Source: Lentisphaerota bacterium (GTDB lineage Bacteria; Verrucomicrobiota; Lentisphaeria; Victivallales; Victivallaceae). From it: a stretch of DNA of 35,022 nt. Both the position numbers and the translations under genes were made by a program. The stretch spans positions 1 through 35,022 of the forward strand of contig SUWA01000022.1 in assembly GCA_015061695.1 (NCBI GenBank), given 5' to 3'. Shown piece by piece: positions 1 to 35,022 of this stretch; the first letter of the stretch is position 1; each line of letters starts with the position of its first letter. The notes under the pieces were generated by a model. The model was not told the origin of the DNA. It did no database searches and worked only from the letters and a program-made list of their open reading frames with translations.

Positions 1-172
1 AAGATATATTATCACAGAAGATCTTGTAACCGGGGATGAAATGGAATATTGTATTGCTGGCGACAACAGAGAATTTGTTGAAGCAGTTTTAGATTCCAAA
101 GTAAATCAGACTCGTGATAAATCAATTCGGGAAATGCTGTTGGAACTTCCTCCGGAAAAATTACTGGTATAA
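1..172 (+). CDS. Hypothetical protein, C-terminal end only (gene enters from the left)
   Basis: An open frame runs from the left edge (codons in phase with base 2) to a TAA at 170-172, giving about 56 residues with no start codon needed inside the window. The visible part is acidic and helical in character and ends in SIREMLLELPPEKLLV. I do not recognise the family. No clear hairpin terminator follows it; the next 110 bases hold only short interrupted frames before the promoter of the exporter gene. Confidence refers to this being a real coding end, not to any function. Confidence 0.5.
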   Translation, partial: RYIITEDLVTGDEMEYCIAGDNREFVEAVLDSKVNQTRDKSIREMLLELPPEKLLV

Positions 173-282
173 TTAAAGATTTGATATGGATATGGAAGTA
201 AAAACGGTATTGGCTGTACGATTGATGTTTACGCGGAATTAAATTTGTCCATCACCATATCGGGCAGGGCGGTGTTGGGAAT

Positions 283-311
283 TTGAAAAAAATGGGTTCC
301 GGATGTATATT
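283..311 (+). promoter_or_regulatory. Sigma-70 promoter of the guanidine riboswitch/exporter unit
   Basis: TTGAAA at 283-288 and TATATT at 306-311 are separated by exactly 17 bases. The predicted transcription start (about 317-319) falls a few bases before the first riboswitch hairpin, so the mRNA leader would consist almost wholly of the aptamer and the ribosome binding site. Confidence 0.7.
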
Positions 312-322
312 TTGTTTACATT

Positions 323-362
323 TCAAGGACGGCCTTGACACAGACGTTTGGAGACGGCTCCG
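323..362 (+). promoter_or_regulatory. Guanidine-II (mini-ykkC) riboswitch
   Basis: Two short hairpins each carry the loop ACGG. Hairpin 1 pairs TCAAGG (323-328) with CCTTGA (333-338) around ACGG at 329-332. Hairpin 2 pairs GGAG (350-353) with CTCC (358-361) around ACGG at 354-357. The linker is about 11 bases. Paired hairpins with ACGR loops are the defining feature of the guanidine-II class, in which two guanidinium ions bind at the loop-loop contact and free the ribosome binding site. The gene that follows is a SugE/Gdx-type exporter, a standard partner of this class. The Shine-Dalgarno stretch AAAGGTGA lies about 15 bases after hairpin 2, consistent with translational control. Confidence 0.87.
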
Positions 363-387
363 CAACTTGTTACTGCAAAGGTGATTT

Positions 388-708
388 ATGAACTGGCTTT
401 GGTTGGTGGCGGCCGGACTGCTTGAAGTATGCTGGTCGGTCGGTATGAAGTATTCACAAGGTTTTACCCGGCTTTTTCCTTCGGTTTTTACGATAGTAAC
501 TATGATCGGCAGTTTTCTGCTTTTGAGCGTTACGTTACGGACTTTGCCGCTGGGAACGGCTTATGCGGTGTGGACAGGCATCGGAACGGTCGGCGCGGCG
601 ATTGCCGGATTTATTCTGTTTCGCGAGCCGGTTACGGTTTGGCGGATCGTTTTTCTGGTAATGATCGTAAGCGGAATCGCCGGTTTGAAGTTTGTGGCCG
701 GTGAGTGA
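388..708 (+). CDS. gdx: Small multidrug resistance family guanidinium exporter (Gdx/SugE type)
   Basis: The 106-residue protein has the length and four hydrophobic helices of the SMR family, which works as an antiparallel dimer in the inner membrane exchanging protons for a cationic substrate. The membrane-embedded glutamate is present (Glu13 in GLLEVCWSVGMKYS), and the KYSQGFTRLFPS segment after helix 1 matches the SugE/Gdx branch rather than the EmrE multidrug branch. Known Gdx proteins export guanidinium. The upstream guanidine-II riboswitch independently supports that substrate. The start at 388 is set by AAAGGTGA about 5 bases upstream. It appears to be a single-gene unit; the next gene has its own promoter. 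Confidence 0.92.
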   Translation: MNWLWLVAAGLLEVCWSVGMKYSQGFTRLFPSVFTIVTMIGSFLLLSVTLRTLPLGTAYAVWTGIGTVGAAIAGFILFREPVTVWRIVFLVMIVSGIAGLKFVAGE

Positions 709-777
709 GTCCGCATCCACAAAACAGTCTTGACGGCAGTTTGACGAATAAAAAATACTTTTTCGCCGGTTTGAAGT

Positions 778-806
778 TTGTTTTTTGCATTGAATGGTGC
801 TATATT
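778..806 (+). promoter_or_regulatory. Probable promoter of the PfkB kinase gene (extended -10)
   Basis: TATATT at 801-806 is preceded by TG one base upstream (798-799), an extended -10 element. A weak -35, TTGTTT at 778-783, lies 17 bases upstream. The kinase start codon follows 48 bases later. Confidence 0.5.
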
Positions 807-854
807 AAACACGGTTCAGCAAACCTTTAACCAATTAAAAGAGAGGATATCAAT

Positions 855-1934
855 ATGGTTCCCGAACTCAAAAAAGATGCCGCTTATGCGTTGTTGGTCC
901 CCACCAGTATGGGGGTGCGCCTGACCCCGGTCGATGGTCAGCCTTTCCATTGCAGCGATATGTTCAAAATGCAGGTTACCAGTGCCGAAACCAACGTGGC
1001 CAGCGTGGCCAGCTTCCTCGGCCTCAAGGTCAAAGTTCTGACCGCCTTTGTCAAAGGCAGCCCGGTTGCCCGCATGATCAAAGATAATCTGGCCGGCCGT
1101 CACATGGATTACGAAGGTCCGGAATTTGAACAGGATGGTCCTTGGGGCGTCCGTCACCAGTTCAATCTGGCTGACAGCGGTTACGGCAGCCGCGGTCCCC
1201 GCGTTCAGAACGACCGCGCCGGTGAAGTCGGCCGTCTGCTGAATGTCAAAGATTTTGACCTCGACCGTATCTTCGGCAAAGAAGGTGTTCAGATCGTTCA
1301 CCTCTCCGGCTTGATCGCTGCGCTTTCGCCGGAAACCAGCCAGTTCTGTCTGGAAATCGCCCGCGCCGCCAAGAAATACGGCAGCCGCATTTCCTTTGAC
1401 CTCAACTATCGCGCCAGCTTCTGGAAAGGCCGCGAAGAAGAACTGACCGCTATTTTTGCCGAAATCGCCAGCCTGGCCGACATTCTGATCGGTAACGAAG
1501 AAGACTTCCAGCTCTGCTTGAAGATCAAGGGCCCGGAAGCCGGCGGTAAAGATATCGGTTCCAAGATCGAAAACTTCAAAGAAATGGTCGAACGCGTCAA
1601 GGCCGCTTATCCCAACGCCTACGCTTTTGCCACCACGCTGCGTCAGGTCGTGAGCGCCAATCATCACCTGTGGGGCGCGATCGCCAATGTCAACGGCGAA
1701 TGGCAGGTTGTTGAACCCCGCGATATTACCGTGCTTGACCGTATCGGCGGCGGCGACGGCTTTGTCGGCGGCTTCCTCTATGCGATCTTGCGCGGCTGGG
1801 AACCGGAAAAATGGATCCAGTTCGGCTGGGCCACCGGTGCTCTGGCCACCACTCACCTGACTGACTACGGTCAGCCGGCGGATGAAGAACAGGTTTGGAG
1901 CATCTGGAGCGGTAACGCCCGCGTCAAGCGCTGA
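855..1934 (+). CDS. PfkB/ribokinase-family sugar kinase (2-keto-3-deoxygluconate kinase-like)
   Basis: A 359-residue cytoplasmic kinase predicted to phosphorylate a sugar or sugar acid with ATP. The N-terminal region has the family's substrate-binding segment (SAETNVASVASFLGLKV). SFDLNYRASFW near residue 185 resembles 2-keto-3-deoxygluconate kinases. The C-terminal signature GGGDGFVGGFLYAI (near residue 300) supplies the anion hole and the catalytic Asp; it reads GGGD where most relatives read GAGD. The start is preceded by AGAGAGGA at good spacing. A strong terminator follows, so it looks monocistronic. A KDG kinase role would fit uronate or pectin/alginate catabolism, but no partner enzymes (KDG aldolase, isomerases) lie beside it, so the exact substrate is inference. 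Confidence 0.85.
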   Translation: MVPELKKDAAYALLVPTSMGVRLTPVDGQPFHCSDMFKMQVTSAETNVASVASFLGLKVKVLTAFVKGSPVARMIKDNLAGRHMDYEGPEFEQDGPWGVRHQFNLADSGYGSRGPRVQNDRAGEVGRLLNVKDFDLDRIFGKEGVQIVHLSGLIAALSPETSQFCLEIARAAKKYGSRISFDLNYRASFWKGREEELTAIFAEIASLADILIGNEEDFQLCLKIKGPEAGGKDIGSKIENFKEMVERVKAAYPNAYAFATTLRQVVSANHHLWGAIANVNGEWQVVEPRDITVLDRIGGGDGFVGGFLYAILRGWEPEKWIQFGWATGALATTHLTDYGQPADEEQVWSIWSGNARVKR

Positions 1935-2011
1935 CACTGTTTTACAGTTCCCAAAAAAACGTAAGTTGCATGATGTTGTAGCTTGAAATTTGGGGACGGA
2001 TCGGAATATTG

Positions 2012-2050
2012 AACGGGGCTGTTGCAAATTTTTTTTGCAACAGCCCCGTT
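2012..2050. terminator. Strong bidirectional intrinsic terminator
   Basis: A 17-bp perfect stem (2012-2028 with 2034-2050) beginning AACGGGGCTGTTGC closes a short T-only loop. A-rich and T-rich runs at the stem tip and flanks allow it to work in both directions. It lies between the end of the kinase gene and the end of the convergent esterase gene. The string GGGGCTGTTGCAAA recurs in the dnaA terminator region at 14731. Confidence 0.8.
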
Positions 2051-2155
2051 TGTGTTATGAGCTATACCGCTGCTTGGCAGTCATGCATCGCCACTCCGCA
2101 AAACGTACCGCGCTGGGCGCGAACGCAATAAGCGTATTGGTCCGTAATAAAGGAT

Positions 2156-4111
2156 TTACCGTTTGACTTCCACGCTGAAACTTGATGCCGGCAGCCCGGC
2201 TTCGTTGTACAGGGTACTGGCGGGATTATCGGACCAGGCGTAGCGGACAAATCTTACCTGCGCAGCATCGGCTTCAGCAATTATCACCTGATTGCCGGAT
2301 ACGGTGACTTTTCCGGCAGCGGTAAAGTTTTCACCATCGTCTGACAGATAAAAACTCTGTTCGCAATCGTTCTTCAGGGTAAGAGTTTTTACATTATCAA
2401 AAGTCAGAATTACTTTATCTTCAAAACTTTCAGCGGTAATGATTTCCGGGCCGCCGGGGACGATATTTTTTTGACCGTAAACATTGTTCAAAGCAACTGC
2501 TGCCAGCCGGCTGCCCACATTCTTTTTGTCCTGCGGGTGGATGTCGGCGGCTTCTCCAATATCAATAGCGCTTGCCATAAAAGTAAACGGGTGATTTTTA
2601 GCCAGCAACCGCTGACTTTCCCGCAACGGGGCCCAGAATGATCCGGCATCATAGGCGGCAAATTTATTGTAGTTGGCAAGCTGTACCATAATAAAAGGCA
2701 TTTCCCAAGACTGGAATGAATAACGCCAGTCATTGATCAGACTTTGGAGAATGGAGTAATAATTTTGCGAACTTTCGACATTCAGAGCGTTGCTTTCGCC
2801 CTGATACCAGATCACCCCGGCGATCGCAGCGGGCAGCAGCGGCCGGATCATACTGTCAAAAAGGATCGAGGGCGTATTTTGAAACCCGGGTCCATAAAAA
2901 TCAGCTGAATACAGCGGCGAAACCCGGCCGATATCCAATTCAACTTCGATCTTCCAGCTGCCGGTGATTTCGATGGATTCGCCCAGTTCAGGGCATTGCA
3001 GAATGCGTTTGCCGGAAAAATTACCGTCAAATGCCGCAGAATATGCCCGGATCGCCAGCAGCACTTCCGTGGTATTGACCAGCGCTGCCGGAACAGTATA
3101 TACGCGCAATATATCCCAAGCGGTCATAGATGCGCCCGAACCGGTACGGCCGATTTCGCTGCCGTTGAAATAAGTTATATCCTGTTTGTCAATGGTTCCG
3201 GCACTGAAAAGCAATTCCTTGCCGAGCCATGTTGGCGGAATGGAAACTTTTTTGCGGACCCAAACGGCACCATTGCCGGCGATCTTCTGGGCTATCCAAC
3301 TGCCGGGAAGCTCCATTTGCCGCCAGGAGCTGTCATCAAATTCCGGGGTATGGAACCTTTGTTTGGCGCCTTCGTTTTCGCCGTCGGGGCGCAGGCGTTC
3401 TTGCAATCCGATCGCCAGATTGCAGCTGTCGGCAGTCCGGTAGTTATTGGGGCGCTGATGACTGATAAAATACTTGTGTATCAGATCGCGGGTGTGCGGA
3501 TTACCTGCCAGAGCGGTGCTGCTCATCCATGCTTCGGCAACAGTACCGCCCCACGCGGAATTAATAACCCCGATGGGGATATTCAAATCCTGCTGCAGAT
3601 AATGAGCAAACCATGCTGAAACTGCGGAACAATTACCGGCATGTTCCTTTGTCATTGACTGCCATTTACCCTTAAAACAGCTTTCATGGCAACTGCTTGC
3701 CAGCATCGGTACAGTAATAAAACGGCACTGAAACGGATTCTTCAGCGAACGGTAAAATTCGCGTTCCTGCTGTCTGGCAACGGGGTCGGGGTCGCTTTTG
3801 TCAGTCCGGGAATCGCTGCCGAGCTGATAGTACATATTCGATTGCCCCGAAGCAAGCCAGACTTCCCCGAAAAGAATATCTTCCAGCACCACAGTTTCCG
3901 CCCCGTCCGAAATTTTCAGGGTGTAAGGGCCGCCGGCTGGATGTTCCGGCCAATAAAGCATAAAAAATCCATCTGCGGCACTGCGGCAGAAAACCTTGGT
4001 GTCATCCAATTCGCCGGTGATCAGTGACTCCGGTTCAGCCCAGCCCCACAGCGGCACGATCCGATCCCGCTGCAATACGGCACCGGTTTGAAAAAGATCT
4101 GCAAGACGCAT
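2156..4111 (-). CDS. Sialate O-acetylesterase-family SGNH hydrolase
   Basis: A 651-residue protein of the sialate 9-O-acetylesterase family, which removes acetyl groups from sialic acids or other glycans. GEVWLASGQSNMYYQL carries the nucleophile (Ser91), VIWYQGESNA is the second conserved block, and DIHPQDKKNVGSRL carries the Asp/His pair of the triad. A beta-rich carbohydrate-binding-like insert (FDDSSWRQMELPGSW and following) sits between the first two blocks, as in family members. I place the start at 4111 because GGGAG lies 6 bases upstream; an upstream ATG at 4189 would extend the protein across the operator palindrome and lacks such a site. With this start there is no obvious signal peptide, which is unusual for an enzyme expected to meet extracellular glycans. 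Confidence 0.85.
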   Translation of the reverse strand: MRLADLFQTGAVLQRDRIVPLWGWAEPESLITGELDDTKVFCRSAADGFFMLYWPEHPAGGPYTLKISDGAETVVLEDILFGEVWLASGQSNMYYQLGSDSRTDKSDPDPVARQQEREFYRSLKNPFQCRFITVPMLASSCHESCFKGKWQSMTKEHAGNCSAVSAWFAHYLQQDLNIPIGVINSAWGGTVAEAWMSSTALAGNPHTRDLIHKYFISHQRPNNYRTADSCNLAIGLQERLRPDGENEGAKQRFHTPEFDDSSWRQMELPGSWIAQKIAGNGAVWVRKKVSIPPTWLGKELLFSAGTIDKQDITYFNGSEIGRTGSGASMTAWDILRVYTVPAALVNTTEVLLAIRAYSAAFDGNFSGKRILQCPELGESIEITGSWKIEVELDIGRVSPLYSADFYGPGFQNTPSILFDSMIRPLLPAAIAGVIWYQGESNALNVESSQNYYSILQSLINDWRYSFQSWEMPFIMVQLANYNKFAAYDAGSFWAPLRESQRLLAKNHPFTFMASAIDIGEAADIHPQDKKNVGSRLAAVALNNVYGQKNIVPGGPEIITAESFEDKVILTFDNVKTLTLKNDCEQSFYLSDDGENFTAAGKVTVSGNQVIIAEADAAQVRFVRYAWSDNPASTLYNEAGLPASSFSVEVKR

Positions 4112-4152
4112 AAAAACTCCCAAGCTCAAGCTAACACATTCATTTGCACACG

Positions 4153-4172
4153 GCATCTCCACGTGGAGATGC
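4153..4172. promoter_or_regulatory. Perfect 20-bp palindrome, probable operator of the esterase gene
   Basis: GCATCTCCACGTGGAGATGC is a perfect inverted repeat with a central CG, as in LacI/GalR-type operators. It lies 42 bases upstream of the esterase start codon and just downstream of a possible minus-strand -10, the usual place for a repressor to block transcription. No regulator gene lies next to it. Confidence 0.6.
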
Positions 4173-4180
4173 TGGAATAT

Positions 4181-4208
4181 AAGATACATGTACGGATGAT
4201 TTTTGCAA
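4181..4208 (-). promoter_or_regulatory. Possible promoter of the esterase gene
   Basis: Read on the minus strand, TTGCAA (4203-4208) and TATCTT (4181-4186) are 16 bases apart, with the 20-bp palindrome immediately downstream. The hexamers are only moderate matches to sigma-70 consensus; TATATT at 4176-4181 is an alternative -10. Confidence 0.4.
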
Positions 4209-4390
4209 GCAGTTATTTTTATAATTTGAATTTATTTCACAGAGTAACATTGCTGTTATGTTATATACCAACTTATGATTTTTTTCATTTTATCTCATGT
4301 TATACGATTTATTGTTCAGCTGAAGCTGCTGCAGCTGAAAATTCCGCTTTTTTATGATAAACTTTTTTTGTGGAAAAAAGTTTGTATTTA

Positions 4391-4399
4391 TGCTATACA
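4391..4399 (+). promoter_or_regulatory. Possible extended -10 promoter of the small exported protein gene
   Basis: TGCTATACA has the TGn extension before a TATACA -10 hexamer, 44 bases before the start codon of the gene at 4443. The -35 is not clear. The rest of the 331-base gap between the two divergent genes (4112-4442) is AT-rich. Besides the operator and promoters it holds an 8-bp inverted repeat TTCAGCTG/CAGCTGAA (4315-4322, 4332-4339) of unknown role. Confidence 0.4.
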
Positions 4400-4442
4400 G
4401 GTTTTATATTAACTTAAACATCTCACAAGAAAGGAGTTTAAT

Positions 4443-4880
4443 ATGAAAATCAGATCTTTGTTGGCTGTGTTGAGTGTGTTGGGGGCTTTTGTATTGGCGT
4501 TGCCGTCTGTGGCTGCGGAAAAGAATGCCAAGCCGCAAGCCGTCGGTAAAGATGTCAAATCGCAGGCTACTCCCGCAGCTGCAGTCAAAACTTTTGCTGT
4601 GGCGTTGGGCAAGGCGGATTTTGCAACCGCTAAAAAGTGTATTGCCGATAAAGAAATGGTTGCTATGATTGCCACGGTGGAAGAGCTTATCAAAGAAGTT
4701 CCTGAACTGAAACAGGATGTCATTAAAGAATTTGCCGGGATCGCGAATTTGAAAGTTGTTTCGGAAAAAATCACCGGAGATACAGCCGAAGTGGTCGTTT
4801 TGTTCAAAGAAAATAATAAGGAAAAACGCGATACTATGAAGCTGAAAAAGTTCGGCAATGATTGGAAAATCGTCGAATAA
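4443..4880 (+). CDS. Small exported NTF2/DUF4878-like protein
   Basis: A 145-residue protein with a clear Sec signal peptide: basic MKIR, a hydrophobic run, then ALPSVAA followed by the charged mature start EKNAK. The mature part resembles small NTF2-like domains of the DUF4878 type: an N-terminal helix pair (AAAVKTFAVALGKADFATAKK), a middle helical region, and a closing strand set ending in the characteristic FGNDWKIVE. Such domains bind small ligands or act as periplasmic structural modules; no catalytic residues are evident. AAGGAG lies 8 bases before the ATG. No lipobox cysteine is present. The function is unknown; family assignment rests on the pattern and the C-terminal motif. Confidence 0.72.
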   Translation: MKIRSLLAVLSVLGAFVLALPSVAAEKNAKPQAVGKDVKSQATPAAAVKTFAVALGKADFATAKKCIADKEMVAMIATVEELIKEVPELKQDVIKEFAGIANLKVVSEKITGDTAEVVVLFKENNKEKRDTMKLKKFGNDWKIVE

Positions 4881-4903
4881 TCGCTTCAAAAAACAGGATG
4901 GGG

Positions 4904-5746
4904 ATGGGAATGAATGCTGATAACGCGGCAGCAATGTATCCGGATTTTCGGGCGGCCGGTCGATTCAGAAAATCGTGGCAGTGCTGTGTGCCGGGTTTTG
5001 ACGCGGTGTTGCGCGATTTAAGAAGTATGCCTGCCGGGGAGCTGGAGGACGGAAATCATCAGTTGATCAACGTTTCCAGCGGCAAATATGTTTACAGCTG
5101 TCAGTGCGGCGGGTGGAAGTTTGCTTATAAAACCCAGCTGGGTAAGACTTTTTGGCGTTATATGTTCAGGCCTTCGCTGCCGTGGCGCGAAGCGCTGCAT
5201 TATTCCTGGCTGCACGAGCTGGGTGTACCGGCGCCGCGAGTGCTGGCTTTGGGCGATACCCGGGTGAGCTTTGTACTGAAAGAGTCATTCATTATTACGG
5301 AATTTCTGGCGCAGACTCACGATGGGCGGATCTTTATGCCCAAGGGCCAATTTCGAACCGGGTATGAGGATTTGTGCCGGGAATTTTGCATCGGCAATTT
5401 AAAACTTCTGGCCAAAGTGCATGATGCGGGGTATTTTCACAAAGCATCGCATCCGCGCAATTTCCTCTTCCGGGGTGATACTCCGGAGAGTATGGAAATT
5501 TTTTGGATCGATGTGGCCCGGATGCGCAAGATGAGCGATCCGCGCCGGGCAGTGATCGTGGATCTGCATACATTTTTCCGCGATATGCGCCTGCCGCAAA
5601 CGCAAGTCCATGAGCTGATCGGGATTTATTTGCAGTGTTTGCAGAAAAAACTTTTTAACTCCAGCGAGGAGCTTTTGCAGGAATTGATCAACTTCAAACG
5701 GCGGCGTTTTTCCCGGCGCAAATACAAATTGTTTGATTGCGATTGA
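4904..5746 (+). CDS. InaA/WaaP-like lipopolysaccharide-kinase-fold protein, probably catalytically altered
   Basis: The protein has the small protein-kinase-like fold used by LPS core kinases (WaaP, KdkA, InaA): a Lys in FAYKTQL, a GVPAPRVLALG hinge strand, a catalytic-loop equivalent HDAGYFHKASHPRNFLF, and a metal-binding WIDVARMR segment. Active relatives carry Asp two residues after the loop His (HxD); here the codons read His-Lys-Ala, so the usual catalytic base is missing while the later Asn and the Asp of WIDVAR remain. ATGs occur at 4862, 4898, 4904 and 4910; I chose 4904 because AGGA sits 5 bases upstream, but 4910 is possible. It follows the small exported protein closely and ends at a shared terminator. 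It could modify lipid A/core sugars or be a pseudokinase. Confidence 0.72.
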   Translation: MGMNADNAAAMYPDFRAAGRFRKSWQCCVPGFDAVLRDLRSMPAGELEDGNHQLINVSSGKYVYSCQCGGWKFAYKTQLGKTFWRYMFRPSLPWREALHYSWLHELGVPAPRVLALGDTRVSFVLKESFIITEFLAQTHDGRIFMPKGQFRTGYEDLCREFCIGNLKLLAKVHDAGYFHKASHPRNFLFRGDTPESMEIFWIDVARMRKMSDPRRAVIVDLHTFFRDMRLPQTQVHELIGIYLQCLQKKLFNSSEELLQELINFKRRRFSRRKYKLFDCD

Positions 5747-5759
5747 TTTTTTGTGCAAA

Positions 5760-5798
5760 AAAACTCCCCGGCAGCGGTAAGGCAAGTCGGGGAGTTTT
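5760..5798. terminator. Bidirectional intrinsic terminator between convergent genes
   Basis: AAAACTCCCCG (5760-5770) pairs with CGGGGAGTTTT (5788-5798) around a 17-base loop. The A/T ends give a U-tract in either direction, so one hairpin can serve the kinase-like gene ending at 5746 and the dehydrogenase gene ending at 5812. Confidence 0.8.
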
Positions 5799-5811
5799 CT
5801 TATAATCAAGG

Positions 5812-6867
5812 TTATTGTATGGCCGCAATCACGGCATCGGTTACTTCGCTGGTGGTGGATTTGCCGCCAATATCCGGCGTGCGGATTTTTTGTGCGGCCA
5901 GCACCGAAGTCATGCCTTGCATGAGGCGTTCGGCGACTTCCGGCAGCTGCAAATGATCCAGCATCATGGCCGCGGCCCAGAAGGTGCCGACCGGATTGGC
6001 AATGCCTTGACCGGCAATATCCGGCGCCGAGCCGTGGATCGGTTCAAACATGCTGGGGTATTTGCCTTCCGGGTTCAAATTGGCCGAGGGCGATATACCG
6101 ATGCTGCCCAGCATAGCCGAACCTAAATCGGTCAGAATATCGCCGAAAAGATTGCTGGCAACCACAACTTGCAGCCGGTCGGGGTGCATGATAAAATATC
6201 CGGCCAGCGCATCAATGTGCATTTGCGATGACTCTATATGTTTGTAGTCGCCGGCCAGTTGATTGAATACTTTATCCCAGAAGACCATCGAGTAATTGAG
6301 GGCATTGGATTTGGTAGCGCTCAATACCTTGTTGAGCTGGTGCTTTTGGGCATACTCAAAGGCATAGCGGATGATACGTTCAGTGCCGTGCCGGGAGAAA
6401 ACACTGTTTTGAGTAACTTTTTCATCGGGTGTATCGGCATTTTCCACGCTGCCGAGTCCGCAGTATTCGCCTTCGGAATTTTCGCGGATGACCACAAAGT
6501 CGATATCTTCGTTTTTGATCGGCGAACTCAAGCCCGGCAAAAGTTTGACCGGGCGCAGGTTGACATATTGATCGAATCCCACCCGGATCGGCAGCAGCAG
6601 ATCACGCAGCGATACATGATCCGGCACTCCGGGAAAACCCACCGCACCCAGCAGAATGGAATCGCAATCGCGCAAGATCTGCAAGCCGTCAGACGGCATC
6701 ATATAACCGGTTTTCAGGTAATACTGACAGCTCCATTCCAGGGTTTGAAAATCAAATTTTATACCGCCGTGCAAGTCGGCAAGATGGTTCAAAACCCGTA
6801 CAGCTTCGCGGATCACATCCACTCCGATGCCGTCGCCGGGAATCAGTTTGATCGTATATTTTTGCAT
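5812..6867 (-). CDS. Tartrate/D-malate dehydrogenase-type decarboxylating dehydrogenase
   Basis: A 351-residue NAD-dependent enzyme of the isocitrate/isopropylmalate dehydrogenase family. The N-terminus IPGDGIGVDVI, the substrate-binding segment FDQYVNLRPVKLLPG, VIRENSEGEYCGLG, and the metal-site segment NLFGDILTDLGSAMLG are all intact. The QYVNLRPVKLLPG context and the SLRDLLLPIR stretch resemble tartrate dehydrogenase/decarboxylase and D-malate dehydrogenase (TtuC/DmlA) more than LeuB or Icd, and no leucine genes are nearby. It likely oxidises and decarboxylates a C4 2-hydroxy-dicarboxylate; the exact substrate cannot be read from sequence. It lies 16 bases downstream of nfo on the same strand, with AAGGAAT as ribosome binding site, so the two are probably co-transcribed. 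Confidence 0.85.
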   Translation of the reverse strand: MQKYTIKLIPGDGIGVDVIREAVRVLNHLADLHGGIKFDFQTLEWSCQYYLKTGYMMPSDGLQILRDCDSILLGAVGFPGVPDHVSLRDLLLPIRVGFDQYVNLRPVKLLPGLSSPIKNEDIDFVVIRENSEGEYCGLGSVENADTPDEKVTQNSVFSRHGTERIIRYAFEYAQKHQLNKVLSATKSNALNYSMVFWDKVFNQLAGDYKHIESSQMHIDALAGYFIMHPDRLQVVVASNLFGDILTDLGSAMLGSIGISPSANLNPEGKYPSMFEPIHGSAPDIAGQGIANPVGTFWAAAMMLDHLQLPEVAERLMQGMTSVLAAQKIRTPDIGGKSTTSEVTDAVIAAIQ

Positions 6868-6883
6868 AGCACCTATTCCTTTT

Positions 6884-7732
6884 TCAGTTTGCCGCTGCCG
6901 CGTTTTTCAGGCGTCGGATCTCATCGGCCCAAAGTTCCGGAACCGGGGTTTCGAGGATGATCGGTACATTGTCGAGGTTTTTATCTTGGGCAATGCGCTC
7001 AAAAACCTCCCAGCCCAGCGTGCCGCCGCCCAGCGATTCATGCCGGTCAAGTTTGCTGCCCAATGGCGCTTTGGCATCATTAAGGTGAATACCGCCCAGC
7101 CGGTCAAACCCGAACAGTGATTCAAATTTCTGCCAGAAAGCCGCGTAGCCTTCAAGCGTTTTCAAGTCATACCCGGCAGCATAACTGTGGCATGTGTCAA
7201 TACATACTTTGACCAGTTCGCTGTCGTGGCAATATTCAATGATCCGGGCGATCTGCTCCAGTTCAAAGCCGACATTACTGCCTTGCCCGGCAGTATTTTC
7301 GATGACCGCCATGACTCCGTTGGTGGCGGCAAGGGCCTGATTTATACCTTCGGCGATCCGTTGCAGACATTCATCCATTTCTATTTGTTTCAGGTGGCTG
7401 CCGGGGTGGAAATTCAACCGTTTCAGCCCCAGGGCTTCGCAGCGGAGCATTTCTTCGGTAAACGCTTTGTGCGCGGCCGCCGCTTTACCGGCATCGGGCT
7501 GCCCCAAATTGATCAGGTAGCTGTCGTGCGGCAGGATCATGCTCAAGTCAAAGTTATGTTGCTGGCAGTTGGCCTGAAATCGGGCAATATCTTCCGGCTT
7601 CAACGGCGGTGCGTTCCATTGACGCTGATTTTTGGTGAACAGCGCAAAAGTATCCGCTCCGATAGCAGCAGCGTTCAATGGAGCATTGAATACTCCGCCG
7701 GAAGCGCTGACATGGGCTCCAAAATATTTCAT
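6884..7732 (-). CDS. nfo: Deoxyribonuclease IV (AP endonuclease, endonuclease IV)
   Basis: The 282-residue product is a TIM-barrel AP endonuclease that cleaves the DNA backbone 5' to abasic sites in base excision repair. Metal and active-site segments appear in the family order: GAHVSASGGV at the N-terminus, LNFHPGSH, VIENTAGQGSNVG, CIDTCHSYAAGYD, HLNDAKAPLGSKLDRHESLGGG and the closing ILETP. The frame stays open upstream, but the ATG at 7732 fits the family N-terminus exactly (MKYFGAHVSASGG); GGAG lies 11 bases upstream. It is the first gene of a minus-strand pair with the dehydrogenase and is divergent from the XPB-Bax1 pair, so the locus clusters DNA repair functions. Confidence 0.96.
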   Translation of the reverse strand: MKYFGAHVSASGGVFNAPLNAAAIGADTFALFTKNQRQWNAPPLKPEDIARFQANCQQHNFDLSMILPHDSYLINLGQPDAGKAAAAHKAFTEEMLRCEALGLKRLNFHPGSHLKQIEMDECLQRIAEGINQALAATNGVMAVIENTAGQGSNVGFELEQIARIIEYCHDSELVKVCIDTCHSYAAGYDLKTLEGYAAFWQKFESLFGFDRLGGIHLNDAKAPLGSKLDRHESLGGGTLGWEVFERIAQDKNLDNVPIILETPVPELWADEIRRLKNAAAAN

Positions 7733-7876
7733 AAAAATAAAAACTCCGTTTTTTTCCGCTTCAAATTGGCAAACCGCAGCTTGCCGGTGTAGTTTACTAT
7801 AACTCAATATGGTAAAAAAAGCGAGTACAATAGTGTTTTTTGTGCATAAAAATGTATCAACCCCGGCGGCAGCGGC

Positions 7877-9277
7877 ATGATCAAAGTTGTTTTTGACAAT
7901 GGTACGCTGTTGTGGAGCGGCAGCGATATGCCGCAGCTGGCGGCCGCCGACCCCGCGCACTTTAAATTTGATGAACGGGTAACTGCATTCCGCTCCCGCG
8001 GTTGTGATTATGCGGCATTGGTTCAGAAAATCCGCGAGCTGCAATTGGATTTTGACGATCATGCTTGTGCTTTTGCTCCGTTGGAAGAGTTGCAGCTGGC
8101 CCAAAATGTGATCCCCCGTCCGCACCAGCAAACCGCTTTTGAGGCGTGGCGGCGAGCCGGATATCGTGGTGTAGCGGCCTTGCCCACCGGCAGCGGCAAA
8201 ACCATTCTGGCAGTCATGGCTATAGCCCGGCTCAAACGCCCTACGCTGGTTCTGGTTCCTACGATCGATTTGCTGACTCAATGGGCCGGTGTGCTGGAAA
8301 CGTTTTTTCAGCAGGAAATCGGTATGTGGGGCGGCGGCAGCAACACGACTTGCAATATAACTGTATCGACTTACAATTCGGCGGTTTTAAAGATGGAGTT
8401 TTACGGCAATAAGTTTGCTTTTCTGGTTGCCGATGAGTGTCATCATCTGCCCGGTGCGGTCAATCAAATGGCCGCACAATGGTCGATCGCTCCTTATCGC
8501 CTGGGGTTGAGCGCCACTCCGGAAAGTGATGCCGGACGCGATGAAGTTTTGACTGATTTGATGGGGCCGGTTTGCTGCCGGGTGCAGATTGATGAATTAA
8601 GTTCCGGTATATTATCGGATTACGAAGTGGAAACGATCCCGCTGGAACTTTCCGGCGCTGAACAGGCGCAATATCTGGCCAACCGCAAGATCTATACTGA
8701 TTTTCTGCATCGGCACCGGGTGGTGATGAATTCGGTACACGCATGGCGCAATTTTATTTTGGAAGTGGTCAAAAACGGACCGGAAGGCCGCAAGGCGTTT
8801 GAAGCGTATCTGGCCCAAAAAGCGCTGGCCCGGGGCGGGGGCGCCAAGCTGGATATGGTTTGGCGGCTGCTGGTTCGCCATGCCGGGGAGCGGATCATTA
8901 TTTTTACTGCTGACAATGCCACGGCTTACGAAATCGGCCGCAGCTATCTGCTGCCGGTGCTGACCCATCACACCAAAAGTGGCGAACGCAAAAATATGTT
9001 GGAAAATTTCCGCACCGGCGCTTGTCCGGTACTGGTTTCCAGTAAAGTCCTCAACGAGGGCGTGGATGTACCGGAAGCCAATATCGGGATCATTGTTTCC
9101 GGTGGTGCCAGTGTGCGCGAACATGTTCAGCGTCTGGGGCGTATCTTGCGGGCCAAACCGGGCAAAAAAGCTGTGTTGTATGAATTGGTGAATGTGGGAA
9201 CCAGTGAATTGAATGTACTCAACCGCCGCCGGGAGCATCGCGCTTACACCAGCAAACTGGGGAGCGATTTATGCTGA
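7877..9277 (+). CDS. XPB-like superfamily 2 DNA helicase (partner of Bax1-like nuclease)
   Basis: A 466-residue SF2 helicase. The first ~80 residues match the position of the damage-recognition domain of XPB; RPHQQTAFEAW is the Q-like entry, LPTGSGKT (102-109) Walker A, DECHH (186-190) Walker B, LSATP (211-215) motif III, and QRLGRILRAKPGK (418-430) motif VI. A helical insert between the RecA lobes (about 265-335) fits the XPB thumb region. XPB opens DNA during nucleotide excision repair and transcription in eukaryotes and archaea. The downstream gene encodes its nuclease partner and overlaps by 7 bases, so translation is coupled. The ATG at 7877 has only a weak ribosome binding site. Confidence 0.88.
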   Translation: MIKVVFDNGTLLWSGSDMPQLAAADPAHFKFDERVTAFRSRGCDYAALVQKIRELQLDFDDHACAFAPLEELQLAQNVIPRPHQQTAFEAWRRAGYRGVAALPTGSGKTILAVMAIARLKRPTLVLVPTIDLLTQWAGVLETFFQQEIGMWGGGSNTTCNITVSTYNSAVLKMEFYGNKFAFLVADECHHLPGAVNQMAAQWSIAPYRLGLSATPESDAGRDEVLTDLMGPVCCRVQIDELSSGILSDYEVETIPLELSGAEQAQYLANRKIYTDFLHRHRVVMNSVHAWRNFILEVVKNGPEGRKAFEAYLAQKALARGGGAKLDMVWRLLVRHAGERIIIFTADNATAYEIGRSYLLPVLTHHTKSGERKNMLENFRTGACPVLVSSKVLNEGVDVPEANIGIIVSGGASVREHVQRLGRILRAKPGKKAVLYELVNVGTSELNVLNRRREHRAYTSKLGSDLC

Positions 9278-10512
9278 ATCGGGATTTATTGCAGTATCAT
9301 GCGGCCAATGGCCGGATAAGCGTACGCTTTGTTCAGATACAGCCGGAGGTTTTGAATCTGGCATCAACATTGCTGGAACTTTATGATGCGGCGCTGAAAA
9401 AGAAGCTCTCCCGCACGGAGTTGGATGACCAGCTGGAGCCTTTTTTGAAGAATCCCCGGGGCGGCAAACTGGCCGCCGGATTCAATAAGTTGATCAAAGA
9501 TCATTGCGAATTTGTCAGTGCTGCCGATTGTGAAGATCCACCGGCGCGGCGGGAAATTATTTTCAAAACGGCCGCGCAGTTTTTGCAATCGCCGCCGGAT
9601 GATCCCAAGTTTTACCGGCGTTTGACTGCCACTGCGTTGCCGGAAAATACCGCTTTGCCGGAGGATATTTACAGCGATCTGCCGGAATTTGACCGTTTGC
9701 AGAGTGTTCCGCCCTGGAGCAGTGCTGATTTATGCAATCTGTACAATACAGCATTGGTGCAAGGTTTGTTGTTTTATGCGGATAAGCTGGAACTTACCGT
9801 GGTGGATACCGAGCCGATGGTGTTGCGCAAATTTATGCGGCGATTGAAATTTTACCGGCTGCTGGCGGAAGTCAAAAAGTCTTCTGCTTGCGAAATCAAA
9901 CTTACTTTGAGCGGCCCGGCGGCGCTTTTTGGCGAAAACCGCAAATACGGTTTGCAGCTGGCGGCGTTCTTTCCGGTGATATTATTGCTGAAAAACTGGA
10001 AGTTGCGGGCTGTGCTTAAACTGCGGGATAACCGGGAGGATATACTTAATTTGACCAGCGAAAAGTGTTCGCTGAAAAGTTCGGTACGCCGCTGGGTAGA
10101 GTGTCTGCCGGACGAAGTGGCGCTGTTTATCCGCACCTTCCGCAACGCTGCCGGTAATTGGCAGGAAGCTCCGGAGGCGGAATTGCCGCGCATTGCGGGG
10201 CAGGGGATTTTCTTCCCTGATTTTTCTTTTATGCGCACCGACGCGGCCAAGATGGTGGTGCATGTGGAGTTGTTTCACCGCTATTATAATCACGCGTTGG
10301 AAAACCGGTTGGATTTTTTGCTGCAAACACCCGGATTCCCTCTGGTGGTGGGGATCGACCGGGCGGCACTGGGCAAGGATGGCGAACGGCAGCTGCAGGA
10401 AAAATATGCCGCCTTATCGGATCAGATATTCTTTTTCAGCAACTATCCGGGGGCAGAACGGGTGCGCAAGATGCTCGATAATGTTTACGAAAAACGCACC
10501 CGTCTGCTTTGA
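9271..10512 (+). CDS. bax1: Bax1-like (DUF790) nuclease, XPB partner
   Basis: A 413-residue protein matching the DUF790/Bax1 family, a structure-specific endonuclease that binds XPB in archaea. The hallmark LYNTALVQGLLF (157-168) is present. The C-terminal nuclease core reads FFPDFSF (Asp317) then VVHVELFHRYY (Glu333), the PD-(D/E)xK-like arrangement of the family, with His where many nucleases have the final Lys. The N-terminal half is helical and should hold the helicase-binding surface. The start codon lies inside the helicase gene (7-base overlap). It ends 22 bases before the convergent methyltransferase gene. The family call rests on the motif, the length and the XPB neighbour, which together are strong. 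Confidence 0.88.
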   Translation: MLNRDLLQYHAANGRISVRFVQIQPEVLNLASTLLELYDAALKKKLSRTELDDQLEPFLKNPRGGKLAAGFNKLIKDHCEFVSAADCEDPPARREIIFKTAAQFLQSPPDDPKFYRRLTATALPENTALPEDIYSDLPEFDRLQSVPPWSSADLCNLYNTALVQGLLFYADKLELTVVDTEPMVLRKFMRRLKFYRLLAEVKKSSACEIKLTLSGPAALFGENRKYGLQLAAFFPVILLLKNWKLRAVLKLRDNREDILNLTSEKCSLKSSVRRWVECLPDEVALFIRTFRNAAGNWQEAPEAELPRIAGQGIFFPDFSFMRTDAAKMVVHVELFHRYYNHALENRLDFLLQTPGFPLVVGIDRAALGKDGERQLQEKYAALSDQIFFFSNYPGAERVRKMLDNVYEKRTRLL

Positions 10513-10534
10513 GCCGGGGAGGGCAAGTACACTG

Positions 10535-11392
10535 TTATTTCCGGATCCAGGTGGCGGTGATGCCTGCCGGCAGAACACGCCCGGTCGTTTCCGGAATAAA
10601 CATTTCGCGGCTTTCGATCCGGCCGTGGCCCAGGACCGAATCCAGCAAGCGCTCCAGCACCAGCGGCGTAAACCCCGGCGAGTGGCAGCTTAAAGTAACG
10701 AACGCATTGCCGTCTTTTTCCAGCAGCTCCCTGCACATGGTCAGCAATTCAATGATTTGATCGTCGATCTTCCAGAGTTGACCGGCGCTGCCGCGGCCGA
10801 AGCTCGGCGGGTCAAGCGCAATACCGCGATAGCGGTTGCCGCGGCGCAATTCGCGTTTGCAGAATTTGTTCACATCATCCACGATCCAGCGGATGCGGTC
10901 CGGCACATCATCATTCATGCTCTGATTGATCCGCCCCCATTCCACCATTCCGCGCGAGGCATCCAGATGCGATACCAACGCCCCGGCGCGGGCCATAGCC
11001 ATGGAACCGATCCCGGAGTAGGCAAAGAGATTCATGGTTTTGACATCTTTGCCCAGAGTAGGGATGATTTCTTCAAAAAACTCCCAGTTGGCATACTGTT
11101 CGGCAAAAAAACCGAGATGCCCGAAACTGGTCGGTTTGATGTGCAAATTGAAATTGCCCCAACGCATTTGCCAGCTTTCCGGCAATTGACGGTTGAGCGT
11201 TTTCCATTTGCCGTGGCCGGAGCTGTCGCGTACAAATTCGGCATCGGCACTCTGCCACTCTTGATTGCTCAATTTGGGCTGCCAACAGGCGCAAAGTGCC
11301 GGGCGGATAAGTTTCCAGCTGCCGACCTGTTCGAGCTTGCGGAAATTACCGGTATCGAGCAGTTTATATTCCATTATCTGATTGTTTTTCAT
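10535..11392 (-). CDS. RlmI-like class I SAM-dependent methyltransferase (no PUA domain)
   Basis: A 285-residue methyltransferase with MNLFAYSGIGSMAMARAGA as the SAM-binding motif I, the acidic motif II SHLDAS, and DPPSFGRG as the active-site motif of the PF10672-type rRNA m5C methyltransferases (RlmI/RlmK group). It lacks the N-terminal PUA domain of RlmI; instead the first ~100 residues form a short beta-rich domain. The likely substrate is rRNA, but this is family inference. The start at 11392 overlaps the stop of nagA by four bases (ATGA), implying translational coupling. It ends facing the Bax1-like gene with no visible terminator in the 22-base gap. Confidence 0.8.
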   Translation of the reverse strand: MKNNQIMEYKLLDTGNFRKLEQVGSWKLIRPALCACWQPKLSNQEWQSADAEFVRDSSGHGKWKTLNRQLPESWQMRWGNFNLHIKPTSFGHLGFFAEQYANWEFFEEIIPTLGKDVKTMNLFAYSGIGSMAMARAGALVSHLDASRGMVEWGRINQSMNDDVPDRIRWIVDDVNKFCKRELRRGNRYRGIALDPPSFGRGSAGQLWKIDDQIIELLTMCRELLEKDGNAFVTLSCHSPGFTPLVLERLLDSVLGHGRIESREMFIPETTGRVLPAGITATWIRK

Positions 11393-12621
11393 GCTTGCTC
11401 CAAGTTTGACTCCGGGGTTCGGGCGGGTTTGATCCCCTCGGCCCGGTAGACGATTTCGCCCCGGCAGATCGTCATCAGCAGCCGGTTGCTGCCCTGTTCG
11501 AAAATAGCAATATCAGCGCGGGTACCGGGACGCAGTATCCCGCGATCATGCAAGTTCATCGAAAGCGCCGGATTGTACGATACGCTGCCGGCGGCATACG
11601 TTTCGTCGGTATTGGCGTAGTTCATCAAACTGTGCCAGCCGTTGTCCAGCAAAGTAGTGGTGCCGGCCAGTTTGCCATCGGCTGTATGCGAAAAACCGTT
11701 TTCCACTACGATCGGCGAATCACCTATGTAGTAAGACCCATCGGGCATCCCGGAGGCCATCGTGGCATCGCTGATCGCCACCAGTTTGGTGTTGGGTTTG
11801 CAGCGGCAGGCCAGTTCGATCATCCGCGGGTGCAGATGCCGGCCGTCGATGATCAATTCGGTCGTTACCCGGTCATCGGTCAGCGCTACAGCGGTAATCG
11901 AGATCTGCCGCTGTTCCAGCGGCGGCATACCGTTGAACAAATGGGTGCAGCAGCGGGCGCCTGCATCAATCGCCCGCAGCGTTTCGCTTTCGTTGGCTAC
12001 CGAGTGGCCCATGGAGGGCTGGATCGAAGACTGGCACAAGAGTTCAACCAGCTTATCGGAGTTGGGCAGTTCCGGCGCAAATGTTACCCGTCGGATTTTG
12101 CCCTTGCCGGCAGCAATGAGTTCGCGGGCAAAGCCCAGATCGATCGGAGCGATAGCCGTTGAATTTTGCGCACCGCGTTTCATCGGGTTGATAAAAGGCC
12201 CTTCCAGATGGATGCCTACCGGTTCGGCTCCGGGCATGGGCAAATCAATGACATCGGCCAGACAGGCCAGGCGCCGGAGCATATCATCGTGATTCAAGCT
12301 GACCACAGTCGGCACAAAACCGGTGATCCCCCGGGAGGCCAGCAGTCGGCTCATATTCTGGATGGAAGATTCCTGGCAATCGGCCCGTGAGGCATCAAAG
12401 CCGCCGCCGCCGTGGATGTGGGTGTCAATAAACCCGGGCATGATATAACTGTCGGGCAGATCGTAGACCTCCAGTTCGGCATCCATATTAAAAGCGGATG
12501 TGCCGCCCACAGCCAGAATCTGCTGATCTTCGCAAAGCACTGCACTGTGGTCGATGCGTTGCTGGGGAGTCAGACAGTATCCGGTTATGTAAAGCCGTCG
12601 GGTACGTTTTTTAGGTATCAT
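11389..12621 (-). CDS. nagA: N-acetylglucosamine-6-phosphate deacetylase
   Basis: A 410-residue amidohydrolase-superfamily enzyme that converts GlcNAc-6-phosphate to glucosamine-6-phosphate and acetate in the cytoplasm. Signature segments in order: PGFIDTHIHGGGGFD, GIHLEGPFINPMKRGAQ (the metal-binding Glu), MGHSVA, THLFNGMPPL, IIDGRHLHP, and ISDATMASGMPDG with the catalytic Asp. Length and order are typical. It fits growth on amino sugars from mucin, chitin or peptidoglycan recycling; nagB is not in the window. AGGA lies 10 bases upstream and a near-consensus promoter is present at 12666-12695. The four-base overlap with the methyltransferase makes a two-gene operon. Confidence 0.94.
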   Translation of the reverse strand: MIPKKRTRRLYITGYCLTPQQRIDHSAVLCEDQQILAVGGTSAFNMDAELEVYDLPDSYIMPGFIDTHIHGGGGFDASRADCQESSIQNMSRLLASRGITGFVPTVVSLNHDDMLRRLACLADVIDLPMPGAEPVGIHLEGPFINPMKRGAQNSTAIAPIDLGFARELIAAGKGKIRRVTFAPELPNSDKLVELLCQSSIQPSMGHSVANESETLRAIDAGARCCTHLFNGMPPLEQRQISITAVALTDDRVTTELIIDGRHLHPRMIELACRCKPNTKLVAISDATMASGMPDGSYYIGDSPIVVENGFSHTADGKLAGTTTLLDNGWHSLMNYANTDETYAAGSVSYNPALSMNLHDRGILRPGTRADIAIFEQGSNRLLMTICRGEIVYRAEGIKPARTPESNLEQA

Positions 12622-12665
12622 ATCTTACAAATCCTGAAAAAATCTTTTCAATATATCTGCTTTAA

Positions 12666-12695
12666 ATTATAACACTTCTTAATTTAACTTGTCAA
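12666..12695 (-). promoter_or_regulatory. Near-consensus promoter of nagA
   Basis: On the minus strand TTGACA (12690-12695) and TATAAT (12666-12671) are both perfect consensus hexamers, 18 bases apart, and the -10 carries a TG extension. The nagA start codon lies 44 bases downstream. Confidence 0.8.
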
Positions 12696-12927
12696 ACTCC
12701 AAAAAGCAAAGGTAAGTTGCCGATTCATTTAAATTTTTTTTACCATGATATTGATCGGCAGTTTTCCGGGGACGTTTCCATATATACCCAATATCGCATT
12801 TTGTCAAGTCTTGAAACGATAAAAATTTCAACTTTTTTTCTTAAAAACTTTTGAATTTTGATTTGAAATATTGACAAATGTGGGGTAAATTGATAACTGT
12901 TCGCCGCAAGCGAAAGACGAACGGGGT

Positions 12928-12947
12928 TGTTAATAACTTGTTAATAA
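12928..12947. repeat. Two TGTTAATAA repeats on an 11-bp period
   Basis: TGTTAATAA occurs at 12928-12936 and again at 12939-12947, one helical turn apart, each preceded by T. Helical phasing is typical of sites bound by cooperating protein subunits. They may be DnaA boxes (2 mismatches from consensus) or operators. Confidence 0.6.
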
Positions 12948-13189
12948 GTTGCGCGTAAGTGCGCCGGATTTGTTGTAAGTTGCGATTCTTCTATAGAGAT
13001 TGAACACTTTACGCTGAATTTGGCTGCTTATCCGGCAGGATTGAAGGTTTTGAGGCGGGATTTTGAGGTCAAATAAGCTCAAAAAAGTTGTAAATACTTC
13101 AAACTGCCGCAGGGTGTAACAATGATTCCGAAGCGCCGGCTGAAACGGTTCAGGCTGGCTGTTAACAGTTTTACGAGAGTGTCTGCTGC

Positions 13190-13205
13190 AAGTTGTGAAC
13201 AACTT
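13190..13205. promoter_or_regulatory. Palindrome overlapping the dnaA promoter, possible autoregulatory site
   Basis: AAGTTGTGAACAACTT has perfect 7-base arms around GA. It abuts the proposed dnaA -35 (13205-13210) and contains TGTGAACAA, a two-mismatch DnaA-box-like 9-mer, so it could mediate dnaA control. Confidence 0.5.
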
Positions 13206-13234
13206 TGAGTGTTTATAGTACAAAAACGTATCAT
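13205..13234 (+). promoter_or_regulatory. Probable dnaA promoter
   Basis: TTGAGT (13205-13210) and TATCAT (13229-13234) are separated by 18 bases. The leader to the dnaA start is about 65 bases and includes GGCCGG/CCGGCC-type repeats near 13260-13278 that could form a small hairpin (GGCCGG with GGCCGGC). Confidence 0.45.
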
Positions 13235-13305
13235 AAAAATTTTAATAATGTTCGGGGAAGGCCGGTAGTCGGGCCGGCGCTGAATAAGAAATTCAGAGAA
13301 AAAAG

Positions 13306-14709
13306 ATGTTTAACGGAGAAAAATTAGCTGCTGAAATCTGGGCGATCGCATCCGAACGCCTGCGCGGCGGCAAAGTACATAAAAACAGCTACGAGCAGTG
13401 GTTCGTGAATATGGTGCCGCTGCGGCTGGAAGGCTCGTGCCTGATCATCGGAGTGGCTGATGACTTTGTTATGGAATGGGTGGATAACTCGTTCGGTCCG
13501 GATATTACCGAGTCGCTGCAGGATATTGCCGGCCATGATTATTCGTACAGATTCGAGCCGGGGCATGTGCCTGAAAGTACTCCGGAATCCCCGGAAGATG
13601 TGGTGGAAGAAAAGGCAGTTGAGCCGGTTGCTGCGGTTCCGGAAATGCCGGCCGCAGAGATGATCGAAGAAGCTCCGCTCCGGGATGTTTACCCGGTGAA
13701 TTCAAATTATACCTTTGAAAATTTTGTGGTGGGCGAGGAAAACCGCTACGCGTATACCGCAGCGTGCCGGGCTGCCGAGTGTCCCGGGTTGTTCAATCCG
13801 CTTTATATTTACGGCAATACCGGTATCGGCAAGACCCATCTGTTGCACGCAATCGTGCATCAGACGCGCAAAACCAATCCCCGGTTGGTGGTGCGTTATG
13901 CTACTTGCGAAGAGATCCTCAACTGCTTTGTTGAATCGTTGAAGAGCCATCAATACGGCTCGTTCCGGTCGCAGTTGCGCGATGTGGATATGCTTTTGGT
14001 GGACGATATACACGTTTTGGGCAGTAAAAGCCAGCTGCAGGAGCAGTTCTTCAATGCCTTCAATGCCCTGTACGCCGAAAACAAACAGATCGTGCTGACT
14101 TCAGATAAACGCCCGTCCGAAATCGCCGGGTTGGAAGCCCGGTTGATCTCCCGTTTTGAGCAGGGCGTTACGACCGAAATTTATGCTCCGGGGTTGGAGG
14201 TGCGTATTGCGATCTTGCGCGGTATGCAGCAGGATTTTACCATCCAGTTCAGTGATGAAGTGCTGGAATTTATTGCTTCGCGCATATTCAGCAATGTGCG
14301 CCGGCTGCGCGGAGCTTTGATGCAGCTTTTCACCCGCGTATTGCTGGAGCCGGATATGCCGGTAACGATCGAAAGGGTGGAAAGTATATTGCACTCGGTT
14401 TTTGAAGAAGAATTTTCTTCGCAGCAGATAACGGTGGATGAAATCCAGAAAAAGGTTGCCGACTACTTTAATTTGCACGTCAGCGATCTTTTGAGCAACA
14501 AACGCCCTAAAAGTATTGCCGAACCGCGGATGGTGGCAATGTATCTGGCCAGAAAACTTACCGACAGCAGTTTTCCGCAAATCGGCAGTGCGTTCGGGCG
14601 CAATCATGCTACGATCATGAACGCGTGGAACAAGGTACCTGAACTTTGCGCCAAAGATGAAGATTTGCGCCGCGCTGTATCTATGTTGGAGCGCCAGTTG
14701 AAAAGCTGA
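13306..14709 (+). CDS. dnaA: Chromosomal replication initiator protein DnaA
   Basis: A 467-residue initiator that binds origin DNA boxes and opens the duplex. Domain I (about 1-80) has the usual WFVNMVPLRLEG start; domain II (85-130) is a Pro/Glu-rich linker; domain III is the AAA+ core with Walker A YGNTGIGKTH (169-178) and Walker B DMLLVDDIH (228-236); domain IV holds the DNA-binding signature FGRNHATIMNAW near the C-terminus. Length is normal. The start is preceded by a weak purine stretch (AGAGAAAAAAG). It is divergent from nagA across a 684-base region with origin-like features and ends at a strong terminator, so it appears monocistronic; dnaN is not adjacent. Confidence 0.98.
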   Translation: MFNGEKLAAEIWAIASERLRGGKVHKNSYEQWFVNMVPLRLEGSCLIIGVADDFVMEWVDNSFGPDITESLQDIAGHDYSYRFEPGHVPESTPESPEDVVEEKAVEPVAAVPEMPAAEMIEEAPLRDVYPVNSNYTFENFVVGEENRYAYTAACRAAECPGLFNPLYIYGNTGIGKTHLLHAIVHQTRKTNPRLVVRYATCEEILNCFVESLKSHQYGSFRSQLRDVDMLLVDDIHVLGSKSQLQEQFFNAFNALYAENKQIVLTSDKRPSEIAGLEARLISRFEQGVTTEIYAPGLEVRIAILRGMQQDFTIQFSDEVLEFIASRIFSNVRRLRGALMQLFTRVLLEPDMPVTIERVESILHSVFEEEFSSQQITVDEIQKKVADYFNLHVSDLLSNKRPKSIAEPRMVAMYLARKLTDSSFPQIGSAFGRNHATIMNAWNKVPELCAKDEDLRRAVSMLERQLKS

Positions 14710-14736
14710 AGCGGTTGATGAGTCATTCTTGGGGCT

Positions 14737-14774
14737 GTTGCAAAACTCTGAATAGTTTTGCAACACTTTTTTTT
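14737..14774 (+). terminator. Intrinsic terminator of dnaA
   Basis: GTTGCAAAACT (14737-14747) pairs perfectly with AGTTTTGCAAC (14754-14764) around a 6-base loop, followed by eight T (14767-14774). The preceding GGGGCTGTTGCAAA is shared with the terminator at 2012-2050. Confidence 0.9.
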
Positions 14775-14891
14775 GTATTTTTTTGGCAAAAAACAAATGC
14801 TTTTCACTTGCACGGAATGAGGTTAAGCTATATATTACCATATTAGTTATGCCCTGAAATCCGGCCAGGCAGCGAGCGGTGCCGAGGCAGG

Positions 14892-16283
14892 GTGGAAATA
14901 AGCATAAAGTTGTTTGATTTTTTAGTACGCATGAGCAGAGTTTTTCATATAGCATGTCCTGAAGGCGACTTGTTTGCCGCCGCCGGCGAAGTGACCGGCC
15001 GGCTCCGTCGGGCCGGTTTTATGACCTATTGGGTCGGCGGCGCTGCGCGGGATCTTTATATGCAGCGGACTCCGGCGGATGTGGATATGGTTACTGTGGC
15101 CCGCCCTGATGAGGTTAAGAGGATCTTTCCGGATGCGGAAATGGTGGGCGCATGTTTCGGTGTGGTGCTGGTCAAACACCGCAATCAGGTTTTTGAGATC
15201 GCCACTTGCCGGGAGGAGCGTGCTTACGGCGATGGGCGCCGGCCGGATGAAGTGAAGTTTACTGATGACTTTGTGCTGGATCTGCAGCGGCGGGATTTTA
15301 CCTGTAATGCCATGTTGTATGATCCGGCCGGTGAGCAGTTGATTGACTATCTGAATGGTGTCAATGATATTGACAACTCCATTCTGCGGGTGGTGGGGTG
15401 CCCCCGGGAGCGGTTTCAGGAAGATCATCTGCGTTTGTTCCGGGCCGTGCGTTTTGCCTCAAAATTGGGATTCGAGCTGGAGGAAGAGTGCCAAGCCGCG
15501 TTGCGGGAGATGGCCGGTGCAACAGCTGTGCTGGCGGCGGAACGGGTTCGTCAGGAGTTGGAAAACATGCTGACTGGCGCTGATCCGGTGCGGGCATTGG
15601 AATTGCTGAAAAATTCCGGCTTGTTGAAAGTATGGCTGCCGGAAGTCGATGCGCTTGCCGGAGTGGAACAGTACAAAAAGTATCACCCGGAAGGCGATGT
15701 TTGGCAGCATACACTGCTGATGTTCCAAAATGCCCGTAAGCCGTTGGATGCTGCTTTGGCGTGGTCGATTTTGCTGCATGATATCGGCAAAAAGCCCACT
15801 TTCAGCTGTGGCGAAGATAATATACCGCACTTTTACTGCCATGAGCAGGTGGGGGCGGATATGGTAAAAGATATTGCCGGAAGATTGCGTTTTTCCGGAG
15901 CAATGGCCGATACGGTTGAACATGCGGTGCGTAATCACATGCGGTTTGCATCGGTTTGCAATATGCGTACGGCCAAACTGCGACGGCTGCTGGCGGAAGC
16001 TGATTTTGTTATGGAACTGGAATTGCACCGGCTGGATTGCCTGTCATCCAATCAGTTGATGGGCACATGGGAGTTTTTGCAGGCCAGACTGCAGAGTTTT
16101 AACTCAACAGCATTGCCGGAGCCGCTGATAACCGGCCGGGATCTGATCGCGCTCGGTTTGACGCCGGGCGCGGAGTTCAAGACCATACTCAATGCGGTCA
16201 TGGATGCCCAGCTCGAAGGTGTGTTGCAGGATAAGGCAAGTGCAATAGAGTGGGTAATTGAAAAATTTGACATTAAAAAGTAG
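14892..16283 (+). CDS. cca: CCA tRNA nucleotidyltransferase / poly(A) polymerase family with HD domain
   Basis: A 463-residue class II nucleotidyltransferase that should add or repair the CCA end of tRNA. The head domain has YWVGGAARDLYMQRTPADVDM with the catalytic DxD, then RRDFTCNAMLYD and EDHLRLFRAVRFASKLGFE. The C-terminal half carries an HD phosphohydrolase domain: HPEGDVWQHTLLM, LLHDIGKK, HEQVGAD and NHMRF. HD-bearing family members often combine CCA addition with 2',3'-cyclic phosphatase activity. The GTG at 14892 follows GAGG at 4 bases; an ATG at 14931 is an alternative with no visible ribosome binding site. Poly(A) polymerase activity cannot be excluded, but the EDxxRxxRAxRF context is typical of tRNA enzymes. 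Confidence 0.88.
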   Translation: MEISIKLFDFLVRMSRVFHIACPEGDLFAAAGEVTGRLRRAGFMTYWVGGAARDLYMQRTPADVDMVTVARPDEVKRIFPDAEMVGACFGVVLVKHRNQVFEIATCREERAYGDGRRPDEVKFTDDFVLDLQRRDFTCNAMLYDPAGEQLIDYLNGVNDIDNSILRVVGCPRERFQEDHLRLFRAVRFASKLGFELEEECQAALREMAGATAVLAAERVRQELENMLTGADPVRALELLKNSGLLKVWLPEVDALAGVEQYKKYHPEGDVWQHTLLMFQNARKPLDAALAWSILLHDIGKKPTFSCGEDNIPHFYCHEQVGADMVKDIAGRLRFSGAMADTVEHAVRNHMRFASVCNMRTAKLRRLLAEADFVMELELHRLDCLSSNQLMGTWEFLQARLQSFNSTALPEPLITGRDLIALGLTPGAEFKTILNAVMDAQLEGVLQDKASAIEWVIEKFDIKK

Positions 16284-16347
16284 AAGAATGGTACAGACCA
16301 TATTAAACATAAAAGAAAATTTTTAACATATAACAACAGGATCTGTT

Positions 16348-17658
16348 ATGAGCAACATGAAAGTCGGCGCCGCCGAAGATTACATCAATGCAGACGTACT
16401 CAAGGCTTTACAGCTGGAACGTTTGCAGAAAATCGTCAAACATACCTACGATAATGTGGAAGTTTTCCGCAATCGTATGCAGGAAAAGGGCCTAACGCCG
16501 GATTGCATCAAGTCGCTGGAAGATTTGAGCAAATTGCCGTTTACCAATAAAACTGACTTGCGCGACTACTACCCCTTCGGTCTGTTTGCCACTCCCATGA
16601 GCGAAGTGGTGCGTCTGCACGCCTCCAGCGGTACGACCGGCAAGCCGATCGTGGTCGGCTATACCAAGAATGATATTGAATTGTGGGCCGATGTTATGAA
16701 ACGCGCATTTCAGAGTTGCGGTTTGAGTCGCAACGATGTTATTCAGGTTTCTTACGGATACGGTCTTTTTACCGGCGGTTTGGGCGCGCATTATGGTACT
16801 GAAGCATTGGGCGCAACGGTGGTTCCCACCTCCGGCGGCAACACCCAGCGCCAGCTGATGGTAATGCAGGACTTTAACGTAACGGCGATCTGCTGTACGC
16901 CCAGCTATTTTAACTTCCTGGCCGAAAAAGCGATCGAAGGCAACATTGATATGCACAAACTGCCGCTCCGGGTCGGTATTTTCGGCGCCGAACCCTGGAC
17001 CGATGCCATGCGCCGTCAGATGCAGAGTCAGACCGGTATCGAACCGTTTGATATTTACGGACTCAGCGAAATCATCGGGCCCGGCGTGGCGATCGAATGT
17101 TCTGAACACAACGGTCTGCATATTTTTGAAGATCATTTTTATCCGGAAATCGTTGATCCGGATACCGGCGAAGTGCTGCCGGATGGCGCGTTCGGCGAAC
17201 TGGTCATCACCACGCTGACCAAAGAAGCGTTCCCCATGATCCGTTACCGGACCCATGACTTGACCCGGATCATATCTGAACCGTGCGCCTGCGGCCGTAC
17301 TCTGCGCCGGATCGACCGGATTGCCAGCCGCAGCGACGATATGATGATCATTCGCGGGGTGAACGTATTCCCGTCGCAGATCGAATCGGCGCTGCTGTCG
17401 GTCGACGGAACTCTGCCGCACTACCACATTGTACTTTATACTGAAAACGGGATGGATAATATCGAAGTGGATGTGGAAGTCAGCGAAAAGTTCTTCTCGG
17501 ACAAAGTCAGCAGCATGGAAGAGCTGCAGAAGAAACTTTCCAGCGCCATTGAACACACTATCGGCTTGCGGGTCAAACTCAAACTGGTGGCTCCGCAGAC
17601 GATCCAGCGCTCGGAAGGCAAAGCCAAGCGTGTGATTGACCGCCGCGAACGTATCTGA
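16348..17658 (+). CDS. paaK: Phenylacetate-CoA ligase family enzyme
   Basis: A 436-residue member of the adenylate-forming PaaK family, which activates an aryl acid with ATP and couples it to coenzyme [18 protein letters not shown] is the phosphate-binding motif, [17 protein letters not shown] the A5 motif, and [12 protein letters not shown] plus [17 protein letters not shown] the hinge and C-terminal lid. The length is standard. No other phenylacetate or indole-acetate genes are adjacent; in gut and anaerobic bacteria such lone ligases are often annotated without a known pathway, so the substrate is open. A weak AGGAT ribosome binding site precedes the ATG. It is separated by 64 bases from cca and 35 from tolB, so co-transcription is possible. 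Confidence 0.88.
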
Positions 17659-17693
17659 TAAAATCTGAATCGCAAGTAAACAGGTGTTTTTTT

Positions 17694-18890
17694 ATGAAAC
17701 AATTTTTCAAGATTTTTACCGCTGTTCTGGTGGGGTTCTGTTGCGGAACAGCAGTGCTTGAAGCCGCTCCGGTGGAAATCCGGAAGACGGCCCAGAACTC
17801 CTATATCCAGCCGACCATTCAAATCAAAAGTTTGAGCGGAGATAAAGCGTTTTGTGAACCGTTTTACCGTTATCTGGGGACTTGTGGATGGTTCCGGATC
17901 GTCAACGGTCAGGCTGACTATGTGTTGGCGGTAAGCGCCTCCGGCAGCCAGATCCGTATGCAGTTGTGGTTTGGCGCCAATCCGGTGCTGGCAAAGAATA
18001 TTTCCTACACCGGCGATGCCCGCCGGGCTGCTGCCCGGGCGGTGGATGAACTCATTCAAGCGCGGTTCCGGCAGAAGTTGTGCGACAGCCAGTTGGTGTT
18101 TACGGCCGAAACCCGCCCGGGGATCAAAGAGGTTTTTGTCTGCGATACCGATGGCGGAAATCTGCGCAAGATCACCAACTTTTCCACCAGTTGTGTGGAG
18201 CCGGCCTGGATGCCCAATGGCCGTTCGGTGGTTTATACCCGCTATACTCCGTCGGGGACCGATATTTGCGAAACGATGATCTCGCCATGGCGCAGCCGTT
18301 CGCTGGCGCGTTTCAGAGGCATGAATGTTGGTGCATCGATCCATCCCGGCGGTGAGTTTATGGCGCTGGTGATGAGCGTTGACCGTCAGGTGGAACTTTA
18401 TGTAAAAGCAGTCAACAGCAGCGAACGCCGCCGTTTGACCAACAGCCGGGCAGTGGAGGCTTCTCCCTGCTGGCATCCGGATGGTCAGACGATCTGTTTT
18501 GTATCTGACCGCAGCCGCCGTCCGGCATTGTATTTGATAAACGCCAATGGCGGAAATTCAACCCGGGTTCCTACCGTGGGCAGCGAGGCGGTTACGCCTT
18601 CGTGGTCGCCGGATGGCAAACTGGCATATTCGGCCAAAGTCGGAGGCAGTTACAAGCTGGCGATCTATGACCCGCACTCCAATACCAGTCAGGTCATCGA
18701 AAATCTGCCGGCCGGGGATTGGGAAGCTCCCAGCTGGGCGCCGGACTCACGCCATTTGGCCGCCAGCCGCCGGATCGGTAAAAAGAGCGAAATATATATC
18801 GTTGACAGCAAAACCGGTTCTGCACGCAAACTTCTGAATTTCAATTATTCGCAGAGTTCTCCCGACTGGTCGCCGATCCGCCGGGATTGA
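17694..18890 (+). CDS. tolB: TolB-like periplasmic beta-propeller protein
   Basis: A 398-residue protein with a signal peptide (MKQFFKIFTAVLVGFCCGTAVLEAA), an N-terminal alpha/beta domain (about 30-130; FYRYLGTCGWFRIV) and a C-terminal propeller of PD40-type repeats: EPAWMPNGRSVVYT, HPGGEFMALV, SPCWHPDGQTICFVSD, TPSWSPDGKLAYS, APSWAPDSRHLAAS and SPDWSPIRRD. This is the layout of TolB, the periplasmic hub of the Tol-Pal system that keeps the outer membrane attached during division. Pal, TolA and TolQR are not in the window. AGGTG lies about 9 bases upstream. It indicates a Gram-negative envelope. Confidence 0.87.
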   Translation: MKQFFKIFTAVLVGFCCGTAVLEAAPVEIRKTAQNSYIQPTIQIKSLSGDKAFCEPFYRYLGTCGWFRIVNGQADYVLAVSASGSQIRMQLWFGANPVLAKNISYTGDARRAAARAVDELIQARFRQKLCDSQLVFTAETRPGIKEVFVCDTDGGNLRKITNFSTSCVEPAWMPNGRSVVYTRYTPSGTDICETMISPWRSRSLARFRGMNVGASIHPGGEFMALVMSVDRQVELYVKAVNSSERRRLTNSRAVEASPCWHPDGQTICFVSDRSRRPALYLINANGGNSTRVPTVGSEAVTPSWSPDGKLAYSAKVGGSYKLAIYDPHSNTSQVIENLPAGDWEAPSWAPDSRHLAASRRIGKKSEIYIVDSKTGSARKLLNFNYSQSSPDWSPIRRD

Positions 18891-18922
18891 ACTTGCAAAA
18901 AAAAGGTTTTTGCTTCTGAATT

Positions 18923-20215
18923 ATGATAACTGATTTGGATCAAGCCGTTGAATGGCTGACAACACTGCACCGATTCGGCATCAAGCTGGGCTTGGAGCAA
19001 ACACGCAAACTTGCTGCGTTGTGTTCTTCGCCGGAAAAAGAACTCAAGTTCATCCATCTGGCCGGAACCAACGGCAAAGGTTCGACCGGTGCCATGCTGG
19101 AAAGCGCACTGCGTAACAGCGGTTTTGTTACGGGGTTTTACTCGTCGCCGCATTTGATTTCGCCCTGCGAGCGGTTCAGAGTCAACGGCCGTGCCATTGA
19201 TCCGGATGAATTTGCCAGGAGTGCCGAAGTCGTTCGGCAGGCCGCCGGAAAAATGCGTGAAAGTGGCGCATCAGTTACTTATTTTGAAGCCACGACTGTT
19301 ATGGCCATGCTGATTTTCCTCGAACACAAATGCGATTATGTGATTTGGGAAACCGGTATGGGCGGTCGGCTTGATTCGACTAATATAGTAACGCCGGAAG
19401 TCAGTGTAATAACCAATATAGCACTGGATCACGAAAAGTTTCTGGGCAGCAGTATTGCAGAAATCGCGGCCGAAAAAGCCGGCATCATCAAGCCGGGCGT
19501 GCCGGTGGTTTGCGGCAGTTTGCCCGAAGCCGCCCGAAACGTCATCCGGCAGCGGGCAGGGGAATGCGGCAGCGTTTTTACGGAAGTTCAGACCGGCCGG
19601 ATTGATGCAGTTGCGCAAGTCAGAGAAAATTTTCAGAGTTTCAGCTTTGAAAACGAAAATATCGAGTTGAGCCTCAACGGGCCGATGCAGCAGCGCAACA
19701 GCGCTTTAGCCATAACTGTATTGAAAACTTTGAACTTATGGAATGAGCGCGCCCGGGCCGGACTCAAGCAAACCCGGTGGCCGGGCCGTATGGAACTGTT
19801 GTGTGATTGCCGGATCATGCTTGATGGCGGACATAACCCGGATGGTTTGACGGCGTTGAGCGAAACTTTGCGTAAGCTCTATCCCGGTAAGAAGTTTCAT
19901 TGGATATTCGGCGCATTTGCCGATAAGGATTTTACCGGCGGGTTGCAGGTTATTGCGCCGCTGGCGGAGAGTCTGGGCGCGGTAAGTTTTGCTGAAGAAG
20001 CACGACTTTCTGCCGCTCCGGAAGATATATGTGTCAAAGCTGCCGGTATGGGGATCGGAGAAACTTTTGTGATTGATGATCTGCCGGCTTATCTGGATGA
20101 AATCAAGCAGCGCGAGCGTGGTGAAGTTCCGGTCGTCATTGCCGGATCGCTCTATCTGGCCGGCGAAGTGCTGGCGCATCTGGAAAAGGATAAACATGCT
20201 TTGGATCTGCATTAA
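18923..20215 (+). CDS. folC: Folylpolyglutamate/dihydrofolate synthase
   Basis: A 430-residue Mur-ligase-fold enzyme that attaches glutamate to dihydropteroate or folates using ATP. HLAGTNGKGSTGAMLESAL is the P-loop, FYSSPHLISPCERFRVNG the folate-binding segment, WETGMGGRLDSTN and ITNIALDHEKFLG the central motifs, and MLDGGHNPDGL the C-terminal domain motif. Start and length are typical, but the nearest purine-rich stretch (AAAAGG) is 16 bases upstream, inside an A/T hairpin (18895-18901 with 18907-18913), so translation may be weak or coupled. It lies 32 bases after tolB and 18 before lon. Folate-linked one-carbon genes recur at the right end of the window (SHMT). Confidence 0.93.
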   Translation: MITDLDQAVEWLTTLHRFGIKLGLEQTRKLAALCSSPEKELKFIHLAGTNGKGSTGAMLESALRNSGFVTGFYSSPHLISPCERFRVNGRAIDPDEFARSAEVVRQAAGKMRESGASVTYFEATTVMAMLIFLEHKCDYVIWETGMGGRLDSTNIVTPEVSVITNIALDHEKFLGSSIAEIAAEKAGIIKPGVPVVCGSLPEAARNVIRQRAGECGSVFTEVQTGRIDAVAQVRENFQSFSFENENIELSLNGPMQQRNSALAITVLKTLNLWNERARAGLKQTRWPGRMELLCDCRIMLDGGHNPDGLTALSETLRKLYPGKKFHWIFGAFADKDFTGGLQVIAPLAESLGAVSFAEEARLSAAPEDICVKAAGMGIGETFVIDDLPAYLDEIKQRERGEVPVVIAGSLYLAGEVLAHLEKDKHALDLH

Positions 20216-20233
20216 AAGGCGATTTTACAAACT

Positions 20234-22648
20234 ATGAATAAAAGCAATAATATTACAGTACGAACCAATATGAATACGTTGGACAAAAACAATGGTGCCA
20301 TGGTGCTGACTTTGCGCAACGCATTGCTTTTTCCTTATATATTGACTCCGTTTTTTGTGGATGATCCCGACGATATACGGCGGGTGCGCAAGGCGTATGA
20401 GGGGAATCGTTTGATTGCGCTTTTTCCGGAAATAACCGAAGATGCCGGAGAGTTTTTCCGCCGCCACCCGGAACGGCGCCTGACGACGGTCAAATGGAAT
20501 GAAAAAGAGATCTCGCAAGGTGGATGTAAGGCCAGAATCGTAAAAATGCTGACCTTGCCGGATGGTTCGTTGCGGGTTTTGCTGCGCGGTTTGAGCCGCT
20601 GTCTTTTTCAGCGTCCGCTGGATATGGATGAGCCATCTTACTTTCCGCTTTTGGAAGACCGGATCAGCAATAATGAACAAGTTGAAGGCATGGTGATCGA
20701 AGCGGTCAAACAGTTTCATAATCTGGCCGCTTTTCTGCGCAGTTTTCCCGAAGAGATCCAACAGGGAATCGCCGGTATGACCAGCCCCGGGCGGATGATT
20801 GATTTGATGACTGACTCTTTGAGCCTGCTGCCCTGCGAAAAGATCTGGATACTGCAAGCGGTGAATCTGGAAGACCGTGCATTGTTTCTGCTGGAGCTGT
20901 TGAACCGCGAGCTGGAAGTAATGCAGCTGGGGTCCAAGATACAGGCCGAAGTCAATCAGAATCTTTCGCAAAATCAGCGGGAATACTTTTTGCGCGAACA
21001 GTTGCGGGTGATCAAAGAAGAACTCAACGAAGACTCCCGGAATCCGGATATTATTTCGATCAACGAGCGGCTGCAGCAGTTGGAGCTGCCGGAAGTCGTG
21101 GCGAAAACGGTGGAAAAAGAACTTTCGCGTCTGGAATTGATCCCCACAATGTCGCCGGAATATCATGTGGCATACAATTATATAGATTGGCTGCTGTCGG
21201 TGCCGTGGAACGCTTACAGTGCGGATAATCTTGACCTGCTTAAAGCGCAGAGCGTATTGGAAGCCGATCACTACGGTCTGGAAGATGTCAAGAAACGCAT
21301 ATTGGAATTTCTGGCGGTAATGGCCCTGAATCCCGATCGCAAATCGCCGATCCTCTGCCTGGTCGGGCCGCCCGGGGTGGGTAAAACATCGCTGGGTGAA
21401 TCCATTGCCCGGGCTACCAACCGTAAATTTTTGCGCATAGCGCTGGGCGGCGTGCGGGATGAAGCCGAGATCCGCGGCCACCGTCGCACTTATATCGGCG
21501 CCATGCCGGGGCGGATCGTACAGAGTTTGAAGCGCGCCGGAACTTGTAATCCGGTTTTTATGCTTGACGAAATAGATAAACTGGCTGCCGACCACCGCGG
21601 CGATCCATCATCGGCATTGCTGGAAGTGCTTGACCCGGCCCAGAATAAAACTTTCAATGATCACTATCTGGAATTGGATCTGGATTTGAGCAAGGTGTTT
21701 TTTATTGCCACTGCCAATGTTATGGAAGCGATCCCGGCACCGCTGCTGGATCGTATGGAAGTTATTACGCTGCCGGGGTATACCAGTTTTGAAAAGCGCG
21801 AGATAGCCAAACGTTATCTGGTGCCGCGTCAGCTCAAAGAAAACGGACTTAAAGCAACGCGTTTCCATATAACCATGAATGCGGTCGACGAGATCATCGA
21901 CTACTACACCCGCGAAGCCGGAGTGCGCAAACTTGAACAGCATATTGCTGCGCTTTGCCGCAAGCTGGCCCGTCAACAGGTGGAGGGTTTGCTGGAAGAC
22001 CGGAAACGGATTTCGGTCAGCGCCGCCATGGTGCGCGAACTGCTCGGCCCCCGCCGGTATTTGATCGACGAAGCCGCCGGAACTCCGGTTGTCGGCAGTG
22101 CTACCGGCATGGCATGGACCTCGGTCGGCGGCGCGATCCTGACTGTGGAATCATTGAAACTGCCCGGCAAAGGCGAGCTTAAACTGACCGGACAGCTGGG
22201 CAGCGTGATGAAAGAAAGTGCCGAAGCGGCGTTCTCGCTGCTCAAGAGCCGGGCGGAAAAGTATGGGATCGAGCCGGAAAACTTTGAAAAATATAATTTC
22301 CACATCCATGTGCCGGATGGGGCCACCCCAAAAGATGGTCCATCGGCCGGTATAACGATCACGAGTGCGCTTTATTCGCTGCTGAAAGATCAGTCGCACC
22401 AGCCGGCGCTGGCGATGACCGGCGAAGTGAATCTGCGCGGTCAGGTAACGGCCATCGGCGGTTTGAAAGAAAAAGTCATTGCTGCTTTGCGTTCCGGTGT
22501 AAAAACGGTCGTTATACCCAAAGAAAACGTTAAGGATCTGGAAGACATCCCGGAAAATGTACGCAATCTGCTGACATTCAAGCCGGTCGACAATATAGAT
22601 GATGCTTTGAAAGTGATTTTTGACCATAAACAAAGGACGCTCCGATGA
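20234..22648 (+). CDS. lon: ATP-dependent Lon protease
   Basis: An 804-residue cytoplasmic AAA+ protease that degrades misfolded and regulatory proteins. The N-terminal substrate domain begins after an extra ~20 residues (VLTLRNALLFPYILTPF). The ATPase has GPPGVGKTSLGESIA as Walker A and PVFMLDEIDKL as Walker B. The C-terminal protease has the Ser of KDGPSAGIT and the Lys of GGLKEKVIAA as catalytic dyad. The length matches LonA. AAGGCGA precedes the ATG at a loose spacing. Its stop overlaps the next ATG (ATGA), coupling it to the LolA-like gene. Confidence 0.97.
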   Translation: MNKSNNITVRTNMNTLDKNNGAMVLTLRNALLFPYILTPFFVDDPDDIRRVRKAYEGNRLIALFPEITEDAGEFFRRHPERRLTTVKWNEKEISQGGCKARIVKMLTLPDGSLRVLLRGLSRCLFQRPLDMDEPSYFPLLEDRISNNEQVEGMVIEAVKQFHNLAAFLRSFPEEIQQGIAGMTSPGRMIDLMTDSLSLLPCEKIWILQAVNLEDRALFLLELLNRELEVMQLGSKIQAEVNQNLSQNQREYFLREQLRVIKEELNEDSRNPDIISINERLQQLELPEVVAKTVEKELSRLELIPTMSPEYHVAYNYIDWLLSVPWNAYSADNLDLLKAQSVLEADHYGLEDVKKRILEFLAVMALNPDRKSPILCLVGPPGVGKTSLGESIARATNRKFLRIALGGVRDEAEIRGHRRTYIGAMPGRIVQSLKRAGTCNPVFMLDEIDKLAADHRGDPSSALLEVLDPAQNKTFNDHYLELDLDLSKVFFIATANVMEAIPAPLLDRMEVITLPGYTSFEKREIAKRYLVPRQLKENGLKATRFHITMNAVDEIIDYYTREAGVRKLEQHIAALCRKLARQQVEGLLEDRKRISVSAAMVRELLGPRRYLIDEAAGTPVVGSATGMAWTSVGGAILTVESLKLPGKGELKLTGQLGSVMKESAEAAFSLLKSRAEKYGIEPENFEKYNFHIHVPDGATPKDGPSAGITITSALYSLLKDQSHQPALAMTGEVNLRGQVTAIGGLKEKVIAALRSGVKTVVIPKENVKDLEDIPENVRNLLTFKPVDNIDDALKVIFDHKQRTLR

Positions 22649-23376
22649 AAAGAAAGATTGGGTTGACCGTACTGCTGGGCTTGTTGCTGAATTGTTGCGT
22701 GGTTTGGGGTTCTCCGGAAAATGAATCCCTGCCGCCGGAACGTTTTATGCAAGTGGCCCGTTACCGCATGACAGTGCAGGACAGTTTTGCTGATTTGCGC
22801 GGCAAAGTTACTCATATGCGCCGCAATCGGGGCCGGGCAACCTATTGTCCGGTGCGTTTTGCAGTGCGCTTCGGTAAAGATCAACTCAATGCCAGGATCG
22901 TTTTGAATAATCAGGAAATCCACGAATTGCACCGGAATTACTTGAGCCGGGCTGAAGATGTTAAAAGCAATGTCGAACTCAAAGAGTCGCGGTTGTTTTC
23001 TTACGGCTTTAAATTGGAAGACCTGACGATGAATTTTCTTTCGTACCCGGTAAAGAGCGAATTGCCGCGCGAAACAGTCAAAACGGTCAAATGCCGGGTG
23101 CTGCATTTGCTTTCGCCGGCCGGAGAACCGGTCAAAGTGTGGATCTCGGTGGAATACTTTTTTCCGGTCAAGGTCGAATTTTACGCGCCCGGCAGCAACT
23201 TAAAAAGCAAGCCGGTACGGTCGATGGAAATAACCGCATTTGACAAGGTCAATGATTATTATGTGGCGACCGAAGTAGCGCTGTTCAGTCCGGATTTCAG
23301 AACCCGGATCGCGTTTGACAACTGTCAGGTTTTCAAAGCTGACTCTGCACAAGCAGAAATTGAATTCAAAAAGTAA
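22645..23376 (+). CDS. Exported LolA-like outer-membrane lipoprotein-sorting-type protein
   Basis: A 243-residue protein with a signal peptide (MKRKIGLTVLLGLLLNCCVVWG, cleavage likely near GS). The mature part has the pattern of the LolA/LolB-like beta-sheet superfamily (TP0789-type): RMTVQDSFADLRGKVTHM, then the LEDLTMNFLSYPV strand and a VEYFFPVKVEFY strand followed by MEITAFDKVNDYYVATEV. Such proteins bind lipid acyl chains in the periplasm. The Cys pair in the hydrophobic stretch is not a good lipobox. It overlaps lon by four bases. The exact role is unknown; family placement is by pattern. Confidence 0.68.
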   Translation: MKRKIGLTVLLGLLLNCCVVWGSPENESLPPERFMQVARYRMTVQDSFADLRGKVTHMRRNRGRATYCPVRFAVRFGKDQLNARIVLNNQEIHELHRNYLSRAEDVKSNVELKESRLFSYGFKLEDLTMNFLSYPVKSELPRETVKTVKCRVLHLLSPAGEPVKVWISVEYFFPVKVEFYAPGSNLKSKPVRSMEITAFDKVNDYYVATEVALFSPDFRTRIAFDNCQVFKADSAQAEIEFKK

Positions 23377-23399
23377 CCAACTCATCACGGAGATTTTAT

Positions 23400-24188
23400 A
23401 TGTATAAAAATGGTGAAATTATCAGTAACCGCTGTCTGAAAGGCGATTACTTTCAGGTAGTTTTTTATCATCCGGAAATCGCCGCTCAAGCGCGTCCGGG
23501 GCAGTTTGTGCATGTGCAGATAAGTTCCGGCAGTGCGCATATATTGCGCAGACCTTTTTCCATCAATAATACCGATCCGGCCGCCGGCACGGTTCAGGTA
23601 ACGTACAAGGTGGTCGGCAGCGGTACCAGCGAGCTTTCCGGGTTGGGCCCCGGCAGTGTGTGCGACTTGATGGGCCCGCTTGGCAACGGATATATCATGC
23701 CGGAAGACGATGAAATACCGGTTATGATTGCCGGCGGATATGGTACTGCGGCAATGTTTATGATCAGCAAGTTGGCCAAAAACAAAGGTATCTTGCTGGT
23801 AGGGGCCCGCAGCGATGCCGATTTGATTTTGCTGGAAGATTACGCGCAAACCGGCTGCGAAGTTCGAGCTGCCACCAATGACGGTTCGGTGGGAACCAGG
23901 GGCTTTGTAACTGTGCTGCTGGAGGATATATTGAAAAATCCTGTTCCGGGGCGGAAATACCGCTTCTACGCTTGCGGTCCCACGCCGATGCTGCTGGCGG
24001 CCGGCAAGATGCTTTGCGATGCCGGACGCGAAGATGGCGAGTTGAGTCTGGATCATGTTATGTGCTGCGGGGTGGGCGCTTGTTTTGCCTGTGTAGTCAA
24101 AGTCAAGGATGGCGATTCTTTCCGCTATGCCAGAAGTTGTTCCGAAGGGCCGGTGTTCAGCGCCGGGGAGGTTTATTATGAAAATTGA
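23400..24188 (+). CDS. pyrK: Dihydroorotate dehydrogenase electron-transfer subunit
   Basis: A 262-residue flavoprotein that passes electrons from dihydroorotate oxidation in PyrD to NAD+. The FAD-binding motif RRPFSINN, the nucleotide-binding stretch MIAGGYGTAAMF, YACGPTPMLLAA, and the C-terminal 2Fe-2S cluster ligands in MCCGVGACFACVVKV...RSCSEGPVF are all present. This identifies a class 1B enzyme. The ribosome binding site is ACGGAGAT. It overlaps pyrD by 11 bases, so the two subunits are made together. Confidence 0.95.
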   Translation: MYKNGEIISNRCLKGDYFQVVFYHPEIAAQARPGQFVHVQISSGSAHILRRPFSINNTDPAAGTVQVTYKVVGSGTSELSGLGPGSVCDLMGPLGNGYIMPEDDEIPVMIAGGYGTAAMFMISKLAKNKGILLVGARSDADLILLEDYAQTGCEVRAATNDGSVGTRGFVTVLLEDILKNPVPGRKYRFYACGPTPMLLAAGKMLCDAGREDGELSLDHVMCCGVGACFACVVKVKDGDSFRYARSCSEGPVFSAGEVYYEN

Positions 24189-25101
24189 CATGAGTGTGGA
24201 TCTGGGGAAATTCAAACTGAAAAATCCGGTGATGACCGCATCCGGTACTTTCGGTTACGGTTACGAATATAACCAGTTTTATGATATATCGCGTCTGGGT
24301 GCTGTAGTGGTCAAAGGGATTGCTCCGTTTGTCAGCAACGGCAATCCGACGCCCCGGGTGGCCGAAACCGCCAGCGGTATGCTTAATGCGATCGGTCTGC
24401 AAGGTCCTGGCGTGGATAAGTTCCTTAACGGCGAACACTATATGCCGTTTTTGCGCACGACCGATGCCACTGTGATCGTCAATATCTGGGGCAAAAGCAT
24501 TGCCGATTACTGCGAAGTAGCTTCGCGGCTGGATGCTGAACGCGAGGGCATCACCGCGTTGGAAGTAAATATATCCTGTCCCAACGTCAAAGCCGGCGGC
24601 GTTGCGTTCGGCACGGATTTGAAACTGCTCAACGAAGTTATTTCGGCAGTGCGGAAAGCTACCACGCTGCCGCTGATCGTAAAATTGAGTCCCAATGTTA
24701 CCCGAATAGGTGATTTTGCCAAAGCGGCCGAAGATGCCGGTGCGGATGCAGTTTCGCTGATAAATACGCTTACCGGGATGGCTATCAACGCCGAAACCCG
24801 CCGTCCGCGGATCGCCAATCTGACCGGAGGCTTGAGCGGTCCGGCCGTGAAACCGGTGGCACTGCGCATGGTTTACGAAGCCAGCAAGGCTGTGTCGATC
24901 CCGGTTATCGGTATGGGCGGTATCTGTAATGGCATTGATGCCGTAGAGTTCATGTTGGCCGGCGCCAGTGCAGTAGCGGTCGGAACGGCCACTTTTACCG
25001 ATCCTTATGCGCCGTTAAAGGTGATTGACGGGATCAAAGATTACCTTAAACGTCATAATTACAACAGCGTTTCCGACATCATCGGCGCTCTTGAAATATA
25101 A
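24178..25101 (+). CDS. pyrD: Dihydroorotate dehydrogenase, class 1B catalytic subunit
   Basis: A 307-residue FMN enzyme of pyrimidine synthesis oxidising dihydroorotate to orotate. NPVMTASGTFGYG is the start of the barrel, NAIGLQGPGVDKF and VNISCPNVKAGG (catalytic Cys) are intact, as are VKLSPNVTRIGD, SLINTLTGMAIN and the phosphate-binding VIGMGGICNGIDAVEFMLAGASAVAVGTA. The frame is open upstream, but the ATG at 24178 is correct because GGGGAGG lies 6 bases before it and the protein then starts as in relatives. It is paired with PyrK by an 11-base overlap. Confidence 0.97.
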   Translation: MKIDMSVDLGKFKLKNPVMTASGTFGYGYEYNQFYDISRLGAVVVKGIAPFVSNGNPTPRVAETASGMLNAIGLQGPGVDKFLNGEHYMPFLRTTDATVIVNIWGKSIADYCEVASRLDAEREGITALEVNISCPNVKAGGVAFGTDLKLLNEVISAVRKATTLPLIVKLSPNVTRIGDFAKAAEDAGADAVSLINTLTGMAINAETRRPRIANLTGGLSGPAVKPVALRMVYEASKAVSIPVIGMGGICNGIDAVEFMLAGASAVAVGTATFTDPYAPLKVIDGIKDYLKRHNYNSVSDIIGALEI

Positions 25102-25131
25102 AAAACAACCTCAAAGACAGGAGAAAATATT

Positions 25132-26361
25132 ATGCCCGTATTCAAACCTTTTCATGGATTGGTTCCGCCGGTGGAACGCGCCGCGATGGTTGCGGCCGTG
25201 CCTTACGATGTAGTCAACAGCAAAGAAGCCGCCGCGCTGGCGGCCGGTAATCCGTACAGTTTTTTGCATGTGTCGCGCCCGGAAATCGATATGGAAGACG
25301 GTATTGACCTTTACCGTGATGAAGTTTACGCCCAGGCCCGCAAAGGTTTTGACAAGATCATTGCCGAAGCTCCGCTGACGGTGGATAAAGAAGCTCACTT
25401 GTATATCTATAAACTGGTGATGGGCGAACAAGTTCAGACCGGGGTGTTCGGTGCGGCATCCGCTGTGGATTACGCCGAAAACCGGATCAAAAAGCACGAA
25501 AAAACCCGTCAGGATAAAGAAGATGACCGCACACGACATGTTATGACGCTGCGTTCTCACACCGGTCCGGCATTCTTTACTTACAAGGATGTGCCGGCAA
25601 TCGACGAGCTGGTTGCAGCTGAATGTGCCAAGGCGCCGCTGTTTGACTTTGTGGCGCCCGATGGTATCGGCCACACGTTGTGGCGGGTGGATGCCGCCGT
25701 CAGTCAGAAATTGTCTGAACTTTTTGCAGCTGTGGATTACTTTTATATTGCCGACGGTCATCACCGCAGCGCAGCAGCGGCCCGCACCATGCAGGAATGC
25801 AAGCCGGCCAATCCCAATCATACCGGCGAAGAAGATTACAACTATTTTCTGGCAGCAGCATTCCCGGCTTCGCAGCTGAAAATTTTGCCCTACAACCGGG
25901 CGGTGCGTTCGCTTAACGGCATGAGCAAAGATGATTTTATGCAGAAGTTGAGCGAAAAGTTCACGGTCAGCGTTACCGATGAGCCGTCGCCATCTTGCGG
26001 CGGAACTTTTAAGATGTATCTGGATAAAACCTGGTACACGCTTACTCCCAAGTTCGATATTGCCAATCTGGGCGTGATCGAGCGGCTGGATGTGAGCATT
26101 CTGCAGGATAATGTACTGGCGCCCATGTTGGGGATCGATGACCCGCGTACCAGCAAGGCTATTGATTTTATCGGCGGTATCCGCGGAACGGCCGAGCTGG
26201 AAAAACTGGTCAATTCCGGTGATTTTGCGGTGGCATTTTCCATGTATCCGACTACGGTCGGTCAGTTGATCGACATTGCTGATGCCGGCGAAATCATGCC
26301 GCCCAAATCGACCTGGTTTGAACCAAAGTTGCGTGACGGATTGGTCTGTCATAATTTTTGA
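25132..26361 (+). CDS. DUF1015 family protein
   Basis: A 409-residue cytoplasmic protein matching the DUF1015 family: VPYDVVNSKEAAALAAGNPYSFLHVSRPE near the start, ENRIKKHEKTRQDKEDDRTRH in the middle, and the strongly conserved YIADGHHRSAAAART. The biochemical role of the family is not settled to my knowledge; the ADGHHR motif recalls ParB/sulfiredoxin-type kinases that use a GxHR-like loop, but that is resemblance only. It has a good ribosome binding site (CAGGAG) and lies 30 bases after pyrD and 9 before the cyclase-like gene, so it should be expressed with them. Confidence 0.88.
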   Translation: MPVFKPFHGLVPPVERAAMVAAVPYDVVNSKEAAALAAGNPYSFLHVSRPEIDMEDGIDLYRDEVYAQARKGFDKIIAEAPLTVDKEAHLYIYKLVMGEQVQTGVFGAASAVDYAENRIKKHEKTRQDKEDDRTRHVMTLRSHTGPAFFTYKDVPAIDELVAAECAKAPLFDFVAPDGIGHTLWRVDAAVSQKLSELFAAVDYFYIADGHHRSAAAARTMQECKPANPNHTGEEDYNYFLAAAFPASQLKILPYNRAVRSLNGMSKDDFMQKLSEKFTVSVTDEPSPSCGGTFKMYLDKTWYTLTPKFDIANLGVIERLDVSILQDNVLAPMLGIDDPRTSKAIDFIGGIRGTAELEKLVNSGDFAVAFSMYPTTVGQLIDIADAGEIMPPKSTWFEPKLRDGLVCHNF

Positions 26362-26370
26362 GGATAAGTT

Positions 26371-26994
26371 ATGTCGTGTATTGATTTGACTGCGCCTTTC
26401 AAGGCATGGTTCGATCAGCCGGAAATCACCCGGCGGGAAGTGGCGTTGAAGTCCGAACGGACCCGGTACACCGGAGTAGTTTACAATCTCAATACTACTA
26501 CGATGATGGGCAGTTATATCGACTTCCCCGGTCATATCAAGGAAACCGACAATGGTATGACCGGTGCTAATGCAGATCTGTCTGACTTTGCCGGCATACC
26601 CTGTACGGTTATTCACTTTGACCGGGCCGCTGTACCCGGCGGGATCAGCGCTGCGGATCTGGAGGCTGCCTGCGGCGGTATGCCGGATACACCGGCGGTA
26701 ATTATCAACGCGTTAGGTGCTACCCCGTCATTCGACATAGAACAGCGGTCGGTCTATCTGGAGTTGGATGCAGTGGAGTGGTTGAAAAAGACTCCGTGCA
26801 AACTGTTGATTTCGGATGTATACGAAAGCAAAGCGCTGGAAGGCGTATTTCTCAAACTCTTTGAAGGCGGTATTTCCACGATTTGCGAGCCGGCCAATTT
26901 GCATAAACTGCCATCGGGGCAAGTCAAATTGACGGTATTGTTTCCCAAGATTCCGGTTACTCAACTGCCGTGTGCGTTGATTGCCGAATTTTAA
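26371..26994 (+). CDS. Cyclase/kynurenine-formamidase-family protein with degenerate metal motif
   Basis: A 207-residue protein with the fold pattern of the cyclase family (KynB, isatin hydrolase). The family metal motif HxGTHxDxPxH aligns with MMGSYIDFPGH at 45-55: the first His is Met45, the second His is Tyr49, while Asp51 and His55 remain. A later ISTICEPANL supplies the conserved Glu-Asn-Leu region. Two of the usual metal ligands are therefore lost, so ordinary Zn/Mn hydrolysis is doubtful; it may bind a different metal or act without one. GAGGATAAG sits just before the ATG. Tight spacing to DUF1015 (9 bases) suggests a shared pathway. Confidence 0.72.
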   Translation: MSCIDLTAPFKAWFDQPEITRREVALKSERTRYTGVVYNLNTTTMMGSYIDFPGHIKETDNGMTGANADLSDFAGIPCTVIHFDRAAVPGGISAADLEAACGGMPDTPAVIINALGATPSFDIEQRSVYLELDAVEWLKKTPCKLLISDVYESKALEGVFLKLFEGGISTICEPANLHKLPSGQVKLTVLFPKIPVTQLPCALIAEF

Positions 26995-27013
26995 TAAAAA
27001 AAAGGGGAGTAAA

Positions 27014-27496
27014 ATGAAAAAAATCATTGTGGCTTTGGTCTTGTGTGTGGCTGGAGCTTTCAATCTGGCGGCGGCGGATGGTTTCGGCGCAGGCGTATGG
27101 TTTGATATTCCTGTTCAAGTAACCCATAAATCAATTAATGGTGTTGGTTTGGGTGTGCCGGTGATCGCCAACGCCTCCACTGAAGGCGCTTCGCTGGCAT
27201 TGTGCGGCAACAATGTGCAGAAAATGACCGGCGTACAGTTTGCCATGTTCGGTTTTAACTATGCCAGAACGCTCGAAGGTATTCAGGTCGCCTTTATCAA
27301 TATGTGTCGCGCCCAGCACGGCGATTTTGCTTTGCAGTGGGGATTTTTCAATCAATCCGGCGAAAACGGTATTCAAATCGGTGTGATCAATCAGGGTAAA
27401 AACAATGCTTCGTTCCAGTTGGGATTGATCAATATCAACAAAAACGGTTTGCTGCCGGTGATGATTTTTGTCAATCTGGGCAAAGATATTTTCTGA
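27014..27496 (+). CDS. Exported surface-repeat protein (GxQxGxxN repeats, LA_2272-like)
   Basis: A 160-residue protein with a signal peptide (MKKIIVALVLCVAGAFNLAAA). The mature part is a run of about five 13-15-residue repeats built on G-x-Q-h-x-h-h-N: GVQFAMFGFN, GIQVAFINM, ALQWGFFNQ, GIQIGVINQ, FQLGLININ, ending LPVMIFVNLGKDIF. This matches the LA_2272-type surface repeat family, likely a small beta-structure at the outer membrane. AGGGGAGT precedes the ATG at 27014; an in-frame ATG at 26981 overlaps the cyclase gene and would spoil the signal peptide. The function is not known. Confidence 0.75.
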   Translation: MKKIIVALVLCVAGAFNLAAADGFGAGVWFDIPVQVTHKSINGVGLGVPVIANASTEGASLALCGNNVQKMTGVQFAMFGFNYARTLEGIQVAFINMCRAQHGDFALQWGFFNQSGENGIQIGVINQGKNNASFQLGLININKNGLLPVMIFVNLGKDIF

Positions 27497-27549
27497 TCAG
27501 CAAACGCTGAAACAACTTGCGTCATTAACAGAACCGCGGAGAGAAAGTA

Positions 27550-28344
27550 ATGAAAAAAATCTTACGGAAACTTCTGTTGATGACGCTGGTTTGTTTTTGC
27601 AGTTGGCCGCTGTGCAGGGGGGATGAAGAAGTTGCGCGCAGATACCAAAAGGCGGCTAAACGTTATAAATTTGAAATCCAACCTCGCGCCAAGTTCCCGC
27701 GCCGAATAAGCGGTACCGTTGTTTCGGTAAGCGAAGTCGAACGGGAATTGGATCGTTTTTTTGAGGCACTGGACGAATTAGGTGTATCGTTTGTCAAGAA
27801 AAGCGGCCTGAAAAAAGTTATGTTTTGCCGGAATCTGACCTTGAATGGTATGCCGTGCGGCGGGGTGGCTTACGGAAATTGCATATATTTGAATGTCGGG
27901 TTCAGTAAAGAAACGGTCTACCACGAGATGTTTCATGTATTTGACTCGGCATCGGATGATAAATCGTGGCAAAAATGGAATCATAAAAAATTCCGTTACC
28001 GGGGGATAGATTTCCCGGATCGGCCTGTTTCCAAAGGCAAAAAACGCAAACTGCAGAAACATTACGCCAAATATGATTATGATTTCAACCGGGATTTTGT
28101 TTCCGACTACGCTCAAAGTAATGAAAAAGAAGACCGGGCCGAAACCTTTGCCATGATGATCGGCAACAGCCGCAAGTTTATGTCTTTGGCGCGCCGCAGT
28201 CCCGCTTTATGGGGCAAGATGCAGTATATAATTGAGTTAACTGGACGCAAATCATTGCTGGGCAAAGATTATTGGGTGAAAAAGCTGGGGTGTGAGGTTC
28301 TGCAGCATGATTACCCGTACGCCAATAAGACAAGGCGGGAGTAA
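27550..28344 (+). CDS. Exported putative zinc metallopeptidase, paralogue 1
   Basis: A 264-residue secreted protein: signal peptide MKKILRKLLLMTLVCFCSW..., then a helical region (VARRYQKAAKRYKFEI), a strand-rich part with GNCIYLNVGF, and the zincin motif YHEMFHVFD (His125, Glu126, His129). About 85 residues later SNEKEDRAETFAMM supplies acidic residues that could give the third zinc ligand, as in gluzincins with a late Glu. The next gene is a paralogue sharing all these blocks. I cannot place it in a named peptidase family. It has GGAGAGAAAG before the ATG. Likely location: periplasm or outside the cell. Confidence 0.72.
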   Translation: MKKILRKLLLMTLVCFCSWPLCRGDEEVARRYQKAAKRYKFEIQPRAKFPRRISGTVVSVSEVERELDRFFEALDELGVSFVKKSGLKKVMFCRNLTLNGMPCGGVAYGNCIYLNVGFSKETVYHEMFHVFDSASDDKSWQKWNHKKFRYRGIDFPDRPVSKGKKRKLQKHYAKYDYDFNRDFVSDYAQSNEKEDRAETFAMMIGNSRKFMSLARRSPALWGKMQYIIELTGRKSLLGKDYWVKKLGCEVLQHDYPYANKTRRE

Positions 28345-29124
28345 ATGCGTAATATCATACAACTTGCGTTGCTGGCGGTTACTTTTTTTGCGGCTGTTTT
28401 GCCGGCCGCATCAAACGATGATATTGATAAGAAATATTTGCGGGCAGCCAAACGCTACCGGTTCAAGATCAGCTCCGAGTTTGAGTTCCCGCCGGGAATA
28501 AGCGGCAAAAAAATCCCCATACAGGAACAGGAAGCTGAATTGGAGCGCTTCTTTTCTGCATTGGATAATCTTGGAGTCAAGTTTGTCCGCAAAAGCGGTT
28601 TGGAGCGGGTGATCGTCTGCCGGGATCTTACACACAATGGGTTGAAATGTGCCGGCGTTACCCTGGATGATTGCATTTATTTGAATTACGGCTTCAAAAA
28701 AAAGATCGTCTATCACGAGATGTTTCATGTGCTGGATGAAAAATACAACGATCCGGTATGGAGCAAGCTCAATCATCGCGATTTCCGTTATCTGGGCGTG
28801 GATTACCCTCATTTGCCAGTCAAAGCAGCCCGGCGCAAAGCGCTGCGCGAACATTACCGGAAAGTCAAACGTAATTTTGATGCCGACTTTGTCAGCCGTT
28901 ATGCACAAAGCAAGGAGCGTGAAGATCGGGCGGAAACCTTTGCCTGTATGGTCGATGAGGGCCCGGCCTTTTTACAGCGGGTCCAGAAAAGCACCGTGCT
29001 TTATAACAAGATGCTTTATATAATCGACATGACCGGGCGGAGTTCGTTACTGGGCCGCGACTATTGGAAAATGCGTCTGGGGCGCGATTTTACCGGTAAA
29101 AAATCACCGGCCAAACGGCGCTGA
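28345..29124 (+). CDS. Exported putative zinc metallopeptidase, paralogue 2
   Basis: A 259-residue paralogue of the upstream gene, starting on the base after its stop codon; GGGAG overlaps the end of that gene. It has a signal peptide (MRNIIQLALLAVTFFAAVLPAAS), YLRAAKRYRFKI, FVRKSGLERVIVCRDLTHNG, CIYLNYGF, the zinc motif YHEMFHVLD, then DFVSRYAQSKEREDRAETFACM and the shared tail TGRSSLLGRDYW. The C-terminus is basic and differs from copy 1. All presumed catalytic residues are kept in both copies, so this is a functional-looking tandem duplication that has diverged substantially. Substrate unknown. Confidence 0.72.
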   Translation: MRNIIQLALLAVTFFAAVLPAASNDDIDKKYLRAAKRYRFKISSEFEFPPGISGKKIPIQEQEAELERFFSALDNLGVKFVRKSGLERVIVCRDLTHNGLKCAGVTLDDCIYLNYGFKKKIVYHEMFHVLDEKYNDPVWSKLNHRDFRYLGVDYPHLPVKAARRKALREHYRKVKRNFDADFVSRYAQSKEREDRAETFACMVDEGPAFLQRVQKSTVLYNKMLYIIDMTGRSSLLGRDYWKMRLGRDFTGKKSPAKRR

Positions 29125-29141
29125 AAGAGCTGCGCACTATT

Positions 29142-31121
29142 TTAATCCAGATCTTCGTTACCCAGAATCGCCTGTGCCGCCGATGGCATATCAATCGGGA
29201 GCGGATAAACTTCCTGCATGGAACTTTTTATTTGGGCAAACACTTCCTTGCCGGAATTTTTCTCCGGCAGGAGCGAAAACAGACTGCGGTTTTTGACGGT
29301 CATCAGCAAATTCATTGCTGCGGGAGCATTGGTCCAGCCGCTTTCCATGCACCAGGCACCCCAGAATTTATCGGAACTGCTGCCGTAATACTCCCACAAA
29401 TCAGTATCAAACGCCCGCATCCAACCGCCGGAAAATTCGGGGTGAGAGGTTGATTTTATACGGATACGGGTGATAAATTCAGCCATTTTATTGCGCAATT
29501 GACCGTAACGCTGAATATCAGTTGCCATAAACGCTTCGTGCAAACCGGCCAGCGCAAAAATCTGCGTATACACCAAGTCGCAGCATGGATCGCCAGTTTG
29601 ACTTATCAGCGAGGCCTCGGCACTGCCGTATGCTTCGTTGGAGCCCGGCGGCGGATAAAGACCGTTTTCCATAATGTGCAAAGTTTCCAGTAAGGCACCG
29701 TTTTTATCCATTCTGGCGGCTATATCGTTGATGACCGAATCAAGATACTGCCGATACTGTTGGTTTTCCGGATCGATTTGAATCATCAGAGCCAGCACCA
29801 GCGGCAGTTTGGATAATTCTGCCGAGTAGCCGTTGGTCCATGGCAAATCGGGGTAAACACTCATTATGGAGTTTATGCCGCGAGCGGCTTTGATTTTAAA
29901 TTCTTCGTCGCCAGTCCAGTGGTAAGCACAGGCAAACATGGCCAGTACCGCCGCTTCGCGGTGCGGAGTGTTGTTGACGTAATCTTCGTTGTTGTAGTGA
30001 TCCCAGTTGTGTTCGCGGAAACTGTCCGGCACGGTCAGCGCGGGGCGGTGCAGACCATTGCGCCCGGTGGTGCGCAGCAGCGACCAGATCAAACGCATAA
30101 TCAGTTTTTCCCGCTCCGGCTTGTTTTCGGCCAACGGCAACGCACACATCAGCAGCATGGCGCTTTTGGCATTGCCGCTGGCGTAGTAAGTCGGGACATT
30201 TTCATAAAAAGTAAATTGTCCGTAACAGGGATCGTGCGGATCGGTGGCCCGATTGGCCGGGTCGTCGGCAATCCGTTTGAACAAGGTTTCGGCAATATTG
30301 GCATAAGCCGGATCATCCCGGAGCCGCGCCGCCACGGCAAAGGCTCCGGCAGTTTCAAACGTACAGTCGCTGCGTTCCATGCCGCGCCACGGCTGGGCGC
30401 CATTGCGGGTGATCGTGGAGGCAAAACCTTCGGCCACCATCAGCGTATCGTTGCGGTAATAAAGTATGCTGCGTTCCAGAAAAGCAAATGCGTCGTCAAT
30501 ACAGCGATCCAATTCATCCGGCGGCAACGGTGTGTCGGGCCGCAGCGCCGGGCCGGTTTCCGGCCGGATATTATTTAACTCAATATCCAATCCCAATCGT
30601 GCAAAAAGCCAGTTGAAGAATTTGCAGCAATTCTGTGTGGGGGTGCAGCGGTTGCGCACAAAGTTGCTCAACGGCAGCAGCGAAATAATAAAATCCGGGT
30701 AATCGGGGTGTTCAAAGCATACGGGCGTATATTTTTGCGGCATTTCATAGGCCAACTGCCGGTATCCGGCCGCCCGGGCCAGCGCCAACAGAACTTTACC
30801 CGGTTTTATGGACGATGGAATGAACGGCATCCGGTGAACTGCGATCAGCGAACCATATTGCAGGTCAGCCAGATCCGTCATTGCCACCAAACGCTCGCCT
30901 TCGATCACCCGTTGGCGGCGGAAAGCGGGGGCAAACGGCATTTCGCAGTAAACTTTGAGTTGCTTGCGGCGGCAAATTTCAATCAGCTGACGATCAAACT
31001 CATTAACAGAACAAATACCATCCAAAGCAAGGAGAGAACTGCCGTCAGGCGCGTCAATAATTGCTTGAGCCAAATTTCCCGGATAATTTAACTGCGGCAG
31101 CAAACCAGCCAGATCGTTCAT
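29142..31121 (-). CDS. Unknown two-domain protein with alpha/alpha-barrel (six-hairpin) glycosidase-like region
   Basis: A 659-residue protein with no signal peptide. The first ~170 residues look like an alpha/beta domain (LLALDGICSVNEFD, LKVYCEMPFAP, KVLLALARAAG), recalling glutamine-amidotransferase/beta-galactosidase-trimerisation-like folds. From about 200 onward helices and aromatic loops (FENVPTYYASGNAKSAMLLM, HNWDHYNNEDYVNNTPHREA, LPWTNGYSAELSKLPLVLAL, FDTDLWEYYGSSSDKFWGAW) resemble six-hairpin glycosidase superfamily barrels. I cannot name the family or the catalytic acids. I chose the ATG at 31121 because GGAG lies 9 bases upstream; the ATG at 31136 contains that site. It follows trmB by about 25 bases on the same strand. 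Confidence 0.65.
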   Translation of the reverse strand: MNDLAGLLPQLNYPGNLAQAIIDAPDGSSLLALDGICSVNEFDRQLIEICRRKQLKVYCEMPFAPAFRRQRVIEGERLVAMTDLADLQYGSLIAVHRMPFIPSSIKPGKVLLALARAAGYRQLAYEMPQKYTPVCFEHPDYPDFIISLLPLSNFVRNRCTPTQNCCKFFNWLFARLGLDIELNNIRPETGPALRPDTPLPPDELDRCIDDAFAFLERSILYYRNDTLMVAEGFASTITRNGAQPWRGMERSDCTFETAGAFAVAARLRDDPAYANIAETLFKRIADDPANRATDPHDPCYGQFTFYENVPTYYASGNAKSAMLLMCALPLAENKPEREKLIMRLIWSLLRTTGRNGLHRPALTVPDSFREHNWDHYNNEDYVNNTPHREAAVLAMFACAYHWTGDEEFKIKAARGINSIMSVYPDLPWTNGYSAELSKLPLVLALMIQIDPENQQYRQYLDSVINDIAARMDKNGALLETLHIMENGLYPPPGSNEAYGSAEASLISQTGDPCCDLVYTQIFALAGLHEAFMATDIQRYGQLRNKMAEFITRIRIKSTSHPEFSGGWMRAFDTDLWEYYGSSSDKFWGAWCMESGWTNAPAAMNLLMTVKNRSLFSLLPEKNSGKEVFAQIKSSMQEVYPLPIDMPSAAQAILGNEDLD

Positions 31122-31145
31122 TATTTTGCTCTCCATGTTGATAGG

Positions 31146-31787
31146 TCAGTGGCCAATGTTAACCGCGGGCAGGGGCAGTTTTACCCACGAGTGATGATAA
31201 ACGTTTTTGCCCATTTCGTTCCACATGACTTCAAAATCGGTTTTTATATCGGCTATATCGCTCAAGCGTTCCGGCTTTTCCGCAAAAAGCTGTGAGGCTT
31301 TGACTGCCTGACGGACGGCGGCCAGATATTCAAGGTCGTCGGTCGAAAAATGCCACACTCCGTCGTCTTTCAGCACCCGGTGGATGTGGGTCATAAAGTT
31401 TGAACTCAACAGGCGGTTGCCGCTGTGCCGGTCTTTAGGCCACGGATCGGGGCAGAGAATGTGGATACGGCTCAAGGTGCGGTCGGGCAGCAGACGCGCC
31501 ACCAGCATCCGGGCTTCGGCTTTGAGTACGCGCATATTTTCCACCCCGTTACGCTGATTGCGTTTTACAAGTTTGCGCAACCGGCCGGAAAGCACATCGG
31601 CGGCCAGAATGATCCGCTCCGGATGCCGTTTAGCCAATTCAGTGGTAAAAGAACCTTTGCCGCATCCCAGGTCAAGTTCAATATCCTGATTGCTGCTGTT
31701 GGCTAAAACTGACTCCGGAAGCTCGTAAACACAGCTTAAATTGCAAATAAAAGCGTCTAAAAGCGCAGAATCTTTAAGTTTCATCAT
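31146..31787 (-). CDS. trmB: tRNA (guanine-N7-)-methyltransferase
   Basis: A 213-residue SAM-dependent enzyme that makes m7G46 in the variable loop of tRNAs. IELDLGCGKGSFTTELAKRHPE is the SAM motif I of the family, HILCPDPWPKDRHSGNRL the diagnostic PDPWPK block, and KTDFEVMWNEMG the C-terminal TxFE-like block. It is slightly shorter than average at the N-terminus. It is divergent from the phosphatase gene, and a TATAAT on the minus strand (31832-31837) may be its -10, though no good -35 is visible. Confidence 0.95.
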   Translation of the reverse strand: MMKLKDSALLDAFICNLSCVYELPESVLANSSNQDIELDLGCGKGSFTTELAKRHPERIILAADVLSGRLRKLVKRNQRNGVENMRVLKAEARMLVARLLPDRTLSRIHILCPDPWPKDRHSGNRLLSSNFMTHIHRVLKDDGVWHFSTDDLEYLAAVRQAVKASQLFAEKPERLSDIADIKTDFEVMWNEMGKNVYHHSWVKLPLPAVNIGH

Positions 31788-31908
31788 AAAAATACACTTT
31801 CAAAGGTTTTAATCCGGCAAAACCGGTGTATATTATAGGTGTTGCATTGTAACGTTTTTTTAATTTACAGCCGAAACAGGCTTTTTGCCAGTTAGTTTGA
31901 GAGTTTTT

Positions 31909-32373
31909 ATGGAAAAGTGTGTGCTTTTTGTCTGCACCGGCAATACCTGCCGCAGTCCATTGGCAGAAGCGTACTTTAACAAGTGCGTCCGGGATTTGGC
32001 GCTTGACGGCATTGTCGGGCGTTCGGCCGGATTGTTTGCCGAACCGGGCGCACCGGCATCCGGCAACTCGCAAATGGTGGCCAAAGAAAACGGCTGCAGT
32101 CTGGATGAGTTTGCCGCCCGTTGTCTGAATAGCCAAATGGTTCAGGATGCAGCGCTGATCGTTGGTATGACCGATACTCATTGCCGGAAGATCATAAGCG
32201 TTATGCCGGAGTATGCCGGTAAAGTACACCGTCTGCTGGAATTTGACCGGGGCGGGGAAGTGGTTGATCCCTACGGCGGATCGCTTGACGATTACCGGCG
32301 ATGCTTTGAAAATATGCGCTATGCGCTGGCAAATCTGGCTGAAAACTTGAAAAATGGAAAATTATCAATATAG
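31909..32373 (+). CDS. Low-molecular-weight phosphatase, YwlE (protein-arginine phosphatase) type
   Basis: A 154-residue cysteine phosphatase. The P-loop is FVCTGNTCRSPLAEA (Cys9 nucleophile, Arg15) and the general acid is Asp of VDPYGGSLDDY near residue 123. The loop has Thr at position 13, equivalent to Thr11 of Bacillus YwlE, which selects phospho-arginine; tyrosine-specific relatives usually have Ile or Val there. The following gene contains RpiB and GlyA, the same order as ywlE-ywlF-glyA in Bacillus. GAGAG precedes the ATG at 31909 by 5 bases; an earlier in-frame TTG (31885) is less likely. The arginine phosphatase activity is an inference from one residue plus context; no McsB-type kinase is visible here. 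Confidence 0.85.
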   Translation: MEKCVLFVCTGNTCRSPLAEAYFNKCVRDLALDGIVGRSAGLFAEPGAPASGNSQMVAKENGCSLDEFAARCLNSQMVQDAALIVGMTDTHCRKIISVMPEYAGKVHRLLEFDRGGEVVDPYGGSLDDYRRCFENMRYALANLAENLKNGKLSI

Positions 32374-32419
32374 TAAATATAAACCAATAATGTATAACCC
32401 ATAAACAAAAGGTTGAAAA

Positions 32420-34147
32420 ATGAGTTGTTCAATTCAGGATTTTGCAACAAAAAACACTCTTCTGACCGTTGCTGTCGGAGCTGATCATGGCGGTTTTGAA
32501 GCCAAACAGACTCTGATCGCCAGACTGACTGCCAACCAGATCAATGTGGTCGATGCCGGCGCGTTCTCGCTGGAAAAGACCGATGACTATCCGGATTTTG
32601 CCGCAGTGGTGGCCGGCAAAGTTTCCCGCGGGGAAGCAGATGCCGGGATTCTGATCTGCCGTTCCGGTATCGGTATGGCGATTGCGGCCAACCGTTTTCA
32701 CGGTGTGCGCGCGGCGGTTTGCGAAGATAAGGAAACCGCGATGCTTTCGCGCCAGCACAACTGCAGCAATGTGATCGTGCTTTCCGGCGACCATCTGACT
32801 GACGATTGCCGCTTTGATATCGTTTCGACCTTTATGACCACCAAGTTTTCCGGCGAAGAACGTCATTGCCGCCGGTTGAATGAACTGGAAAAAGTTACCT
32901 ATGACGATATTGCCGCTATCCGCAATGCCGATCCGGCAATCGCCAATATCATTGATAAAGAAGCAGTCCGTCAGGCTGACGGCATTGAATTGATTGCTTC
33001 CGAAAACTTTGCCAGCTGTGCCGTACGCGCCGCGCAAGGTTCGGTTCTGACCAACAAATATGCCGAAGGTTACCCGGGCAAACGTTACTACAACGGCTGC
33101 GAATTTATTGACGAAATCGAAAGCCTGGCCATCGAACGCGCCTGCAAACTCTTCGGTGCCGAAGCTGCCAACGTTCAGCCGCACTCCGGCAGTTCTGCCA
33201 ATCAGGCGGTGTACATGGCGCTGGTCAAACCCGGCGATACCGTGCTTTCCATGAGTCTTGACCACGGCGGGCACCTGACTCACGGTCATCCGCTGAACTT
33301 CTCCGGGTCGCTCTACAACATCGTGCCTTACGGTGTCAACCGCGAAACCGAAATGATCGACTATGACGAAATCGAAAAGCTGGCGCTGGAAAACAAACCT
33401 CAGATGATTCTGGCCGGTGCCTCGGCTTATCCGCGGATCATTGATTTCCCGCGTTTGCGCGAAATCGCCGACAAAGTCGGTGCCAAACTCTTTGTTGATA
33501 TGGCGCACATTGCCGGTCTGGTCGCTGCCGGTGAACACCCCAGCCCGGTGCCGTATGCTGATGTAGTTACCACCACCACTCACAAAACCTTGCGCGGTCC
33601 CCGTGCCGGTTTGATCCTTTGCCGCGAAGAATATATCAAGGCGATCAATTCCAAGGTATTCCCCGGTATGCAGGGCGGGCCGCTTGAACACGTTATCGCG
33701 GCCAAGGCTATCTGCTTCGGCGAAGCCATGAGCGATGATTTCAAGGCTTATCAGAAGCAGATCAAACTCAACGCCAAAGTGTTGGCCGACGAGTTGACCC
33801 GCCGCGGTTTCCGTATGGTTTCCGGCGGAACGGACAATCACCTGATGCTGGTTGACTTGCGTCCCAAACAGGCGACCGGTAAGGCCGTGGCCAATGCGCT
33901 GGATATTGCCCGGATCACGGTCAACAAGAACATGATCCCCTTCGATCCGGAAAAACCGTTCGTCACCAGTGGTATCCGTATCGGTACGCCGGCTGTTACC
34001 ACCCGGGGCATGAAAGAAGATGCCATGCTCAAGATCGCTGACTTTATTGATCGCGGCGTGGCTCTGCGCGACGATGTTGAAGCGCTGAAGAAGCTGGGCG
34101 AAGAAGTCAAGGCGTTTACCGCCGACTACCCCATGCCGCAGTTCTGA
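32420..34147 (+). CDS. glyA: Fused ribose-5-phosphate isomerase B - serine hydroxymethyltransferase
   Basis: A single 575-residue frame joins two enzymes. Residues ~13-150 are Rpi[12 protein letters not shown] (His23), [17 protein letters not shown] (Cys80, the isomerase base) and [12 protein letters not shown] (His113), so ribose-5-P/ribulose-5-P isomerisation looks intact. Residues ~158-575 are a full-length [52 protein letters not shown], and [14 protein letters not shown] with the PLP lysine (Lys389). The joint (about 140-160) is a short charged linker with no internal start or stop visible. It lies 46 bases after the YwlE-type phosphatase and 22 before serS. SHMT consumes serine to make glycine and methylene-THF. 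Confidence 0.95.
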
Positions 34148-34169
34148 AATATAATATTGAGGTAAGAGA

Positions 34170-35022
34170 ATGATTGACTTGAGAATCCTCCGTGAAAATC
34201 CGGAGCTGATAAAGAAGAATTGCGCCCGCCGCGGCGCTGCGGTCAATGTGGATACTTTGATTGCGCTGGATGCCGAATACCGTGCTTTGTTGGGCGAAGT
34301 CGAAAATATGCGTTCGGAACGCAACCGTTTGAGCAAGGAATGTAAAGATAATCCGGCTGCCCGTGAACAGGTGCGTGAACTCAAAGAACGTCTTTCGGCC
34401 AGCGAAGGTCATCTGAACCGTCTGGAAGATAAAATGACCGCCATGGCCGGTTTTCTGCCCAACTTGCTGGCCGATGATGTGCCGGATGGGCAGACCGATG
34501 CCGATAACGTTGAACTGCGCAAAGTCGGCACGATCCCGCAGTTTGATTTCAAGGTGCGCGACCATCAGGAACTGGGCGAAATTCTGGATATAATCGACAC
34601 CCAGCGCGGCGCCAAAGTTGCCCAGTCCGGTTTTTATTACTGGAAAGGCAAGGGCGCACAGTTGGTTCAGGCACTGTTCTTCTGGACTCAGCGCGAACTG
34701 GTCAACCGCGGGTTTCAGCTGTTTATGACGCCCTGTCTGGCCAAGGAAAAAACTTTGTACGGAACCGGTTATCTGCCTTTCTTTGCTGATCAGACCTATG
34801 CGCTGAAAGATGAAGATCTGGCGCTGATCGGTACTTCGGAACAGACGCTGGTCGGGTTCCATGCCGATGAAGTGCTGGAAGGTGCGACTTTGCCGCGCTT
34901 CTACACGGCTTATACGCCCTGTTTCCGTACTGAATCCGGCAGTTACGGCAAAGCCAGCCGCGGTATTTTCCGCGTGCATCAGTTCCATAAGGTCGAACAG
35001 ATCATCTTCTGTAAACCGCAGG
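34170..35022 (+). CDS. serS: Seryl-tRNA synthetase, N-terminal part (runs off the right edge)
   Basis: The first 284 residues of a class II aminoacyl-tRNA synthetase that charges tRNA-Ser. MIDLRILRENPELIKKNCARRG is the canonical start; residues ~30-100 form the antiparallel coiled-coil arm that grips the tRNA; RGAKVAQSGFYYWKGKGAQL begins the catalytic core; YLPFFADQTYAL and LIGTSEQTLVG follow; and FRTESGSYGKASRGIFRVHQFHKVE holds motif 2. Motif 3 lies beyond the window. AGGTAAGAG precedes the ATG. Placement after SHMT puts serine consumption and serine charging in one likely operon. Confidence 0.96.
   Translation, partial: MIDLRILRENPELIKKNCARRGAAVNVDTLIALDAEYRALLGEVENMRSERNRLSKECKDNPAAREQVRELKERLSASEGHLNRLEDKMTAMAGFLPNLLADDVPDGQTDADNVELRKVGTIPQFDFKVRDHQELGEILDIIDTQRGAKVAQSGFYYWKGKGAQLVQALFFWTQRELVNRGFQLFMTPCLAKEKTLYGTGYLPFFADQTYALKDEDLALIGTSEQTLVGFHADEVLEGATLPRFYTAYTPCFRTESGSYGKASRGIFRVHQFHKVEQIIFCKPQ

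Follow-up and report, generated by a model that had tools for sequence, protein, structure and literature searches.

A putative XPB-Bax1 helicase-nuclease gene pair retained jointly across much of the bacterial class Lentisphaeria

The window analyzed here, a contig of 35,022 nucleotides (C59) from a Lentisphaerota metagenome-assembled genome (MAG; 2.65 Mb, 85% complete), carries two overlapping reading frames that are predicted to encode an XPB-type helicase and a Bax1 (DUF790) nuclease (Table 1). The original prediction had described precisely such an overlap of an XPB-like with a DUF790/Bax1-like gene, and both frames are confirmed at the positions listed. Their overlap suggests that translation of the two genes may be coupled, and a scan for promoters and terminators found no signal above chance. 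The minus strand at 10535-11392 encodes a small methyltransferase, kin to 23S rRNA methyltransferases (RlmI/RlmK-like) and scoring well under every equivalog cut-off.

Table 1. Features of the XPB-bax1 locus (window coordinates)
Feature	Position	Strand	Details
nfo, endonuclease IV; divergent neighbor, not judged part of the system	6884..7732	-	deoxyribonuclease IV, 4e-123
XPB-type SF2 helicase with DRD, HD1, thumb (ThM) insertion and HD2	7877..9277	+	466 aa, full length
XPB damage-recognition domain (XPB_DRD, PF18458), residues 6-63	7892..8065	+	Pfam 2.5e-9
XPB RED-motif position, Ser-Asp-Ala replacing Arg-(Asp/Glu)-Asp	8525..8533	+	alignment
Bax1 (DUF790) nuclease; start codon within the XPB gene end, 7-base overlap	9271..10512	+	413 aa, full length
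YNTALVQ motif, residues 158-164	9742..9762	+	Y158/N159 are the aligned counterparts of the functional Tyr-Asn in archaeal Bax1
PD-(D/E)XK core, Asp317 of its PD motif; aligned to D305 of AfBax1	10219..10221	+	D in 89/89 copies
PD-(D/E)XK core, Glu333 of its third motif, ELFHR(W/Y); aligned to E318 of AfBax1	10267..10269	+	E in 89/89 copies

As judged from its sequence, the upstream frame is an XPB of the archaeal XPBII layout. Besides the damage-recognition domain, it matches the Pfam families ERCC3_RAD25_C (2.1e-15), ResIII (1.8e-24), and Helicase_C (7e-17), and it retains the helicase motifs. In phmmer searches of the PDB, almost its entire length aligned with A. fulgidus XPB (8e-88) and S. 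tokodaii XPBII (1.3e-80). These matches far exceed those to RadD (9e-11), UvrB (3e-8), and T4 UvsW (5e-5), so the protein does not group with type III restriction or UvsW enzymes, the outcome named beforehand as speaking against an XPB assignment. A structure predicted with AlphaFold2 from the window and relative sequences is of moderate confidence (pLDDT 79, pTM 0.60), and its top structural matches are the S. tokodaii and A. fulgidus XPB proteins, with a TM score of 0.79 to the DNA-bound 6p4f chain. XPB of the mycobacterial type (NF045503) is likewise bacterial, but the window protein reaches only 158.8 bits against the 610-bit cut-off of that family and differs from it in having an archaeal-type DRD and thumb as well as a Bax1 partner.

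The assignment of the downstream frame is similarly direct. PF05626 (DUF790) matches residues 1-399 at 5.7e-56, covering profile positions 1-384 of 387, and in a profile search of the genome the protein scored 190.4 bits against a curated cut-off of 28.8. Bax1 chains in the PDB were matched at 4.6e-18 with the single sequence and at 1e-35 with a family profile. The AlphaFold2 model, built from the same kind of input, has a pLDDT of 85, and its PDB fold matches at E < 0.001 consist solely of Bax1 from Pyrococcus, Sulfurisphaera, and Archaeoglobus (E 9e-23 to 3e-19). The NCBIfam Bax1 equivalogs NF053694 and NF053695 scored 81.7 and 74.5 bits, below their 500-bit cut-off; by sequence, the window protein is homologous to these two narrow archaeal equivalogs but lies outside them. 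Both the YNTALVQ hallmark and the PD...E nuclease core anticipated by the original prediction are present, the latter supplied by the string FPDF...HVELFHR, whose D317 and E333 are invariant in all 89 Lentisphaeria-clade copies. Mutation of Y152/N153 in TaBax1, the Tyr-Asn equivalent of YNTALVQ, lowers activity (PMC7293015). E282 is also invariant and aligns two residues off the place expected for motif I (E275 of AfBax1), in a region where the alignment is insecure.

Archaeal XPB-Bax1, represented by A. fulgidus (6p66), the S. tokodaii XPBII-Bax1 structures (6p4o/6p4w/6p4f), and P. furiosus Bax1 (8gy8), consists of the same full-length proteins, with the same DRD/HD1/ThM/HD2 and N-terminal/central/nuclease layouts, PD...E core, and Tyr-Asn, while haloarchaeal records have the same XPB-bax1 gene order with mostly overlapping ends. 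Structural alignments place the identity to the window proteins at about 21-25% for Bax1 and 32-37% for XPB. The DUF790-helicase pair of Deinococcus (Rad25, DRA0131 in the literature) has the same gene order, likewise with adjacent genes and mostly overlapping ends, and shares 25-30% (Bax1) and 42-44% (XPB) identity with the window pair, but it is plasmid-borne in the sampled records. Three sequence differences set the window pair apart from its archaeal counterparts. Firstly, the archaeal EIxGFW motif reads ELFHRW in the window; H336, which follows E333, is invariant in the Lentisphaeria clade, whereas archaea and Deinococcus (EIVGYW-type) have glycine. Secondly, D133/E135 of AfBax1 form a proposed second active site in the N-terminal domain, one not known to occur in all members of the Bax1 family. 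D136 of the window protein preserves the first acid, whereas the E135 position is proline in 88/89 clade copies and in four of five from Deinococcus, whose D-L-P is shared with the window Bax1; this second acid is missing from most of the bacterial Bax1 sampled. Thirdly, the RED motif, which StXPB requires for full DNA binding and ATPase activity (PMC7672443), is absent from the window XPB. Its arginine occurs in every sampled archaeal and Deinococcus XPB, whereas the position varies within the Lentisphaeria clade (R in 44/76 copies). Taken together, these three departures from archaea suggest that the machine has a single incision site and clamps lesions less tightly.

By homology to the archaeal mechanism (PMC7293015, PMC7672443), several steps can be proposed for the bacterial pair. 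The two RecA domains of XPB would grip a bubble or fork, the thumb would wedge the strands apart, and ATP-driven 3'-to-5' movement would open the duplex. The N-terminal domain of Bax1 would dock on XPB, and its PD-(D/E)XK domain would nick the 5'-overhang strand at the junction. We infer that the two proteins presumably form a complex, as do their archaeal relatives.

An argument for joint function comes from the distribution of the two genes among 388 Verrucomicrobiota genomes sampled at a requested completeness of at least 85%. DUF790 was found in 103 genomes and XPB in 104, the two sets being identical save for a single XPB-only genome, G373; no genome had Bax1 only and 284 had neither. In G373 the XPB match runs to position 3893 of a contig 3903 bases long; any gene downstream would have gone missing with the contig end, which would account for the XPB-only status of this genome. 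A comparison of coordinates by hand showed 83 of the 103 genomes to have the genes adjacent and 18 to have them unlinked, with 2 left ambiguous by contig ends. Since the unlinked genes can be as far apart as 2.6 Mb (G022) or 1.4 Mb (G025), physical linkage is unable to explain all of the agreement between them. Presence of the two genes also agrees fully among 41 close relatives, except in G032, whose XPB is 129 bases away from the end of its contig. When 37 of these genomes are placed on a UvrB tree, presence switches at least 4-5 times, with both genes changing together each time, although a sign test on the four independent pairs alone reaches just p = 0.125 because independent events are so few. 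The retention of both genes in genomes where they are unlinked provides good genomic evidence for joint action of the two proteins in bacteria as well. Three members of genus g16 with genomes among the smaller ones (G057, G067, and G097; 1.8-2.0 Mb) lack both genes, which their congeners possess; this makes them candidates for a recent loss of the pair as a whole.

When examining the phylogeny of the pair, it is evident that it belongs chiefly to one class. Lentisphaeria accounts for 102 of the 103 carriers in the Verrucomicrobiota sample, including the isolates Victivallis vadensis, Oligosphaera ethanolica, and Lentisphaera marina. Against outgroups from Deinococcus, haloarchaeal plasmids, and the archaeal chains of known structure, the Lentisphaeria sequences form a single clade, which also takes in one anammox planctomycete MAG, at 100% support in both the XPB and Bax1 trees. 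Deinococcus is the nearest group, supported at 97/92 for XPB and, less surely, at 84/67 for Bax1, and the clade falls outside the sampled archaea in both trees. The original prediction had raised horizontal acquisition and an archaeal origin. A recent or local acquisition is ruled out by the class-wide spread and monophyly of the pair, whereas an ancient transfer from archaea may have taken place; it is compatible with the trees, which were rooted by choice on Archaeoglobus/Sulfurisphaera/Pyrococcus and sample few archaea and no cyanobacteria. Contamination of the MAG can also be rejected, since the pair is present in isolates and the block with nagA and dnaA is shared by four congeners. Outside Lentisphaeria, the phylum yielded a single pair (G300:C21, L121), which is strongly diverged (XPB 35%) and is placed outside the Lentisphaeria-Deinococcus group, so it was probably acquired independently. 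The anammox planctomycete sequence, from a Candidatus Anammoxibacter MAG (L086, JAIQZO010000024.1, 2102-4718), lies within the Lentisphaeria clade in both trees and could reflect either an inter-phylum transfer or misbinning.

The genes surrounding the pair bear upon its possible functions. A divergent nfo gene is indeed present as predicted, and a block of nfo, XPB-bax1, an rRNA-methyltransferase-like gene, a nagA-like gene, and dnaA is common to the window and its closest named relatives, the Lentisphaerae MAGs SIG95, SIG91, SIG78, and RGIG5313. The suggestion that nfo and the pair constitute a local repair cluster did not hold beyond the genus: nfo adjoins the pair in four congeners only, and a search of flanks of up to 4 kb at the remaining 76 named loci did not find it. 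Elsewhere in the Lentisphaeria, recurrent neighbors have the look of housekeeping genes, ilvN/ilvH and a pseudouridine synthase among them, and none of any other type recurred among the loci. About 20 loci (L037, L046, L047, L051, and others; about 1.7-2.3 kb) have an ACT-domain-like ORF immediately 5' of XPB on the same strand, which resembles the acetolactate synthase small subunit.

A defense or restriction helicase-nuclease of the Pbe/Dnd kind, directed against foreign DNA, would be another way to read the locus, though such surroundings speak against it. The helicase does match PADLOC PbeA (1.3e-52) and NCBIfam dnd_restrict_1 (1e-39), and the Deinococcus and haloarchaeal copies are plasmid-borne, one of them close to a restriction-modification module. 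However, dnd_restrict_1 scores 136.7 bits against a 600-bit cut-off, and both it and PbeA fall well below the 298-bit XPB match, so we read them as matches to a shared helicase core. Furthermore, Bax1 has no PADLOC or PHROGs match, a search for phage or viral-contig copies of the pair found none, and the pair is spread class-wide in a clade-like rather than a defense-island-like manner. We therefore consider a defense role improbable.

Certainly, the most obvious question is how the pair relates to excision repair. Complete UvrA (C55), UvrB (C73), and UvrC (C63) are all encoded by the source genome, as had been proposed for checking, and UvrABC is found in nearly all relatives as well; the pair thus coexists with UvrABC, and its replacement of that system is ruled out. 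Coexistence would fit a true second pathway of nucleotide excision repair, in which XPB-Bax1 recognizes bulky lesions and incises independently of UvrABC, as would the preference of archaeal XPB-Bax1 for small bubbles and the XPG-like action of Bax1 at the junction (PMC7672443, PMC7293015). Such a pathway, however, requires a second, 5' incision, and the N-terminal acid pair expected to make it in Archaeoglobus is Asp...Pro here. No association of an XPF nuclease with XPB-Bax1 was seen among the 388 genomes. ERCC4 is scattered over 63 of them, and 12 of those 63 carry the pair where about 17 would be expected, so it does not track the pair. The sole XPF-like gene of the source genome, an ERCC4-only nuclease ORF of 155 aa (G000:C58:28708-29091, L126), sits beside exonuclease-like and nucleic-acid-binding-like ORFs in a phage-like module, and a partner akin to archaeal XPF was accordingly rejected. 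Genetics in XPB-bearing archaea, which are not bacterial data, also reveal no such pathway: Halobacterium uvrA/B/C mutants are fully deficient in dark repair despite their XPB homologues (PMC1590041), deletions of S. islandicus xpb1, xpb2, and bax1 had no observed effect, and deletion of T. kodakarensis xpb caused marginal sensitivity (PMC4471258). A second excision pathway therefore seems unlikely to us, if somewhat less so than a defense role.

Transcription offers another possible connection. In bacteria, stalled transcription is generally handled by Mfd, and Mfd-sized ORFs (~1100 aa) with a UvrB-like stretch were found in nearly every genome surveyed for UvrB. That XPB is a transcription-linked factor that opens or backs up stalled complexes, while Bax1 acts as a regulator or, at times, as a nuclease, has been speculated for Halobacterium rad25 (PMC1590041), and eukaryotic XPB homologues do act in transcription. 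Nevertheless, Mfd would already cover this task in bacteria, and we give the transcription reading as little credence as the defense reading. With no XPF partner associated and archaeal genetics opposed to a redundant UV pathway, an auxiliary role at bubbles, forks, or stalled transcription is the most likely, in preference to a second general UV excision system. Overall, we hold with moderate confidence that the genes encode a bacterial XPB-Bax1 helicase-nuclease, its role being the less sure part, that would act in an auxiliary pathway alongside UvrABC at bubbles, stalled forks, or blocked transcription. Weighing against this reading are the missing RED motif of the window XPB, the lost second N-terminal acid in most sampled bacterial Bax1, and the insecure placement of the motif I acid. 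More tentatively, and as something possible rather than probable, a bacterial class may keep a single-incision bubble/fork version of XPB-Bax1, with the N-terminal site lost and RED relaxed, for a task other than that of UvrABC, which would amount to an undescribed genome-maintenance pathway.

DUF790 has been described as nearly confined to Archaea and Cyanobacteria (PMC1189080), and a 2012 study of mycobacterial XPB stated that no XPB-Bax1 complex had yet been identified in bacteria (PMC3353954). Deinococcus records already annotate both genes side by side, so a bacterial pair has been visible in databases, while a paper on the Lentisphaeria set was not found in the open-access literature searched. 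The Lentisphaeria pair is a further case of a known XPB-Bax1 system. Its class-wide distribution and its sequence signature are both well defined, and much of the class stably keeps the two genes together alongside normal UvrABC. For archaeal XPB-Bax1, strong biochemistry and structures exist, yet deletions give little or no phenotype. The Lentisphaeria pair, spread over a class and strict in its co-occurrence, and the neighboring Deinococcus version offer organisms in which to study what XPB-Bax1 does in the cell once the uvr genes are cleanly removed.

Follow-up and report, generated by a model that had tools for sequence, protein, structure and literature searches.

A two-domain RpiB-SHMT fusion protein in a Lentisphaerota bacterium: range, gene neighborhood and domain losses

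The closest described relative of the protein analyzed here is Minf_1669 of Methylacidiphilum infernorum (Verrucomicrobia), which was reported as a low-molecular-weight (LMW) phosphatase/RpiB/SHMT protein (Hou et al., 2008, Biol Direct 3:26, PMC2474590). No follow-up papers on the RpiB-SHMT fusion were found after this report in the open-licence literature. Both domains also have unfused counterparts in the PDB, RpiB in 6fxs and 1o1x and SHMT in 3pgy and 1kkj, which the two halves of our protein resemble in sequence and fold. Finally, separate rpiB and glyA genes accompanied by an LMW phosphatase (LMWPc/YwlE) gene occur in Bacillota, Omnitrophota, Nitrospirota and other phyla with the same gene order as that described here, but with separate reading frames.

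We analyzed a 35,022-nucleotide stretch of a Lentisphaerota genome (contig SUWA01000022.1; hereafter the window). As in Minf_1669, RpiB and SHMT are present in one polypeptide; the LMW phosphatase domain that Minf_1669 also carries is in the window a separate gene located 46 bp upstream, and some relatives have all three domains. The window protein is a two-domain relative of the already described Minf_1669 kind, and what is added here is its range, a series of domain losses and a case in an Acidobacteriota group, not a new kind of protein. The fusion noted in the preliminary description of this DNA is not supported as a novelty, given that the architecture has been in print since 2008 and is general in the lineage.

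The fusion gene and its neighbors

Table 1. Features of the fusion locus, in window positions.
Feature	Position	Strand	Basis
LMWPc / YwlE-like low-molecular-weight phosphatase	31909..32373	+	PF01451, 99.8 bits; ends 46 bp before fusion start
rpiB-glyA fusion gene, 575 aa	32420..34147	+	single ORF, ATG 32420, stop 34147
RpiB (ribose-5-phosphate isomerase B) domain, residues 17-155	32468..32884	+	PF02502 (LacAB_rpiB)
Linker, residues ~156-167 (~12 residues)	32885..32920	+	Pfam boundaries and sequence
SHMT (serine hydroxymethyltransferase) domain, residues 168-543	32921..34048	+	PF00464
serS (seryl-tRNA synthetase)	34170..35021	+	PF02403, PF00587; 22 bp downstream of fusion, cut by window end

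As the preliminary description had proposed, RpiB and SHMT form a true fusion in one uninterrupted frame (Table 1). Translation of this frame gives no internal stops, and both domains are recognized by Pfam (RpiB at 153 bits versus a cut-off of 24.7; SHMT at 560 bits versus 27) as well as by NCBIfam (RpiB NF004051, 156.7 versus 135; SHMT NF000586, 641 versus 335). The start codon is supported by the matching N-terminal beginnings of congeners. The linker contains neither ATG nor GTG codons in the window; many relatives do have a start codon near the joint, and among the cases with an ATG most lack a clear upstream ribosome-binding site as judged by eye. The gap between the RpiB and SHMT models is 8-13 residues in most fused relatives, and its sequence is poorly conserved across the phylum.

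Both halves look catalytically intact as judged from conserved residues. Alignment to E. coli RpiB places the catalytic set of the RpiB half at D22/H23, C80, H113, R148 and R152, which covers the family's catalytic Cys and His as well as its two phosphate-binding arginines (R148/R152), and K389 is the PLP lysine of the SHMT half. The positions that had been given earlier for H23, C80, H113 and K389 are correct, and these residues along with D22 are invariant in a 28-row alignment. Among 122 fused relatives the RpiB catalytic positions are conserved in 117-121. An AlphaFold2 model of the fusion has a mean pLDDT of 90.5 and a pTM of 0.84, and its SHMT half is predicted to have the SHMT fold, with Foldseek target TM-scores of ~0.95, and up to 0.96, against PDB SHMT structures. 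PDB sequence matches were found for both halves, with the RpiB half matching the solved RpiB 6fxs at an E value of 2e-35.

The gene upstream of the fusion is YwlE-like in its sequence features, as had been suggested before. Its P-loop, CTGNTCRS, has a Thr at the specificity position, a residue characteristic of arginine phosphatases, YwlE and PtpB among them (PMC8001253). The arginine kinase family PF00217 is present in the window's own genome and in 20 of 21 relatives. Downstream, serS follows the fusion in all tested loci of the same family and genus and was not seen in loci tested outside the order, so that this adjacency is a trait of the window's family only. Elsewhere in the window, 27550-28344 and 28345-29124 (plus strand) code for tandem paralogues that are 49% identical. 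In each, the N-terminus is hydrophobic and an HExxH-like motif (YHEMFHV) is present, and both match PF15890 (putative zinc metallo-peptidase) weakly, one just over and one just under the cut-off. A 664-aa protein coded at 29142-31136 (minus strand) has no Pfam match at E 0.001.

Range of the fusion in the order and phylum

A full-length, one-frame RpiB-SHMT is present in 54 of the 61 genomes analyzed from genus to order level; four of the others contain fragments and three have no match. In the phylum sample 284 of 289 genomes exhibited some match, and identity across divergent fused lineages is 52-77%. Some of the phylum matches were reported with in-frame stops, which could have meant a split at the joint. 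Translation of 96 loci, a set that includes some regions fetched twice, instead showed RpiB and SHMT sharing a frame with no stop at the junction, and we read the reported stops as run-over of the alignments at their ends. The fusion is old, is general in the window's lineage and is common to most of the phylum sampled.

These results also bear on whether the single frame was produced by assembly or sequencing, either through deletion of a stop or through the joining of two genes. The window genome is fragmented (133 contigs) and a second RpiB-SHMT copy is present on another of its contigs, both of which could be taken as signs of such an error. However, the same open frame recurs in independent genomes throughout the order and across the phylum, including the closed one-contig genomes G014 and G037, and this recurrence refutes an artefact, for which we see practically no chance. 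The misassembly at the joint against which the preliminary description had cautioned is thus not borne out.

The second copy (L002, contig C15 of genome G000) is truncated, has the same neighbors and is 79% identical to the window copy at the DNA level. Gene duplication was set aside as its explanation because this identity equals the distance of other species in the genus. Most probably this contig belongs to a sibling species that was binned together with the window genome, an old duplication being the less likely alternative. A separate observation concerns L122 and L150 (G224), where the two halves, RpiB and SHMT, overlap but are read in different frames in a manner resembling a one-base slip at the joint; either an assembly error or a real frameshift would account for this overlap.

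Gene clusters, architectures and origin of the fusion

We next consider a cluster survey in which one genome per species was scanned and loci were classified by profiles. Among the matches listed, unfused adjacent rpiB and glyA genes are found in Omnitrophota, Bacillota, Nitrospirota, Thermodesulfobacteriota, Alphaproteobacteria and Actinomycetota, and in several of these phyla LMWPc is located upstream of the pair. Such separate neighbors provide raw material for a fusion, which fits the conserved neighborhood suggested earlier. The specific analogy with the Bacillus ywlE-rpiB-glyA genes is roughly correct: in Bacillota loci the three genes are near neighbors with separate ORFs, but they are not strictly side by side, with gaps of several hundred bases to >1 kb. 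As part of the overall explanation given below, we consider it likely that the fusion derives from an old LMWPc-rpiB-glyA neighbor cluster.

Within the window's phylum several architectures coexist. Besides the window form, in which a separate LMWPc gene lies just upstream of RpiB-SHMT, there are one-frame LMWPc-RpiB-SHMT forms (for example L043, L045, L059-L064, L066, L080, L157-L159, L166 and L200), proteins with LMWPc followed by a decayed RpiB and SHMT (L151, L153), LMWPc-SHMT proteins (L133, L152, L154-L156, L187, L188) and separate neighbors (L131, L134). Continuity of the reading frame from LMWPc into RpiB is by itself no proof of a single protein, and seven candidate three-domain loci (L053, L065, L069, L075, L076, L078, L088) were rejected because their long frames contain no same-frame LMWPc domain upstream. 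We also placed these forms on an SHMT tree, a quick search that leaves the deepest branches and the choice between gain and loss unsettled. On this tree the window's class is fused in all sampled members but one (L122, the apparent frame slip). Two more groups of the phylum can be told apart, one of them large and made up of fused members throughout and the other mixed, and three-domain forms are scattered. The class-level family f11, in which SHMT is longer and RpiB is separate, was left out of the tree.

A further case is found outside this phylum. L182, from a metagenome-assembled genome titled Acidobacteria, contains a 587-aa frame that spans both RpiB and SHMT, and L261 (G459) is also read through, up to the contig end. 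The domain pair, its order and the single frame are identical to those of the window; the linker is longer than the window's and holds the former glyA start region. Since the L182 SHMT groups with Acidobacteriota SHMTs on the quick tree (SH-aLRT 98), this fusion is apparently independent of that in the window's phylum, with the sequences suggesting that the fusion arose at least twice. In close relatives from L182's order the two genes are in phase but separated by one or two stops, and in several of them a GGAGG-like site precedes the start of glyA. Stop loss is thus a visible route to fusion, given the in-phase stops of these relatives and the read-through in L182 and L261.

The occurrence of RpiB-SHMT in two phylum-level groups, the scattered three-domain forms and the retention of LMWPc-SHMT after RpiB loss could also be read as a true functional module of LMWPc, RpiB and SHMT whose members are repeatedly brought together in a single polypeptide, with the phosphatase controlling or repairing metabolic enzymes. 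The phosphatase might then remove arginine phosphate or mend proteins glycated by ribose-5-phosphate. The latter activity is reportedly known from work on the mammalian LMW phosphatase, and a literature search for a link between LMW phosphatase and ribulosamine repair found nothing useful. The P-loop specificity residue is often Ile, Val or Ser in the LMWPc of relatives, indicating that phosphatase specificity is no fixed part of a module. We consider the reading as a true functional module unlikely.

Isomerase complement and function of the fused enzyme

RpiA (PF06026) was detected in none of the 61 order genomes under conditions where RpiA-bearing control genomes were detected, and these genomes generally have no second strong RpiB match. 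The RpiA absence suggests that the cell probably depends mainly or solely on the RpiB half for ribose-5-phosphate isomerization. It also bears on whether RpiB has instead become mainly structural or acquired a non-isomerase role, for example on another sugar phosphate, leaving SHMT as the sole house-keeping activity. Several features fit such a change. The RpiB half falls below the cut-off of the stricter rpiB equivalog TIGR01120 (124.1 versus 138.65). Among congeners it evolves faster than the SHMT half, with dN/dS values of 0.12-0.23 versus 0.03-0.07. Moreover, residue 67, which is located just after the catalytic Cys and is Gly in E. coli RpiB, is Arg or Thr in most fused proteins, giving a cysteine motif of CRS or CTT where CGT and CGS are commonest in stand-alone RpiB. 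This replacement might bear on RpiB specificity and is a point against our main reading as well. However, the dN/dS values of congeners point to purifying selection on both halves, the RpiB catalytic set is complete and the 61 order genomes have neither RpiA nor, generally, a second strong RpiB, and a loss of isomerase function is very unlikely on this evidence.

Loss of the domain in other parts of the phylum follows a pattern. Where the RpiB part of the SHMT gene is decayed (G122, G090) or missing (G166, G069, G086, G173), the genome contains a separate RpiB elsewhere. G281, which has LMWPc-SHMT and no RpiB that we could find, is the sole RpiA carrier among 51 phylum genomes. The exception to this compensation, which also counts against our main reading, is G301, where LMWPc and SHMT genes are adjacent but no RpiB and no RpiA were detected. 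At this locus (L140) LMWPc and SHMT overlap directly, and a frame recognized by eye as glucose-6-phosphate-dehydrogenase-like follows them. The simplest reading of these sequences is that isomerase activity is what preserves the fused RpiB, which would be dispensable once replaced, and this would mean that the SHMT half has no need of RpiB. The decay or loss of RpiB where another isomerase exists thus argues against channelling or obligatory regulation, while a mild gain from fixed stoichiometry may be compatible with it.

We therefore favor a bifunctional house-keeping enzyme that arose from fused neighbor genes, in which co-expression of two independent enzymes is a better explanation than channelling, and we regard this as the likely explanation overall. 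The RpiB half would interconvert ribulose-5-phosphate and ribose-5-phosphate, and the SHMT half would convert serine to glycine and 5,10-methylene-THF. These reactions share no intermediate, so that the likely benefit is modest. The products of RpiB and SHMT both feed purine synthesis, and the gain would be a fixed 1:1 synthesis of the two enzymes, with each half predicted to act independently through its own homodimer, in a probably co-transcribed operon and presumably with no channelling.

The shared destination of the products can also be taken to favor a regulatory device, in which pentose phosphate at RpiB or folate or serine at SHMT tunes the other half and thereby matches the supply of ribose-5-phosphate to that of glycine and one-carbon units used in making purines. 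A tie between pentose phosphate supply and one-carbon/glycine flux had also been suggested in the preliminary description, and the repeated decay or loss of RpiB argues against such a coupling being obligatory. A passage from Hou et al., 2008 (PMC2474590) has been cited in its favor, and the long conservation of the fusion, its mostly short linker and its second appearance in the Acidobacteriota-group lineage are congruent with it. Nevertheless, RpiB decays or disappears while SHMT persists, other lineages retain separate genes, the linker sequence is poorly conserved and the two enzymes are without a shared ligand, making such a device rather unlikely. The persistence of the fusion at 52-77% identity is longer than a purely neutral accident might last, which speaks against co-expression as the whole account, and selection for physical linkage is possible given the at least two apparent origins.

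The weight of these findings is modest as they concern an ordinary pair of house-keeping enzymes. For annotation there is a practical warning, in that searches of this order for stand-alone rpiB, rpiA or glyA would falsely call steps missing. For the family, the cluster is seen in stages that comprise separate genes in phase, the two-domain fusion, the three-domain fusion, a decaying middle domain and a middle domain that is gone, and this series lends itself to testing whether fusing unlinked pathway steps gives a catalytic benefit.
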